The notes under the pieces were generated by a model that did no database searches, had not been told where the DNA came from, and worked only from the letters and a program-made list of their open reading frames with translations. From Holophagales bacterium (GTDB lineage: Bacteria; Acidobacteriota; Thermoanaerobaculia; Multivoradales; Multivoraceae): DNA of 64,000 nt. Positions 1-64,000 of this stretch are shown piece by piece. The stretch spans positions 513,037 through 577,036 of the forward strand of contig VXVC01000004.1 of assembly GCA_009836625.1 (NCBI GenBank), in the 5' to 3' direction. Both the position numbers and the translations under genes were made by a program. Position 1 is the stretch's first letter; every line of letters starts with the position of its first letter.

Positions 1-989
1 CCGATGGCCGGGATTTCCTGATAGGCGATGCGGACAACTTCGAAGCAATCAACGAGACCGATCTATCCCTGTTGATCGAAGCACTCGACGAAGCCGAACG
101 CAACGGCATCAAGGTCGTCCTTGCAATGCTCAGCCTGCCCGGCGCCCGCTGGAAGCAACTGAACGACGACCAGGACGATGCGCGGCTCTGGAAGGACCAG
201 AGATTCCATCTACAGGCCTTCGACTTCTGGCGACAACTCGCCGAGCACCTGAAAGCCCACCCGGCCGTTGTCGCGTACAACCCCCTCAACGAACCACACC
301 CGGAAAGAGCCTTCGGCTTTGATGCGCCGGACGAAGAGTTCGCCCGGTGGTTCAAAGGCATCCAGGACACGCCGGCCGACCTCCACCAATTCAACCGGGA
401 ACTCGTCAAGGCAATCCGCTCCGTGGATGCACACACACCCATCATCCTCGATGGATGGTTCTACGCATCTCCCAGGGCGTTCGAGTACAACCGACCCGTT
501 GACGATGACAAGGTCCTATACGCCTTCCACAATCCGGGTCCCTGGCAGATGACGACCTATCGCGTCAATCAAGGCAGGTACGCCTATCCGGATCGTGTGC
601 CCAAATCCTGGAACGGACCGACGGAATCCTGGACCATCGAGGACCTCGCACGGGAAGTGCAGGCGGTACAGGAGTTTTCCGAGCGATACAACGTACCCGC
701 GAACCGGATCATCGCTTCAGAGTTCTGGTACGACCGGCGGATTGAAGGCGCGGCGGCATACATGGCCGACCTCATTGAAATCTATAACCAGCGGGGCTGG
801 CACTGGGCCTTTTACGCATTCCGCGGTACTGGCGCATGGACCGGACTCGACTACGAGATTCCGCCAGGACAGAGAGTGGGATGGCGCTACTGGCAGGCGA
901 TTGAACGGGGCGAGGATCCCGAATCTCTCAAACCGAGAGGACCTAATCCCCTGTGGGAGGTACTGCGGCGGCAGTTTGGAGAAAGGTGA
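1..989 (+). CDS. Glycoside hydrolase family 5 (cellulase-like), 5' end cut by window
   Basis: Endo-acting beta-glycosidase of the GH5 TIM-barrel type. The reading frame is open from base 3, so the listed TTG start at 72 is only the first possible start inside the window and the true N-terminus lies upstream. The acid/base glutamate sits in 'YNPLNEP', about residue 74 counted from the TTG, and the likely nucleophile glutamate is in 'IIASEFWYD' about 145 residues later; both belong to the GH-A clan pattern. An aromatic-rich C-terminal part ('GWHWAFYAF') fits the substrate cleft. The substrate cannot be told from sequence; cellulase or mannanase-like activity is possible. It ends 14 bases before the convergent sulfatase gene. 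Confidence 0.8.
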   Translation, partial: DGRDFLIGDADNFEAINETDLSLLIEALDEAERNGIKVVLAMLSLPGARWKQLNDDQDDARLWKDQRFHLQAFDFWRQLAEHLKAHPAVVAYNPLNEPHPERAFGFDAPDEEFARWFKGIQDTPADLHQFNRELVKAIRSVDAHTPIILDGWFYASPRAFEYNRPVDDDKVLYAFHNPGPWQMTTYRVNQGRYAYPDRVPKSWNGPTESWTIEDLAREVQAVQEFSERYNVPANRIIASEFWYDRRIEGAAAYMADLIEIYNQRGWHWAFYAFRGTGAWTGLDYEIPPGQRVGWRYWQAIERGEDPESLKPRGPNPLWEVLRRQFGER

Positions 990-1002
990 TTCGGAAAGGA
1001 GA

Positions 1003-2900
<1,898 letters not shown>

Positions 2901-2901
<1 letters not shown>

Positions 2902-4115
2902 TACACGACCCGTTCAGCCCTGAATGCGGCTATCTCGTCGGCGGTGTAGCCGAGACCGCCCAGAATCTCGTCGGTGTGCTCGCCCAGGGTCGGCGCACGG
3001 TGACGGATCGTGGCCGGAGTCTCCGTCAGGCGCACGGAAGGCTGCGCCACCGGCGCCGGCCGCGTCATGTCCGGATACTCGAGCGGGACGAAGGAACCGA
3101 CCTCCGCGATGTGTGGATCGTCCAGCGTCTGCTGCATCGAATAGACCGGCCCCGACGGGATCATCGCCGCGTTCAGGGTCTCCACCGCTTCCCCGGTCGA
3201 CCGGGAGGCGCACCACGCGGACATCCGTTTGCCGATTACGTCGCCGTGGTCGCCCCGCGAGAGATCGTCGGCGAAGCGTGGATCGTCCAGCCAGTCGATC
3301 TCTTCGCCCTCGCCTCCGGCGCCGTTGTCCTCGGCCATCAGGTCGACCCAGCGCCTGAACAGCGGTTCGCCGATCACCGAGCACAAGATCCAGCCGTCGG
3401 CGGTGCGGAAGATGTCCCCCGGACCGGAGGTCTGCGACATGTTGCCGGTCGGCAGCCGGTTGCGCTCGATCACCGCCTGCTCGATCAGGTTCGCGTTGCC
3501 CATCATCAGGGCGGTCCTGAGCAGTGCGCCCTCGACCATCTGCCCCTTGCCGGTCTGCTGGCGCGCCATCAGAGCGGCCAGCGTGCCGTAGGCGCAGGAG
3601 AGCGCGGTCCCGAAGTCGACGAAGGGCGCGGCCGCGCGCCGCGGCCTGTCCGCGTCGCCGGTCATGTAGGCGATGCCGGACATGACCTGACCGATGCCGT
3701 CGAAGCCGACCCGGTCGCTGTACCGGCCGCCGCGGCCGTAGGCCGACACAGTCGTCAGGATGATGTCTTCCTTCACCTCGCGCAGGCTGTCCAGGTCGAG
3801 CCCCATCGCCTCAAGGGTCTTCGGCGGCAGGTTCGCCACGACGACGTCGGCGGTCGCCACCAGGCGCTTCACGATCTCGCGGCCCGCCGGCTTCGTTGGG
3901 TTCAGCGTCAGCGAGCGCTTGTTGCGATTGATCTGCAGGAACATCCCGCCCTCGCCGGTCGGCGTCACTGGAGCGATGAACCGGTCCTCGCTGCCGCGGA
4001 CCTTCTCCACGCGAATGACCTCGGCCCCCAGATCGCCGAGCAGGGCGGCACAGAACGGTCCGGCGATGTAGCGACCGAAGTCCAGGACACGGACATCGGC
4101 GAGCACCTGATGCAT
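2901..4115 (-). CDS. CaiB/BaiF family (family III) CoA-transferase
   Basis: Transfers CoA between carboxylic acids, 404 aa, about the usual family length. The N-terminus shows the family signature 'VLDFGRYIAGPFCAALLGDL' followed by the CoA-site stretch around 'VIRVEK'. The catalytic aspartate is most likely the one in 'PFVDFGTAL'. It is cytoplasmic, with no signal peptide. It is first in a two-gene unit with the sulfatase, an odd partner, and has a Shine-Dalgarno-like AGGGAG upstream of its ATG. The nearby acyl-CoA synthetase and dehydrogenases suggest organic-acid activation for catabolism; the actual acid is unknown. Confidence 0.9.
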
Positions 4116-4164
4116 GCAAGCTCCCTGGGACGAAAACGCGGTTGTCTCAAGCGCGAAAGCCGGG

Positions 4165-4194
4165 ATCGTAGCAAGGCGAATGCTCCTCTATACT
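4165..4194. promoter_or_regulatory. Candidate divergent promoter region (CoA-transferase / LLM oxidoreductase)
   Basis: The 126-base gap between two divergent genes holds two -10-like hexamers: TACGAT read on the minus strand (4165-4170) toward the CoA-transferase and TATACT on the plus strand (4189-4194) toward the LLM gene. Both would give leaders of about 40 bases and both genes have Shine-Dalgarno-like sites. No convincing -35 was found. Confidence 0.35.
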
Positions 4195-4241
4195 CGCCCG
4201 CCACCTTCGGACCATCAGAGGCACCAGGCCAGGAGAAGCAC

Positions 4242-5249
4242 ATGAAGGTTGACGGCGGACTCCCCACCGATCTGCGCGAGGTTCCGGCCCGTATCCGGGA
4301 ACTCGAAGACGCCGGTTTCGCGGCCGCGATGACCGCCGAAACGGCGCACGATCCGTTCTTCCCGCTGCTCCTTGCCGCGGAGCACAGCGAGCGGATCGAG
4401 CTGATGACATCGATCGCGGTCGCCTTCGCCCGCACTCCGATGAACCTGGCGAACGTCGGCCACGACCTGAACGCCTACTCGCACGGCCGCCTGATTCTTG
4501 GCCTCGGCTCCCAGATCCGGCCCCACATCACGAAGCGCTTCAGCATGCCCTGGTCGCACCCCGCCCGACGCATGCGTGAGTTCATTCTGGCGATGCGCGC
4601 GATCTGGTCGAACTGGTATGAGGGCGAGCGGCTTCGGTTCCAGGGCGAGTTCTACTCGCACACCCTGATGACGCCCATGTTCACGCCGACGAACACGGAC
4701 CACGGCCCGCCGAGGGTCTTCCTGGCCGCTGTTGGACCGCTGATGACCGAAGTCGCCGGCGAAGTGGCGGACGGTCTGATCGTCCACCCGTTCACGACCC
4801 GGTCCTACATGCGCGACACCACCCTGCCGGCCGTCGAGCGCGGCCTGGCCGCCGCCGGCCGCGACCGCTCGGACTTCGAGATCGCCTACCCCGGCTTCAT
4901 CGTTTCCGGGCAGGACGAGAAGACGTTCGAGGAGACGAAGCGGGCGGTCAAGAAGCAGATTTCCTTCTACGGGTCGACTCCCGCCTACCGGCCGGTGCTC
5001 GAATCCGAGGGCTGGGGCGATCTCCAGCTCGAGCTGAACCGCATGTCCAAGCAGGGCCAGTGGGACGAGATGGGCCTTCTCATCACCGACGAGATGCTCG
5101 ACGCCTTCGCGGTCGTCGGCGAGCCGGGCGATCTGGCCCGGGGCGTCCTCGACCGCTACGGCGAGGTCGTCGACCGGATGAGTCCCAACCTCCGCTTTCT
5201 CGACGAGGCAACGCAGCGGGACGTGGTCGCCTCCCTGTCCGCGAACTGA
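4242..5249 (+). CDS. LLM-class (luciferase-like) flavin/F420-dependent oxidoreductase
   Basis: 335-aa TIM-barrel oxidoreductase of the bacterial luciferase/F420 class. Typical pieces are the early barrel strands ('ELMTSIAVAFARTPMNLANVGHDLN'), the glycine-rich 'GRLILGLGSQIRPH' and the 'VFLAAVGPLMTEVAGEVADG' segment that lines the cofactor pocket. The ORF track runs much further upstream, but that part is antisense to the CoA-transferase; the ATG at 4242 follows a clear AGGAGA site and matches the family start. It lies 33 bases upstream of an acyl-CoA synthetase, suggesting an operon. FMN versus F420 cannot be settled from the sequence. Confidence 0.88.
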   Translation: MKVDGGLPTDLREVPARIRELEDAGFAAAMTAETAHDPFFPLLLAAEHSERIELMTSIAVAFARTPMNLANVGHDLNAYSHGRLILGLGSQIRPHITKRFSMPWSHPARRMREFILAMRAIWSNWYEGERLRFQGEFYSHTLMTPMFTPTNTDHGPPRVFLAAVGPLMTEVAGEVADGLIVHPFTTRSYMRDTTLPAVERGLAAAGRDRSDFEIAYPGFIVSGQDEKTFEETKRAVKKQISFYGSTPAYRPVLESEGWGDLQLELNRMSKQGQWDEMGLLITDEMLDAFAVVGEPGDLARGVLDRYGEVVDRMSPNLRFLDEATQRDVVASLSAN

Positions 5250-5282
5250 GCAGCCCAACGACGCTCAACAGGAGTCCACGCG

Positions 5283-6872
5283 ATGAAGGAGCTGATCTTC
5301 CACCGGCTATTCGTTCCGGCCATGAACCATCTGGCGAACAAGGAGTCGATCATCGACGGCGCCTACAGCGCCACCTTTGGCGAGCATGCCGACCGCACGA
5401 TGCGCCTGTGCACGGCGTTGAGCGGCGAGTTGGGTGTCGGCCGCAGCGATCGCTTCGCGGTCATGGCGCTCACCAGCCATGAGTACGTCGAGCTGTACCA
5501 CGCCGCCTACCTCGGCGCAGGTGTGATCAACCCGCTGAACCTGCGCCTGGCCGGCAAGGAGCTCGACTACATCGTGCGAGATTCGGGAACGGAAGTCGCC
5601 TTCGTCGACAAGACCTTCGCGCCGCTGTTCGCCCAGGCGATGGCGCTCGCCGGGGACGACTGCACGGTTCGGCGCACGGTGCTGATCGGCGGGCCCGACG
5701 ACGACACGAACGCTCCCTACGACCTGCGTTACGAGGACCTGATCGCCGGCAGCGACCCGGTGCTTCCGGACGAGCCCGAGGAAACCGACGCGGTCGTCCT
5801 CATGTACACCGGCGGTACTACGGGGCTGCCGAAGGGCGTCCTCTGCGACCAGCGCGCCGAGATCCTGAACACCTATCACGGGATCATGCGTTTCCCGCAG
5901 CTCTCGGACGGCGTTGCCCTGCTGCAGACGCCGATCTTCCACGCGGCGTCCATGGTCGGGGTGATCGCGACCCAGACCTTCGGTGGCAAGTTCGTCCTGA
6001 TGCCGATGTTCGACCCCGGCGCCGCCATCGCCCTGATCGAGAAGTACCAGGTGACGACGACCACCATGGTGCCGACCATGATCCACATGATGATGAGCCA
6101 CCCGGACTTCACGCCGGAGAAGCTCGCCTCGCTGCGCAACCTGGGTTATGGCGCCTCACCGATGCCTGCGGCCCTGCTCGACCGGCTGCTCACCCTCTTC
6201 CCCGAGATGGAGATCGGCCAGGGCTACGGCATGACCGAGAGTTCGTCGTTGCTTACCGTCCTCGACGCTGAGGACCACAAGGTCGGCGGCGACCGCCTGC
6301 GCTCGGTCGGACGGGCCGTCCCCGGCGTCGTGCTCTCGATCCAGGACGAAGATGGCAACATCCTGCCCTCGGGCGAGGTCGGCGAGGTCTGCGCCAAGGG
6401 CGGCAACTACATGACCGAGTACTGGAACAAGCCGGAGGCCACGGAGGAAGCGTTCCAGGGCGGCTGGTACCACACCGGCGATGCCGGCTATCTGGACGAA
6501 GAGGGCTACCTGTTCCTGGTCGACCGGGTCAAGGACATGATCGTCTCGGGCGGCGAAAACGTCTACTCGGCCGAGGTCGAGAGCGCGATCTCGACTCACC
6601 CGGTGGTCGGCCAGGTCGCCGTGATCGGCATCCCCCACGAGGTCTGGGGCGAGCAGGTCCACGCGATCGTCGTGCCGAAGGAAGGCGCCGACGTCGACGA
6701 GGGCACGGAAGCCTCGATCATCAGCCACGCCCGCGAGTCGATCGCCGGCTACAAGGTGCCTAAATCCGTCGAGTTCCGGGCCGAACCGCTGCCGCTCTCC
6801 GGCGCGATGAAGGTGCTGAAGCGCGAACTGCGCGCCCCCTACTGGGAAGGCAAGGAGCGAGGCATCAACTGA
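5283..6872 (+). CDS. Acyl-CoA synthetase (AMP-dependent ligase)
   Basis: Adenylate-forming ligase of 529 aa that activates a carboxylic acid to acyl-CoA by way of acyl-AMP. The phosphate-binding loop is 'YTGGTTGLPKG', the A5-type motif is 'GQGYGMTES', and the hinge region is 'YHTGDAGYLDEEGYLFLVDRVKDM' followed by 'SGGENVYSAEVE'. The C-terminal catalytic lysine region appears as 'LSGAMKVLKREL', with the conserved G-K changed to M-K but the lysine kept. An AGGAG site precedes the ATG. It probably shares an operon with the upstream LLM oxidoreductase. Chain length of the substrate is not predictable. Confidence 0.92.
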   Translation: MKELIFHRLFVPAMNHLANKESIIDGAYSATFGEHADRTMRLCTALSGELGVGRSDRFAVMALTSHEYVELYHAAYLGAGVINPLNLRLAGKELDYIVRDSGTEVAFVDKTFAPLFAQAMALAGDDCTVRRTVLIGGPDDDTNAPYDLRYEDLIAGSDPVLPDEPEETDAVVLMYTGGTTGLPKGVLCDQRAEILNTYHGIMRFPQLSDGVALLQTPIFHAASMVGVIATQTFGGKFVLMPMFDPGAAIALIEKYQVTTTTMVPTMIHMMMSHPDFTPEKLASLRNLGYGASPMPAALLDRLLTLFPEMEIGQGYGMTESSSLLTVLDAEDHKVGGDRLRSVGRAVPGVVLSIQDEDGNILPSGEVGEVCAKGGNYMTEYWNKPEATEEAFQGGWYHTGDAGYLDEEGYLFLVDRVKDMIVSGGENVYSAEVESAISTHPVVGQVAVIGIPHEVWGEQVHAIVVPKEGADVDEGTEASIISHARESIAGYKVPKSVEFRAEPLPLSGAMKVLKRELRAPYWEGKERGIN

Positions 6873-6878
6873 GCCGCG

Positions 6879-8357
<1,479 letters not shown>

Positions 8358-8371
8358 GAGGCGGGATTGTG

Positions 8372-10399
8372 TCACCTCGGGTCCGGCTGCCCCGCGGCCA
8401 CGATCCGCAGGAGCGCGCTGCCGTAGCGCTTGACCGTCGTCGGACCGATGCCGGGGATGGCCAGCAACTGGTTCCGGTCCGCCGGACGCGCGGCGGCCAC
8501 CGCGACCATCGTGCGGTTGTGCAGCACCGTGTACGCCGGTAGCCGCTTCTCGCGCGCGACCTTCCCACGCCACTCCCGCAGCGCCTCAACGAGTGCCGGA
8601 TCCGCGTCCGACTCGGCGAACTCGATCGGAGCGACAGCCCCGCCGCGCCGGCGCCGGGCCGGAGGTTCGTCGGGCGGGTCGTCCGGCAGCAGAACCTGCT
8701 CCGCCAGGTCGACGCCCCGGCGCCGGCCACTCGGCGTCAGGCCGGCTCGCTGATAGCGGATCGTCTCGCCGTCCTTCTGGAACGAGTCCTCCTCGACGAA
8801 CAGGATTCGCGACTGGGCGAGGGCACCCAGCAAGTCTTCGAACGCTCCGCGGTCGTACGAGCCGTGGACGGCCCGGAAGTCCCGAAACAGGCGGCCGGTG
8901 CCCAGTCCGTCACAACGCCGGAGCAGCGACACGACCGTGCCCATCGCCTGAACCTCCTCCGCGAGCGGCGCCCGGAAACGCCGCACCAGGCATGCCTCGG
9001 GCGCACAGACGTCGCAGACGCCGCAGCGCCGGCCGCTGTCGGCGCGGTCGCCGAAGTGCCGCACGAGGCGCAGCATGCGGCAGCCCCGGTGGTCGGCGAA
9101 ACGGGTCATCTCGTCGATCTGGTCGAGCCGATGGCGTCGCTGGACGCGGTACGTCCGTTGCCACGAGTCTTCGCCTCGCCGCACCCGGTAGCCGCCACCG
9201 ATCACCGCACCGCCGTGGATGCGGAGCTGATCCAACGCGGCTTCGAACAGGTCCTCCTTGAAACGAAGGCGGCGCTGCAGGTCGGCCTGTTCCCTCGGCT
9301 CCTCCGAGAGCGCGACGTACAGCTCCCTGAGAACGCCGATTTCCGGATACGAGAGCCCGTGCAGGAACTCCTGGGTTCGGCGGTCGGCCCAGGAGTAGAG
9401 CAATAGAGCCCGCGCCGGCTCCCCGTCGCGGCCGGCGCGGCCGATCTCCTGGTAGTAGCCCTCGACCGAGGCCGGCATCGCCGTGTGGACCACCGTGCGG
9501 ATGTCCGGCTTGTCGATTCCCATGCCGAAGGCCGTCGTGGCGACGATGGCCTCCAACTCACCCTCAAGAAACGCGCCCTGTACGCGGTCGCGTTCGGCCG
9601 CGGGCAGCCCGGCGTGGTACGCACCGCAGGGGAAGTCCTCGTTCAACCGGCCCGAGAGCGACTCCGTCTCCTTGCGCGTCGGGGCATAGACGATGGCGGG
9701 CCGGCGTCCCCCTTCGCCCAGTACCTCGGCGACGATCGCGGCACGCGCCGACGGTCGCTTCTGGATGACCTCCACGGCCAGGTTCTCGCGCCGGAAACCG
9801 TAGATGTAGCGCTGGTCGCCTTCGAGGTTGAGTTGTGCGGCGATGTCGTCCTGGCTGCGCGGCGTCGCGGTCGCGGTCAGCGCCAGCACCGGCGCAGGCC
9901 GCAGCCGCGGCAGCCGTTGCCCGAGCAGCCGGTAGTCGGGCCGGAAGTCATGACCCCATTGCGAGATGCAGTGCGCCTCGTCCACCGCGATCAGGGCTGG
10001 CCGGCAGCGCTCGAGGAACTCGATGAAGCCGGGGACGCCGAGCCGCTCGGGGGCGATGAACAGAAAGTCCAGCTCGCCGTCGCGGTAGAGCCTGCAGGCC
10101 TCTCGGGACTCGTGCCGTGGGCGGCCCGAGTGGATCCGTTCGGCGCGCAGGCCCAGCTCGCGGAGCTTCGCCGTCTGGTCCTCCATCAGGGCGATCAGCG
10201 GCGAAAAGACGAGGGTCGGACCGCCCCGCAACAGCCCGGGAAGCTGGTAGCAGAGCGACTTGCCGGCGCCGGTCGGCATGACGACCAGGCCGTCGGCGCC
10301 CTCCGCCGTGCGACGGCAGACCTCCTCCTGGTGGGGACGGAAGGCGGCGTGGCCGAAGGCGCTCCGCAGGCGCTGTTTCAGATCGAGAGCCGTTGCCAC
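8372..10399 (-). CDS. recQ: RecQ-family ATP-dependent DNA helicase
   Basis: 3'-5' superfamily 2 DNA helicase, 675 aa, for recombination and fork repair. Walker A is 'MPTGAGKS' (residues 41-48), the DEAH box with the aromatic-rich loop is 'DEAHCISQWGHDFRPDYR', and motif VI is 'QEIGRAGRDG'. The zinc-binding subdomain has four cysteines (one in 'GCRMLRLVRHF', three in 'CGVCDVC'). A winged-helix (RQC) part and a C-terminal HRDC-like region ('LLAIPGIGPTTVKRYG') complete the long RecQ architecture. The start is GTG, with a possible AGGAGGA site upstream. It is divergent from the GST-like gene. Confidence 0.93.
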   Translation of the reverse strand: MATALDLKQRLRSAFGHAAFRPHQEEVCRRTAEGADGLVVMPTGAGKSLCYQLPGLLRGGPTLVFSPLIALMEDQTAKLRELGLRAERIHSGRPRHESREACRLYRDGELDFLFIAPERLGVPGFIEFLERCRPALIAVDEAHCISQWGHDFRPDYRLLGQRLPRLRPAPVLALTATATPRSQDDIAAQLNLEGDQRYIYGFRRENLAVEVIQKRPSARAAIVAEVLGEGGRRPAIVYAPTRKETESLSGRLNEDFPCGAYHAGLPAAERDRVQGAFLEGELEAIVATTAFGMGIDKPDIRTVVHTAMPASVEGYYQEIGRAGRDGEPARALLLYSWADRRTQEFLHGLSYPEIGVLRELYVALSEEPREQADLQRRLRFKEDLFEAALDQLRIHGGAVIGGGYRVRRGEDSWQRTYRVQRRHRLDQIDEMTRFADHRGCRMLRLVRHFGDRADSGRRCGVCDVCAPEACLVRRFRAPLAEEVQAMGTVVSLLRRCDGLGTGRLFRDFRAVHGSYDRGAFEDLLGALAQSRILFVEEDSFQKDGETIRYQRAGLTPSGRRRGVDLAEQVLLPDDPPDEPPARRRRGGAVAPIEFAESDADPALVEALREWRGKVAREKRLPAYTVLHNRTMVAVAAARPADRNQLLAIPGIGPTTVKRYGSALLRIVAAGQPDPR

Positions 10400-10469
10400 G
10401 AGGTCCAGAATCCTCCTAGGATCAGCCTCCTTCGTCTGACAACGACTCCCCTCCAGGAGGCTTCTGCCA

Positions 10470-11468
10470 ATGGCCCGACCCTACCGAATCTTCGGCGGAG
10501 AACTCTCCCCGTACTCCATCAAGGTCCGCTCCTACTTCCGGTACAAGAAGATCCCCCATGAGTGGATCCCCCGCAGTCCGGCCAACCAGGATGAATTCCG
10601 GCGCTACGCCAGGCTGCCCCTGGTGCCGCTCGTCGTCACGCCCGACGACCGCGGCATGCAGGACTCGACACCGATCATCGAGGCGATGGAGGCTGAGTTC
10701 CCTCAACCTTCGATCCATCCGCCGGACCCGACCGCGGCCTTCGTCTCCGTTCTTCTCGAGGAGTTCGGCGACGAGTGGGGCAACAAGTGGATGTTCCACT
10801 ACCGCTGGGCCCGGCCCGCGGACCAGGAGTCCGGCGCCCGCCGCATCGCCCAGGGCATGAACCCCGGCGCGGACGAAGAGACGCTCACGGCGATGACCGC
10901 CCAGGTCCGCGAGCGGATGGTGCCTCGCGTCTGGTTCGTGGGCTCCAACGAACAGACCGCGCCGCAGATCGAGCAGTCGTTCCTCGACACGGTCGACCTG
11001 ATCGAGGCCCACCTCGAGGGCCGTGACTATCTCTTCGGCGATCGTCCGGCGTTCGGCGACTTCGGCATCGGATTCCAGATCCACCAGGCGTGGACCGATC
11101 CGACTCCCAACTCGTTGCTCGAAGCGCGGGCGCCCCGCACCGTCGCCTGGGTCAAGCGTCTGGTCGATCCGACCGCGAACGGCGAGTTCGAGGACTGGAC
11201 GGCTCTGGCGCCGACCCTGACGCCGCTGCTCGAACAGCAGGTGGGCGGACTGTTCCTGCCCTGGAGCGTCGCCAACGCCGCCGCCATCGTCGGCGGCCAG
11301 GACGAGTTCTCGGTCGGCCTCGGCAGCGGCAAGTGGACCCAGAAGCCGCAGAAGTACCACGCCAGGTCCCTGGGGGCGCTCCGCGGCAAGTACGGCGAAC
11401 TCTCCGAGCGCGGCGAGATCGACGGGGTGCTGGAATCCACCGGCTGCCTGCGGTGGCTCGCGGCCTGA
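10470..11468 (+). CDS. Glutathione S-transferase family protein
   Basis: 332-aa soluble protein with an N-terminal thioredoxin-like GST fold ('YRIFGGELSPYSIKVRSYFRYKKIPHEW', residues 4-32) and 'PLVVTPDDRGMQDSTPIIEAME', which matches the beta3-beta4 Pro-Val and the Glu/Asp-Ser-Thr glutathione-binding motif. The C-terminal helical domain is longer than in classical GSTs (about 200-220 aa), so this is one of the enlarged bacterial types. No catalytic Cys is visible; Ser13 or Tyr15 could serve. AGGAGG lies 8-9 bases upstream of the ATG. gshB and gor elsewhere in the window suggest that glutathione is made in this cell. Confidence 0.82.
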   Translation: MARPYRIFGGELSPYSIKVRSYFRYKKIPHEWIPRSPANQDEFRRYARLPLVPLVVTPDDRGMQDSTPIIEAMEAEFPQPSIHPPDPTAAFVSVLLEEFGDEWGNKWMFHYRWARPADQESGARRIAQGMNPGADEETLTAMTAQVRERMVPRVWFVGSNEQTAPQIEQSFLDTVDLIEAHLEGRDYLFGDRPAFGDFGIGFQIHQAWTDPTPNSLLEARAPRTVAWVKRLVDPTANGEFEDWTALAPTLTPLLEQQVGGLFLPWSVANAAAIVGGQDEFSVGLGSGKWTQKPQKYHARSLGALRGKYGELSERGEIDGVLESTGCLRWLAA

Positions 11469-11472
11469 TCGA

Positions 11473-12237
11473 CTAGGTACCGTCCCTGTCGCGGGACCGG
11501 CGCCGCCAGAACTTCTGCATCTCCCTCTTCGGAGCGTCCGTGCCAAAGGCGGCCCGGAATGAGGAAACGCCCGTCTCCACTGCCTGATCCAGCGGCAGGT
11601 TGAGCCAGCGGCCGATCAGGCGCTTCTGCAGCGACAGGGCCTCGGGGCTCAGTCGCAGCAGCCGCTCGACCTTGGCGCTCACCGCCGCCTCCAGGTCCGC
11701 GGCCGGAACCACTTCGCCGACCAGCCCGATCCGGGCCGCCTCGGCGGCGTCGATCGGATCGCCCAGGAACAGCAGTTCGCGTGCCCGAACCAGACCCACG
11801 ACGTGAGGCAGCAGGGCCGCTTCGATGACCGAAGGCAGGCCCACATGGGGTTCCGGCATCCCGAAGATCGCGTCGTCCGCGGCCACCGAAAGATCGCAGG
11901 AGACGAGGAGTTCCAGGCCCGCGCCCAGAGCCGCGCCGCGCACCTCGGCAACGACCGGCGCCGGGTGCTCGCGGATCGCGAGAAAGGCCCGGTGCAGGCC
12001 GCGGATGAAGCGTTCCGCGTCGACGGCATCGAGATCCTCCATCTCCCGGATGTCCGCGCCGCCGCAGAAGACGCCGTCACCGGAAAGGACCACGACGCGC
12101 GGGCTCGCCTCGGCGGACGTAGTGACCGCTTCGCGCAGCGCCACGGTGGTCGCGGAGTCGAGGGCATTCGCCTTCCTCCGCCGCGTCAATGTGATGCGAG
12201 CGATCTGGCCGTCGGATTCGAGTCGAACGTTGGACAT
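11473..12237 (-). CDS. Enoyl-CoA hydratase/isomerase family protein
   Basis: 254-aa crotonase-fold enzyme acting on acyl-CoA thioesters. The oxyanion-hole segments are 'GDGVFCGGADIREM' and 'EVRGAALGAGLELLVSCDLSVA', both close to family consensus. The catalytic glutamate region appears in 'MPEPHVGLPSV', where the usual second glutamate is replaced by His or shifted, so hydratase activity is less certain than isomerase or hydrolase-type activity. The ORF track starts 28 codons upstream, but family alignment favours the ATG at 12237. It has no Shine-Dalgarno; instead TACGAT ends 9 bases before the ATG, consistent with a leaderless transcript. Confidence 0.88.
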   Translation of the reverse strand: MSNVRLESDGQIARITLTRRRKANALDSATTVALREAVTTSAEASPRVVVLSGDGVFCGGADIREMEDLDAVDAERFIRGLHRAFLAIREHPAPVVAEVRGAALGAGLELLVSCDLSVAADDAIFGMPEPHVGLPSVIEAALLPHVVGLVRARELLFLGDPIDAAEAARIGLVGEVVPAADLEAAVSAKVERLLRLSPEALSLQKRLIGRWLNLPLDQAVETGVSSFRAAFGTDAPKREMQKFWRRRSRDRDGT

Positions 12238-12246
12238 CGGTCGGGC

Positions 12247-12273
12247 ATCGTACTCGGTTCCGCCGGATAGGCT
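12247..12273. promoter_or_regulatory. Back-to-back -10 hexamers of a divergent promoter (leaderless type)
   Basis: Within the 44-base divergent gap, TACGAT on the minus strand (12247-12252) sits 9 bases from the hydratase ATG, and TAGGCT on the plus strand (12268-12273) sits 8 bases from the TonB receptor ATG. With only 15 bases between them, each -35 region would overlap the opposing -10, so the two promoters may compete. Neither gene has a Shine-Dalgarno site. Confidence 0.45.
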
Positions 12274-12281
12274 CGCCGGCC

Positions 12282-15200
12282 ATGTCGACGGCCTCCTGCC
12301 CGTTGCGCCTGGCGGCGACAATCATCTTCCTCTGCGCAGCGCCCGGGATGGCTCAGGAGGCCAGCCCGGCGCCGGTAGACGAGCACGAACACGGCGAGGC
12401 GGACGGGGCCGACCACGCGCACGAGCACCACAGCCACGAGTTCGAGACCTTTAGCCACACGGTCACGGTCACCGGCTCCTGGATCCCCGGCACTCCCGAG
12501 GACGCGGCGCAGCCGGTTTCCGTCCTGTCGCGCGACGACCTGGAAGCGGAGGGTTCGCCCAGCGTGTTCGACCTCATCCGCAATCTCCCGTTCAGTCTCG
12601 GCGCGAACCTCGGCTCCGAGCAGTTCGGCGTGCGCGCCGGGGCGGACCGCTCGAGCCTGAACCTGCGTGGCCTCGGCGCGAGCCGCTCCCTCGTTCTCCT
12701 GAACGGCGATCGCCTGACCTGGTCGCCGGGAGCGATCCCCAACCAGGCGCAACTCATGGTCGACACGAACGTCCTGCCGATGGTCGCGGTCGAGCGGGTC
12801 GAGCTCCTGCGCGACGGCGGCGCGGCGACGTACGGCTCGGACGCGATCGCCGGCGTGATGAACGTGATCACCCGCAGCCACTTCGACGGCCTCTCGTTCG
12901 AGGGCAAGCACAGCATGATCGACGGTTCCAACGGCGACGGCGAGATCGGCCTGATCGCCGGCCGGCCCTTCGCGGCCGGCCGCGGCCATGCGGTCACTTC
13001 GCTCGGCCTCTCGCGGCGCGGCCCCATCCGCTTCCTCGACCGGCGCTGGGCGCTTGCGCCCTATGCCGACAACCCGCGCGGCGGCTGGTCGGGAACCGGC
13101 CGTCCGGCGACGTTCTATCCGCTCTCGGACGCTCCCGGAATCCGCGACCCGAACTGCGAGCGCGTCGGGGGCGCGGTCAGCAGCCCCGGCAGTCCGCTCT
13201 GCCGCTACCAGTACACGGCATTCGACAACATCGTGCAGGACACGCGCCGGGGGCAGTGGTTCACCGAGGCCTCCTGGGACACGGAGGGCGGCTGGCATCT
13301 TGGCGCCGAGTTCCTGCTCGCCCGCAGCGAAGTGCCGTCGTGGTTCACTTCGCCGTCCTATCCGCCGACCAGGGTCATGGACGCCAGCCGTTCGGTGCGG
13401 GCGAACAACCCGGGCCTGATCGACATGGCCAGGCTCTACCCTGAGGTCTACGGCCCCTACGCCGCCTGCAGCGCGCCCTACTGCCTGTGGCAGGGCGACG
13501 GCGCCGCGCAGGACGCTGCCGGCATCGACCCCGGCTGGCAGGAGGTGGCCTGGATTCGCGGCCGGACGTTCGGCCAGGAGGGACCGCTGCGCAGCTACTT
13601 CCGCGAGTCCGAGACCGAGCGGGTCGCCTTCGACCTCGAGGGAGTGACGGGCGAAACCCTGTGGGCCTTTCGCGCGTCGTGGTCGGCCGCGGAGCGGAAA
13701 CTCGAGGACGGCGATGTCCTGGACTACCGCCTCCGGCGCGCGCTGGCGGGACTCGGCGGCCTCGCCTGCGAGCAGCAGGTGCCGAACGAGCACGACGGTG
13801 GCGGCAACCTGAGCTTCTCGCTCGAAACGCTGCGCAGGCACGCCGGCCAGGGCGACTGCAGCTACTGGATCCCCTTCTCCAACTCGATCAGGCCCCATCC
13901 CGCCGTGCCCGGCGTCACGAACCCCGACTACGACCCGGCCTTCGACAACGGCCACCTGTTCGACTACCTGACGACGATCCTGGGGACGCGCGGCGAAACC
14001 ACCCTGCTCGTTCTGGAGGCCGTGGCCAGCGGTCTGCTGAACTGGTCGCTCTCCGGGGGGACGGCGGAGTACGCGGTCGGCGCCCAGTGGCGCGCCGAGA
14101 CCTACGAGCTGACGCCCTACTCGGTCGGCGTAGCTCCGCCCCGTGGCGGCGCCCTCCACGACATCGAGGTCTATCCCTGCCCGGGCGGCCCGGAGATCAC
14201 TTCCTGCGCCACTCCGGAGGGCCTGTTCGTCTATCTGCCGCCCGCCTTCTCGACCGAGGACGACCGCGGCATCGGGTCGGTGTTCGGCGAACTGTCGCTG
14301 CCTCTTCATTCCTCGCTCGACAGCCAGCTCTCGCTCCGGTTCGAGGACTACGGTGGGGACGTCGGATCGAGCCTCGATCCGAAGGTCGCGCTGCGCTGGC
14401 AGGCGACCGAAGCGCTAGCGCTGCGCGGTTCACTGGGGACCACGTTCCGTGGTCCGACGCTGAACCAGACGGTCTCCGGCATCGCCGAGACCTCGCGCGA
14501 GAACATCGGTCCCATCGGTACCGCGAAGCCGGTCCGTATCCACGGCGATCCCGCGCTCGATCCGGAGTCGGCGACGACGTTCAATGCCGGCCTGGTGGTC
14601 GAGCGAAGTGGTCTGGCCGGCGCCGGCAGCAGGCTCTTCGCCACGCTGGACTACTGGCGCTACGACTTCAGGGATCCCCTGGTCATCCAGCCCTTCAGCG
14701 CCCTGATCGGCCTCGCCTGCCCGCCCGTCGATCATCCCCTGTGCGATCCGGGCTCCCCCTGGTTCGACGCCCTGACGATCAGCGGCGGCGTACCGACGAT
14801 CGAGAATCTCGACGCCGTGTCGGTGCGGATCGTCAACGGGCCGGACATCGAGACCGACGGCATCGACTTCCGGGCCGACTTCGAGGCCGATGCGGGCCAG
14901 GGACGCCTCCGCCTGGGCGCATCGGCCACGTACGCGCTGTCCTGGCGGATCGACGGCTGGGAACTCGGCGAGGCGTACGACGCGAAGGGCCGGCTAAACT
15001 ACGACACCTCCCTGGCCCGGCCGCTCCCGGAGCTCAAGGGCCGCGTCTTCGCCGGCTACTCGCGCGGTCCCTTCACCGGCCGCTGGAAGCTGAACTACAC
15101 TGGCTCCTTCCTCCAGGACGCGCCGCCGCCGTGGGGCGAGGACTACCCGGTCGACGCCCACGCCACCCACGACATCCACGTCTCCTGGGCCCTGCCCGGC

Positions 15201-15341
15201 GACCGCACCACGCTCTTCGCCTCGATCCTCAACCTCGCCGACGAGGATCCACCGCTGATCTTCCGCCCGGCGAACTACGACGCCTCGACGCACGATCCCC
15301 TGGGCCGGGTCCTCAGCATCGGCGTGCGGTTCGAACTCTAG
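12282..15341 (+). CDS. TonB-dependent outer-membrane receptor, copy 1, with His-rich N-terminus
   Basis: 1019-aa outer-membrane receptor. A signal peptide (about residues 1-24, ending 'GMAQ') is followed by a His/Asp/Glu-rich linker ('DEHEHGEADGADHAHEHHSH'), then a TonB-box-like 'TVTVTGS', the plug domain ('LNLRGLGASRSLVLLNGDRL', 'VERVELLRDGGAATYGSDAIAGVMNVI') and a long beta-barrel ending in the hydrophobic 'LSIGVRFEL'. The barrel carries several paired cysteines in likely extracellular loops ('CSAPYC', 'CERVGGAVSSPGSPLC', 'CPGGPEITSC'). It takes up an unknown ligand with TonB energy; the His-rich stretch hints at metal binding but does not prove it. A close paralogue lies at 17498-20569. 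Confidence 0.93.
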   Translation: MSTASCPLRLAATIIFLCAAPGMAQEASPAPVDEHEHGEADGADHAHEHHSHEFETFSHTVTVTGSWIPGTPEDAAQPVSVLSRDDLEAEGSPSVFDLIRNLPFSLGANLGSEQFGVRAGADRSSLNLRGLGASRSLVLLNGDRLTWSPGAIPNQAQLMVDTNVLPMVAVERVELLRDGGAATYGSDAIAGVMNVITRSHFDGLSFEGKHSMIDGSNGDGEIGLIAGRPFAAGRGHAVTSLGLSRRGPIRFLDRRWALAPYADNPRGGWSGTGRPATFYPLSDAPGIRDPNCERVGGAVSSPGSPLCRYQYTAFDNIVQDTRRGQWFTEASWDTEGGWHLGAEFLLARSEVPSWFTSPSYPPTRVMDASRSVRANNPGLIDMARLYPEVYGPYAACSAPYCLWQGDGAAQDAAGIDPGWQEVAWIRGRTFGQEGPLRSYFRESETERVAFDLEGVTGETLWAFRASWSAAERKLEDGDVLDYRLRRALAGLGGLACEQQVPNEHDGGGNLSFSLETLRRHAGQGDCSYWIPFSNSIRPHPAVPGVTNPDYDPAFDNGHLFDYLTTILGTRGETTLLVLEAVASGLLNWSLSGGTAEYAVGAQWRAETYELTPYSVGVAPPRGGALHDIEVYPCPGGPEITSCATPEGLFVYLPPAFSTEDDRGIGSVFGELSLPLHSSLDSQLSLRFEDYGGDVGSSLDPKVALRWQATEALALRGSLGTTFRGPTLNQTVSGIAETSRENIGPIGTAKPVRIHGDPALDPESATTFNAGLVVERSGLAGAGSRLFATLDYWRYDFRDPLVIQPFSALIGLACPPVDHPLCDPGSPWFDALTISGGVPTIENLDAVSVRIVNGPDIETDGIDFRADFEADAGQGRLRLGASATYALSWRIDGWELGEAYDAKGRLNYDTSLARPLPELKGRVFAGYSRGPFTGRWKLNYTGSFLQDAPPPWGEDYPVDAHATHDIHVSWALPGDRTTLFASILNLADEDPPLIFRPANYDASTHDPLGRVLSIGVRFEL

Positions 15342-15356
15342 GACCGGGGTGCTTCC

Positions 15357-16655
15357 GTGAAGCTCACGAGCGAATCGACGGCGCGCGCTACACCATGGAT
15401 CGCGCGGTCCGCAGCTGCTCGGGTCCGGGCCGCGATTCTGGTTCTGTTCGTTCTCGGTGGACCGGCCGCGTCGGCGCAAAGCACCGTAAACGCGGCTTCG
15501 CTCCCCGCGCATCTCCGGCCAACGCTCGACGGCACCGCAACCCTGATCTACGACGCCTCACCTGGTCGCCGAGTGCAGCTGACAGTCCTTTCGGATCCGG
15601 CAGGCCTTGAAGCTACGAGGCTGACCCTGGAGACGACTGCGGAGGATCTGAAACCTCTCGTCACGGAGATCCGTGAGCTCGCGCTGCGCCGGCCACCTGC
15701 TTCTCTTGGTCGCATCGTCCGCCTGGGAGATCAACTGGGCGAACTTCTGCTCGCACCGGTCGCTGACCAGCTCGGGAGTGTCTCCCGGCTCGGCCTTTCC
15801 GCCAACGGACCGTTGAGCGACCTGGCGTTCGGCGTTGTTCGGGCACCGCGGTCGCTCGATCCTCAGGGCCGCTACCTGATCGAAGCGCGGACTCTCTGCT
15901 GGATCGACCCGGCCCTGGGCGACGGCAACGCCGCCGACCGCCCGGCGAGCGACAGGCCGGTTGCGCTGGCGATCGCCGACGCCGTGTACCGTCCACCGGC
16001 ACGGCCACTCGGCGCCTCCATGAGCGACGGCGGCATCTCCTGGCGCCAGCACGCCGCGCGCCGCAATCAGGCGGGCACGATCCGCGCGCTGGGCTTGCCG
16101 GTAGTGTCCCGGTTCGGTCAAGCCGCCTCACCCGCCATCTTCTGGGAGTCGGCCGAGAGCTACGCCGTCCGGTTGCTTCACCTGGCGGTTGAGGCGCAGA
16201 TCGACCCGGCCAACCCCGACCGTTCAGCCCTGCTGCTTTCCCCCGAGAGGTACGACGAGCAGGCCATTCCCGTAGGCACAGGCCAACTGGCGTCGAGACT
16301 CGCGCTCGAACGCGAATCGCTGGTCGTCCTCTCTGGTCTGGACACGGGGAACCACGGCATCGGTCCGGGACCGTTCGTCGAGGCCTTCGGCGCCGCGGGC
16401 GCGGGTTCGGTCGTCGCGTCACTCTGGCCGGTCGTCGACGAATCCACGACGCACCTGTTCGACGCGTTCTACGAGAAGCTCGCCGAGGGAGCGACGCCGG
16501 CCGGAGCACTCCGAGACGCACAGAGCAGGCTCCTGGCCGAGCCGCTTCGTTTCGAACAGGGCGAGGGCCGGGAGCCCGTGGAGTTCGATGCTTTGCATCC
16601 GTACCACTGGGCCGGCTACCGCGTTTATCGAGGTTCGGCAGCAACCTGCGGTTGA
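15357..16655 (+). CDS. Secreted CHAT-domain protein lacking catalytic His and Cys (pseudo-protease)
   Basis: 432-aa protein starting with GTG 15 bases after the TonB receptor. A signal peptide is visible (hydrophobic 'AAILVLFVLGGPAASA', about residues 27-42). The C-terminal half has the CHAT (caspase-like) signature 'VVASLWPVVDESTTHLFDAFYEKL' and the closing 'HPYHWAGYRVY'. The two catalytic positions are changed: the His motif (H-x-A-T-H-G) reads 'HLAVEA' with Glu279 instead of His, and the S-A-C-x-T-G motif reads 'SGLDTG' with Leu328 instead of Cys. It is therefore probably an inactive, binding-type CHAT fold in the periplasm or outside. No TPR repeats are present, unlike most CHAT proteins. 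Confidence 0.8.
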   Translation: MKLTSESTARATPWIARSAAARVRAAILVLFVLGGPAASAQSTVNAASLPAHLRPTLDGTATLIYDASPGRRVQLTVLSDPAGLEATRLTLETTAEDLKPLVTEIRELALRRPPASLGRIVRLGDQLGELLLAPVADQLGSVSRLGLSANGPLSDLAFGVVRAPRSLDPQGRYLIEARTLCWIDPALGDGNAADRPASDRPVALAIADAVYRPPARPLGASMSDGGISWRQHAARRNQAGTIRALGLPVVSRFGQAASPAIFWESAESYAVRLLHLAVEAQIDPANPDRSALLLSPERYDEQAIPVGTGQLASRLALERESLVVLSGLDTGNHGIGPGPFVEAFGAAGAGSVVASLWPVVDESTTHLFDAFYEKLAEGATPAGALRDAQSRLLAEPLRFEQGEGREPVEFDALHPYHWAGYRVYRGSAATCG

Positions 16656-16663
16656 GACAAGCG

Positions 16664-16669
16664 TAGAAT
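16664..16669 (+). promoter_or_regulatory. -10 hexamer TAGAAT, leaderless position
   Basis: TAGAAT ends 7 bases before the lipoprotein ATG, so transcription would begin at or next to the start codon. No good -35 is seen, and the upstream CHAT gene ends only 21 bases away, so read-through is also possible. Confidence 0.35.
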
Positions 16670-16676
16670 CCCCCGC

Positions 16677-17171
16677 ATGACACCTCGCTCCGACCGTTTC
16701 CGCCTTTGTGCCACCACTGCCGTTCTCCTTCTGGGCGTGTTGGCCCTCTCGGGCTGCGGCGAATCGTCGCCGCCCCCCGCGACGGCGGCCAGCGACGATC
16801 CAGTCGCCACGCTGCTCGCGCTGCCAATGGAGCGGCTGATCGCGTACGACGCGGAGATCGAACTGACCCCTGATCAGGAAGAGATCAAGCGCGCCGCTCT
16901 GACGCCGATTCCCGCCCCCTGCTGCAGCGACCGCTCGGCTTACACGTGCTGCTGCCAGTGCAACCTGGGTCGGGCCTGGTGGGGCCTGTCGAAGGTGCTC
17001 ATCACGGAGCACGGCCAGAGCGCGACCGAGGTCCAGGCCAACGTCGAACGCTGGATTCGGAACGTGCGCCCACAGGGTTTCGCTGGCGACTCCTGCTACA
17101 CGGGACGCTGCTCCACCGCGGCAAGGCACGACGGCTGCTCGGGCATGAACCCGAACCGCATCGTGAGCTGA
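16677..17171 (+). CDS. Cys-rich lipoprotein of unknown function
   Basis: 164 aa. The N-terminus is a lipoprotein signal peptide with lipobox 'LSGC' (Cys27), so the mature protein is lipid-anchored. A short linker rich in Pro and Ala follows. The C-terminal 80 residues hold eleven cysteines in clusters: 'APCCSD', 'TCCCQCNLGRAWWGLSKVL' and 'GDSCYTGRC...GCSGM'. The pattern resembles conserved Cys-rich exported proteins from environmental bacteria and loosely the PCYCGC-type proteins; a metal-binding or redox role is plausible but unproven. It sits between the two TonB receptors, 13 bases before the VapB-like gene. Confidence 0.75.
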   Translation: MTPRSDRFRLCATTAVLLLGVLALSGCGESSPPPATAASDDPVATLLALPMERLIAYDAEIELTPDQEEIKRAALTPIPAPCCSDRSAYTCCCQCNLGRAWWGLSKVLITEHGQSATEVQANVERWIRNVRPQGFAGDSCYTGRCSTAARHDGCSGMNPNRIVS

Positions 17172-17184
17172 TCGCCGAGTTCGC

Positions 17185-17448
17185 ATGAAGATCACCGTCG
17201 AGCTTCACGATGAGTTGCTCGAGCAGGCACAGGCGGTGGCCGAAAGAGAGGGTACGACTCTCCGCAGCCTGGTCGAGGAAGGCCTGCAGCGTAGCCTGGA
17301 AGCACGCCGGAAAGCGGCACAACGGCATCTGGACTTTCCGAGCTACGGGGGCAGCGGATTGACGACCGAGTTCCGGGGTGCGCCGTGGAATCGGATTCGA
17401 GCCGAGGCCTACCGCGGGCACGGCGCGTGCTCGCCATCGCCACGATGA
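17185..17448 (+). CDS. VapB-type antitoxin, apparently without toxin
   Basis: 87-aa protein matching the VapB family of type II toxin-antitoxin systems. The N-terminal DNA-binding part is 'MKITVELHDELLEQAQAVAEREGTTLRSLVEEGL' and the C-terminal toxin-binding part is 'GGSGLTTEF...WNRIRAEAYRGHGA'. In the usual system a PIN-domain VapC begins at or just after this tail. Here the frame runs on for a few non-family residues (CSPSPR) and the next gene is a TonB receptor, so the toxin is missing. It could still act as a DNA-binding regulator of this locus. Confidence 0.8.
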   Translation: MKITVELHDELLEQAQAVAEREGTTLRSLVEEGLQRSLEARRKAAQRHLDFPSYGGSGLTTEFRGAPWNRIRAEAYRGHGACSPSPR

Positions 17449-17462
17449 CCCTCGCCGGTTGA
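17427..17462 (+). pseudogene. Possible vestige of a vapC toxin start (12 codons)
   Basis: A GTG codon overlapping the end of the antitoxin gene in the +2 register begins 'VLAIATMTLAG' and then a stop. VapC proteins paired with this VapB type commonly begin like 'M-x-A-[IV]-D-T-N', so 'VLAIATM' may be the remnant of a deleted toxin whose key Asp and Asn were changed. The stretch is very short and chance similarity is possible. Confidence 0.3.
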
Positions 17463-17497
17463 GCCGCCACCGGCCGTTCAGCGTCAGGCGAGAAGCT

Positions 17498-20400
17498 ATG
17501 TCGGCCGTCCTCCGCTCCACCTCCCGGCGAGCGCTCATCGTGTCGGCGGCGGCCGTCCTCCTGGCGTCCGGGGCCATTGCCCAGGAGACCGATGACGACC
17601 ACGCGGACGAGCACGAACACGCGGGCGCGGGGGAGGCCGGGCACGACCAGGAACACCACACGCACGAAGTCGAGACCTTCAGCCACACGGTGACCGTCAC
17701 CGGCTCCTGGATTCCGGGCACCCCCGAGGACGCCGCGCAGCCCGTCTCCGTTGTGTCTCGCGACGACTTGGAGGCGGAAGGCTCGCCCAGCATGCTCGGC
17801 GTCATCCGCAACCTCTCGTTCAGCCTCGGTGCCGACCTCGAGTCCGACCAGTTCGGCGCGCGCACGAACGAGGACCGCTCGACGCTCAACCTGCGCGGCC
17901 TTGGACCGAGCCGATCCCTGGTGCTGCTCAACGGCGACCGCCTGACCTGGTCTCCAGGCGCCATCCCGGACCAGGCGCAGCTCATCGTCGACACGAGCGT
18001 GCTGCCCATGGTCGCGGTCGAGCAGGTCGAGTTCCTGCGTGACGGCGGCGCCGCGACCTACGGCTCCGACGCCATCGCCGGCGTGATGAACGTGATCACC
18101 CGGAGCCACTTCGACGGTCTGTCCTTCGAGGGCAAGCACAGCGTGATCGACGGTTCGAACGGCGACGGCGAGGTCGGCCTCATTGGCGGCGGACCGTTCG
18201 GCGGAGGACGGGGTCATGCCGCCAGTTCCCTCGGTCTTTCGCGGCGGAGTCCGATCCGGCTCCGCGACCGCGACTGGGCCGTTCGGCCCTACGCCGACAA
18301 TCCCCGGGGGGGCTGGTCGGGGACCGGCCGGCCGGCTGTGTTCTACCCGCTCTCGGGCGCGCCAGCGATCCGCGACCCGAACTGCGAGCGCGTCGGGGGC
18401 GCGGTCAGCAGCCCCGACAGCCCTCTCTGCCGCGTCCAGTACACGCCGTTCGACAACTTGGTGCAGGACACGCGCCGTGGTCAGTGGTTCACCGAAGCCT
18501 CGTGGGACACGGAGGGCGGCTGGCACATCGGCGCCGAGGTCCTGTTCGCCAGGGGCGACGTGCCTTCCTGGCAGACCTCGCCGGGCTATCCGCCGAACAA
18601 GGTCGTCGATCTCACCCGTTCCGTGCGGGCGAACAACCCGGGGCTGGTCGACATGGCACGGCTCTACCCGGATCTGTACGGCGCCTACGCCTTCTGCGAC
18701 GCCCCCTGGTGCGGCTGGCAGGGAGACGGCGGCGCCCAGGACGCGGCGGGAATCGACCCGGCCTGGCAGGAAGTGGCGTGGATTCGAGGCAGGATGTTCG
18801 GCCAGGAAGGTCCCCTGCGCAGCCACATCCGCGAGTCCGACACGGAACGGTTCGCGTTCGACCTCGAAGGGGTGACCGGCGAGACCCTCTGGGCGTTCCG
18901 CACCTCCTGGTCGAGCGCCGATCGCAGGTTCGAGGACGGCGACGCCCTGCACTACCGCGCCCGGCGCGCGCTGGCCGGTCTCGGCGGCCTTGCCTGCGAG
19001 CAACAGGCGCCGAACGAGTACGACAAGGGCGGCAATCTGAGCTTCTCCCTGGACACCCTGCGCCGGTACGCGGGGCAGGGCAACTGCCGCTACTGGATCC
19101 CGTTCTCCAACTCCATCAGGCCCCATCCCCTGGTACCGAACGCCTCGAACCCCGACTACGATCCGGCGTTCGACAACGGTCCCCTGCACGACTACCTGAC
19201 GACGATCCTCGGCAGCCGGGGCGAGACGTCGCTGCTCGTCGTCGAAGCGGTGGCGAGCGGCCTGCTGGACTGGAGTCTCCCCGGCGGCGCGGCGGAGTAC
19301 GCGGCCGGAGTCCAATGGCGCGGCGAAACGTACGAACTGAATCCGTACACCGTCGGCGCGCCGACACCGCGAGGCGGCGCCCTGCACGACATCGCGATCT
19401 ACCCCTGCCCGGGCGGGCCGGACGTCACATCGTGCGAGAAGCGCGAGGGCGTGTTCGCCTACCTGCCGCCCGTCTTCCCGATCGAGGACGATCGCGGCAT
19501 CGGATCCGTGTTCGGCGAACTCTCGCTGCCGCTCGCCCCCTCGGTCGAAAGCCAGGTGTCGCTCCGCTTCGAGGACTACGGCGGCGACGTCGGCTCGAGT
19601 CTCGACCCCAAGTTGGCCCTGCGCTGGCAGGCCACGGACGCGCTGGCCCTGCGCGGCTCCTTCGGCACCACGTTCCGCGGGCCGACACTGAACCAGACGA
19701 TCGATGGAATTGCCGACACCTCGCGGTTCTTCATCGGCCGCATCGGCACGTTCAAACCGATCCACATTCACGGCGACCCGGCGCTCGACCCGGAGTCGGC
19801 CACGACGCTCAACACGGGCCTGGTGTTCGAGCGCAGCGGCCTCGGCGGCGGCAGCGGCCGCGTCTTCGCCACCATCGACTACTGGCGCTACGACTTCACC
19901 GACCCGCTCGTCATCCAGCCCTTCAACTCCATTCTCGGCCTCGCCTGCCCGCCCGCGAACCATCCGCTGTGCGACGAGGCTTCCCCCTGGTTCGACGGGC
20001 TGACCATCAGCGGCGGCGTCCCCAGCCTCGAGAACCTCGACACGCTCGCCGTACGGATCGTCAACGGCCCGGGCATCGAGACCGACGGCATCGACTTCCG
20101 CGCCGACCTCCAGAGAAACGCGGGCCCGGGACGTCTGACCCTGGGCGTCTCAGGCACAACCACCCTGTCCTGGCGCATTGACGGCTGGGAACTCGGCGAC
20201 CCCTACGACGCGAAGGGAAGGCTGAACTACGACACCTCCCTCGCCCGCGCCCTGCCGGAGTTCAAGGGCCGTCTCTTCGCCGGCTACACGTTCGGCCCCT
20301 TTACCGGCCGCTGGCACCTGAACTACACCGATTCCTATGTCCACGACGCCCCCGCCCCCTGGGGCGACAACTACCCCATCGACGCCTTCGCCACCCACGA

Positions 20401-20569
20401 CCTCCACGTCTCCTGGTCCATCCCGGGCGACCGCGCCACCCTCTTCGCCTCGATCCTCAATCTCGGCGACCAGGATCCACCCCGCGTCTTCCGCCAAATC
20501 AACTACGACCCCTCGACCCACAACCCCCTGGGCCGGATCCTCAGCATCGGCTTGCGGTTGGAGTTGTAG
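17498..20569 (+). CDS. TonB-dependent outer-membrane receptor, copy 2, with His-rich N-terminus
   Basis: 1023-aa paralogue of the receptor at 12282, colinear over its whole length with most residues identical by eye. Signal peptide 'VSAAAVLLASGAIAQ' is followed by its own His-rich acidic linker ('DDDHADEHEHAGAG', 'HDQEHHTHE'), the same 'TVTVTGSWIPGTPEDAAQPV' TonB box/plug start, plug and barrel, ending 'LSIGLRLEL'. The paired loop cysteines are conserved. Loops differ most, for example 'YAFCDAPWCGWQG' against 'YAACSAPYCLWQG', as expected for diverging ligand specificity. The ATG at 17498 is chosen over the ORF-track start because it directly precedes the signal peptide. It is last in the plus-strand run from 12282. 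Confidence 0.93.
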   Translation: MSAVLRSTSRRALIVSAAAVLLASGAIAQETDDDHADEHEHAGAGEAGHDQEHHTHEVETFSHTVTVTGSWIPGTPEDAAQPVSVVSRDDLEAEGSPSMLGVIRNLSFSLGADLESDQFGARTNEDRSTLNLRGLGPSRSLVLLNGDRLTWSPGAIPDQAQLIVDTSVLPMVAVEQVEFLRDGGAATYGSDAIAGVMNVITRSHFDGLSFEGKHSVIDGSNGDGEVGLIGGGPFGGGRGHAASSLGLSRRSPIRLRDRDWAVRPYADNPRGGWSGTGRPAVFYPLSGAPAIRDPNCERVGGAVSSPDSPLCRVQYTPFDNLVQDTRRGQWFTEASWDTEGGWHIGAEVLFARGDVPSWQTSPGYPPNKVVDLTRSVRANNPGLVDMARLYPDLYGAYAFCDAPWCGWQGDGGAQDAAGIDPAWQEVAWIRGRMFGQEGPLRSHIRESDTERFAFDLEGVTGETLWAFRTSWSSADRRFEDGDALHYRARRALAGLGGLACEQQAPNEYDKGGNLSFSLDTLRRYAGQGNCRYWIPFSNSIRPHPLVPNASNPDYDPAFDNGPLHDYLTTILGSRGETSLLVVEAVASGLLDWSLPGGAAEYAAGVQWRGETYELNPYTVGAPTPRGGALHDIAIYPCPGGPDVTSCEKREGVFAYLPPVFPIEDDRGIGSVFGELSLPLAPSVESQVSLRFEDYGGDVGSSLDPKLALRWQATDALALRGSFGTTFRGPTLNQTIDGIADTSRFFIGRIGTFKPIHIHGDPALDPESATTLNTGLVFERSGLGGGSGRVFATIDYWRYDFTDPLVIQPFNSILGLACPPANHPLCDEASPWFDGLTISGGVPSLENLDTLAVRIVNGPGIETDGIDFRADLQRNAGPGRLTLGVSGTTTLSWRIDGWELGDPYDAKGRLNYDTSLARALPEFKGRLFAGYTFGPFTGRWHLNYTDSYVHDAPAPWGDNYPIDAFATHDLHVSWSIPGDRATLFASILNLGDQDPPRVFRQINYDPSTHNPLGRILSIGLRLEL

Positions 20570-20654
20570 CTGCCAGGCTCACGGGGCGCCCGCACACACC
20601 GTGTGTGGCACTCCTGAACCTCGTGCGCGGGTTCCACCGACATCCAGCTGGCAG

Positions 20655-20814
20655 CAGGCCGGAGAGGAGGGTCCCAGGGGGCTTGAGGCCAGCGACTGCC
20701 GATGTCCTGCCAGCAGCCGACAACCTCACGGAGCGCAGCCGACCGAAGCGAACCCCCACCCCCTCATCCACCGAGAGGGGGTGAGCGTCCCCTGGGACCC
20801 TCCTCCCCGGCCTG
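20655..20814. repeat. 26-base inverted repeat with 108-base spacer
   Basis: Arms 20655-20680 and 20789-20814 match as inverted copies at 25 of 26 positions (core GAGGAGGGTCCCAGGGG). They enclose a further 9-base hairpin. The structure fills the 264-base gap between the convergent TonB receptor and acyl-CoA dehydrogenase genes; no gene is seen here. Confidence 0.8.
20757..20783. terminator. Nested hairpin, possible bidirectional terminator
   Basis: Perfect 9-base stem CACCCCCTC / GAGGGGGTG with a 9-base loop, inside the larger inverted repeat and between convergent genes. There is no U-run, so intrinsic termination is uncertain. Confidence 0.45.
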
Positions 20815-20833
20815 TTGCCGGCGGCAGTCGTAC

Positions 20834-21970
20834 TCAGAAGCCGCGCAGGCGGGCGAAGCGCTGGCGGTGGAAGGCGGCGTCGCCGAAGGCGAACTCGAGG
20901 GCCCGGGCCCGCTTCATGAACAGGCCGATGTCGTGCTCGTCCGTCATGCCGATGCCGCCGTGCATCTGCAGGGCCTCGTTGGTCACCAGGATCAGGGCGT
21001 CCGAGCAGCGCGCCTTGGCGTTCGAGACCTGGAGTTCCGCGTCGTCGCTGTCCTCGTCGAGCGCCCGCGCCGCCGACATGACGGCGGAACGCGACAGCTC
21101 GATCTCGATGAACATCTTCGCCGCCCGATGCTTGAGCGCCTGGAAGGTGCCGATAAGAACGCCGAACTGGCTGCGCGACTTGAGGTACTCGATCGTCCGC
21201 TCGAAGGCCTCCGTCATCAATCCCAGCATCTCACCGCACACAGCGACCGTGGCCCGGTCCACCGCCCTGCCGAGCGGTTCCAGCCCGCCGCCGACGTCGC
21301 CCAGGACGGCGCCGGCCGCCACGTGAACGTCGCTCAGCCGCACGATCGCCGAGTTGCGGGAGTCGACCCGGCCTTGAGCCACCACCTCGATACCGTCCGA
21401 CTCCGCCGGCACGAGGAAGAGCGTCAGACCGCTGTCGCCGCCTTCGGTCCGGGCTGCGATCACGAACCCGTCGGCGCCGACACCGCCGACCACCTGGACC
21501 TTCTCGCCCGACAGCGACCAACCGCCGCCGTTCGCCCGCGCCCTGGTTTCGACCCGGTCGAGCCCGTATCTGCTTCCCGCTTCGAGCAGCGCAGGCGCCA
21601 GGCGCTTCTCTCCATCGATCAGCCGCGGCAGCCACTCAGCCTGCTGCTCCGCGTTGCCGGCGTCCGCAAGCAGCCCGCCCGCGAAGACGACCGCCGACAC
21701 GAACGGCTCGGGCGCCAGGCCGCGGCCCATCGCCTCCGTGATCAGCACCGTCTCGGCCATGCCCATGCCAAGGCCGCCGTGCGCCTCCGCGAAGGGAATC
21801 CCCAGCCAGCCGAGGTCCGCCATCTCGGACCAGACTTCGGGGCTGTATCCGAGTCCGGCGCCCTCGTCGCGGAGTTTCCGCTGGCGGTCGACGCCGCCGT
21901 GCTTCCGGACCAGCTCGGCTGCCGTCCGCGCCAGCATGTTCTGGGGAGCGGTGAGAACCAGCGGAGCCAT
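20834..21970 (-). CDS. Acyl-CoA dehydrogenase family protein (second subunit of a coupled pair)
   Basis: 378-aa FAD-dependent acyl-CoA dehydrogenase-like protein. Seen are the N-terminal helical domain, a beta-domain with 'WSLSGEKVQVVGGVGADGFVIAARTE', and the C-terminal helices 'SRSQFGVLIGTFQALKHRAAKMF' and 'LQMHGGIGMTDEHDIGLFMKRA'. The middle domain lacks the usual 'T-E-P-x-x-G-S-D' flavin motif, which suggests that one subunit of a heteromer contributes it. The ATG overlaps the stop of the upstream partner gene by one base (TGATG), a coupled arrangement known from alpha2beta2 FadE pairs of sterol side-chain degradation. The ORF-track start upstream is a shadow within the partner gene. Confidence 0.9.
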   Translation of the reverse strand: MAPLVLTAPQNMLARTAAELVRKHGGVDRQRKLRDEGAGLGYSPEVWSEMADLGWLGIPFAEAHGGLGMGMAETVLITEAMGRGLAPEPFVSAVVFAGGLLADAGNAEQQAEWLPRLIDGEKRLAPALLEAGSRYGLDRVETRARANGGGWSLSGEKVQVVGGVGADGFVIAARTEGGDSGLTLFLVPAESDGIEVVAQGRVDSRNSAIVRLSDVHVAAGAVLGDVGGGLEPLGRAVDRATVAVCGEMLGLMTEAFERTIEYLKSRSQFGVLIGTFQALKHRAAKMFIEIELSRSAVMSAARALDEDSDDAELQVSNAKARCSDALILVTNEALQMHGGIGMTDEHDIGLFMKRARALEFAFGDAAFHRQRFARLRGF

Positions 21971-23157
21971 CAGTCCGGCAACCCGAGCACGCGCTTGGCG
22001 ATGATGTTCAACTGGATCTCCGACGTCCCGCCCTCGATGCTGTTCGCGCGCGACCGGAGCCAGGTGCGGGTCTGGTTCAGTTCGGCCGGCTCGAAGCCCT
22101 CTCCTTCCCAGCCCAGGGCCTGGGGGCCGCGGATCGAGAGCATCAGTTCTTCGCGACGCATGTTCAGTTCGGTCCCGTAGTACTTGAACATCGAGCTCTC
22201 CGGCCCGGGCTTGTGCCCCGCCTCCAGCCCGTCGCCGTGACGCTTGATCGTCAGCCCGTAGGACATCGCGTCCATCTCGCACTGGGTCACCCGCTCCCGG
22301 ATCGCCGGATCGTCGATCCGGCCCATCCCGTCGACACCCACGTAGTCGCGCGCCATGTCCGGCAGCGAAGCTCTCGCGCCGCCGCGTCCCATGCCGCCGA
22401 TCGAGGTCCGCTCGTGGCCGAGCAGCGCCTTCGCCACCGTCCAGCCGCCGTTCACCTCCCCGATGACCTGGTGGACCGGCGTTCGCACGTCGTGGAAGAA
22501 CGTCTCGCAGAAAGGCGAGGCGCCGCTGATCAGCCGGATCGGCCGCACCTCGACACCCGGCGACGCCATGTCGACCAGGATGAAGGTGATGCCGCGCTGC
22601 TTCTTGACGTCCGGGTTCGTGCGCACGAGCATGAAGATCCAGTCCGCCTGGTCGGCGCCGGAAGTCCAGATCTTCTGCCCGTTGATCACGTAGAAGTCGC
22701 CGTCCCGCACCGCCGATGTGGCCAGGGAGGCCAGGTCGGATCCGGCGTTCGGTTCCGAGTACCCCTGGCACCAGCGGATCTCGCCGCGCGCGATCTTCGG
22801 CAGGTGTTCCGCCTTCTGCGCCTCCGTGCCGTGATCGAGCAGCGTCGGCCCGATCATGCTGTAGCCGAAGCCGGTCAGCGGCAGCGGCAGGGCCAGCCGC
22901 CCTATCTCCTCGTGCAGGACGGCCGCCTCGTCGCGGGAGAGGCCGGCGCCGCCGTACTCCTCGGGCCAGGTCGGCACCGAGAGTCCCCGATCGGCCGCCG
23001 CCAGCAGCCAGTCGCGGCTCTCAGGATAGATGAAGGGCGCCTTGCGGCCGCCTGCAGCCCAGGCGTTCGGGTCGGCAGCCTTGCCGCGCAGGAATTCGGG
23101 CGCGTTGCCCTCGACCCAGGCGCGGGCTTCCTCACGGAATGCGGACAGATCACTCAT
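21970..23157 (-). CDS. Acyl-CoA dehydrogenase family protein (first subunit of a coupled pair)
   Basis: 395-aa acyl-CoA dehydrogenase. The flavin/substrate motif is clear ('WCQGYSEPNAGSDLASL') and is followed by 'YVINGQKIWTSGADQADWIFMLVRT' and the C-terminal 'SIEGGTSEIQLNIIAKRVLGLPD'. This is the partner carrying the motif missing in the downstream gene, so together they look like a heteromeric dehydrogenase. The ATG at 23157 is preferred to the ORF-track start 11 codons upstream because it has GAGG a few bases upstream and the family begins close to it. It is divergent from prfC. Confidence 0.92.
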   Translation of the reverse strand: MSDLSAFREEARAWVEGNAPEFLRGKAADPNAWAAGGRKAPFIYPESRDWLLAAADRGLSVPTWPEEYGGAGLSRDEAAVLHEEIGRLALPLPLTGFGYSMIGPTLLDHGTEAQKAEHLPKIARGEIRWCQGYSEPNAGSDLASLATSAVRDGDFYVINGQKIWTSGADQADWIFMLVRTNPDVKKQRGITFILVDMASPGVEVRPIRLISGASPFCETFFHDVRTPVHQVIGEVNGGWTVAKALLGHERTSIGGMGRGGARASLPDMARDYVGVDGMGRIDDPAIRERVTQCEMDAMSYGLTIKRHGDGLEAGHKPGPESSMFKYYGTELNMRREELMLSIRGPQALGWEGEGFEPAELNQTRTWLRSRANSIEGGTSEIQLNIIAKRVLGLPD

Positions 23158-23236
23158 GCAGTTACCTCGGGCGGCTGTTGCCCCGGCCAAGCGGGACGGG
23201 CCGGCATTCTGGCACGGCCCAGGCGGAGCGCCCGAC

Positions 23237-23244
23237 TATAGACT
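23237..23244 (+). promoter_or_regulatory. Candidate -10 of prfC (TATAGACT)
   Basis: TATAGACT contains TATAGA and TAGACT, the latter ending 11 bases before the prfC ATG. There is no clear -35 and no Shine-Dalgarno. TAGACT recurs upstream of three other genes in the window. Confidence 0.4.
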
Positions 23245-23255
23245 CCCGCGCCGCC

Positions 23256-24845
<1,590 letters not shown>

Positions 24846-24857
24846 GAAGCCCGCGCC

Positions 24858-25763
24858 TCAGAAGAGCTCGCGCACCCGCTCCTTCAGCTCTTTGAGCCGC
24901 TCCCCCGCCTCGCCCGTCGGCCCGGGCCACTGCACGCGCCGCTCTTCGAGCTGGCGATCGAGCCGGTGCCAGAGTTCGGCGTTCTTGACCGGCCCGCCGC
25001 TCTTGGTCCGCCACCGGTTTCGCTTCCAGGCATGGATCCAGAGGGCGGCGCCGCGCCTGAGGTAGTCGTTGCCGGTGTAGACAGCCGCGGCCTGGCCGGG
25101 CGGCAGATCGCCGAGCAACTCCAGGACGCACTCGAGCTCGAGCCGGTTCGGTGTCGTGTCCTCCGCCTCGCCGGTTTGTTCGACCGTGCCGGCGGGCGTC
25201 ACCACGTCGGCAACCCAGGCGCCGTGGCTGCCGACGCACCGCACCTTGAGGAAGATCCGCACGCTGTCCGGCGGGACGGCTTCATCGGAACCCGGCTCCG
25301 CGGCGGCGCCGCCGCCCCGGGCCGCGATCTCGGCGCTGGCCAGCGTGTCCACCCGCTCGTTCCACTCGTTGCCGGCATGACCCTTGACCCAGTGCCAGCT
25401 CACCCGGTGGCGCCGGTCCAGACCCTCCAGCCGCCGCCACAGGTCGACGTTCTTGACCGGACCCCCGTCGCGGCGCCGCCAGCCCTGAGCCCGCCAGCGC
25501 CCGAGCCATGAGGTGATGCCCTGCCGCAGATACTGGGAATCCGTGTAGAGCTCCACTGCGCTCGGAGCACCGAGGTAGGCGAGCGCCGAGATGGCCGCCA
25601 TGAGCTCCATCCGGTTGTTCGTCGTGCTCGGCGCTCCGCCGGAGATCTCCTCCGTGCTGCCTGCCTGGTCCAGGATGATGGCCGCCCAACCGCCCGGGCC
25701 GGGGTTCGGGCTGGCGCCGCCGTCGGTGTAGATGACGAAGCGGGCGGCGGGCTCGGCGCTCAC
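24858..25763 (-). CDS. rnhA: Tandem RNase H protein: active RNase HI plus degenerate second RNase H domain
   Basis: 301 aa. The N-terminal domain (about 1-150) is a complete RNase HI: '[15 protein letters not shown]' (Asp), 'NNRMELMA' (Glu), 'YTDSQYL' (Asp), '[10 protein letters not shown]' (His) and 'NERVDTLA' (Asp). It cuts the RNA of RNA-DNA hybrids. After a Gly/Ala/Glu linker, residues about 165-290 repeat the fold ('[12 protein letters not shown]', '[37 protein letters not shown]') but the catalytic Asp of 'YTD' is now Gly and the first Asp is absent. The second domain is thus probably a binding module. GTG start, with TACATT 10 bases upstream. Confidence 0.9.
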
Positions 25764-25773
25764 GATGAGGCCG

Positions 25774-25813
25774 AATGTAGCAGCCGCGCGGAGCGTGCGC
25801 GGCAGCGTAGACT
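25774..25813. promoter_or_regulatory. Divergent -10 hexamers for rnhA-like and BNR-repeat genes
   Basis: On the minus strand TGCTACATT (extended -10 form, hexamer 25774-25779) ends 10 bases before the GTG start. On the plus strand TAGACT (25808-25813) ends 8 bases before the ATG. Both genes lack Shine-Dalgarno sites, fitting leaderless transcription. Confidence 0.45.
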
Positions 25814-25821
25814 ACACGCCG

Positions 25822-28800
25822 ATGATCGGTCCAGACAGTAGTGCCAGGCACGCATCGGTTCTTCTTGCGATCGCACTCGCCGCCGCGCCAGCAGCGGCTC
25901 AGGAGGACTCCGATCCCTTCGAGGGAATCGAGTTCCGGCTCGTCGGCCCCAGCCGCGGCGGCCGGGTGACCGCGGTCGCTGGTCACACGTCGCACCCCTA
26001 CACGTTCTACATGGGCTCGACCGGCGGCGGCGTCTGGCGCACGACGAACGCGGGACTCTCCTGGGAGAACCTGACGGATGACTACTTCAAGGCCGGCTCC
26101 GTCGGCGCGGTGACCGTGGCGCCGAGCGATCCGAACGTGATCTACGTCGGTATGGGATCGGCCCAGCCCCGCGGCAACGTGTCCATCGGCGACGGCGTGT
26201 ACCGCTCCATCGACGCTGGCGAGAGCTGGCAGCACATCGGCTTGCCGCGGGCCGGCGCCATCAGCAAGGTCGAGGTGCATCCGAACGACCCGAACGTGCT
26301 CTGGGTCGGCGTGCTCGGCCAGATCTTCGGCAGCAACCCGGAACGCGGCGTCTACCGCTCAACCGATGGCGGGGCAACCTGGGAGCAGGTGCTCTACATC
26401 TCGGACGACGCCGGGATCGCCGACCTGGAGCTCGACCCCTTCAACCCCCGCGTCCTCTACGCTGCGGCCTGGCGGGTCGAGCGCAAGCCCTGGACCCTGA
26501 TCGACGGCAGCGACGAGGGCGGCCTGTTCCGTTCGACGGACGGCGGCGACACCTGGGAGCAGCTCGAGGGCGGCCTGCCCACCGGTATCCTCGGCCGGAT
26601 CGGCGTCTCCGCGTCGCCGGCGCGGCGCGGGCGTCTGTGGACGATCATCACCGCGGCGGAGGGCCGCGGCGGCATCTTTCGCTCCGAGGACCACGGCGAC
26701 ACCTGGAAGAAGGTGAGCGACGAGCCGGAACTGCTCACCCGCGGCTGGTACTACAGCCACATCGACGCCGACGCGGCCGATCCGAACACGGTCTGGGGCT
26801 CGAACGTCCGCTTCTTCCGTTCCGTCGACGCCGGGGCCACCTGGGAACGGGTGGGCACACCGCACGCCGACAACCACGACCTCTGGATCAACCCGGAGCA
26901 ACCCCACATCATGGTGCAGGGGAACGACGGCGGCGCCAACGTCAGCGTCGACGGCGGCCGTTCCTGGTCCGGCCAGAACAACCAGCCGACCGCCGAGTTC
27001 TACCGGGTCACCGTCGACAACCAGTTCCCCTACCGCATCTACGGCGCCCAGCAGGACAACAGCACGATTTCGGTGCCGTCCCGGCCGATGCCCGAGCTGA
27101 CGCCGACCCAGCACTGGCATTCGGTGGCCGGCGCCGAGAGCGGGCACATCGCCGTCCACCCCGAGCAGCCCCACCTCGTCTACTCGGGCAACTACCTGGG
27201 CCGGATCGACCGCTACGACCACCGCAGCGGCACGGCCCGCAACATGATCCTCTACCCCCAGATGCAGGACGGCACGGCGCCGCGCGACCTGCGCTACCGC
27301 TTCCAGTGGAACGCGCCGATCCTCATCTCCCGGCACGATCCGGACGTCGTCTACCACACCTCGAACTACGTCCATCGCACCCGCGACGGCGGCTGGACGT
27401 GGGAGACGATCTCGCCCGACCTGACGACCGACGACGACGAAAAGCAGGGCGTGCCCGGCGGCCCCGTCCAGCACGACCACACCGGCGTCGAGGTCTACAA
27501 CACGGTCTTCGCGCTCGCCGAATCGCCGCAGACGGCGGGCGAGATCTGGGCGGGCAGCGACGACGGCCGCATCCACGTCAGCCGGGACAACGGCGCCACC
27601 TGGGTCGACGTCACGCCGGCGGGAATGCCGGCCGACGGCACGGTCAACTCGATCGACGTTTCGCAACACGATCCGGGGCGCGTCTACGTCGGCGTGTATC
27701 GCTACCGGATGAACGACTACACGCCGTACATCTTCCGCACGGACGACGGCGGCAGAAGCTGGACCACCGTGACCGATGGTCTGCCGGCCGACCATTTCGT
27801 GCGCGTCGTCCGCGAGGACCCGGGAGCCGCCGGCCTGCTTTTCGCCGGCACCGAGTTCGGCCTCTACGCCTCCTTCGACGGGGGCGACTCCTGGCAGTCG
27901 TTCCAGTTGAACCTGCCGCGGACGCCGATCACCGACCTGCTGATTCACCACAACGCCGGCAACCCGGACCTGGTGCTCGCGACCCAGGGCCGGAGCTTCT
28001 GGGTGCTCGACGATCTCGGCGCCGTACGCGAGCTCGCCGGGGAAGTCGCCGCGGGCGCCAAGCGCGATGTGCCCCGGCTCTTCTCGCCCGAACCGGTGGT
28101 TCGCATCGACCGGCCCGGCGGAGGCGGCGGCTTCGTCAACGGCGCCTCGATCTGGTTCGACCTCCCGGAAGAGCCGGCGAGCCGGGTCGAACTGGTGATC
28201 TCCCCTGACGGCAGCGACAGGGTTCTGCGGCGCTTCGTGTCAGTACCGGAAGGCGAAGAGATCGAGGGCGGCGAGGACGAGCGTCCACGGATCGAGTCCT
28301 TCGAGGCGAAGGTCGGGCTCAACCGGGTCGTCTGGAACCTGCGCGGCCAGGCGCCCCACCTGGTCGAGGGCGCCATCATGTCGCTGTCGTACACCGGCGG
28401 CCCCTACCTGCCGCCGGGGACCTACCAGGCAATGCTGACGGTAGGCGGCGCCGAGCCCGAGACGGGCGACTGGGTAGACAGCCGATCCTTCGAGGTGCTC
28501 GCCGACCCGCGGCTCGAGGACATCTCCCAAGCCGATCTGGAGGAGCAGTACGCGATGCTGGACCAGTTGTCGGCGCGGTTGACGGCGACCCACGACGCGA
28601 TCGCCGGCCTGCGCAGCGTCCGGGACCAGGCCGGGGCCCTCGAGGAACGCCTCGACGAGGCCGGCGCCCCGGAGCTGAGACCTGCCGTCGAGGCGATCCT
28701 GGAGCGAGCCGGGGAACTCGACGAGCGCCTGATCCAGTCGCGGAGCCGCGTCTCCCAGGACGCGCTGAACTTCCAGCCCCGGATCGACAACCAGTACGCG

Positions 28801-28995
28801 TACCTCTACACTCACGTCTTCGGCAACACCGCCCGGCCGACGGCCGGCGCGCGGCGTCGCCTTGAGGACCTCGAGGCCGAACTCCTGCCGATCCTCGAGG
28901 CCGTATCCGAGTTGACCGGACCACAGCTTGCAGAACTGAACCGGCGAGCCCGGGAGCTGGCGATTCCCGCCGTCCAACCGCCAGCCGGCCGATAG
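25822..28995 (+). CDS. Secreted BNR/Asp-box repeat beta-propeller protein (sortilin-like)
   Basis: 1057-aa exported protein. The signal peptide ends near 'LAAAPAAAQ'. About nine Asp-box (BNR) motifs of form S-x-D-x-G-x-x-W are seen, for example 'RSTDGGATWEQV', 'RSTDGGDTWEQL', 'RSEDHGDTWKKV', 'RTRDGGWTWETI' and 'RTDDGGRSWTTV', building one or two beta-propellers. After about residue 770 comes a beta-sandwich-like part ('GGPYLPPGTYQAMLTV') and then a helical, Glu/Arg/Leu-rich C-terminus. Such proteins are often labelled glycosyl hydrolase or sortilin-like; no catalytic residues can be assigned. It is followed 26 bases later by the DUF5916 gene. The ATG at 25822 is chosen because the signal peptide begins there. 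Confidence 0.85.
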   Translation: MIGPDSSARHASVLLAIALAAAPAAAQEDSDPFEGIEFRLVGPSRGGRVTAVAGHTSHPYTFYMGSTGGGVWRTTNAGLSWENLTDDYFKAGSVGAVTVAPSDPNVIYVGMGSAQPRGNVSIGDGVYRSIDAGESWQHIGLPRAGAISKVEVHPNDPNVLWVGVLGQIFGSNPERGVYRSTDGGATWEQVLYISDDAGIADLELDPFNPRVLYAAAWRVERKPWTLIDGSDEGGLFRSTDGGDTWEQLEGGLPTGILGRIGVSASPARRGRLWTIITAAEGRGGIFRSEDHGDTWKKVSDEPELLTRGWYYSHIDADAADPNTVWGSNVRFFRSVDAGATWERVGTPHADNHDLWINPEQPHIMVQGNDGGANVSVDGGRSWSGQNNQPTAEFYRVTVDNQFPYRIYGAQQDNSTISVPSRPMPELTPTQHWHSVAGAESGHIAVHPEQPHLVYSGNYLGRIDRYDHRSGTARNMILYPQMQDGTAPRDLRYRFQWNAPILISRHDPDVVYHTSNYVHRTRDGGWTWETISPDLTTDDDEKQGVPGGPVQHDHTGVEVYNTVFALAESPQTAGEIWAGSDDGRIHVSRDNGATWVDVTPAGMPADGTVNSIDVSQHDPGRVYVGVYRYRMNDYTPYIFRTDDGGRSWTTVTDGLPADHFVRVVREDPGAAGLLFAGTEFGLYASFDGGDSWQSFQLNLPRTPITDLLIHHNAGNPDLVLATQGRSFWVLDDLGAVRELAGEVAAGAKRDVPRLFSPEPVVRIDRPGGGGGFVNGASIWFDLPEEPASRVELVISPDGSDRVLRRFVSVPEGEEIEGGEDERPRIESFEAKVGLNRVVWNLRGQAPHLVEGAIMSLSYTGGPYLPPGTYQAMLTVGGAEPETGDWVDSRSFEVLADPRLEDISQADLEEQYAMLDQLSARLTATHDAIAGLRSVRDQAGALEERLDEAGAPELRPAVEAILERAGELDERLIQSRSRVSQDALNFQPRIDNQYAYLYTHVFGNTARPTAGARRRLEDLEAELLPILEAVSELTGPQLAELNRRARELAIPAVQPPAGR

Positions 28996-29021
28996 AAGAA
29001 AACCCGCACCGCAATCGTTCG

Positions 29022-31235
29022 ATGCCGCGACAACACCTCCAGCGCGGCGCTATCGCGCTGATCGCCCTCCTTGCGGCCGGCGACGGCGTCGCGGCAGCGC
29101 AGGTCGAGACGCGAAGCGATCGCCCCCGGCTGCGCGCCCAGCGTCTCGCTGAGGCCCCCATGATCGACGGCGACGTGCTCGGCGAAGAGCTCTGGCTCGA
29201 CGTCGACTACGGCACCGGCTTCCAACAGGTAGAGCCGTTCGAAGGTCAACCGGCGAGCGAACGCACCGAGGTGCGGGTGGCGTTCGACAGCGCCAACCTC
29301 TACATCGCAGTCATCTGTTTCGACCGTGACGCTTCCTCCCTGGCGATCTCGGACAGCCGCCGCGACGCCATGCTCCAGAACGAGGACAGCTTCCGGGTCG
29401 TTCTCGACACGTACGGCGACCGGCAGAACGGTTTCGTCTTCGGGACGAACATCGCGGGCATCCAGTACGACGGCCAGTTCACGAACCAGGGACGTGGCGG
29501 CGGTTCCTCCCGCAGCGGCAGTTCCGGCGGCGCCAATCTGGACTGGGACACCTCCTGGACAGTGCGGACGTCGAGCGGCGACTTCGGCTGGAGCGCGGAG
29601 ATGGCGATTCCCTTCCGCAGTCTCCGGTACGGATCGGACCGGGCGGTCTGGGGCCTGAACTTCGAGCGCAACATCCGACGCAAGAACGAGACCGCGTTCT
29701 GGGCCCACCTCGGCCGCCAGCACGACGTGTTCCGGGTGTCGGAAGCCGGGCACCTGGTCGGCGTGGAACCGCCGCGCCAGCGCAATCTGCAGTTGACTCC
29801 CTACGTCCTGAGCACGGGACGCGAGAACGTGGACGGCAGCGTCGACGACACCGAAGTCGGCATGGACCTGAAGTACAGCGTCACCCCGAGCCTCACGCTC
29901 GACGTGACCGTCAACACCGACTTCGCCCAGGTGGAGGCCGACGATCAGCAGATCAACCTGGACCGTTTCAGCCTGTTCTTCCCCGAGAAGCGACCCTTCT
30001 TCCTGGAGAACTCCGGTCTGTTCCGCGTCGGCGGCCGGTCCTCGTTCCGGGGCGGCACCGAGCTCTTCTTCAGCCGCCGGATCGGTCTGAGCGGCGGCAT
30101 GCCCGTGCCCATCCTCGGCGGCGCCCGCCTGTCCGGGAGGGCCGGTGGATTCAACGTCGGCTTCCTGAACATGCAGACCGACGACCTGGGGGACCTCCAC
30201 GGCAACAACTTCACCGTCGCGCGACTCGGCCGCGAATACCGCAACCGGAGCCGGGCCGGCGTGCTGGTCGTCAACCGCGAGGGCACCGGCTCGCTGGCGC
30301 CGGACGGCGACTACAACCGGACCTACGCCGTCGATGGCCAGATAGGAATCGGGCAGTTCACGGACGTGTCGGGCTGGGCGGCCCGGACGGAAACCCCCGG
30401 CCTGACTGGCCGGGACCACGGTTTCGGCCTCGACGGCGGCTACAGTTCCCCGTTCTGGCGCTGGCGTCTCGGCTATGCCGAGGTCGGCGAGGACTTCAAC
30501 CCCGAGGTCGGTTTCCTCAGCCGCTCCGGCTACCGCCAGTTCAACGGCTACATCCGGCGCCGTTTCCGCCCGGCCGGTGAGGGCCGCGTCAAGGAGTTCG
30601 GTCCGCGTGCCTTCTACGACGGCTTCTGGAACTTCGACGGCTACCAGGAAACGCAGCGCTACTCGGTCGGCGGTGAAGTCGAGTTCCGGAACGGCGCGCA
30701 GATCAGCCTCTCCGCCGGCGGCCGCTACGAGGGGCTGCTCGAACCTTTCACGCTCGCCGGCATCGTGCACGTACCCGCCGGGGAGTACGACGACCACGGC
30801 TTCTTCCTGTTCGGCAACACGAACCGGGGACGTGCCGTGAGCCTGTTCGTCAGAGTCCAGGGCGGGGGCTTCTTCGGCGGCGACCAGCTCGTACTGGATC
30901 CCTGGCTGAGCATCCGCCTCGGCGACTACCTGACATCCGAGCTGAGCTGGTCCTACAACGACATCGACCTCCCGATGGGCGCTTTCAAGACCCACCTCGG
31001 CAGCCTGCGCGTCACGTACGCCTTCAGCACCAGTCTGCTCCTCCAGGCGCTGATCCAGTACAACGACCTGACCCACAGCGTGAACACGAACGTCCGCTTC
31101 AGTTGGCTGAACGAGGCGAATCGGGGGCTCTTCGTCGTCTACAACGAGATCTCGGAGTTCGGTGTGCTCGGCCTGGATACGCCGGACCGGAGCCTGGCTG
31201 TCAAGTTCAACCGCACCTTTGACGTCTTCCGTTAG
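29022..31235 (+). CDS. DUF5916 outer-membrane protein with CBM9-like N-terminal domain
   Basis: 737 aa. A signal peptide ends around 'GDGVAAAQ'. Residues about 40-230 look like a carbohydrate-binding family 9-type beta-sandwich ('APMIDGDVLGEELWLDV', 'EVRVAFDSANLYIAVICFD', 'WSAEMAIPFRSLRYG'). The rest is a DUF5916 beta-barrel-like region ('FFPEKRPFFLENSGLFRVGG', 'FSRRIGLSGG'), ending in 'FNRTFDVFR'. Proteins of this family are thought to be outer-membrane and are frequently found with exported peptidase or sugar-handling genes. The ligand is unknown. It shares the plus-strand run with the BNR protein, and its end overlaps the likely start of the next gene. Confidence 0.87.
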   Translation: MPRQHLQRGAIALIALLAAGDGVAAAQVETRSDRPRLRAQRLAEAPMIDGDVLGEELWLDVDYGTGFQQVEPFEGQPASERTEVRVAFDSANLYIAVICFDRDASSLAISDSRRDAMLQNEDSFRVVLDTYGDRQNGFVFGTNIAGIQYDGQFTNQGRGGGSSRSGSSGGANLDWDTSWTVRTSSGDFGWSAEMAIPFRSLRYGSDRAVWGLNFERNIRRKNETAFWAHLGRQHDVFRVSEAGHLVGVEPPRQRNLQLTPYVLSTGRENVDGSVDDTEVGMDLKYSVTPSLTLDVTVNTDFAQVEADDQQINLDRFSLFFPEKRPFFLENSGLFRVGGRSSFRGGTELFFSRRIGLSGGMPVPILGGARLSGRAGGFNVGFLNMQTDDLGDLHGNNFTVARLGREYRNRSRAGVLVVNREGTGSLAPDGDYNRTYAVDGQIGIGQFTDVSGWAARTETPGLTGRDHGFGLDGGYSSPFWRWRLGYAEVGEDFNPEVGFLSRSGYRQFNGYIRRRFRPAGEGRVKEFGPRAFYDGFWNFDGYQETQRYSVGGEVEFRNGAQISLSAGGRYEGLLEPFTLAGIVHVPAGEYDDHGFFLFGNTNRGRAVSLFVRVQGGGFFGGDQLVLDPWLSIRLGDYLTSELSWSYNDIDLPMGAFKTHLGSLRVTYAFSTSLLLQALIQYNDLTHSVNTNVRFSWLNEANRGLFVVYNEISEFGVLGLDTPDRSLAVKFNRTFDVFR

Positions 31236-32865
31236 AGCCGCCAGTCCCCATCGCGCCGGACGCAGCGTCGTGATGGCGCGCCGGGGCATGGTCGCCACAT
31301 CCCACCCCGCCGCCACCCTGGCCGGGCTCGACATGCTTCGGGCCGGTGGTTCGGCGATCGACGGCGCGGTGGCGGCCGCCGCGATGCTGGCGGTGGTCGA
31401 GCCGATGATGACCGGCATCGGCGGCGACGCCTTCCTGCTCTACCACCTCGCCGATCCCGACGGCGGGCGCGGCGAGCTCCTGGGGCTCAACGGCAGCGGC
31501 CGCTCATCCCTGGCCCTGGAGCGAACCCACATCGCCGGCCCGGCGATCGATCCGGACTCCTGGCCAGCCGTGACCGTCCCCGGCGCGGTCGATCTCTGGC
31601 AGACGGCCCACCAGCGCTTCGGACGCCTTCGCTTCGCCGATCTGCTCGGTCCCGCGATCGAAACCGCCGAAGCGGGCTTCCCCGTCAGCGAGCGCGTCCA
31701 GTCGATGTGGACAGCGTGTACGGAGCGACTGCGCTGCGATCCCGCGGCGACGGAGCACTACCTCTTCGACGGCGAAGCGCCCGCACTGGGCGCGGTGTTC
31801 CAGTCTCACGCCCTCGCAGGATCGCTGCGGCAGATCGCGCAAGACGGCCGCGACGCCTTCTACGAGGGGCCGATCGCTGAGGAGATCGTCCGCTACGCGC
31901 GCGACACGGGCGGTTTCCTCCAGCTCGAGGACTTCCGACGGCATCGCTCGACCTGGGTCGATCCGATCGGCACGCTGTACCGCGGCCGCGGAGTCTTCCA
32001 GTTGCCGCCCAACGGCCAGGGACTTGGCGTTCTGCTGATGCTGAACCTACTGGAGAACTTCGACCTCGGCTCCATGGACCTGGCCGGCCCCCGGCACACT
32101 CACCTGCTGGTCGAGGCGAAGAAGCTGGCCTACGCCGACCTCCACGCCCACGTCGGCGATCCGGAGAACGAGCCGCTTCGGGGCTCCGGAGGCGTCCCGC
32201 TGGCCGAACTGCTGGACAAGGCCTACGCCCGCGAGCGCAGCCGCCTGATCGACCCCGGTCGGCCGGCCGACGGCCCCGCGCCCGGCGGCATCCCAACCGG
32301 CGGCGGCGCGGTGGGCTCCGACACCGTCTACCTGGCCGTCGTCGACGGCGAAGGCAACGCCGCCTCCTTCATCAACTCCCTGTTCGCGCCCTTCGGAGCG
32401 GCGATCGCCGGCGGGGACACGGGGATCATGCTCCACTGCCGGGGCGCCGGCTTCAGCCTGACGGCCGGCCATCCGAACGAGTACCGTCCCGGCAAGCGTC
32501 CATTCCACACGATCATTCCCGGCATGGTCCTGGACCGGGGCCGGCTCGAGCTCTGCTACGGCGTGATGGGCGGTCCGTTCCAGCCCCAGGGACACGTGCA
32601 GCTCCTGACCAACCACTACGACCACGGGCTTTCCCTCCAGGCGGCCATCGACCGGCCCCGGTGGCGCCACACGGCCGGCCTCGACCTCCTGTGCGAACGA
32701 GGCATGGAGCCCGAAACCGTGGAGGGACTCGCGGCGCTCGGCCACCGGGTCCGCAGCGCGGGCGGCGCCGAGTTCGGCGGCGCCCAGGCAATCAGGGTCG
32801 ACCGGTATGGAACGCTCTACGGCGCCTCGGACCCGCGCAAGGACGGAGCGGCGCTCGGCTACTGA
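31219..32865 (+). CDS. Gamma-glutamyltransferase family protein
   Basis: Ntn-hydrolase of the GGT family (about 548 aa from the TTG). The family start region 'MARRGMVATSHPAATLAGLDMLRAGGSAIDGAVAAAAML' and the autoprocessing region 'GSDTVYLAVVDGEGNAASFINSLF', with the likely nucleophile Thr, are clear. 'MGGPFQPQGHVQLL' near the C-terminus is also typical. The start is uncertain: ATG 31273 begins exactly at the family motif, whereas TTG 31219 keeps the extra residues usual before it and overlaps the DUF5916 gene by 17 bases. No signal peptide is visible with either, so it may be cytoplasmic. It may hydrolyse gamma-glutamyl compounds such as glutathione. Confidence 0.87.
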   Translation: MTSSVRAASPHRAGRSVVMARRGMVATSHPAATLAGLDMLRAGGSAIDGAVAAAAMLAVVEPMMTGIGGDAFLLYHLADPDGGRGELLGLNGSGRSSLALERTHIAGPAIDPDSWPAVTVPGAVDLWQTAHQRFGRLRFADLLGPAIETAEAGFPVSERVQSMWTACTERLRCDPAATEHYLFDGEAPALGAVFQSHALAGSLRQIAQDGRDAFYEGPIAEEIVRYARDTGGFLQLEDFRRHRSTWVDPIGTLYRGRGVFQLPPNGQGLGVLLMLNLLENFDLGSMDLAGPRHTHLLVEAKKLAYADLHAHVGDPENEPLRGSGGVPLAELLDKAYARERSRLIDPGRPADGPAPGGIPTGGGAVGSDTVYLAVVDGEGNAASFINSLFAPFGAAIAGGDTGIMLHCRGAGFSLTAGHPNEYRPGKRPFHTIIPGMVLDRGRLELCYGVMGGPFQPQGHVQLLTNHYDHGLSLQAAIDRPRWRHTAGLDLLCERGMEPETVEGLAALGHRVRSAGGAEFGGAQAIRVDRYGTLYGASDPRKDGAALGY

Positions 32866-32903
32866 CGGTCCGCGCGTCGCGACCGCCATGCAAGACTCGC
32901 CGG

Positions 32904-34100
32904 ATGGACGATGCTGCGGCCCAGGCAGGAGACCGCACCGAGCAGCGCCAGGTCGAACTCAGAATCGTCCAGTCGATCGCGGACATTCCGCAAGAAGCCT
33001 GGGACCGATTGCTCCGGCCCGGTGATCGCCCCTTCCTGTCCTGGACGTTCCTCGAAGCCCTCGAGCGGAACGGCTGCGTGGCGCCCGACCGCGGCTGGCT
33101 CCCCTTCCACCTCACCGCCTGGGGCGCGGACGACGACCTGATCGCGGCCGCCCCCGCCTACATCAAGAACGATGGCATGGGCGACTTCTCGCGGGACTGG
33201 GCATTCGGCGACGCGGTGCAGGCAGTCGGCGGCCGTTTCTACCCGAAGCTCGTGGTCGGCGTGCCGTTCTCGCCGGTCACGGGGCGACGCATCCTTGCCG
33301 CCGCCGACCTCGACCCGTCGGTCGCCGCCAGACTCCTTGTACAGCTTGCTGCCCACACCGCCCGGGAGGTCGGCCTGGCCTCCGTCCACGTCCTCTACCA
33401 CAGCGACGGGGAGGCCCCGGCCCTTGCCGACGCCGGTCTCTCCCAGCGCGTCATGGTCCAGTACCACTGGCACAACTACGACTACCGGACGCCGGACGAC
33501 TGGCTGCTGAGACTTCGCTCCAAGCGCCGCACCCAGTGCCGCCGCGAGCGCCGCGAACCGGCAAGCCAGGGCATCGCCATCCGCACCGTCCGCGGCCAGG
33601 AGATCGCCGGCGATCCCGAGCATTGGGCCGAGACCGCGTTCCGCCTCTACTGCACTACCTGCGATCGTTACATGTGGGGCGGCCGCTACCTGAACCGCGA
33701 GATGTTCTCCGATCTGTTCACGCTCCTCGGCAACGAGGTCGAGCTGGTCGTCGCCGAACGCGAAGACCGGGTCGTCGCCGGCGCGATCAACCTGCGCTCG
33801 GACACGCACCTCTACGGCCGCTACTGGGGCTGCCACGAGCAGCACCGCTTCCTCCACTTCAACGTCTGCCTCTACCACTCGATCGATGAGTGCATCGAGC
33901 GGGGCGTCCAGGTGTTCGAGGGCGGCGCCGGCGGAGAGCACAAGATCAGCCGCGGCTTCGAGCCCGCGCCCGTCTACAGCTCCCACCTGTTCATGGACGA
34001 GAAGCTGAACTCGCTGCTCGGCGCGGCACTGGAGCGCGACGCGAAGCGACACCTCGAGGGAATCGAGGCGTGGCGCGGCAACCGGGCCCAACTCGGCTAG
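32904..34100 (+). CDS. DUF482 / peptidoglycan-biosynthesis-like FemAB/GNAT-fold protein
   Basis: 398 aa. The sequence matches the DUF482 (PF04339-type) family: 'PFLSWTFLEALE' near the N-terminus, 'RSKRRTQCRRERR' in the middle, and the C-terminal 'LYGRYWGCHEQHRFLHFNVCLYHSIDECIERG' followed by 'FEGGAGGEHKISRGFEPAPVYSSH'. Family members resemble FemAB and GNAT transferases, and none that I know has a settled biochemical function. The ATG at 32904 is chosen because upstream sequence belongs to the GGT gene. It is 33 bases before clpS on the same strand, which raises a link with the N-degron pathway (see findings). Confidence 0.82.
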   Translation: MDDAAAQAGDRTEQRQVELRIVQSIADIPQEAWDRLLRPGDRPFLSWTFLEALERNGCVAPDRGWLPFHLTAWGADDDLIAAAPAYIKNDGMGDFSRDWAFGDAVQAVGGRFYPKLVVGVPFSPVTGRRILAAADLDPSVAARLLVQLAAHTAREVGLASVHVLYHSDGEAPALADAGLSQRVMVQYHWHNYDYRTPDDWLLRLRSKRRTQCRRERREPASQGIAIRTVRGQEIAGDPEHWAETAFRLYCTTCDRYMWGGRYLNREMFSDLFTLLGNEVELVVAEREDRVVAGAINLRSDTHLYGRYWGCHEQHRFLHFNVCLYHSIDECIERGVQVFEGGAGGEHKISRGFEPAPVYSSHLFMDEKLNSLLGAALERDAKRHLEGIEAWRGNRAQLG

Positions 34101-34118
34101 AGCCGCCAACCCCGGACC

Positions 34119-34124
34119 TATAAT
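34119..34124 (+). promoter_or_regulatory. Consensus -10 TATAAT before clpS
   Basis: A perfect TATAAT ends 9 bases before the clpS ATG, in the 33-base gap after the DUF482 gene. GAGGG within those 9 bases could serve as a weak Shine-Dalgarno on a longer transcript. No -35 match was seen. clpS-clpA may thus have its own promoter. Confidence 0.5.
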
Positions 34125-34133
34125 CGAGGGATC

Positions 34134-34526
34134 ATGTCGCAGTTCGAAGACGACCAGCAGGGCGACAGCAAGGTCCTCACGAAGACGAAGACCAGGACCA
34201 AGCTGGCCCGTCCCCGGCTGTACAAGGTGCTGCTCCACAACGACGACTTCACGCCGCGGGAGTTCGTCGTCGTCGTGCTGCAGCACGTCTTCCACCTGAC
34301 CGAATCGGACGCTTCGCGGCTCATGCTCTACGTCCACAAGAACGGCGTCGGCGTCGTCGGCCTCTACCCGTTCTCGATCGCCGAGACCAAGGTGGCCGAG
34401 GTCGGCAGTCTGGCCCAGCAGGCCGAAGTCCCCCTGCTCTGCACGATCGAGCCCGACACGGGAGACGGCGACGGCGAAGGTGGGGACGGTGGCGATGACA
34501 GGGACGACGGCGGCGACGTCAACTGA
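34134..34526 (+). CDS. clpS: ATP-dependent Clp protease adaptor ClpS, with acidic C-terminal tail
   Basis: 130-aa adaptor that hands N-degron substrates to ClpA. The core motif 'YKVLLHNDDFTPREFVVVVLQHVFHLTESDASRLMLYVHKNGVGVVG' holds the N-end-binding Asn-Asp pair and the hydrophobic pocket region. The protein ends with a tail of about 25 residues made almost only of Asp, Gly and Glu ('DTGDGDGEGGDGGDDRDDGG'), not present in the usual ~106-aa ClpS. The tail is probably disordered. It lies directly upstream of clpA, 30 bases apart. Confidence 0.95.
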   Translation: MSQFEDDQQGDSKVLTKTKTRTKLARPRLYKVLLHNDDFTPREFVVVVLQHVFHLTESDASRLMLYVHKNGVGVVGLYPFSIAETKVAEVGSLAQQAEVPLLCTIEPDTGDGDGEGGDGGDDRDDGGDVN

Positions 34527-34533
34527 CGGCGCG

Positions 34534-34541
34534 AAGGAGGT
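34534..34541 (+). promoter_or_regulatory. Strong Shine-Dalgarno before clpA that points to an ATC codon
   Basis: AAGGAGGT is an almost ideal ribosome-binding site. The codon 6 bases downstream in the clpA frame is ATC (34548); the first conventional starts are GTG at 34557 and ATG at 34563, 15 and 21 bases away. See findings. Confidence 0.6.
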
Positions 34542-34556
34542 ACCGCCATCGCTTCC

Positions 34557-36951
<2,395 letters not shown>

Positions 36952-36959
<8 letters not shown>

Positions 36960-38127
36960 CGCCCACCCGAGGCAGCACCTCGGTCTTGAACCGTTCGATC
37001 GTCGACATCAGCCGCGCATGCGGCAGCAGGCCGTTGTAGGCCCAGAAGTAGAGCCAAGTCACCGGCAGACGCTCGCGGAGCGTCTGGAGCTGCCGCGTCA
37101 CCGTGTCGACGGTGCCGACGAGGGCCATCCCGGACCCCATCATGTCGTCGAACTCTTCCCCGGTGTCCGGGTCGATCATCCCCCGGCTGAAGCCGAAGGG
37201 CTCGAACCAGGCGGAGCCGCAGAAGGCGCCGCTCGCCTTCCAGAGGCGCTCAGCCTCGGTGTCCGACTCGGCGATCACGACATCGCGCAGGACGCCGATC
37301 CCCTCCCCCAGCGGCCGGCCGGACTCCTCCGCGAACAGTTCGAACAGCGCCCGCTCCCGCTTCGGGTGCAGCGGCGGCAGGATTGCCGTCACGCCTTCCC
37401 GCGCGCACCAGCGGATGCTCGCCTCCGACGACGCGAAGGGCTGGAAGATCGGCGGATGCGGCTCCTGAACCGGTTTCGGTACCACGCCCACCTGGCGCAG
37501 CACGCCGTCCTCGACGCCGGCGCCCCACTGCTCGGTCGCATCGAGCGTCCACGGCGTACCGCCCTTCGAACCGCCCACGGGGACCTTCCAGAACCGGCCG
37601 TCGTAGTCGAGCATCGGCTCGGTCCAGGCCTTCTTGACGATCCGGAAACACTCTTCGAAGGCGGCCCGGTTCGTCGCGTCGATCTCGTCGTGCCGGTGCG
37701 GCAGGGCGCCGGAGATGCCGTGCGTCTGCTGCGCCATCACGTCGACCCAGCGCCGCTGGTAGCCGCGGGCGAAGCCAGCGTTCGCGCGCCCCCCGGTCAT
37801 CCGGTCGAGCATCGCGATGTCCTCGGCGACCCGGATCGGGTTCCTCGCGGGCAGCACGATGCCCAACTGGCCCACCCGGATGTTCTTCGTCTGCATGCCG
37901 ACGAACAGGTCGAGCAGCACCGGATTGTTCGAGAGCTCGAAGCCCTCGATGTGGAAGTGGTGCTCGGTGAAGCTGATCGAGTCGTAGCCGAGGTCGTCGG
38001 CGAGCCGGGCCTGCTCCGAGACCTCGGCCAGCATCCGGTCGTAGAGATCGCCGCGCAGGCCGGCCATGCCCCGCTTGATGTCGGCCCGCGAGCCGATCGA
38101 GGGCAGGTAGAAGAGCGAGATCTTCAA
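36952..38127 (-). CDS. LLM-class (luciferase-like) flavin-dependent oxidoreductase
   Basis: 391 aa from a TTG start. The barrel begins with 'KISLFYLPSIG', followed by 'LADDLGYDSISFTEHHFH', a hallmark of the alkanal-monooxygenase-like LLM branch, then 'LGIVLPARNPIRVAEDIAMLDRMTGGR' and 'GFARGYQRRW'. The ORF-track start far upstream lies within another gene; TTG at 38127 is the only start that keeps the first strand. It is 14 bases after the DUF1080 gene and probably in an operon with it and the carboxyltransferase. Substrate and cofactor (FMN or F420) are unknown. It is not close in sequence to the LLM protein at 4242. Confidence 0.86.
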
Positions 38128-38141
38128 GAGAGTCCGAGGCC

Positions 38142-38963
38142 TCAGCCACCGCTGTCGTAGCCCGGAAGCTCGCGGATCCAGACGTTGCGGAATCGGGTCG
38201 GGTTGCGATGGTCCTGGAGGCCGATCCAGCCACGCGGCTCGTGCGGCCGGTCGTAGACGCCGATCCGCCGGTGGATCGTCCGGCCGATGTACTCCTTCTT
38301 GTGATGGATGACCACACCGTTGTGGATCACGGTGACGTTCGCCTTCTTGACGAGTTCGCCGTCCTTCCAGCGCGGCGCCTCGAAGATGATGTCGTAGGTC
38401 TGCCAGACGCCCGGGGCCCTCGAGGAGTTGACCATGGGTGGCGTCTGGCCGTAGATCGCCCCGGCCTGGCCGTCGGCGTACGTCCGGTTCTCGTACGAGT
38501 CGAGGATCTGGATCTCGTAATCGCCGTAGAGCATCACCCCGCTGTTGCCGCGGCCCTGGCTGTTGCTCTCGACCTTGGCCGGCGTCGCGAACTCCAGGTG
38601 GAGCTGGAAGTCGCCGAACTCGTCCCGGGTGCGGATCGACCCCGTCGAGGTGACCTCCATGTACCCGTTCTCGACCTTCCACTCGGGTGCGTCGCCATTC
38701 GGTTTCTGCCACTTCGAGAGGTCCGTGCCGTCGAACAGCACCACGGCGTCGGCGGGCGCGGCCGCCATGTCGCTGAACGAAGCGCCCGGAGCGACCACTG
38801 GCGGTACCGGCCGGTTCGGGTCGTGCACCTTCCAGGGCAATCCCGGCAGCTTCGGGGTGTCCTCGTAGCCCACCGGCTGTTGCTGGGCGGCGGCGGCCGC
38901 GGTCATCAGCAGGCCCGCCGCCAGAGTGACGAACAACGTTCTCTTGTTTCGGTTCACAGACAT
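38142..38963 (-). CDS. Exported DUF1080 (3-keto-disaccharide hydrolase-like) protein
   Basis: 273 aa. Signal peptide: 'RTLFVTLAAGLLMTAAAAAQ'. The single concanavalin-like domain of the DUF1080 family is seen: 'VVLFDGTDLSKWQKPNG', 'FGDFQLHLEFATPAK', 'GNSGVMLYGDYEIQILDSYEN' and 'EPRGWIGLQDHRNPTRFRNVWIREL'. Members act on 3-keto-glycosides or bind sugars in the periplasm. AAGGAGG precedes the ATG at 38963, which rules out the ORF-track start 22 codons upstream. It lies between the carboxyltransferase and LLM genes with gaps of 20 and 14 bases. Confidence 0.9.
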   Translation of the reverse strand: MSVNRNKRTLFVTLAAGLLMTAAAAAQQQPVGYEDTPKLPGLPWKVHDPNRPVPPVVAPGASFSDMAAAPADAVVLFDGTDLSKWQKPNGDAPEWKVENGYMEVTSTGSIRTRDEFGDFQLHLEFATPAKVESNSQGRGNSGVMLYGDYEIQILDSYENRTYADGQAGAIYGQTPPMVNSSRAPGVWQTYDIIFEAPRWKDGELVKKANVTVIHNGVVIHHKKEYIGRTIHRRIGVYDRPHEPRGWIGLQDHRNPTRFRNVWIRELPGYDSGG

Positions 38964-38983
38964 TCCGGCCTCCTTGAGAGTCC

Positions 38984-40537
38984 TCACCGTACCCGCGACG
39001 CGAGCAGCGGTTCGGACAGTTTCAGCCACTTGATCACCTCGGCCCGCGTGCCGCGGGGGTCGATCAAATCATGGACCGAGAAACCCTCGGCCCGCGGGAA
39101 GGGAGTGCGGCGTTTGGCGAACTCGGCCTCCAGTTCGGCCCGTTTCCTGTCCGGGTCGGGCGCCGCGGCGATCTCTCGCCGGAAGGCGACCGCCACGCCG
39201 CCCTCGATCGGCAGCGCGCCGCTCTCGGCCGAGGGCCAGATCAGTACCCGGCCGCCCGGGCCGTAGTGCGCCGCGGCCGCTACGCCGTAGGACTTCCGGA
39301 TCTGCACGGCGCACCAGGGCACGGTCGTCCGCACGGTCGCGGCGATCGCCTCCATGCCGTAGCGAATCGTGCCGGACGCCTCCGACTCCGAGCCGATCAT
39401 GAAGCCGGGCTCGTCGACCAGGCTGAGGATCGGCAGGTGGAAGTTCTCGCAGAACTCGACGAAGCGCCGGAACTTCTGCGCTCCGGCGGCGTCCATCGCC
39501 CCGCCGATTTGCCGGCAATCGTTGGCGATGACGCCCACAGCGTGGCCGTCGACCCGGGCCAGACCTGTGATCTGGGACGGTCCGTAACCCGCCGTCATCT
39601 CGAAGAAGCTGTCGCGGTCGACGACGAGCGAGATCAGTTCGCGCATGTCGTAGAGGAACCGCCGGTCGCGCGGCACGATCTCGAGCAGGCGCTCTTCGCG
39701 CCGGTCGGCCGGATCGCCTGACTTCCGCCGTGGCGGCAGCGTGTCGACATTCGGCGGGAGGTAGCTCAGGAAGCGGCGCACCTGCGCCATCGCGTCGTCC
39801 TCGTCCTCGGCGACGTTGTCGACGACGCCGCTACGGCTGTGGACCTGCCAGCCGCCGAGCTCGTCCTTCGTCTTCTTTTCGCCTAGCGCCCGCTCGACGA
39901 GCGCCGGCCCGCCGATCAGGATCTGGGCGGTGTGGCGCGTCATCACCGAGAAGTGGGAGGCGACCAGGCGCGCCGCGGGAAACCCCGCTACCGCGCCGAC
40001 GCCGATCGAGGCCACCGGCACGGTCCGCAGGATCTCCGCGATCGACCAGAAGCGGGCACGGGAGTAGACCGGCTCCCCCATCGGTCGGGGCGGCGTCTTC
40101 GGCGCCCCTTTCTGGCGTCCGGCGCTGCCGCGCACGCTGCCGCCCCCGCCTTCCAGAAAGCGGACCAGGGGCAGCCGGTACTTGAGAGCGAGTTCCTCGG
40201 AATAGACGCTCTTGCGCAGCCCGGCCGGCGACGGCGAGCCCCCGGCCTGGGTGAAGTCCTCGCCGGCCACGATCACCTGCCGTCCGTCGACACCGGCAAA
40301 GCCGACGACGTAGTTCGCCGGCGTGAACGCGACGACCCGGCCTTTCTCGTCCACCTCGGCGGCGCCGGCCTGGCGGCCCTCCTCGACGAAGGAGCCCGGG
40401 TCGGCGACGCGCTCGATCCGCTCGCGCACCGTCAGGCGTCCGCGCTCGTGTTGGCGCTCCACCGCCTCCTCGCCGCCCATCTCCAGCGCCAGGCGCCGGC
40501 GGCGTTCGATCTCGTCGACCTCGGGATGCCAGGACAT
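38984..40537 (-). CDS. Acyl-CoA carboxylase beta chain (carboxyltransferase)
   Basis: 517-aa carboxyltransferase of the propionyl/methylcrotonyl-CoA carboxylase type, which moves CO2 from carboxybiotin to an acyl-CoA. The N-terminal half shows 'RGRLTVRERIERVADPGSFVE' and 'VIVAGEDFTQAGGS'; the C-terminal half 'GVIANDCRQIGGAMDAAGAQKFRRFVEFCENFHLPILSLVDEPGFMIG' and 'RKSYGVAAAAHYGPGGRVLIWPSAESGALPIEGG'. The biotin-carboxylase partner is not in the window. No Shine-Dalgarno is seen; TACAAT ends 9 bases before the ATG. First gene of a three-gene unit with DUF1080 and LLM. Confidence 0.92.
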   Translation of the reverse strand: MSWHPEVDEIERRRRLALEMGGEEAVERQHERGRLTVRERIERVADPGSFVEEGRQAGAAEVDEKGRVVAFTPANYVVGFAGVDGRQVIVAGEDFTQAGGSPSPAGLRKSVYSEELALKYRLPLVRFLEGGGGSVRGSAGRQKGAPKTPPRPMGEPVYSRARFWSIAEILRTVPVASIGVGAVAGFPAARLVASHFSVMTRHTAQILIGGPALVERALGEKKTKDELGGWQVHSRSGVVDNVAEDEDDAMAQVRRFLSYLPPNVDTLPPRRKSGDPADRREERLLEIVPRDRRFLYDMRELISLVVDRDSFFEMTAGYGPSQITGLARVDGHAVGVIANDCRQIGGAMDAAGAQKFRRFVEFCENFHLPILSLVDEPGFMIGSESEASGTIRYGMEAIAATVRTTVPWCAVQIRKSYGVAAAAHYGPGGRVLIWPSAESGALPIEGGVAVAFRREIAAAPDPDRKRAELEAEFAKRRTPFPRAEGFSVHDLIDPRGTRAEVIKWLKLSEPLLASRVR

Positions 40538-40546
40538 CGGACGGGG

Positions 40547-40552
40547 ATTGTA
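40547..40552 (-). promoter_or_regulatory. -10 hexamer TACAAT, leaderless position, carboxyltransferase operon
   Basis: Read on the minus strand, TACAAT ends 9 bases before the ATG at 40537. No -35 match at the standard distance. Confidence 0.45.
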
Positions 40553-40589
40553 GTTGGCAGCTCGGCCCACCCGGCGAACAACTCGCTGC

Positions 40590-40617
40590 TTGACGACCGA
40601 TTCCGCCTGACTAGACT
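40590..40617 (+). promoter_or_regulatory. Sigma70-type promoter of the matrixin protease gene
   Basis: TTGACG (40590-40595), 16-base spacer, TAGACT (40612-40617), the best -35/-10 pair seen in the window. The listed GTG start is 16 bases after the -10. Confidence 0.6.
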
Positions 40618-40633
40618 CGGCTAGCTTCCGCTA

Positions 40634-43267
40634 GTGGACCTCTCGGAGGCCAGAAGCAAGGTGCCAGGACGGGTGCGAAAGACGCTGTTCTCCGTTGCCC
40701 TGGCGGTACTGGCGCCGCCGGTGGCATCCCTGACCTACGCGCCGGCGACGGACGCCGAACTCGTGGACCACGCCGCGACGATCGTCCAGGGCCACGTGGT
40801 CTCCGTGCGCGAGACGCCGAGCCACCGCTACCTGACCGTCGCCGTCGACGGCGTGCTCAAGGGCAGCGCGGGCGTCACGGTGATGATCAAGCAGGTCGGC
40901 GGTACGGACTGGGTCGTGCCCGGGGCGCCGCAGGCCGTGCCCGGCGACCGCGGCGTCTGGTTCCTCGACGCCCACGGCCGGGCCGACCCCGCGCTCGGAT
41001 GGATGCAGCGGGCGGGCGAGCACTACGTCTCGATCAACGGGGAGGCTCGCCACCATGGGCGCTTCCGGGCATGGGTTGAGGACCGCGCGGCCGGGCGCCG
41101 GCGTCCGGCGGACTACGAGCCCGCCGGCCCGGTCTCGGTTGCGCAGATGTACAAGCTACTTACGCGCTCTTGCAATGACGGTACGCGGATCACGCGGTGG
41201 CGGACGTTTCCCACATGGTCCGCTAACGACATGGCGCTGTCCGGCTCGTACGGTTCGATCGGGTGGTCCGACCTTGTCGCGTCGGCGGCCCGTTGGGAAG
41301 CGGTCTCGGCGGCGTCTTTGCCGTTGTCGCTCACGGCGACGGACGTGACGGCCGTCCTGAGGGTGTCTCTGGATCGGCCGGGGCACGGCTGGGGCTACAC
41401 CGATCCGCCGACGGTGACGTTCTCGGCGCCTCCACCCGGTGGCCGGCGAGCGGTGGGAACCGCGGCACTGGAAACCTCGTGGGATCTTCGTCTTCCAGGA
41501 ATCACCGAGTACTACTGGGGCGCGGTGGGGCGCGTCGACGTTTCCGACTCCGGCGACTACGGCCTTCTCGGCCAGCCCACGCTGACGTTCAGCGCGCCCG
41601 TCGACAGGGGCTCGCTCTCCCGGCTCAAGTGGAGCCGCGGCAGCGGCTACGTGGTGGCCCCCGCGGTCACGGTTTCGGACCCGCCGGCCGGCGGTACAAC
41701 GGCGCGCCTGGAAGCGCGGGTCCGCAACGGCGAAGTCGTCGACATCGTGCCGACCGACCGCGGCGCGGGCTACACGTCCGCTCCCACGATCTCGATATCG
41801 GCGCCGCCGGCGGGTGGAACGCAAGCGGAGATCCTCCTGGTGGAAACGGCCCTTCGCACCGCTGTCGGCTGGGTGGCGGTGGAACCCGACTTCGATCGGC
41901 TTCCGACTCCGACGCACATCAGCGATACCGGGTACGGCGTCCCCCCTTCGGGCGACTTCACTCTTGGCCAGGCCTGGCTGTTCTGCGGCGCCTCCTATGA
42001 CGCCGGGAACCTGGGGCCGGCAACGGAACCGGCCCGGGCCTATGTCACCATCGCCCGCAAGCTCCTCGATCGCTACCCGCCCGACGATTGGCGGCAGGTG
42101 ATGACCCATGAGTTGGGTCACGCACTTGGCCTGGACCATTCGTCTGATGAGACGGCGATCATGTGGGCGAGGACCAGACCCGGTCGCGGCTACCACCTGG
42201 GCGACGACGACATCGCCGGCATCCGGGCGCTCTACGGCGTCGAGGGCGAGGATCCTGATCCGGAGCCTCCCCCTCCTCGACCCACGTTGTCCGCGGCGGA
42301 CGCTCGGGCCCTGGAGAGCGCTGGGGAGCTGATCTTCGACGTGCGGCTGAGCGCGTCGTCCGGAAGTGTGGTGACGGTCGACTACGCGACCCGGGACGGC
42401 GCCGGCGCCAGCGGCGCGAAGGCGGGCGCCGACTACACGGCGACCGAGGGCACGTTGACGTTCCCCGCCGGCTCGACCTCGCGGCGGATTCGCGTGCCGG
42501 TGACGGACGATGACCGCTACGAGGCGTCGCCCGAGACGTTCACGCTGACGCTTCGGCGTCCGGTGAACGCGACCCTTGCCGGCGGCGGTTCGTCGCTGCA
42601 GGTTACCGGGACGATTCTCGATGACGACGGTCCGCCGACGGCATCCTTCGAGCTGTCCGGCGCGACTTGCGGCGAGGAGTTGTGTCGGACCCGCACGGGC
42701 GTGCCGGTGGAGTTCGTCGACACGAGCACCGGCAAGGTGCTGTCCCGAATCTGGGAGTTGGGCGACGGAACGAGGTCTCGTTCCCGGCGGCCGACGCACG
42801 CCTGGTCGTCGGCCGGTTTCTACGAGGTGACGCTGTCGGTGAGCGACGGCGCGACGACGTCCGCGGCAAGCCGGGTGTTTCTGGTCGAGGCCTCGGAACC
42901 CGAGGGGACGTGCGTCCCCGACGCGCGGACGCGCTGCCTGCGGGACTCGCGCTACGCGGTCACGGTGGACTGGAGGAAGGCGGACGGCGAGGGCGGTGCG
43001 GGCCGGGTGGTGTACGCGGGCACGAACGACTCGGGTCTGTTCACGTTCTTCAGCCAGGAGAACTGGGAGGTGCTGATCAAGGTGTTGGACGGTTGCTCGG
43101 TGAACGGCCGAATCTGGGTGTACGGCACGTCGATGACCGACCTGGGCCACGTGATCCGAGTGACCGACACGGCCACGGACGCGGTCAGGGAGTACCGCAA
43201 CGAGCCAGGCCTGCCGGCGCCGGCCATCACCGACGCGACGGCGTTCGCCGAGGGCTGCGAGCCGTAG
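40634..43267 (+). CDS. Exported multidomain matrixin-type metalloprotease with Calx-beta and PKD domains
   Basis: 877 aa. Signal peptide 'RKTLFSVALAVLAPPVAS'; the GTG starts at 40661 and 40673 are also possible. About residues 35-145 form an N-terminal domain, and 240-410 a run of glycine-rich beta repeats ('GSGYVVAPAVTVSDPPAGGT', 'GAGYTSAPTISISAPPAGGT'). The protease core has the zinc site 'HELGHALGLDH' (His492, Glu493, His496, His502) and 'IMWA' as Met-turn. Then come a Calx-beta domain ('VTVDYATRDG', 'ADYTATEGTLTFPAGS'), a PKD domain ('WELGDGTRSRSRRPTHAW') and a C-terminal Cys-bearing domain ending 'TAFAEGCEP'. It acts outside the cytoplasm; substrates are unknown. Confidence 0.88.
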   Translation: MDLSEARSKVPGRVRKTLFSVALAVLAPPVASLTYAPATDAELVDHAATIVQGHVVSVRETPSHRYLTVAVDGVLKGSAGVTVMIKQVGGTDWVVPGAPQAVPGDRGVWFLDAHGRADPALGWMQRAGEHYVSINGEARHHGRFRAWVEDRAAGRRRPADYEPAGPVSVAQMYKLLTRSCNDGTRITRWRTFPTWSANDMALSGSYGSIGWSDLVASAARWEAVSAASLPLSLTATDVTAVLRVSLDRPGHGWGYTDPPTVTFSAPPPGGRRAVGTAALETSWDLRLPGITEYYWGAVGRVDVSDSGDYGLLGQPTLTFSAPVDRGSLSRLKWSRGSGYVVAPAVTVSDPPAGGTTARLEARVRNGEVVDIVPTDRGAGYTSAPTISISAPPAGGTQAEILLVETALRTAVGWVAVEPDFDRLPTPTHISDTGYGVPPSGDFTLGQAWLFCGASYDAGNLGPATEPARAYVTIARKLLDRYPPDDWRQVMTHELGHALGLDHSSDETAIMWARTRPGRGYHLGDDDIAGIRALYGVEGEDPDPEPPPPRPTLSAADARALESAGELIFDVRLSASSGSVVTVDYATRDGAGASGAKAGADYTATEGTLTFPAGSTSRRIRVPVTDDDRYEASPETFTLTLRRPVNATLAGGGSSLQVTGTILDDDGPPTASFELSGATCGEELCRTRTGVPVEFVDTSTGKVLSRIWELGDGTRSRSRRPTHAWSSAGFYEVTLSVSDGATTSAASRVFLVEASEPEGTCVPDARTRCLRDSRYAVTVDWRKADGEGGAGRVVYAGTNDSGLFTFFSQENWEVLIKVLDGCSVNGRIWVYGTSMTDLGHVIRVTDTATDAVREYRNEPGLPAPAITDATAFAEGCEP

Positions 43268-43347
43268 CTGGAGGAGATCACCGGCGTCTGTGCGGCGGAC
43301 GGCAACCGACCTGCTCCGCTATCCTGCGCGGCCTGAGGGAGGTGCCG

Positions 43348-44979
43348 GTGACGTCACGACGCAAACTCTGTGGCTGGGGATACGAAGGGCAGGGCCTCAC
43401 GCAGGCGGAAGCGGACACTTTCCGCGCCCGCACCGGGGAACGCTTCGGCGTCCCGCTCGAACCTCGGGCGACGGTGCCGCAAGTCGGCGACTTCGACCTT
43501 CGCCCGCCCCGACTGGCGCCACCGGCATCGCTCGAGGCCCTGTTCCGGAACGACCCGTACGAACGCCTACTCCACGCCTACGGCAAGTCCTTCCCGGACG
43601 CCGTGCGGATGTTCCGGCGCGAGGTGCCGGAACCTCCCGACCTCGTCGCCTACCCCGAAACCACGGACGACATCGTCCGCATCCTCGACTGGGCCGGCGA
43701 CGCCGGCGCCGCGATGATCCCCTTCGGCGGCGGTTCGAGCGTGGTCGGCGGTGTCGAGCCGGCGGTCGGCGACAGCTACGCCGGCGCGGTGACGATCGAC
43801 CTGCTCAAGCTCGACAAGGTGCTCGAGGTCGATCGTGCGAGCCGCGCCGCGCGCATCCAGGCGGGCGCCCGCGGGCCTCACATCGAGGCCCGGCTCCGGG
43901 AGCACGGGCTGACGCTGCGCCACTTCCCGCAGAGCTTCGAGCACTCCACCCTGGGCGGCTGGATCGCGACCCGCTCGGGTGGCCACTTCGCCAGCCTCTA
44001 CACCCACATCGACGACTTCGTCGAGGCGACGACGACGGTGACGCCCCGGGGCGTCATGGAGACCCGCCGCCTGCCCGGTTCCGGCGCCGGACCGTCGCCC
44101 GACCGGATGGTCATCGGCTCGGAGGGCATCCTCGGCGTCATCACGGAAGCCTGGATGCGGCTCCAGGACCGGCCAACGTACCGCGGTTCGGCCGCCGTCC
44201 ACTTCGCCGACTACGCGAGCGCGGCCGAGGCCGTGCGGATGCTCGCCCAAAGCGGCCTCTACCCCTCGAACTGCCGCCTGATCGACGCCCAGGAGACCGC
44301 CACCGCCGGCGCCGGCGACGGTTCGACCTCGCTGCTCGTCCTCGGCTTCGAGTCCGCCGACCACCCGGTCGACGCGTGGATGAAGCGGGCGCTCGAGCTG
44401 ACCGCGGACTGCGGCGGGGACCACAGCGCCTCGGCCGGGCGGTCCCATCGCGAGGGCGCCGCCGGGGCCTGGCGCGACGCCTTCATCAAGGGACCCTACT
44501 TCCGGGAGGTCGGCGTGCCCCTGGGGGTGATCGGCGACACCTTCGAGACCGCGATCACCTGGGACCGCTTCGCCGACTTCCACGCCCGGATCATGGCCCG
44601 GACCGCCGAGATCCTCGAGCAGGCGACCGGCCGCCCCGGCAGCGTCACCTGCCGCTTCACGCACGTCTACCCGGACGGACCCGCGCCCTACTTCACGTTC
44701 TCGGCGCTTGGCGACTGGGAGCGGCTCGCGGAGCAGTGGCGCGAGATCAAGATGGCCGCCAACGAAGCGGTCGTCGACGCCGGCGGCACGGTGACCCACC
44801 ACCACGCGGTCGGCCGCGACCACCGGCCGGCCGGCTACGACCGCCAGCGCCCTGACGTCTTCGCCCGAGCCCTCGGCGGCGCCAAGGCGGCCATCGACCC
44901 CGACGGCCTGATGAACCCCGGCGTCCTGATCGACCCGCAGGGCCGGGACGTCGGCGTCACCGGCGCGATGGCGCCGTAG
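43348..44979 (+). CDS. FAD-binding oxidase, alkyldihydroxyacetonephosphate synthase-like
   Basis: 543-aa VAO/PCMH-fold flavoprotein. The FAD-binding region is 'MIPFGGGSSVVGGVEP' followed by 'GARGPHIEARLREHGLTLRHFPQSFEHSTLGGWIATRSGG'. The C-terminal 'GGTVTHHHAVGRDH' matches the His triplet used by alkylglycerone-phosphate synthase. It could make ether lipids or oxidise a hydroxy acid; the sequence fits the AGPS-like group best. GTG at 43348 is chosen because GGGAGG lies 5 bases upstream; GTG 43342 is the alternative. The ORF-track start lies inside the protease gene. It is followed by a strong hairpin. Confidence 0.88.
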   Translation: MTSRRKLCGWGYEGQGLTQAEADTFRARTGERFGVPLEPRATVPQVGDFDLRPPRLAPPASLEALFRNDPYERLLHAYGKSFPDAVRMFRREVPEPPDLVAYPETTDDIVRILDWAGDAGAAMIPFGGGSSVVGGVEPAVGDSYAGAVTIDLLKLDKVLEVDRASRAARIQAGARGPHIEARLREHGLTLRHFPQSFEHSTLGGWIATRSGGHFASLYTHIDDFVEATTTVTPRGVMETRRLPGSGAGPSPDRMVIGSEGILGVITEAWMRLQDRPTYRGSAAVHFADYASAAEAVRMLAQSGLYPSNCRLIDAQETATAGAGDGSTSLLVLGFESADHPVDAWMKRALELTADCGGDHSASAGRSHREGAAGAWRDAFIKGPYFREVGVPLGVIGDTFETAITWDRFADFHARIMARTAEILEQATGRPGSVTCRFTHVYPDGPAPYFTFSALGDWERLAEQWREIKMAANEAVVDAGGTVTHHHAVGRDHRPAGYDRQRPDVFARALGGAKAAIDPDGLMNPGVLIDPQGRDVGVTGAMAP

Positions 44980-44990
44980 CGCTGCACCCG

Positions 44991-45026
44991 CCCGTCCAGG
45001 GTCCGCGGGGAGGGTCCCTGGACGGG
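44991..45026. terminator. Strong hairpin between convergent genes
   Basis: Perfect 11-base stem CCCGTCCAGGG / CCCTGGACGGG with a 14-base loop, lying between the stop of the FAD oxidase and the stop of the cyclotransferase gene. No U-run on either side, so it may block or process transcripts from both directions. Confidence 0.65.
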
Positions 45027-45054
45027 CTGGAGGGGGTCGGCGGCTTGGGGTGAC

Positions 45055-45618
45055 CTACTCCCCCAACCTGGCGGCCAGGGCGACTACGTGGGTGTCTTCC
45101 ACACCCAGCGCGTTTAGTGCGGTGTCCAGATCGCGGACGTAGTCGGCGTTGGTGCCGCTCGGGCCTGTGGCCAGTATGACCTGGGACGCAATCTCGTCGA
45201 TTGGCGCTGGACCCGCGTAGTTTCGGTTGCCGGGCCAGCCCTGATAGGTGAGGCCTGCGACGACCTGCGGCGATGCCGGCGAGGGGGCCAGCGCTTGCTC
45301 GACAAGCGTGTGCAGTTCGACTTCGATCTCCATGCGGACGTAGCCGCCGCGCTCGCGCACGTCCAGATCGGCGAGGATGGCGTCGGCGTCCGCTTCGGCG
45401 AGGCGGTACACCATCCCCCAGCAGCAATCCTCCGGCGCGGGCACCAGGGTGACCACCCGGCCGGGACGCCAGGGTTCGCCGCGGTGGTCGGTCGACCACT
45501 GCCAGAAACGCCGGGTCCAGCCTCGGACGCGGGCGGGCCGGCGCTCCACGAAGGGGATCGCCGGGCGGAAGATCAGGGAGCCGTAGCCGAAGAGCCAGAC
45601 GGGTTGCGCCGCGGACAT
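45055..45618 (-). CDS. Gamma-glutamylcyclotransferase (ChaC-like)
   Basis: 187-aa protein of the ChaC family, which cleaves glutathione into 5-oxoproline and Cys-Gly. The substrate loop is 'WLFGYGSLIFRP' and the family sequence continues with 'FWQWSTDHRGEPWRPGRVVTLVP' and 'CWGMVYRLAEAD'. The catalytic glutamate is most likely in 'VRERGGYVRMEIEV'. The ORF-track start 279 codons upstream runs through the antisense of gshB and is not used; ATG 45618 matches the family. TAGCAT ends 8 bases before it. Neighbour of gshB and gor, supporting a glutathione role. Confidence 0.9.
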   Translation of the reverse strand: MSAAQPVWLFGYGSLIFRPAIPFVERRPARVRGWTRRFWQWSTDHRGEPWRPGRVVTLVPAPEDCCWGMVYRLAEADADAILADLDVRERGGYVRMEIEVELHTLVEQALAPSPASPQVVAGLTYQGWPGNRNYAGPAPIDEIASQVILATGPSGTNADYVRDLDTALNALGVEDTHVVALAARLGE

Positions 45619-45626
45619 GGCGGAGG

Positions 45627-45632
45627 ATGCTA
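45627..45632 (-). promoter_or_regulatory. -10 hexamer TAGCAT, leaderless position
   Basis: Read on the minus strand, TAGCAT ends 8 bases before the ATG of the cyclotransferase gene; no Shine-Dalgarno is present. Confidence 0.4.
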
Positions 45633-45652
45633 GCGGCCCGTTCAAAGCGGTC

Positions 45653-45697
45653 GCCGCTGCGCGGCGGGTTCTACCTCGCGGGTCAGAAGACCCGCGC
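45653..45697. repeat. Two-hairpin intergenic module, copy A
   Basis: GCCGC-TGC-GCGGC (45653-45665) followed by GCGGGTC-AGAA-GACCCGC (45678-45695). The second hairpin and two following bases (GC) equal, except for one loop base, the hairpin at 54751-54770. It lies between the divergent cyclotransferase and gshB genes. Confidence 0.7.
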
Positions 45698-45741
45698 CAC
45701 ATGATAGCTTGCGCGGCCCGTTTTCCCCCGACCAACCGCCC

Positions 45742-46695
45742 ATGCGCCACCTCTTCGTCATCGATCCGATCGAGCGTCTCGACCCCGAGAAGGACACGAC
45801 GATCGCGTTCCTGCGCGAGGCGGATCGCCGGGGTCACGAACTCGCCGTCTGTACGATCGACACCCTGGAACTCGGGGCCGACGGCCGGCCGCGGGCGGAG
45901 GCGATTCCCGCCCGTACCGTCGACCCGATCTCCGGCGAACCCTGGTACGAGATCGGGGCCGGCCGGGCGGCCTTTCTCGACGAGTTCGACGTCGTCTGGA
46001 TGCGGAAGGATCCACCCTTCGACATGGCGTTCTTCTACGCCACCCACCTGCTCTCCATGGTGGCGAAGAGCACCCTGGTGGTGAACGACCCGCTGTCGCT
46101 TCGCGACGCCAACGAGAAGCTGTTCGCGCTTCGGTTCCCGGCCGTCTGCCCGCCGGCGCGGGTGTCCCGGCGCATCGCGGAGTTGCTGGCCTTCCAGGAG
46201 GAGATGGGCGGCGAGATGATCGTCAAGCCGCTCGACGGCGCCGGAGGTGAGGGCATCTTCCACCTGAAGGCCGGCGACCGGAACACCAGCGCGATCCTGG
46301 AGGTCGCGACGGGCCACGAGAGCCGCTACATCATGGCGCAGCGCTACCTGCCGGAGATCCGGCAGGGCGACAAGCGGGTCATTCTGGTCGAAGGCGAGGC
46401 GCTCGGCGCCGTGCTCAGGGTGCCGGCCGAGGGTGAGTCGCGGGCGAACTTCCACGTCGGCGGCCAGCCGGCGGCCACGGAGGTGGACGACCGCGACCGC
46501 GAGATCGCCGCGGCGATCGGGCCGGAGCTCGTTCGGCTCGGGATCGTCTTCGCCGGCATCGACGTGATCGGCGGCTGGCTGACCGAGGTCAACGTGACGA
46601 GCCCCACCGGCCTGCGCGAGATCGCCGATCTGGGCGGACCGCGCCTCGAGGTCGACGTGCTGGACGCGGTCGAGAACCGGCGCAACGCCGGCTGA
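45742..46695 (+). CDS. gshB: Glutathione synthase
   Basis: 317 aa, matching the ~316-aa bacterial GshB; ATP-grasp enzyme that joins gamma-glutamylcysteine and glycine. Typical pieces: 'VWMRKDPPFDMAFFYATHLL', 'VVNDPLSLRDANEKLFAL', the ATP-grasp loop 'MIVKPLDGAGGEGIFHL', 'QRYLPEIRQGDKRVILVEGEALGAVLRVP' and 'TEVNVTSPTGLREI' with metal ligands. ATG 45742 is chosen over the ORF-track start 11 codons upstream. gshA is not in the window. It ends 4 bases before the convergent gor gene. Confidence 0.95.
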   Translation: MRHLFVIDPIERLDPEKDTTIAFLREADRRGHELAVCTIDTLELGADGRPRAEAIPARTVDPISGEPWYEIGAGRAAFLDEFDVVWMRKDPPFDMAFFYATHLLSMVAKSTLVVNDPLSLRDANEKLFALRFPAVCPPARVSRRIAELLAFQEEMGGEMIVKPLDGAGGEGIFHLKAGDRNTSAILEVATGHESRYIMAQRYLPEIRQGDKRVILVEGEALGAVLRVPAEGESRANFHVGGQPAATEVDDRDREIAAAIGPELVRLGIVFAGIDVIGGWLTEVNVTSPTGLREIADLGGPRLEVDVLDAVENRRNAG

Positions 46696-46699
46696 TCCG

Positions 46700-48067
46700 T
46701 CAGCGGAGCGTGACGAACTCCTCGGCCGAGGTCGGGTGGATCGCCATCGCGGCGTCGAAGTCGTCCTTCGTCGCGCCCATCTTCACCGCTACCGCGAGGC
46801 CCTGGATGATCTCCGGCGCGTCCGCGCCCAGCATGTGGGCGCCGAGGACGCGGCCGCTGGAACGGTCGACGATCAGCTTGACCAGGGTGCGCTCCTGGTT
46901 GTCGGTCAGCGTCAGCTTGAGGGGACGGAACCGGCTCCGGTAGACGTCGACCTCACCGTAGCGGGCTCTCGCGACCTCCTCGGTCAGGCCGACAGCGCCG
47001 AGGGGCGGCTGGCTGAAGACAGCAGTCGCCACCGTTTCGTGGTCGACCGGAGTCGGCTCCCCGGCGAACAGGGTCCGAGCCAGGCACATCGCCTCGTGGA
47101 TCGCAACCGGAGTCAGGTTCAGACGGTCCGTGACGTCCCCGATCGCCCAGATGTTCGGCACGTTGCTACGCGAAAACTCGTCGACGACGATCTCGCCCTG
47201 CTCACCGAGCTCCACGCCGCAGTTCTCCAGTCCCAGGTCGGCGACCAGGGGCCGGCGGCCGGTGGCGTAGAGCACTTCGCCGCAGTCGACCGTGCCGCCA
47301 TCGTCGAGGTGGAGTCGCAGACGACCGTCCCCGCTTCCCGGCAGCTCTTCGATCGACTCCACCTCGCAGTCGAACCGGAGGTCGATCCCCCGCGACTTCA
47401 TCTCCTCAGCCAGACGCGTGCGAATTTCCTCGTCGAATCCGCGCAGGAACAGCGGACCGCGGTAGATCAGGGTCACCCGACAGCCGAGGCCGGCGAAGAT
47501 GCCCGCGAACTCGACACCGATGTAGCCGCCGCCGACGACTGCCACGCACTCCGGAAGGCGCTCGATGTGAAAGGCCTCGTTCGAGCTGATCGCGTGTTTG
47601 ATGCCCGGAACAGGCGGCATGTCCGGCCAACTGCCGACGGCGATCAGGATCTGGCCCGCCGTCACCCGCGGCCGGCCTCCATCGGCCCCGTCGATCTCCA
47701 CCGTGTGCGGATCGAGGAGCCGCGCCCGGCCCTCGAACAGCTCCACGCCGGCTCCGTCGAGCAGGCCACGGTAGATCCCGTTGAGCCGCTCGATCTCCCG
47801 GTTCTTGTTCGCGATGAGCTGGCCCCAGTCGAAAGCGGGCTGCCCCGCCGTCCAGCCGAAACCCGAGGCCTCGCGGTAGTGATCGGCAAAGGCCGAAGCG
47901 CAGACGAGCAGCTTCTTCGGCACGCAGCCCACGTTGACGCAGGTGCCGCCCAGGTAGCGCTCTTCGGCCACCGCCACCCGGGCGCCGTAGCCGGCAGCCA
48001 TCCGGCTGGCGCGTACGCCGCCGGAGCCCGCGCCGATCACGAACAGGTCGTAGTCGTAGTCCGTCAT
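46700..48067 (-). CDS. gor: Glutathione-disulfide reductase
   Basis: 455-aa flavoprotein disulfide reductase. FAD site 'YDLFVIGAGSGGVRASRMAA', redox-active disulfide 'GGTCVNVGCVPKKL', NAD(P)H site 'VAVVGGGYIGVEFAGIFAGLG', second FAD region 'NIWAIGDVTDR', and the C-terminal dimer part ending 'AIHPTSAEEFVTLR' with the active-site His-Pro. The length and Cys motif fit glutathione rather than mercuric reductase. It is convergent with gshB. No Shine-Dalgarno; TAGCGT ends 7 bases upstream of the ATG. Confidence 0.94.
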   Translation of the reverse strand: MTDYDYDLFVIGAGSGGVRASRMAAGYGARVAVAEERYLGGTCVNVGCVPKKLLVCASAFADHYREASGFGWTAGQPAFDWGQLIANKNREIERLNGIYRGLLDGAGVELFEGRARLLDPHTVEIDGADGGRPRVTAGQILIAVGSWPDMPPVPGIKHAISSNEAFHIERLPECVAVVGGGYIGVEFAGIFAGLGCRVTLIYRGPLFLRGFDEEIRTRLAEEMKSRGIDLRFDCEVESIEELPGSGDGRLRLHLDDGGTVDCGEVLYATGRRPLVADLGLENCGVELGEQGEIVVDEFSRSNVPNIWAIGDVTDRLNLTPVAIHEAMCLARTLFAGEPTPVDHETVATAVFSQPPLGAVGLTEEVARARYGEVDVYRSRFRPLKLTLTDNQERTLVKLIVDRSSGRVLGAHMLGADAPEIIQGLAVAVKMGATKDDFDAAMAIHPTSAEEFVTLR

Positions 48068-48074
48068 GGCCGCA

Positions 48075-48080
48075 ACGCTA
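48075..48080 (-). promoter_or_regulatory. -10 hexamer TAGCGT, leaderless position, gor
   Basis: Read on the minus strand, TAGCGT ends 7 bases before the gor ATG. Confidence 0.35.
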
Positions 48081-48131
48081 GCGCCCCGAAACCCCTCGCA
48101 GGCTCGGTGTTTCGGCCCATCCCGTCCTCGC

Positions 48132-48187
48132 CTGGGAGCTTGCGCCCCGGAACCTTACCCGTAGCGTTCCGCGGCGCAAGCTCCCAG
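48132..48187. repeat. 56-base near-perfect palindrome between gor and the DUF368 gene
   Basis: Arms CTGGGAGCTTGCGCC (48132-48146) and GGCGCAAGCTCCCAG (48173-48187) are perfect inverted copies; after one C-C mismatch the stem continues as CGGAAC / GTTCCG, leaving a 12-base loop. It lies in the 165-base divergent gap, which otherwise holds only the two -10 candidates. Confidence 0.85.
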
Positions 48188-48218
48188 ACCGATCGGGCAC
48201 CAGATCGCCAAGCGCCCT

Positions 48219-48224
48219 TAGACT
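48219..48224 (+). promoter_or_regulatory. -10 hexamer TAGACT, leaderless position, DUF368 gene
   Basis: TAGACT ends 8 bases before the ATG at 48233; no Shine-Dalgarno is present. Confidence 0.45.
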
Positions 48225-48232
48225 CCGTCCGA

Positions 48233-49141
48233 ATGGCCGGCAATCAGAGGAAGTCCGTCGCCTCCTGGGCGCCTCGCGCGGTCGCGGGTGGCGTTCTGAT
48301 GGGCCTCGCCAACCTGGTGCCGGGAATCAGTGGTGGCACCATGCTGCTAGCGGTCGGCATCTACCCCAGCTTCATCGAGGCGGTGGCGGACACGACCCGG
48401 TTGCGCCTGCGGCTTCAGCCGCTGCTGCTGCTGGCAGTGGTCGCCGCGTCCGGCGGTCTGGCGATCCTCCTCCTGGCGGGTGTCCTGCGCGATCTCGTGG
48501 TGCATCACCGCTGGATCACGTACAGCGCCTTCATCGGCCTGACGCTGGGCGGCTTGCCGCTGGTCTGGCGTCTCGCTCAACCGACTGTCCGTGCGTTCTG
48601 GGGCGGCGCGGCCGGCGGCTTCGCCGTCATGGCCGGGCTCGCCCTGCTCCAAAGCGACCCCACCGCGACGGGATCGACCAGCAGCGGACCGTTTCTGCTC
48701 GCGGTCGCTGGAGCGGCGGGCGCCGCCGCGATGATTCTGCCGGGTGTGAGCGGCGCCTACCTGCTCCTGGCCCTCGGCCAGTACGAGCCGATCCTCGGCG
48801 CCATCGAACAGGTGCTCGAAGGACTCAGCGGTCTGAACTCCCAACCGATCGCCGAAGCGACAGTAGTCCTGCTGCCGGTACTCGTGGGCATCGTCGTCGG
48901 CGCAACGGTCATCAGCAATGCCGTGCGGTTCGCGCTGCGACGTTTCCGTCAGGCGACGCTGGGAGTGCTGATGGGGCTCCTCCTGGGAGCCGTCGTCGGC
49001 CTCTGGCCGTTCGAGAACCCGGCCTCCCCAGCACCGCTGCAGGCCGCATCGGCTTTGGGACTCGCCGGCGCCGGCTTCGTCCTGACCTGGACGATCAGCC
49101 GGTTGGGCACGACGCGTACGGACTCGTCCGGCCAGCGTTAG
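48233..49141 (+). CDS. DUF368 membrane protein, likely polyprenyl-phosphate transporter (PopT type)
   Basis: 302-aa inner-membrane protein with about eight to nine hydrophobic segments. The duplicated DUF368 signatures are 'GLANLVPGISGGTMLLAVGIY' and 'AMILPGVSGAYLLLALGQYEPIL'. Members of this family have been shown to recycle undecaprenyl phosphate across the inner membrane, so a role in cell-wall lipid-carrier return is likely. The ORF track joins it to an 801-aa frame through antisense gor; the ATG at 48233 starts the family homology. The C-terminus is short and polar. Confidence 0.88.
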   Translation: MAGNQRKSVASWAPRAVAGGVLMGLANLVPGISGGTMLLAVGIYPSFIEAVADTTRLRLRLQPLLLLAVVAASGGLAILLLAGVLRDLVVHHRWITYSAFIGLTLGGLPLVWRLAQPTVRAFWGGAAGGFAVMAGLALLQSDPTATGSTSSGPFLLAVAGAAGAAAMILPGVSGAYLLLALGQYEPILGAIEQVLEGLSGLNSQPIAEATVVLLPVLVGIVVGATVISNAVRFALRRFRQATLGVLMGLLLGAVVGLWPFENPASPAPLQAASALGLAGAGFVLTWTISRLGTTRTDSSGQR

Positions 49142-49208
49142 CTGCCGCCCCGTGCTGCGCTACAGTCGCGGCCCCTTCCCGTTTCCAGATCGACGGAGGT
49201 TCCCGACG

Positions 49209-50537
49209 ATGACTAGCCGTTTCGCCCCATCTCCCTTCGCCGCCCTCCTCGCCGCGGCCGCGCTTCTCCTGTTCGCGACGACCTCCACCCTCGCCGCTGA
49301 CGATCGCACCGTCATCCACGCCGGCTCGCTGGTCGACGTCGAAGCCGGCGAGGTCCTCGGCCGGCACACGATCGTCGTCGAAGGCGAAACGATCACGGCG
49401 GTCGACGAGGGACTCGCCGATCCGAAAGACGGCGACACGTTGATCGACCTGTCCGGCCACACCGTCCTGCCCGGCCTGATGGACATGCACGTCCACCTGA
49501 CCTCGCAGCAGGCGGGCGCCGCCTCCTATCTCGAGCGCTTCCAGCAGACCCCGGCCGACGCGACGGTCAAGGGACTGATCTACGCCAAGCGGACGCTGCT
49601 CGCCGGCTTCACCACCGTCCGCGACGTGGGCGGCGAAACGACGGCGATCCTGGCGGTGCGGAACGCGATCAACCGCGGCGAGATGCCCGGGCCCCGCGTC
49701 TTCGCCGCCACCGCGTCGCTCGCCACCACCGGTGGTCACGGCGACCGGACGAATGGCATGCGACCGGACCTGCAGGGCGACCCCGGCCCCAGGCAGGGCA
49801 TCGTCAACAGCGTCGAGGACGCCCGCAAAGCGGTCCGGCAGCGTTACAAGGAGGGCGCGGACCTGATCAAGATCACCGCCACCGGCGGCGTGCTCAGCCT
49901 GGCCAAGAGCGGCCAGAACCCGCAGTTCACCGAGGAGGAGATCCGGGCGATCGTCGATACCGCGAAGGACTACGGCTTCATGGTCGCGGCCCACGCCCAC
50001 GGGGCCGAAGGCATGAAGCGGGCGATCCGGGCCGGCGTCACGACGATCGAGCACGGCACCTACATGGACGAGGAAGCGTTCGAGCTGATGAAGGAGCACG
50101 GCACCTACTTCGTCCCCACCATCTCGGCTGGCAACTTCGTGGCCGAGAAGGCGGCGGTCCCCGGCTACTTTCCGGAGATCATCCGGCCCAAGGCGGCCGC
50201 CATCGGGCCGGTGATCCAGGACACCTTCGCCAAGGCTCACCGGGCAGGGGTGCCGATCGCCTTCGGCACGGACTGCGGCGTCTGCCCTCACGGCAGCAAC
50301 GCCCAGGAGTTCCTCTACATGGTCGAAGGCGGCATGGCGCCGATGACGGCGATCCAGTCGGCCACGGTCGTCACCGCGAAGCTGCTCGACATCTGGGAAG
50401 AGACCGGCTCGATCACGGCCGGCAAGGCGGCCGACCTGATCGCGGTCGAGGGCGACCCGATCGCCGACGTCACGAAGCTCCAGGACGTCCGCTTCGTCAT
50501 GCGGGTGGGCCGGGTCCACAAGTCGCCGGCTGGCTGA
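49209..50537 (+). CDS. Exported amidohydrolase (imidazolonepropionase/prolidase-like)
   Basis: 442-aa metal-dependent hydrolase of the amidohydrolase superfamily. Signal peptide 'FAALLAAAALLLFATTSTLA'. Metal ligands: 'GLMDMHVHLTS' (HxH), the carbamylated Lys in 'ADLIKITATGG', His in 'VAAHAHG' and 'TIEHGTYMD', and Asp in 'PIAFGTDCGV'. This set matches the Xaa-Pro/Xaa-Arg dipeptidase-like branch that processes peptides in the periplasm. A GGAGG site precedes the ATG at 49209; TACAGT 42 bases further up may be the -10. Confidence 0.9.
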   Translation: MTSRFAPSPFAALLAAAALLLFATTSTLAADDRTVIHAGSLVDVEAGEVLGRHTIVVEGETITAVDEGLADPKDGDTLIDLSGHTVLPGLMDMHVHLTSQQAGAASYLERFQQTPADATVKGLIYAKRTLLAGFTTVRDVGGETTAILAVRNAINRGEMPGPRVFAATASLATTGGHGDRTNGMRPDLQGDPGPRQGIVNSVEDARKAVRQRYKEGADLIKITATGGVLSLAKSGQNPQFTEEEIRAIVDTAKDYGFMVAAHAHGAEGMKRAIRAGVTTIEHGTYMDEEAFELMKEHGTYFVPTISAGNFVAEKAAVPGYFPEIIRPKAAAIGPVIQDTFAKAHRAGVPIAFGTDCGVCPHGSNAQEFLYMVEGGMAPMTAIQSATVVTAKLLDIWEETGSITAGKAADLIAVEGDPIADVTKLQDVRFVMRVGRVHKSPAG

Positions 50538-50586
50538 GCCGGGATCGACCGGGACGCCGGCGCACCCAGTTCCGCCGCTCAGGCTC

Positions 50587-51378
50587 CTAGCTCCGTCCGC
50601 CGCCGAGGGTGCGCTCCGTGTAGCGCACCCGGGCCGCCTCCGACTCGGCGTCGCCCCTCACCCACTGCAGGGTGTCGCCGTCGGCGAAGTCGGTGGCGCC
50701 GGCCATCGAGCGGGCGACCGCGTTCACATGGTCCTTGGTGATCGCCGCCGGCACCGCGGGCATCGCGGCCAGGGACCGGGCGAGGTCGAGGGTCTCTTCC
50801 TCCAGCCGGTTCGGCGGCACGATCCGGTTGACCATCGGCGCCACCTCGGACGGACCGAAGCGGCGACAGGTGATGATCAGCTCCTTGGTCAGGGCCGGTC
50901 CGAGCTCGCGCACCATCCGCGGCACCCCGCCCCACGCCAGAGGAAGCCCCAGTTCGACCTCGGGAATGAAGAACACGGCGTCCTCGGCCACGACCCGCAG
51001 GTCGCAGGCCGCCATGAGCAGAAAGCCGCCGCCGACCGCGTAGCCCTGGACCTGGGACACGGTCAGCGCCCGCATCTGCTCCAGTGCGTCCATCGCCCGC
51101 CGTCCGAGCTGGCCCGCCTCGCGGCGCTGGCGCCAGTTCAACTCGGTGGCGCCGCCCATCGCCTTCAGGTCGGCCCCGGCGCAGAACGCACGTCCCTCGC
51201 CGCGCAGCACGACCACATCGATCTCGCTCTGATCGTCGAACCAGGCCGCGGCAAGAGCCAACTCGCCCAGCATCGTCCCGTCCACGGCGTTCAGCCGCTC
51301 GGGGCGCGCCAGTGTCAGGAATCCCAGGTTGCCGTCCTTCTCAACCCGGATCGTCTCGAAGTTCGTATGGCCTCCCAT
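50587..51378 (-). CDS. Enoyl-CoA hydratase/isomerase family protein
   Basis: 263-aa crotonase-fold protein. 'GEGRAFCAGADLKAMG' and 'VQGYAVGGGFLLMAACDLRVVAEDAVFFIPEVELGLPLAWGG' give both oxyanion-hole loops and a Glu at the usual catalytic position ('PEVELGLP'). The C-terminus is the usual helix region with lower conservation. AAGGAGAGG precedes the ATG at 51378, which fixes the start 17 codons downstream of the ORF-track start. It is divergent from the MBL hydrolase gene and not very similar to the hydratase at 11473. Confidence 0.9.
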   Translation of the reverse strand: MGGHTNFETIRVEKDGNLGFLTLARPERLNAVDGTMLGELALAAAWFDDQSEIDVVVLRGEGRAFCAGADLKAMGGATELNWRQRREAGQLGRRAMDALEQMRALTVSQVQGYAVGGGFLLMAACDLRVVAEDAVFFIPEVELGLPLAWGGVPRMVRELGPALTKELIITCRRFGPSEVAPMVNRIVPPNRLEEETLDLARSLAAMPAVPAAITKDHVNAVARSMAGATDFADGDTLQWVRGDAESEAARVRYTERTLGGGRS

Positions 51379-51526
51379 GTACCTCTCCTTCCTGTTTCGA
51401 CGAAGCGCTGTTCGGGCCGCTGCCCCCACGGGCCATCCTGTTCCCCGCCGGGTGCTCTATCATGCCGTCCGGCCGCGGGCACGGCCATGGCCGCGACGCC
51501 GTCCCTCCGAACATCTTCACCCCCGG

Positions 51527-52279
51527 ATGACGTTCCAACTCCAGGTCCTCGGCTGCGGCGACGCATTCAGCAGCGGCGGCCGCCTGCACACCTGTTTCCT
51601 CCTGAGCGGTGAAACGAACGACGGCGCGCTCTCTCCGACTCTGCTCGACTGCGGCGCAACGTCTCTCGCCGCGATGAAGGCTCGAGGCATCGAACCCGCG
51701 ACGATCCGCACGATCCTCATCACCCACCTGCACGGAGACCACTTCGGCGGTCTGCCCTTCCTGTTGAGCGACGCCCACTACCGGGCCCGCCGCGCGACGC
51801 CGCTGACCCTGGCGGGGCCCCCGGGGTTGCGGGAGAGACTCCGCCAGGCGGCGGAGGCTCTCTACCCCGGATCCTCGAGGCGCGAGCTGGCGTTCGAACT
51901 CGAGATCGTCGAACTTCACGAGCGCGAGTTCGTCTCGATCAACGGGCTGCGGGTGATCCCGTTCGAGGTCGTCCACCCGTCCGGCGCGCCGAGCTATGCA
52001 CTCCGTGTCGAGTACGGCGGCCGAACGCTCGTGTTCTCCGGCGACACCGAGTGGACCGAAGCTCTGATCGACGCGGCCGCGGGCGCGGACCTCTTCGTCT
52101 GCGAGTGCAACTTCTACGACCGGCCGGTGCCGAACCACCTGAACTACGTCGAGCTGCTCGCTCAAAGGCGTCGTCTGGACTGCGGCCGGATGCTGCTCAC
52201 ACACCTCGGCGACGACATGCTCGAACGCTCCGACCTTGAGATCGAGGCCGCCGCGGAGGGCCGGACCTACCGGGTCTGA
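51527..52279 (+). CDS. MBL-fold metallo-hydrolase (RNase Z-like)
   Basis: 250-aa metallo-beta-lactamase-fold hydrolase. The metal site is 'ITHLHGDHFGGLPFLL' (HxHxDH), later ligands are His in 'EVVHPSG' and Asp in 'VFSGDTEWTE', and a C-terminal His is in 'LLTHLGDDM'. This resembles RNase Z-like and phosphodiesterase-like members without the tRNA-binding arm. The start ATG at 51527 has no Shine-Dalgarno; TATCAT at about 51469 may be the -10. A hairpin with a T-run follows the stop. Confidence 0.85.
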   Translation: MTFQLQVLGCGDAFSSGGRLHTCFLLSGETNDGALSPTLLDCGATSLAAMKARGIEPATIRTILITHLHGDHFGGLPFLLSDAHYRARRATPLTLAGPPGLRERLRQAAEALYPGSSRRELAFELEIVELHEREFVSINGLRVIPFEVVHPSGAPSYALRVEYGGRTLVFSGDTEWTEALIDAAAGADLFVCECNFYDRPVPNHLNYVELLAQRRRLDCGRMLLTHLGDDMLERSDLEIEAAAEGRTYRV

Positions 52280-52314
52280 ACGAGGTTCGACGAGAGGGCG
52301 ACCGGCCTCGTTTT
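52279..52314 (+). terminator. Hairpin plus T-run after the MBL hydrolase gene
   Basis: Stem AACGAGG / CCTCGTT (52279-52285 and 52306-52312) with a 20-base loop, running into TTTT. It looks like a weak intrinsic terminator. TGCTACACT (extended -10 form) for the next gene follows immediately. Confidence 0.5.
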
Positions 52315-52356
52315 CCCTTGCTACACTCCGCGTCCGAAACTGACCACGGAGCAGCC

Positions 52357-53472
52357 ATGAACTTCGATTTCTCGGATGCCCAGAAGGCATTGAAACAGCA
52401 GACGCGCGACTTCCTGCGCGCCGCCTGCGACACGACCGTGCCCCGGCGGGTGCTGGAGGATACGGACGAACCGTTCGCCCGCGATCTGTGGAGTCAGATC
52501 TGCGCCAACGAGTCTCCCGGAATCGCGATCCCCGAGGAGTACGGCGGTATCGGCTTCGGCTATCTCGAACTCTGCGTCGTGGCCGAGGAGATGGGCCGCG
52601 CGATCGCGCCGGTTCCCTTCTCGTCGTCCGTCTACCTAGCCGCCGAAGCGATTCTCCAGGGCGGGTCGGACGAGCAGAAGGAGAGACTGCTGCCCAGGCT
52701 CGCCTCGGGTGAGAGCATCGGCACCTTCGCCCTCTCCGAAGGCCCAGGCCAGGCCACGGTGGCGAACCTCCAGGCCACGCTCAGGGACGGCCGGCTGTCC
52801 GGCGCGAAGATGCCGGTGCCCGACGGCGACGTGGCAGACATCTGCGTCGTCGTCGCCAGGGACGGAGACGGCGCCTCGCTGGCGGTCGTCGACCTCGCCT
52901 CCGAAGGGGTCTCCCGCGAGCCGGTCGACACTCTCGACCCCTCCCGTTCCCACGCCAGGATCACCTTCGACGGTGCCGAGGCGGAGTTGCTCGGCGAAGC
53001 CGGCCAGGGCTGGGCAGTCAAGGACGCCGTGTTCGACCGCGCCGCGGTCCTGTTCTCCATGGAACAGCTCGGCGGCGCCGACGCCTGCCTCCAGATGGCG
53101 ATCGGCTACGCCAAGGGCCGCTACGCGTTCGGCCGGCCGATCGGCTCCTTCCAGGCGATCAAGCACAAGCTCGCCGACATGTACATCAAGAACGAACTCG
53201 CCCGGGCGAACTGCTACTACGGCGCCTGGGCGCTGTCGACCGACGCGCCCGAGCTGCCGGTCGCGGCTGCCGCGGCCCGTGTCGCCGCCACCCAGGCCTT
53301 CCACTTCGCCTCGAAGGAGAACATCCAGACCCACGGCGGCATCGGCTTCACCTGGGAGTCCGATTGCCACCTCTACTACCGCCGCTCCAAGCTGCTCGCG
53401 CTCAGCATCGGCAGCGAAAGGGTGTGGAAGGACCGGTTGATCTCCGGTCTGGAACGGCAGGAGGCCGCCTGA
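52357..53472 (+). CDS. Acyl-CoA dehydrogenase family protein (first gene of second coupled pair)
   Basis: 371-aa acyl-CoA dehydrogenase-like protein: 'AIPEEYGGIGFGYLELCVVAEEMGRAIAPVPF' in the N-terminal helices, 'FALSEGPGQATVANLQA' where the T-E-P-x-x-G-S-D motif is degenerate, and the C-terminal 'RYAFGRPIGSFQAIKHKLADMYIKNELARA' and 'QTHGGIGFTWESDCHLYYRRSKLL'. As in the pair at 20834-23157, one partner keeps a clear flavin motif and the other does not, but here the motif-poor subunit is encoded first. CGGAG precedes the ATG. The stop overlaps the next start by one base (TGATG). Confidence 0.9.
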   Translation: MNFDFSDAQKALKQQTRDFLRAACDTTVPRRVLEDTDEPFARDLWSQICANESPGIAIPEEYGGIGFGYLELCVVAEEMGRAIAPVPFSSSVYLAAEAILQGGSDEQKERLLPRLASGESIGTFALSEGPGQATVANLQATLRDGRLSGAKMPVPDGDVADICVVVARDGDGASLAVVDLASEGVSREPVDTLDPSRSHARITFDGAEAELLGEAGQGWAVKDAVFDRAAVLFSMEQLGGADACLQMAIGYAKGRYAFGRPIGSFQAIKHKLADMYIKNELARANCYYGAWALSTDAPELPVAAAAARVAATQAFHFASKENIQTHGGIGFTWESDCHLYYRRSKLLALSIGSERVWKDRLISGLERQEAA

Positions 53473-54698
53473 TGGACTTCAACGACACTCCCGAACAGGC
53501 CGCGTACCGCGCGGAGGTCCGCGCCTGGCTCGGCGCCAACGCGGAACCGCGCAAGGACCGCCCCAGCGTCAGCCGCCGGCTCGACGCCGAGGAGGGCCTC
53601 GCCCTCGCCAAGGCGTGGCAGGCCAGGAAGGCGGACGCCGGCTACGCCTGCCGTCACTGGCCGGTCGCGCATGGCGGCCAGGGCCGGCCGATGATCGAGA
53701 CGATCATCTACGACCAGGAAGAGGCGAACTTCGACGTCCCGACCGGCTTCTTCAGCATCGGTCTCGGCATGTGCGGCCCGGTCATGGCGCAGTACGCGAC
53801 CCAGGAGCAACAGGCCCGCTTCATTCCGCCGCTGATGCGCGGCGAAGAGGTCTGGTGCCAGTTGTTCTCGGAGCCCGCGGCAGGGTCCGACGTCGCCGGT
53901 CTGCGCACCCGCTGCCACCGCGACGGCGATGACTGGGTGGTCAACGGCCAGAAGGTCTGGACCTCAGGGGCCCACTACTCCGACTGGGGCATCCTGGTCG
54001 CGCGCCATGATTCGTCGCTTCCCAAGCACAAGGGCCTGACCTTCTTCTTCATCGACATGAAGTCGCCCGGAATCGACATCAAGCCGATCAAGCAGATCAA
54101 CGGCGGCTCCAACTTCAACGAGGTGTTCTTCACGAACGTCCGGGTGCCGGACAGCCAGCGCCTCGGCGCGATCGGCGAAGGCTGGCAGGTGGCGATCACC
54201 ACCCTGATGAACGAGCGCCTCGCCGTCGGCGACGCACCGCCGCCGGACTTCCGTGAAGTGATGAAACTCGCCGCCGCCTGCGAACTCGACGGCCGGCCCG
54301 CCCTCGAGGACTCGTTGGTCCGCGAGAAGATCGCCGACTGGTACATCGAGTCGATGGGCATGAAGCACACGAAGGCGCGCACCATGACGGCACTCTCCCA
54401 AGGCAAGGTGCCGGGACCCGAGAACTCGATCGGCAAGGTGGTCTCCGCCTCGAAGCTGCAGAACGTGTCCTCGTTCGGCGCGGACCTGATGGACATGGGA
54501 GGCGTGATCACGGACCCTTCCCTCATGCCGTCCTCGGCCTTGTTCCAGCAGTCCTTCCTCTACAGCCCCGGCCTCCGCATCGCAGGTGGCACGGACGAGA
54601 TCCTGCGCAACATCATCGCCGAACGCGTCCTCGGCCTCCCCGGCGAGATCCGCGTCGACCGCGACGTCCCGTACAGCGACATCCCGACGGGGAACTGA
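53472..54698 (+). CDS. Acyl-CoA dehydrogenase family protein (second gene of second coupled pair)
   Basis: 408-aa acyl-CoA dehydrogenase. It has the clear flavin motif 'WCQLFSEPAAGSDVAGL', followed by 'WVVNGQKVWTSGAHYSDWGILVARHD' and 'LTFFFIDMKSPGIDIKPIKQINGGSNFNEVFF'. The C-terminus 'RIAGGTDEILRNIIAERVLGLPGE' is typical. The start is fixed by the overlap with the previous gene. Together the pair is likely a heteromeric dehydrogenase, as in sterol or branched-acid degradation. It is followed by three hairpins. Confidence 0.93.
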   Translation: MDFNDTPEQAAYRAEVRAWLGANAEPRKDRPSVSRRLDAEEGLALAKAWQARKADAGYACRHWPVAHGGQGRPMIETIIYDQEEANFDVPTGFFSIGLGMCGPVMAQYATQEQQARFIPPLMRGEEVWCQLFSEPAAGSDVAGLRTRCHRDGDDWVVNGQKVWTSGAHYSDWGILVARHDSSLPKHKGLTFFFIDMKSPGIDIKPIKQINGGSNFNEVFFTNVRVPDSQRLGAIGEGWQVAITTLMNERLAVGDAPPPDFREVMKLAAACELDGRPALEDSLVREKIADWYIESMGMKHTKARTMTALSQGKVPGPENSIGKVVSASKLQNVSSFGADLMDMGGVITDPSLMPSSALFQQSFLYSPGLRIAGGTDEILRNIIAERVLGLPGEIRVDRDVPYSDIPTGN

Positions 54699-54705
54699 GA
54701 ATGGA

Positions 54706-54770
54706 GCCGGCCTGACGGCCGGCACGTCTTTCCGGCCGCCTACGGCGGCAGCGGGTCAGGAGACCCGCGC
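54706..54770. repeat. Three consecutive hairpins; two-hairpin module, copy B
   Basis: GCCGGCC-TGAC-GGCCGGC (54706-54723), GCCGCC-TAC-GGCGGC (54735-54749) and GCGGGTC-AGGA-GACCCGC (54751-54768). The last two form the same arrangement as copy A at 45653-45697. Between convergent genes; likely to act as transcription stop or processing site as well. Confidence 0.7.
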
Positions 54771-54784
54771 ACCAGGGCGGCGCG

Positions 54785-57700
54785 CTAGCTCTCGCTGGCG
54801 AGCTTGCGGAAGTACTCGTCGACGAGTTCGCGATAGCCGGGCGGTACCTGGTCCGAGTTGCCGAGGTAGACGCGTTCGGCTTCGCCGCCGCGTAGTTCGC
54901 GCCACAGGCGGTACTCGAACTGCCGCAGACCCTCGACGATGTCGTCGCGGAGCCGTTCGAGAGCCAGCGGATCGCGATTGAGACCGAGCAGGCTCAGATC
55001 GCCCATCTGCTGGAGTAGCTGGTCGATGTCCGCCGTGTCCATCCGCTCCCGCCGCAGGTCGTTCCTCAGGCTCTCCAGGTCGGCGCGTCGCTGGTCGAAC
55101 TCCCGGTCGATCTGCCGGAGATCCTCGGCCTGGAAGACGCCCGGCTGGTAGTAGCCGCCTGAGCTCGAACCGTACTGGCTGAAGCGGCCCCGGTTTCGGC
55201 CGCCCTCCGGGTTGGCCGCGTCGCCTCCAGCTTCCGAAGACGTGTCGCCCGGCCGCCCGCCCTGCTGCTGGCTGCCTTGCTGCTCACCGCCCTGCTGCTC
55301 GCCGCCCTGTTCCCCGCCATCCTGTTGCTGGCCATCCCGTTCACCCTGCTGCCCCCGACGCTGGCCGAGCCGGCTGCCCGCCTCGACACGATCGCGCAAA
55401 CGGGCCTCCATCGAGGCCAGATTCTCGACGAGGTCCCGCGTCCGCTCGAGCATCCGGTCCTGACGCTCGCCGCCGCCCTCACCGACGCTCTCACGCGCCT
55501 CGGCGATCCGCTCCGTCACGTCGTCGATGTCCTGCCGGATCTGGTTCTCGAACAACCGCGCGAACTCCGGGTCCCGGCCGGCCAGCACACCCTTTGAGTA
55601 ACGGATCTTCTCCTTCAGCTGCTCGTCGCGGATGATCGTCGCCGACTCGCGCAGCTTCCGCGCCGTTTCCGGCTGATCGTTGCGCGCGCCCTGGCTCATC
55701 CGGTTGAGCTGCGCCTCCAGGCCCGCCACCTCGTCGGTCAGTCGGTCCTTGCGCTCCATGATCCGCTCGATGAGCTCGGAACGCTCTCGCGCCGAGAGGT
55801 CACTTCGCCGCTGACCGTCCTCGCCTTCCCGACCGGCCAGTTCACCTACCTGCTCCTCGATCCGGCTCTGCATCTGGGACACGCGGCCGGCGCGCTCCTG
55901 CAGTTCCTCCATGTCCCGGCCGAGTTGCTGCCGCTGGTTGCGGTCCAGCAGCCGCCGGGCCTCACGCAGCCTGTCGAGAGCCGCGATCCCTTCCGCGCCG
56001 GCATTCGACGGCGACCTGGACGAGCCGGCCTGGGAACGCCTCATCTGTTCCGCTGCCTGGCGTAGCGCCTGCGTCGTCTCCCGCAGTTCCGGACGCTGCT
56101 GCTCGCGCGCCAGCCGCTCCAGGCGACGCGCCAACTCCTCCGTTTCCTCGATGAGGTCCTGCTGTCTGCCGCCGCCACCGCCGCCCTGCTGGGAGCGGCT
56201 CCGCAACCGGTTCTGGCGCTCGTTCTCGCGCTGCTGGCGCCGGGCCAGCTCGCGCAGCTTCTGCATGAGTTCGTCGACTTCCGCCTGCGCCTGCTCGGCG
56301 GCGCCGCGCTGGACCGTCTCGTACTGGTTGCGCAGCTTGTCCAGTTCCAGCTCGAACAGATCGGCGAGATCCTCGGACAACTGCTGGTTGCCACCGCCCC
56401 CTCCGCCGCTCTGATCGAAGGACACCCGCATCTCCCGGAACACGGATTCCGCCCGTTGCAGCGAGGCCAGGGCCTTCTTCTCCTCGGTCATCGCCTCTTC
56501 GGCCCGCTCCGCCTCCAGCTCTTTCTGCGCCGCCGCCATCTCGACGCCGGCCTGCTCGAGGAACCGAATGATCTTCGAGAAGTCGTCGTCCTGGAGCAGT
56601 TGCTGGCCCCGGTTGCCCATCCGCGTCACCAGCGATCCCACCTGTTCACGCAGCCGTCCCTGCATCAGGGAGACCGTCTTCAGGTTCTCGGACAACTCGC
56701 GGGCCGTGTAGTCGTCCTCGTCACGCACCAAACGGAACGTCGCCGAGATGATCATCTTCTGTTGAACCGAGAGCGTCTGATCCAGGCCGCCGGCGCCGCC
56801 CATGCCGCCTCCACCGCCCTGCTCGGCCTGGCGGTAGTTCCGGTCGAAGGGGCGGATCTCCAGGAAGTAGATGTCGCTGATCGTCGGCTCGGCGTGGCTG
56901 CGATCCCAGGCCTCGGCGAAGTAGGAGATGGAGTCGCCGACCTGGAGGTCCATCTCCTCCAGGAAGAGCGTGTGTCCCACGCTCACCTTCTTCATCGAGG
57001 ACGACGCGCTGTCGAACAGGGAAACCTCCGTCTCCTCGCCGCCGTTGACCGCGTAGCGCATGTTGAGGCGACGGACACCGTAGTCGTCCTCCGCTTCGAC
57101 TTCGGCAAACACCTCGTCGATCATCGACACCTTGACGTCGCGGCCGGGCGCCAGGAAACGCACGATGGTGGGCTGGTCCTCGAGGGCCGTGACCATGTAC
57201 TCGGCCGACGCACGGTGCCACCTGCCCTCGTCGTCCATCAGCTCGATCCGGTAGTAGGTGCTCTCGTCCACCGTGTACGCCGCGACCAGGCGGTCGCCCT
57301 CGACGTTCAGGTCCCTGGGTTCGTCGCCTTCGACCAGCAACCGCCCCGCCTCGACCTGGAAGATCGGCAGAATGCTGAACCCCACCTGCGTACCCTTGAG
57401 AACCGCGATGTCGCCGCCGTCCTCGACCGTCTGGTCCGACAAACCGCTGTAACCCGGGAAGCGGTACAGGAGATCGATCCGGTCGACGTAGGGCAGGTCC
57501 TTGACCCCGATGCGGTAGATCGGTGAGCGCACGCCGGAGGCGTCGACGTAGTAGTCCGTGTCGGCGCGCAGGTTCAGGGCGATGAAGTCGTGAGTGGCGG
57601 GTTCGCCGCCGATCATCAGGTCCCCGTCCTCTCCGGGTTCCGCGAGCTCGAACCCGTCGCCGACGCGGTTCATCGGCCACTGCTGCCACTCGCCGTCCGG

Positions 57701-58447
57701 GTTGCCGGCGGCGTCCAGCGGCCTCAGACCGAGTTCGACCCGGTCCGGGTCGAAGCCCAGCACCGCCGCCCTGATCAACTGATCCGAACCGCGGGCCACC
57801 GTCACGTTGCCCGGCGCGACGACCAGGCGGTACGGGTTGTCGGCGGCCGCCGCCCGCCAGGGCGTGAACAGCAGCATGGCGCCGTGCTGGAGGAAGGCCG
57901 GGCTGAGCAGCACGGCCACCATGCCGGCGCTCGCCACGCCGGCCAGGGCCGCCGAGAAACGCTGCAGGGCGCCGCGCTCGATCCGCGTCGCAAAACCGCT
58001 CTGCTCACAGCGTTCGATCGCGTCTTCCAGAACCCGCCGCTGGAGTTCCGGCGACACCCGCTCCGCGTCCGCGGGCGAACCCTGCTGCACGGGACCCAGT
58101 TCCACCGCGCTCAGGACGGAGGCCTTGAGCGTCGGCTCGTGCTCCTCCACGTAGAGCGCCACCTGGCGCTTGGACACCCGGCGGGAAAGAGGAACCGCGA
58201 GCAGCCGAACCCCGAGAGCGATCAGGGTCAGGTAGGCGAGCCAGCGAAACACGTCGACGGCGCGATCGCTGTAGAGGAAGTAATCCATGCCCCAGACCGA
58301 GACGGCGAACGCACCGAAACCGGTCACGATCAGCGTAACCAGCCCGCGCAACGCCACCTTCATCCGCCAGCGCAGGCGAACGCGACGGATCACGCTCATC
58401 AGTTCGCCGTAGGTCGGGTCGTAGATCGGATCGAAACCGGAAGCCAT
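54785..58447 (-). CDS. DUF4175-family membrane protein with long coiled coil
   Basis: 1220 aa, last gene of the minus-strand Bat-type operon. Two transmembrane helices near the N-terminus ('ALRGLVTLIVTGFGAFAVSVWGM', 'LAYLTLIALGVRLLAVPL') and a third near residue 170 anchor it. A beta-rich periplasmic middle ('YRFPGYSGLSDQTVEDGGDIAVLKGTQVGFSI', 'IVRFLAPGRDVKVSM') is followed by about 450 residues rich in Gln, Glu, Arg and Leu that read as coiled coil, with Gly/Gln runs ('GGEQGGEQQGGEQQGSQQQ'). DUF4175 proteins are recurrent partners of MoxR/DUF58/BatA; their role is not established. Confidence 0.88.
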   Translation of the reverse strand: MASGFDPIYDPTYGELMSVIRRVRLRWRMKVALRGLVTLIVTGFGAFAVSVWGMDYFLYSDRAVDVFRWLAYLTLIALGVRLLAVPLSRRVSKRQVALYVEEHEPTLKASVLSAVELGPVQQGSPADAERVSPELQRRVLEDAIERCEQSGFATRIERGALQRFSAALAGVASAGMVAVLLSPAFLQHGAMLLFTPWRAAAADNPYRLVVAPGNVTVARGSDQLIRAAVLGFDPDRVELGLRPLDAAGNPDGEWQQWPMNRVGDGFELAEPGEDGDLMIGGEPATHDFIALNLRADTDYYVDASGVRSPIYRIGVKDLPYVDRIDLLYRFPGYSGLSDQTVEDGGDIAVLKGTQVGFSILPIFQVEAGRLLVEGDEPRDLNVEGDRLVAAYTVDESTYYRIELMDDEGRWHRASAEYMVTALEDQPTIVRFLAPGRDVKVSMIDEVFAEVEAEDDYGVRRLNMRYAVNGGEETEVSLFDSASSSMKKVSVGHTLFLEEMDLQVGDSISYFAEAWDRSHAEPTISDIYFLEIRPFDRNYRQAEQGGGGGMGGAGGLDQTLSVQQKMIISATFRLVRDEDDYTARELSENLKTVSLMQGRLREQVGSLVTRMGNRGQQLLQDDDFSKIIRFLEQAGVEMAAAQKELEAERAEEAMTEEKKALASLQRAESVFREMRVSFDQSGGGGGGNQQLSEDLADLFELELDKLRNQYETVQRGAAEQAQAEVDELMQKLRELARRQQRENERQNRLRSRSQQGGGGGGRQQDLIEETEELARRLERLAREQQRPELRETTQALRQAAEQMRRSQAGSSRSPSNAGAEGIAALDRLREARRLLDRNQRQQLGRDMEELQERAGRVSQMQSRIEEQVGELAGREGEDGQRRSDLSARERSELIERIMERKDRLTDEVAGLEAQLNRMSQGARNDQPETARKLRESATIIRDEQLKEKIRYSKGVLAGRDPEFARLFENQIRQDIDDVTERIAEARESVGEGGGERQDRMLERTRDLVENLASMEARLRDRVEAGSRLGQRRGQQGERDGQQQDGGEQGGEQQGGEQQGSQQQGGRPGDTSSEAGGDAANPEGGRNRGRFSQYGSSSGGYYQPGVFQAEDLRQIDREFDQRRADLESLRNDLRRERMDTADIDQLLQQMGDLSLLGLNRDPLALERLRDDIVEGLRQFEYRLWRELRGGEAERVYLGNSDQVPPGYRELVDEYFRKLASES

Positions 58448-58460
58448 CGGTTCTCCTCAG

Positions 58461-60626
58461 TCAGCTCTGCTCGCCGGTGGGGCTCCATGCTGTCACGACC
58501 GGCGCCGCGGCGGCGCGGCGCCGGTTGCCGAACAGGGTCTCGGCAGCCAGGACCACGGCCGCGGCGGCGATCAGGAACCACCACAGTCGCTGGCGCCGCT
58601 CGCGTTCTTCCGGAGTCTGGGCCGCTGCCTCCACCGCCGGACCGTCCTCCTCCTCCCTCGGTCGAATGCGGGACATGAACTCGTCCAGATCGAGTCGGCC
58701 GAGGTCGGACTCCACGACGGGCACGTTGCTCGCCAGGGTCAAGGGCTCGGTGGAGACGTCGGCCCGCACCTCCCGGAACTCGTAGAAGCCGGGCTCCTCC
58801 ACGTCCAGCAGCAGACCTCCGCCGTCCGCATCGACGCGGTTCTCGCGGCCCGACGGCGCGACCGAGACGTAGCCGTCTCCCCCGCTTCCCGGCGGCCCGC
58901 CCGGCAGTGTCACCTGGGCGACCTCGCCCACTCGATACCAGGAGCGAGGCAGCGAGTAGCCCGCCAGGTACTCCACCGAGCGATGGACGAAGGGGAGGAA
59001 CACAGCCTGAAGCGGCAGCGTGTTCCAGAAGGTGTCGAACGAAGTCGGCAGCACCAGGACGCGGCCGGAAGCAGCGTCCGACGCTCCGCCTTCCTCAGCC
59101 GCTGCCGGTATCAGGTCGAGCAGCGCCGGAGCACCGTCGTCGAAGCGCGCGATCACAGCCGAGCCTTCCGGAGGCACGAGCCGGTGATAGCGGAAGAAGG
59201 ACGCGGAAGAGAAGTCGCCGCTCCTGGCCGTGGCGAACACGTCGAAGACCGGATGGCCGGTGTCGAACCAGGCCAGGGAGCCGGCGCTGCCGGACAGCCG
59301 GTCCGCCTGCCGTTCGCTGGCCACGCCGAACTCCCTCAACAACCCGGCAGTGGAGGTCAGGCCGCGCTCGACCGAGAGCAGCAGGCCACCGCCGTCGCGC
59401 ACGAAGCCGGCGACCGCTTCGCCCGCCGAGGTCGACAGTTGCTGCGCCGCGTCGTTGATGACGACGACCGACTTGCCGTCGAGCATCGAGCGCTGGAAGC
59501 CGGACGCCTGCACCCGGCTCACCCGGTAGAAGGGCCGGCGGCCGAGCGCCAGGGCTTCTTCGAGATACCTGCCACGCCGACGGTCGCCGTCCGGCTCGAT
59601 CACGAGCACGCCGACCTCGTGCGCAGGCGACAACACGAAGCGGAACTCGTTGTCGGCGGCGAGGGAATCATCTCGCAGACGCACCGTGCCGCGCGTGGTG
59701 CGCTGCCGTTCGAGCACCTCGGGCGCGAAGTTGACCATCGTCGACGAGTCGACGCCGAGTTCGACCGCCCTGGTCTGGACCACCTCGCGATCCAGCAGCA
59801 GGTCGACTTCCGCCCGCAACGGCGTTCCGGTCGGGGCGGCCGACGACTCGCGGGCGACCAGGTAGCTCACGCGGGCCGCGATCCCCACCTGCTCGCGGTC
59901 GCCGCTGCGCGAATGGTCGAAGGCGACGTCGGTAAGGGCGGCGTTGCTCACCTCTTCGTCCTCCTCACCGACGTCGACGAGCCGCAGATCCACGCCGGCC
60001 GGCAGCGCCGCGACGTTCTCCGCTGTCCAGGACGAACGCTGGAAGTCACTCACGATGAGGAGTTCGCGCCGCCCCGGTTCCCCGGCCTCGGCCAGCACTC
60101 CACGGGCCATCTGAATCGCCGGTAGAAGCGAGGTGGACCGCGGCGCGACCTCCACGTCGCGAACCATCGCGGCCAGCAGCGCTCCGTCCGAAGTCGGCGC
60201 GCTCTGGAGTTCCGCCTCGTCCGAGTAGACGACCAGGGCGCCTCGATCAGCGGCGTCGAGCTCGCCGAAGGCCGACTCGGCCGCCGCGGCCGCCCGCTGC
60301 AAGCGATCGCCGAAGCCCATGCTGAACGAGTTGTCCAGCAGGACGACGACCAGCCGGCTGGTGGAGGCCGCGCCGGCGGCCGCGTCGCCCTGCCAGAGCG
60401 GCCGGGCAAACGCCAGGGCAAGCAACGCGACCGCGAGGCAGCGCATCAGGAGCAGCAGCACGTCTCGCAGCCGCCGCCGGCGCATCGAACGGTACGGCGC
60501 CCTGGAGATGAACATCAACGACGGGAACCGGACGACGCGGGTTCTGTGCCGCAGACGCAGGTGGATGAGCACCGGCACCGCAATGGCCGCGAGGCCGAGC
60601 AGGAAGAGAGGCGCCAGCAGACCCAC
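58461..60626 (-). CDS. BatA-type membrane protein with von Willebrand A domain
   Basis: 721 aa. The N-terminal BatA double-transmembrane domain is 'LLAPLFLLGLAAIAVPVLIHLRLRHRTRVVRFPSLMFI' followed by 'RDVLLLLMRCLAVALLALAFARPLW'. A VWA domain follows with the MIDAS motif 'DNSFS' (D-x-S-x-S). A glutamine-amidotransferase-like part ('VVVINDAAQQLSTSAGEAVAGFVRDGGGLLLSVE') and a final transmembrane helix ('LIAAAAVVLAAETLFG') complete it. It is likely the periplasmic effector that the MoxR ATPase acts upon. 7 bases follow the DUF58 gene. Confidence 0.9.
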   Translation of the reverse strand: MGLLAPLFLLGLAAIAVPVLIHLRLRHRTRVVRFPSLMFISRAPYRSMRRRRLRDVLLLLMRCLAVALLALAFARPLWQGDAAAGAASTSRLVVVLLDNSFSMGFGDRLQRAAAAAESAFGELDAADRGALVVYSDEAELQSAPTSDGALLAAMVRDVEVAPRSTSLLPAIQMARGVLAEAGEPGRRELLIVSDFQRSSWTAENVAALPAGVDLRLVDVGEEDEEVSNAALTDVAFDHSRSGDREQVGIAARVSYLVARESSAAPTGTPLRAEVDLLLDREVVQTRAVELGVDSSTMVNFAPEVLERQRTTRGTVRLRDDSLAADNEFRFVLSPAHEVGVLVIEPDGDRRRGRYLEEALALGRRPFYRVSRVQASGFQRSMLDGKSVVVINDAAQQLSTSAGEAVAGFVRDGGGLLLSVERGLTSTAGLLREFGVASERQADRLSGSAGSLAWFDTGHPVFDVFATARSGDFSSASFFRYHRLVPPEGSAVIARFDDGAPALLDLIPAAAEEGGASDAASGRVLVLPTSFDTFWNTLPLQAVFLPFVHRSVEYLAGYSLPRSWYRVGEVAQVTLPGGPPGSGGDGYVSVAPSGRENRVDADGGGLLLDVEEPGFYEFREVRADVSTEPLTLASNVPVVESDLGRLDLDEFMSRIRPREEEDGPAVEAAAQTPEERERRQRLWWFLIAAAAVVLAAETLFGNRRRAAAAPVVTAWSPTGEQS

Positions 60627-60633
60627 GGCGGCC

Positions 60634-61527
60634 TTACCTGGCCTTCATGGCGTACAGCCGGGCGGACAGGTAGCTGTAGAGCGCCGCGTCCAGAGGCTGG
60701 GAGATGTCGACCAGCGTGTAGTCGATGCCTGCCTCGACCAGGGCCCGGTCCAGTGTTTGCGTGTGCTCCCGGATCAGTTCGAGGTACTGGTCCCGCAGCA
60801 CATCCGGCATCACCGCTTCGCGCGCCCCGGTCTCCAGGTCTCTGAGGTCGAGCTCTCCGTCGAAGTCGAACCGGAGTTCCGCCGGGTCCAGCAGATGGAA
60901 GAGGATGACGTCGTTTCCCTTGTGCCGGAAACCGGCCGCGGTCCGGATCACGGTCTCGGGTTCCTCGTAGAAATCCGAGATCAGCACGACCATGCTCCGG
61001 CGGCGCACCGCGTCGACCACCTCGAGCAGCGGTTCGCGCAGGCTGCCGCCACCGCCCGGTTCGATCCGGTCGATCGTGTGGAGCACGACCTGAAGGTGCT
61101 TGGCCGCAGGCGGAACGTAGTCGACGATCCCGCTGTCGAAGGTAACCAGGCCGATGCGATCTTTCTGTTTGGAGGCGAAGTAGCCCAGGCAGGCGGCAAG
61201 GTAGCGCCCGTAATCGAGCTTGGTCAGGGCGCCTGTCCCGAAGTCCATCGACCGGGAGACGTCGATCGCGATCGTCAGGTTCGTGTTCGTATCCGCTTCG
61301 AACTCCTTCACGTAGAAGCGGTCCGTGCGGCAGAAGAGCTTCCAGTCGACGCGCCGGATGTCGTCGCCGGGCTGGTAGGCGCGGTACTCCGCGAAGTCCA
61401 TCGACCGCCCCAGGAACGGCGACCGGTGCAGGCCGCTGACAAAGCCCTCGACGACGGTCTTCGCGAGCAGGTCGAGACTGCTGATGCGCGCGAGCGTCCC
61501 GGTGTCGACGAACCTGCCGTACTTCAT
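60634..61527 (-). CDS. DUF58 domain-containing protein
   Basis: 297-aa cytoplasmic protein. The family signature 'GRSMDFAEYRAYQPGDDIRRVDWKLFCRTDRFYVKEFEADTN' is complete, and a VWA-like strand with 'IDVSRSM' (D-x-S-x-S) follows. It nearly always pairs with a MoxR ATPase, as here (16 bases downstream of it). The pair is thought to act in assembly or activation of the VWA membrane proteins; the molecular action is not known. Confidence 0.93.
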   Translation of the reverse strand: MKYGRFVDTGTLARISSLDLLAKTVVEGFVSGLHRSPFLGRSMDFAEYRAYQPGDDIRRVDWKLFCRTDRFYVKEFEADTNTNLTIAIDVSRSMDFGTGALTKLDYGRYLAACLGYFASKQKDRIGLVTFDSGIVDYVPPAAKHLQVVLHTIDRIEPGGGGSLREPLLEVVDAVRRRSMVVLISDFYEEPETVIRTAAGFRHKGNDVILFHLLDPAELRFDFDGELDLRDLETGAREAVMPDVLRDQYLELIREHTQTLDRALVEAGIDYTLVDISQPLDAALYSYLSARLYAMKAR

Positions 61528-61543
61528 GGCCCGGCCTTGCCCG

Positions 61544-62626
<1,083 letters not shown>

Positions 62627-62658
62627 GGGGATCGGGGCCGCGTCCGTTCAGGAACGGC

Positions 62659-63477
62659 TCAGTGGGTCATCCCGTAGATCAGGTAGTTGACCCCGAGCTT
62701 GAAGCCCTTCTGGGTCACGTCCACCGGGTAGAAGGTGGTCTCCGACCACTCCCAGAAATCGCCGATGTCCATGTTGTAGTTGATGACGGCCATCAGCCGC
62801 CGGCTCGGATCGTTGTTCTCGAAGACGCCGTAGATCCGGCCCCGCACCGGATAGAAGCGGGCGTCGTCGATGTCGAAGTTGATGTCCTCGAGCACGAAGA
62901 AGGAGCGGAAGACCGGGTGATCGACCGTGAGCGGCACGAGTTCGTAGCCGGGCAGGAGCCGCCCCATCTGCCGCTCGAAGTTCTCCCACTGCACGGGATA
63001 GCCGCGCACGTCGAAGAAATCGTCGAAGACCAGGAAGCCGCCCTTGAACAGGTAGGAGCGGAGGTTCTCGAGCTCCTCCTCCGTCGGGTTCCAGAAGCCC
63101 GGCTCGCAGAGATAGGCCCAGGGATGCTCGAACAGCCGGGGATCGGTCAACTCGAGGACGTTGCCGCCTTCCGTCTGCACCTCGACGTCGGTGATCTCGT
63201 CGACGATGCGCGTGAAGTTCTCCTCGGCGAACGGGTAGTCGTGGTTCCACTTCAGATCGAGTCCCCACATGAAGGGGCCGCCGCCCCAGATCGTCGGCTC
63301 GAAGCGGATCCGGGCGAACGTGAAGCCGCCCGAGTAGGGGAACGACGGGGTTTCCACCCTGGGCGCGGCAGGGCGCCAGTTCTCGTCGCGCGCGGACAGT
63401 CCGCCCGCCAACAGGGCGAGCGCCAGAACGCCCGCCAGGGCGGTAAACGTCCGACGTTTGCTGCGCGCTCCGGTCAC
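62659..63477 (-). CDS. Exported DUF4159-family protein
   Basis: 272 aa from GTG 63477. Signal peptide 'FTALAGVLALALLAGGLSA'. The DUF4159 region has 'FTFARIRFEPTIWGGGPFMWGLDLKWNHDYPFAEENFTRIVDE', 'LRSYLFKGGFLVFDDFFDVRGYPVQWENFERQM' and 'INYNMDIGDFWEW', a glutamine-amidotransferase-like fold with no evident catalytic Cys. GTG overlaps the stop of the upstream TPR gene (GTGA), so translation is likely coupled. DUF4159 genes are usual neighbours of MoxR/DUF58/BatA sets. Confidence 0.87.
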   Translation of the reverse strand: MTGARSKRRTFTALAGVLALALLAGGLSARDENWRPAAPRVETPSFPYSGGFTFARIRFEPTIWGGGPFMWGLDLKWNHDYPFAEENFTRIVDEITDVEVQTEGGNVLELTDPRLFEHPWAYLCEPGFWNPTEEELENLRSYLFKGGFLVFDDFFDVRGYPVQWENFERQMGRLLPGYELVPLTVDHPVFRSFFVLEDINFDIDDARFYPVRGRIYGVFENNDPSRRLMAVINYNMDIGDFWEWSETTFYPVDVTQKGFKLGVNYLIYGMTH

Positions 63478-64000
63478 GGCCCCTCTACTCCCGGCTGCCT
63501 TCCCTCTCTCGCGGGTCCCTTCCCGACCAGGTCGAGCAGCAGTTCCTGCGCCGGATCGTACCCCGGCGCCACCTCCAGGGCTCGCAACACAGCGCGCCGG
63601 GCCTGCCCAGGCCGACCCGCGTCCCGTTCGGCGAGAGCCAACTGGTAAAGCGCCTCCGCGCGGTCGGGCGGGTCCAGCGCGATCAGGGCGGCCCGCTCGC
63701 GCACGGCGACGTCGAACCGGCCGTCGGCGGAGGCGAACTGGGCGAGCCGGCGGTGCACGTCGGCGTCGAAGGGCGAGATGTAGAGCGTCCGCTCCAGGAT
63801 CGCCGCTTCTTCCCCGCTCCGGCCGGCCTCCGCCAGGAGATCGGCCAGCGCCAGGTGCTCGTCCCATGCCGTCTCGTTGTGCTGGAGCAGACTCTGCAGC
63901 GCCTCGATCGCCTCATCCTCGCGTTCCAGCTCCCGGTAGATCTCGGCCAGCAGCGTGTAGGCGTTGCCGGGTCCGACGAACTCGGGGAAGAGGTCGCGGC
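63474..64000 (-). CDS. TPR-repeat protein, 5' end cut by window
   Basis: The frame is open from the window edge to a stop at 63474. It reads as tetratricopeptide repeats: 'AYTLLAEIYRELEREDEAIEAL', 'WDEHLALADLLAEAGRSGEEAAILERTL', 'HRRLAQFASADGRFDVAVRERAALIALDP' and 'AEALYQLALAERDAGRPGQARRAVLRALEVAP'. The internal start at 63758 in the ORF track is not the gene start. It is upstream of DUF4159, so probably part of the Bat-type operon, where TPR proteins (BatE/BatC-like) are common. Confidence 0.85.
   Translation of the reverse strand, partial: RDLFPEFVGPGNAYTLLAEIYRELEREDEAIEALQSLLQHNETAWDEHLALADLLAEAGRSGEEAAILERTLYISPFDADVHRRLAQFASADGRFDVAVRERAALIALDPPDRAEALYQLALAERDAGRPGQARRAVLRALEVAPGYDPAQELLLDLVGKGPAREGRQPGVEGP

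Follow-up and report, generated by a model that had tools for sequence, protein, structure and literature searches.

What task, if any, joins two TonB-dependent receptors to the three genes lying between them is the question raised by a five-gene locus in the window, the 64,000-nucleotide stretch of Holophagales DNA that was analysed here. The bacterium belongs to the Acidobacteriota and is probably sponge-dwelling. An earlier note had taken the genes for a metal- or peptide-handling surface system that resembles none of the standard TonB uptake types. The reading tentatively favoured in the present analysis is that the locus is a genus-specific outer-membrane metal-handling patch, assembled around an older metal-linked protein. 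The features on which the argument draws are as follows (positions in the window).

12282..15341, plus strand: TBDT1, 1019 aa; signal peptide, His/Asp/Glu stretch, TVTVTG (TonB-box-like), plug, barrel and five loop-cysteine pairs
12378..12440, plus strand: His/Asp/Glu-rich stretch of TBDT1, residues 33-53, 7 His (read directly)
15357..16655, plus strand: pseudo-CHAT protein of 432 aa, exported, with a signal peptide and a GTG start codon (Pfam CHAT)
16191..16193, plus strand: Glu279 codon, at the CHAT catalytic His position (alignment)
16338..16340, plus strand: Leu328 codon, at the CHAT catalytic Cys position (alignment)
16677..17171, plus strand: CysLP, exported Cys-rich lipoprotein, 164 aa, lipobox LSGC27 (no Pfam, NCBIfam or PDB sequence family)
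16920..17147, plus strand: CysLP conserved domain, CC-x7-CCC-x-CN...WG...W...C-x4-C...GC-G/S-GM (57-row alignment)
17185..17448, plus strand: VapB-type antitoxin, 87 aa, toxin-less (Pfam VapB_antitoxin)
17498..20569, plus strand: TBDT2, TBDT1 paralogue, 1023 aa (Pfam Plug and barrel)
17591..17668, plus strand: His/Asp/Glu-rich stretch of TBDT2, residues 32-57, 7 His (read directly)

The five plus-strand genes are as tightly spaced as had been described, with intergenic gaps of 13-49 bp (15, 21, 13 and 49 bp in the order TBDT1, CHAT, CysLP, VapB-like gene, TBDT2), and the short gaps and single strand suggest co-transcription. Purifying selection acts on TBDT1, TBDT2, CHAT and CysLP, with dN/dS values of 0.11-0.37 (all four genes tested). 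The five-gene stretch itself contains no metal gene, and the genome's own Cus-type pumps sit away from the locus, at C3:71569 and C4:52389.

The two TonB-dependent receptors

Pfam searches and direct reading agree with the earlier description of TBDT1 and TBDT2 as paralogous receptors with a His-rich stretch and paired loop cysteines. The two are 77-78% identical, and their plug and barrel matches (E 2.7e-17 and 4.9e-31 for TBDT1, E 1.7e-15 and 3.6e-31 for TBDT2) lie over the cut-offs for PF07715 and PF00593, which identifies both as TonB-dependent receptors. Orthologues of TBDT1 show 89-95% identity (14 full-length copies in the genus). In the receptor tree TBDT1 and TBDT2 fall on separate sides, split by one branch (support 88/95), and with the paralogues parted in this way no gene conversion between them was seen.

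Each receptor carries seven histidines in an N-terminal stretch ahead of the TonB-box region. The composition of this stretch is kept in the 13 TBDT1 and 15 TBDT2 orthologues that were read, with 3-8 His in each of the N-termini examined, and a His/Asp/Glu tail of this kind is rare in the genome (3/30 TonB receptors inspected). Ten loop cysteines are invariant across the full-length receptors aligned (26/26); because the same cysteines are shared by receptors at only 32-34% identity, they are not evidence for metal.

Profile scores assign the receptors to none of the SusCD, siderophore and B12 types. The SusC signature reached only E 0.02-0.07, far under its cut-off, and no SusD-like partner was found, CysLP being without a Pfam match and the stretch without a second lipoprotein. 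The NCBIfam equivalog and subfamily models for B12 and siderophore receptors scored at best 54-87 bits, against cut-offs of 493-927. By sequence the plug comes nearest to the receptors for colicin I, B12 and enterobactin, and could be assigned to no specific family. A receptor structure model had a mean pLDDT of 39 and was discarded.

Conservation of the grouping within and beyond the genus

CHAT and CysLP are adjacent in 20/20 loci of the genus, inserted toxin-antitoxin genes aside, and toxin-antitoxin modules separate the two in 10 of these 20. The order of the flanking genes for RecQ, GST, enoyl-CoA hydratase, acyl-CoA dehydrogenase and PrfC is likewise kept across the genus. Since these unrelated, housekeeping flanks are equally conserved, the adjacency of CHAT and CysLP says little, and genus-wide adjacency was rejected as proof of function. 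This genus alone has the receptors, and 4 of its 21 genomes lack them while retaining the CHAT-CysLP pair. The earlier note had looked to conserved neighbourhoods in related genomes, and had allowed that the grouping would be chance if the homologues never stood next to such receptors; outside the genus none of the CysLP homologues does so (0/53 named-genome loci). With CHAT restricted to the genus in the searches made and the antitoxin variable as well, the notion of a single conserved five-gene system is not supported, and the five genes came together locally, within a single genus.

These observations also suit a different account, in which the receptors import non-metal cargo (a peptide, a glycan fragment or another sponge-derived molecule) and CHAT and CysLP are mere old syntenic neighbours. 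In its favour are the uninformative adjacency, receptors that are missing from some genus members and are not matched next to CysLP in other lineages, and a plug that reaches no specific receptor family, and import of non-metal cargo is a realistic, if somewhat doubtful, possibility. Against it stand the His/Asp/Glu tails, which are unusual in the genome and kept in both paralogues genus-wide, and the gene spacing that suggests co-transcription.

The cysteine-rich lipoprotein and its relatives

CysLP is indeed a Cys-rich lipoprotein, with one correction to its earlier description: the eleven cysteines placed in the C-terminal part are the count for the whole protein, which takes in the signal-peptide Cys11 and the lipobox Cys27, and the C-terminal domain holds nine (Cys82, 83, 91-93, 95, 140, 145 and 154). 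In the 57-row CysLP alignment, Cys82, 83, 95, 140, 145 and 154 are invariant and Cys91-93 are present in at least 90% of rows; export signals are of several kinds, with a lipobox-like motif in 17/57. Searches of Pfam, NCBIfam and the PDB sequences gave no match to the family. The CysLP model is confident (core pLDDT 97), and a PDB fold search with it returned nothing below E 0.001 (top probability 0.07). Judged by sequence, CysLP appears to belong to an undescribed and unnamed bacterial family, for which the window copy serves here as the founding example; the 71 loci fetched from genome contigs come from Acidobacteriota and from records whose labels name about ten further phyla.

A similar layout prompted the idea that CysLP is a relative of the PCYCGC family (PF13798), whose members are exported and cysteine-rich, show a similar succession of helix, cysteine patch and helix, and include one copy lying some 2.4 kb away from an HME-RND gene (G185). 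However, hmmscan of CysLP gave no match at E 1, the profile-profile probability was 3%, and CysLP does not show the family motif PCYCGC...GHxS, so that the idea is not supported.

Neighbours of CysLP were surveyed by home-made gene calling after the CysLP region had been masked, a procedure by which small genes may be missed. A Cus-type heavy-metal RND signature was found at 7 of the 53 CysLP loci outside the genus, in several lineages, against about 0.2-0.5 expected, a statistic that was calculated after the pattern had been noticed; the remaining 46/53 have no such signature. Three genomes found later (L068, L234, L235) show the Cus arrangement again, and the Cus-adjacent loci comprise L067/L121, L126, L130, L131, L136 and L138 besides these. 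CysLP neighbours elsewhere include CusB with a heavy-metal-binding domain, CusC-like genes, a metal P-type ATPase and a DUF3347-like gene. Within the genus studied here, CysLP has no Cus gene beside it. The guess of metal for the locus gains support from this enrichment of the family beside Cus-type RND pumps in other lineages. At the Cus-adjacent loci, CysLP relatives lie within or beside Cus-type (HME-RND) copper/silver efflux operons, as small exported metal-linked proteins; CysLP differs from the Cus accessory proteins in being cysteine-rich and in lacking a Pfam match, and hence any match to CusF or to other accessory proteins already described.

Proximity to pumps might instead reflect needs of oxidative folding, with CysLP a disulphide-rich structural or redox protein engaged in thiol-disulphide exchange or envelope stress. 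The protein is exported, its many cysteines could be structural disulphides, and two CysLP loci labelled Actinomycetes adjoin TlpA-like and CcdA/DsbD-like genes. Runs of adjacent cysteines (CC, CCC), however, are atypical of disulphide proteins and resemble metal-thiolate sites, and the Cus link is commoner than the thioredoxin link among the loci examined; a structural or redox role of this kind is improbable.

The inactive CHAT protein

The label pseudo-CHAT is well chosen. The CHAT domain is matched in Pfam across 301 residues (E 9.5e-34), and both active-site residues are replaced, His by Glu279 and Cys by Leu328, in 21/21 genus members. In an alignment of 20 orthologues and 8 TPR-CHAT relatives, the Glu279 site reads LLHLAVEA as against xxHFAxHA/G in CHAT, and the Leu328 site LSGLDT as against LSAC.T. 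The active site is dead across the genus, yet the protein is under purifying selection (dN/dS 0.27-0.37). An orthologue is present in 21/21 genus genomes, and none was found outside the genus in anything searched. The closest CHAT-domain homologues are the TPR-CHAT proteins of Thermoanaerobaculia (29-43% identity), which differ in forming parts of large open frames (some 1000-1200 codons long among the ones compared) and in keeping the His-Cys dyad intact; the protein encoded in the window is a short, dead one.

Pseudo-proteases are able to serve as binders, and the exported protease fold would allow the receptors, the dead CHAT protein and the lipoprotein to form a peptide- or protein-capturing surface complex with CHAT as its substrate-binding pseudo-protease, but this is very unlikely, as the CHAT orthologue persists where the receptors are absent and the locus has neither a peptide transporter nor an active protease. 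Of the two roles first suggested, metal handling is supported by the Cus link and the rare conserved tail; peptide handling has only the dead CHAT fold on its side.

A possible metal-handling arrangement

If the locus does handle metal, CysLP would be a thiol protein, exported and fixed by a lipid anchor, with the conserved CC/CCC/C...C...C...C set as its ligands for a soft metal; copper and silver are the first candidates, though other metals are possible. In other lineages the family would work alongside Cus-type efflux pumps, binding metal in the periplasm or serving there as a chaperone; in this genus CysLP would have been tied to the outer membrane and have come to neighbour the secreted dead CHAT protein, for which a binding or scaffold role seems most likely. 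The two TonB receptors would have been gained later, around the CHAT-CysLP pair. With metal as the putative receptor substrate, the periplasmic His/Asp/Glu tails may receive metal, free or in a complex, as it arrives at the inner opening of the barrel, and hand it on, and the four proteins may interact; the antitoxin has no part in this.

In the most far-reaching version of this reading, CysLP would found a family, not described before, of exported metal chaperones that are rich in thiols, have a non-PDB fold and work with Cus-type copper/silver efflux in several phyla; this Acidobacteriota genus would have put it to a second use, together with the dead CHAT protein and the two receptors with His tails, in outer-membrane metal acquisition. 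As a whole this is unlikely. CysLP would be an unnamed, widespread family that combines a strict Cys pattern, a predicted fold unmatched in solved structures and a positional link to copper/silver efflux, and once its ligand were identified, envelope metal homeostasis would gain a further component in phyla that have received little study. The locus illustrates a CysLP-type protein joined with TonB receptors in a probable sponge symbiont lineage.

Metal import through TonB receptors is known from ZnuD, which takes up zinc. In general outline, TBDT1 and TBDT2 share with it, with OprC and with the receptor proposed for ZepA a plug-barrel architecture, metal-type residues and exported partners nearby. 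OprC is a copper-importing TonB receptor (PMC8610252, PMC11836926); its CxxxM-HxM site is absent from TBDT1 and TBDT2, CxxxM occurring in neither and a single HxM in TBDT1 only. For ZepA, a zinc exoprotein, a TonB receptor has likewise been proposed (PMC10957091); ZepA by its description belongs to a different protein family. TBDT1 and TBDT2 differ from the metal-importing receptors in having their His-rich region in a short N-terminal tail on the periplasmic side.

The antitoxin

The antitoxin is a lone one, as had been noted: its match to Pfam VapB_antitoxin (E 3.2e-05, 24.2 bits) is barely above the cut-off of 23.4, and there is no PIN toxin gene beside it to make up a VapBC pair. A VapB-like antitoxin, again without a PIN gene, was found in one other genus genome. 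The gene is one among several variable toxin-antitoxin insertions or remnants, probably an accessory remnant itself, and complete FitA-like RHH and PIN modules occupy a different point of the locus in 10/20 genus loci.

The five-gene stretch

The five plus-strand genes encode, in order, a TonB receptor (TBDT1), an exported dead CHAT-fold protein (CHAT), a cysteine-rich lipoprotein (CysLP), a VapB-like antitoxin and a second receptor (TBDT2). They are separated by 15, 21, 13 and 49 bp, bearing out the close spacing described in an earlier note, and Pfam matched both receptors, the CHAT domain and, at a borderline level, the VapB antitoxin. The observation of this stretch is sound. The note's reading of it as a metal- or peptide-handling surface system was right in one half. 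Its metal lead is a good one, on new grounds; the five genes form a local assembly, and their functional unity is unproved.

The 4.3 Mb genome was compared with 20 further genomes of its genus. The named records are labelled Holophagales, Thermoanaerobaculia, one being 'Candidatus Multivorans thiocomprendens' (NCBI: Acidobacteriota, Thermoanaerobaculia), and going by record and isolate names the members would be sponge-associated. CHAT followed by CysLP is kept in all 20 other genomes, flanked by genes for enoyl-CoA hydratase and acyl-CoA dehydrogenase wherever the contig extends so far. The order of RecQ, GST and PrfC around the pair is likewise kept, so the adjacency of CHAT and CysLP is that expected of any gene pair in the block; within the genus a conserved neighbourhood is uninformative, since unrelated neighbours are equally syntenic.

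Toxin-antitoxin genes at the locus

A complete module of FitA-like antitoxin and PIN toxin separates CHAT from CysLP in 10 of 20 loci:

L031, L032, L039, L041, L043, L044, L046, L047, L048, L049: FitA-like antitoxin and PIN module in the CHAT-CysLP gap

With half of the genus loci carrying a module at the same site, this intergenic point is a variable insertion point; in locus L040 the gap holds an unrelated, unmatched 124-residue reading frame. The lone antitoxin of the window is of a type other than FitA-like and recurs in L047, where no PIN gene was found beside it. The antitoxins are treated here as passengers.

The CysLP family and its neighbours

Members of the CysLP family were gathered by a degenerate-motif scan of genome contigs, which gave 71 loci, for the most part in Acidobacteriota. 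The remaining records are labelled Binatota, Krumholzibacteriota, Deltaproteobacteria, Dadabacteria, Nitrospinota, Elusimicrobia, Spirochaetia, Actinomycetes, Candidatus Didemnitutus and one archaeal bin, these being metagenome-bin labels of which some may be wrong. Of 396 Acidobacteriota genomes drawn evenly, 24 held a member, 14 of these belonging to the genus of the window.

Eleven cysteines is the total for the whole protein; nine, not the eleven first reported, lie in its C-terminal domain. An alignment of 57 members shows little or no variation at Cys82, 83, 95, 140, 145 and 154, at Trp102, Gly103 and Trp126, or in the closing G-x-GM pattern; at least 90% of the members have Cys91-93. 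At their N-termini the members seem to carry either membrane anchors or signals of the Sec, Tat or lipoprotein kind, the last in 17 of 57 as judged by a simple pattern, and the domain seems always to be exported. CysLP had no match of useful significance in Pfam or NCBIfam; across the family, no Pfam entry matched more than one of 20 members, and sequence searches gave no PDB chain at E < 0.05. The predicted structure has a confident core (pLDDT by block 92-99 from residue 41 on; pTM 0.74); Foldseek of this model against the PDB gave no match under E 0.001, and the predicted fold is likely, not certainly, absent from the PDB, given so small a domain.

The metal link comes from neighbouring genes. 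The signature DA[LI]PD.S..QV of heavy-metal efflux (HME-RND) pumps occurs within 6 kb of CysLP in 7 of 53 loci outside the genus, and in an eighth case, L115, the end of seemingly the same kind of pump lies directly upstream. Taking HME-RND pumps over the cut-off at very roughly 1.5-2 per ~4 Mb genome in the phylum (our estimate), 0.2-0.5 Cus-type signatures were expected in 617 kb against the seven observed, with P about 1e-6 to 1e-9, a post hoc value that applies one background estimate across phyla to loci that are not fully independent. In three loci from genomes reached separately, CusB with a heavy-metal-binding domain and CusA are encoded near CysLP, which lies downstream of them in L068 and L234 and divergently nearby in L235. 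Clusters of two or three CysLP paralogues stand beside or downstream of Cus genes in L067 (genome G079) and L068 (G085), and likewise at L134 and L136. Other neighbours are as follows:

Genes neighbouring CysLP in other loci
L101: metal P-type ATPase, then a CDF-like gene
L113, L141: FeoA/FeoB genes
L139, L140: TlpA and CcdA-like genes
L114, L129: COX2-like genes

Around most remaining loci the neighbour survey found no metal gene. In the Bryobacterales (L116-L119, L124, L125, L133) CysLP has a short-chain dehydrogenase gene on one side and a gene for a major-facilitator transporter on the other, and no metal gene was recognised among its neighbours.

The two receptors

Among 99 relatives searched, receptor matches at E 1e-60 or better were confined to the genus, in 17 of its 21 genomes; G011, G012, G015 and G019 gave none at that level. 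A single other genus, in the wider draw of 396 Acidobacteriota genomes, reaches E 1e-80, at 36% identity. TBDT1 and TBDT2, at 77-78% identity, are separated by a single branch of the receptor tree (88/95), which places the duplication before the divergence of the genomes that carry both. Genome G016 has TBDT2 and not TBDT1, and since its copy nests within the TBDT2 group, TBDT1 was probably lost there. Receptor dN/dS is 0.11-0.19. TBDT2 orthologues (L031-L049) have widely differing signal peptides and mature receptors more than 84% identical, which suggests recombination at the 5′ end.

The signal peptide is followed, ahead of the TonB box, by a stretch of 16-30 residues whose sequence drifts although 3-8 His and 7-11 acidic residues are kept. 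Such a stretch was found in 3 of 30 receptors inspected in the window's genome: TBDT1, TBDT2 and a distant paralogue, L155 (5 His). Ahead of its TonB box this third receptor (G000:C10:330221) bears a tail that is extremely acidic and includes several His; its genus orthologue (L191:5682-8864, G017) retains the acidity and not the His. Ten loop cysteines are invariant across the genus receptors, and six of them are common to outside receptors at 32-34% identity, so that the loop cysteines mark a receptor type and not a metal site.

According to the accounts cited, OprC imports copper via a CxxxM-HxM site (PMC11836926; PMC8610252), which is absent from the window receptors. The zinc exoprotein ZepA, for which a TonB receptor partner has been proposed, carries His and acidic residues at its N-terminus, which have been compared with the flexible N-terminal regions, rich in His, of ZnuA and ZinT (PMC10957091). 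The locus would function like such systems at most by analogy, and membership is not claimed.

The dead CHAT protein and a possible mechanism

Each genus genome has one strong CHAT match and no second. The nearest homologues elsewhere share 29-43% identity with it. They belong to large open frames, those compared having about 1000-1200 codons, and often occur in many copies per genome. The catalytic His and Cys are retained in all eight aligned relatives and replaced by Glu and Leu in 21/21 genus proteins. With dN/dS of 0.27-0.37, CHAT is constrained, less strongly than the receptors, and this retained dead enzyme is most simply taken as a binding or scaffold protein.

In the mechanism that we propose, CysLP would bind a soft metal in the envelope, the best-supported step and one towards which we lean. 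The receptors would bring in a metal complex and pass it on via their tails, which is plausible, if on the doubtful side; CHAT as the scaffold is a guess. The entire metal-handling picture, uniting CysLP, receptors and CHAT, is put forward tentatively.

Another exported cysteine-rich family, PCYCGC (PF13798), gave two minor observations. In G185:C1:389173-393978 a gene of this family and one for a heavy-metal RND pump are about 2.4 kb apart, as seen for CysLP relatives. In L194 (G137) and L195 (G170), on the minus strand near locus position 1630, PCYCGC-family proteins have an in-frame TGA that matches the HGxxC-motif cysteine of L193 and possibly encodes selenocysteine.
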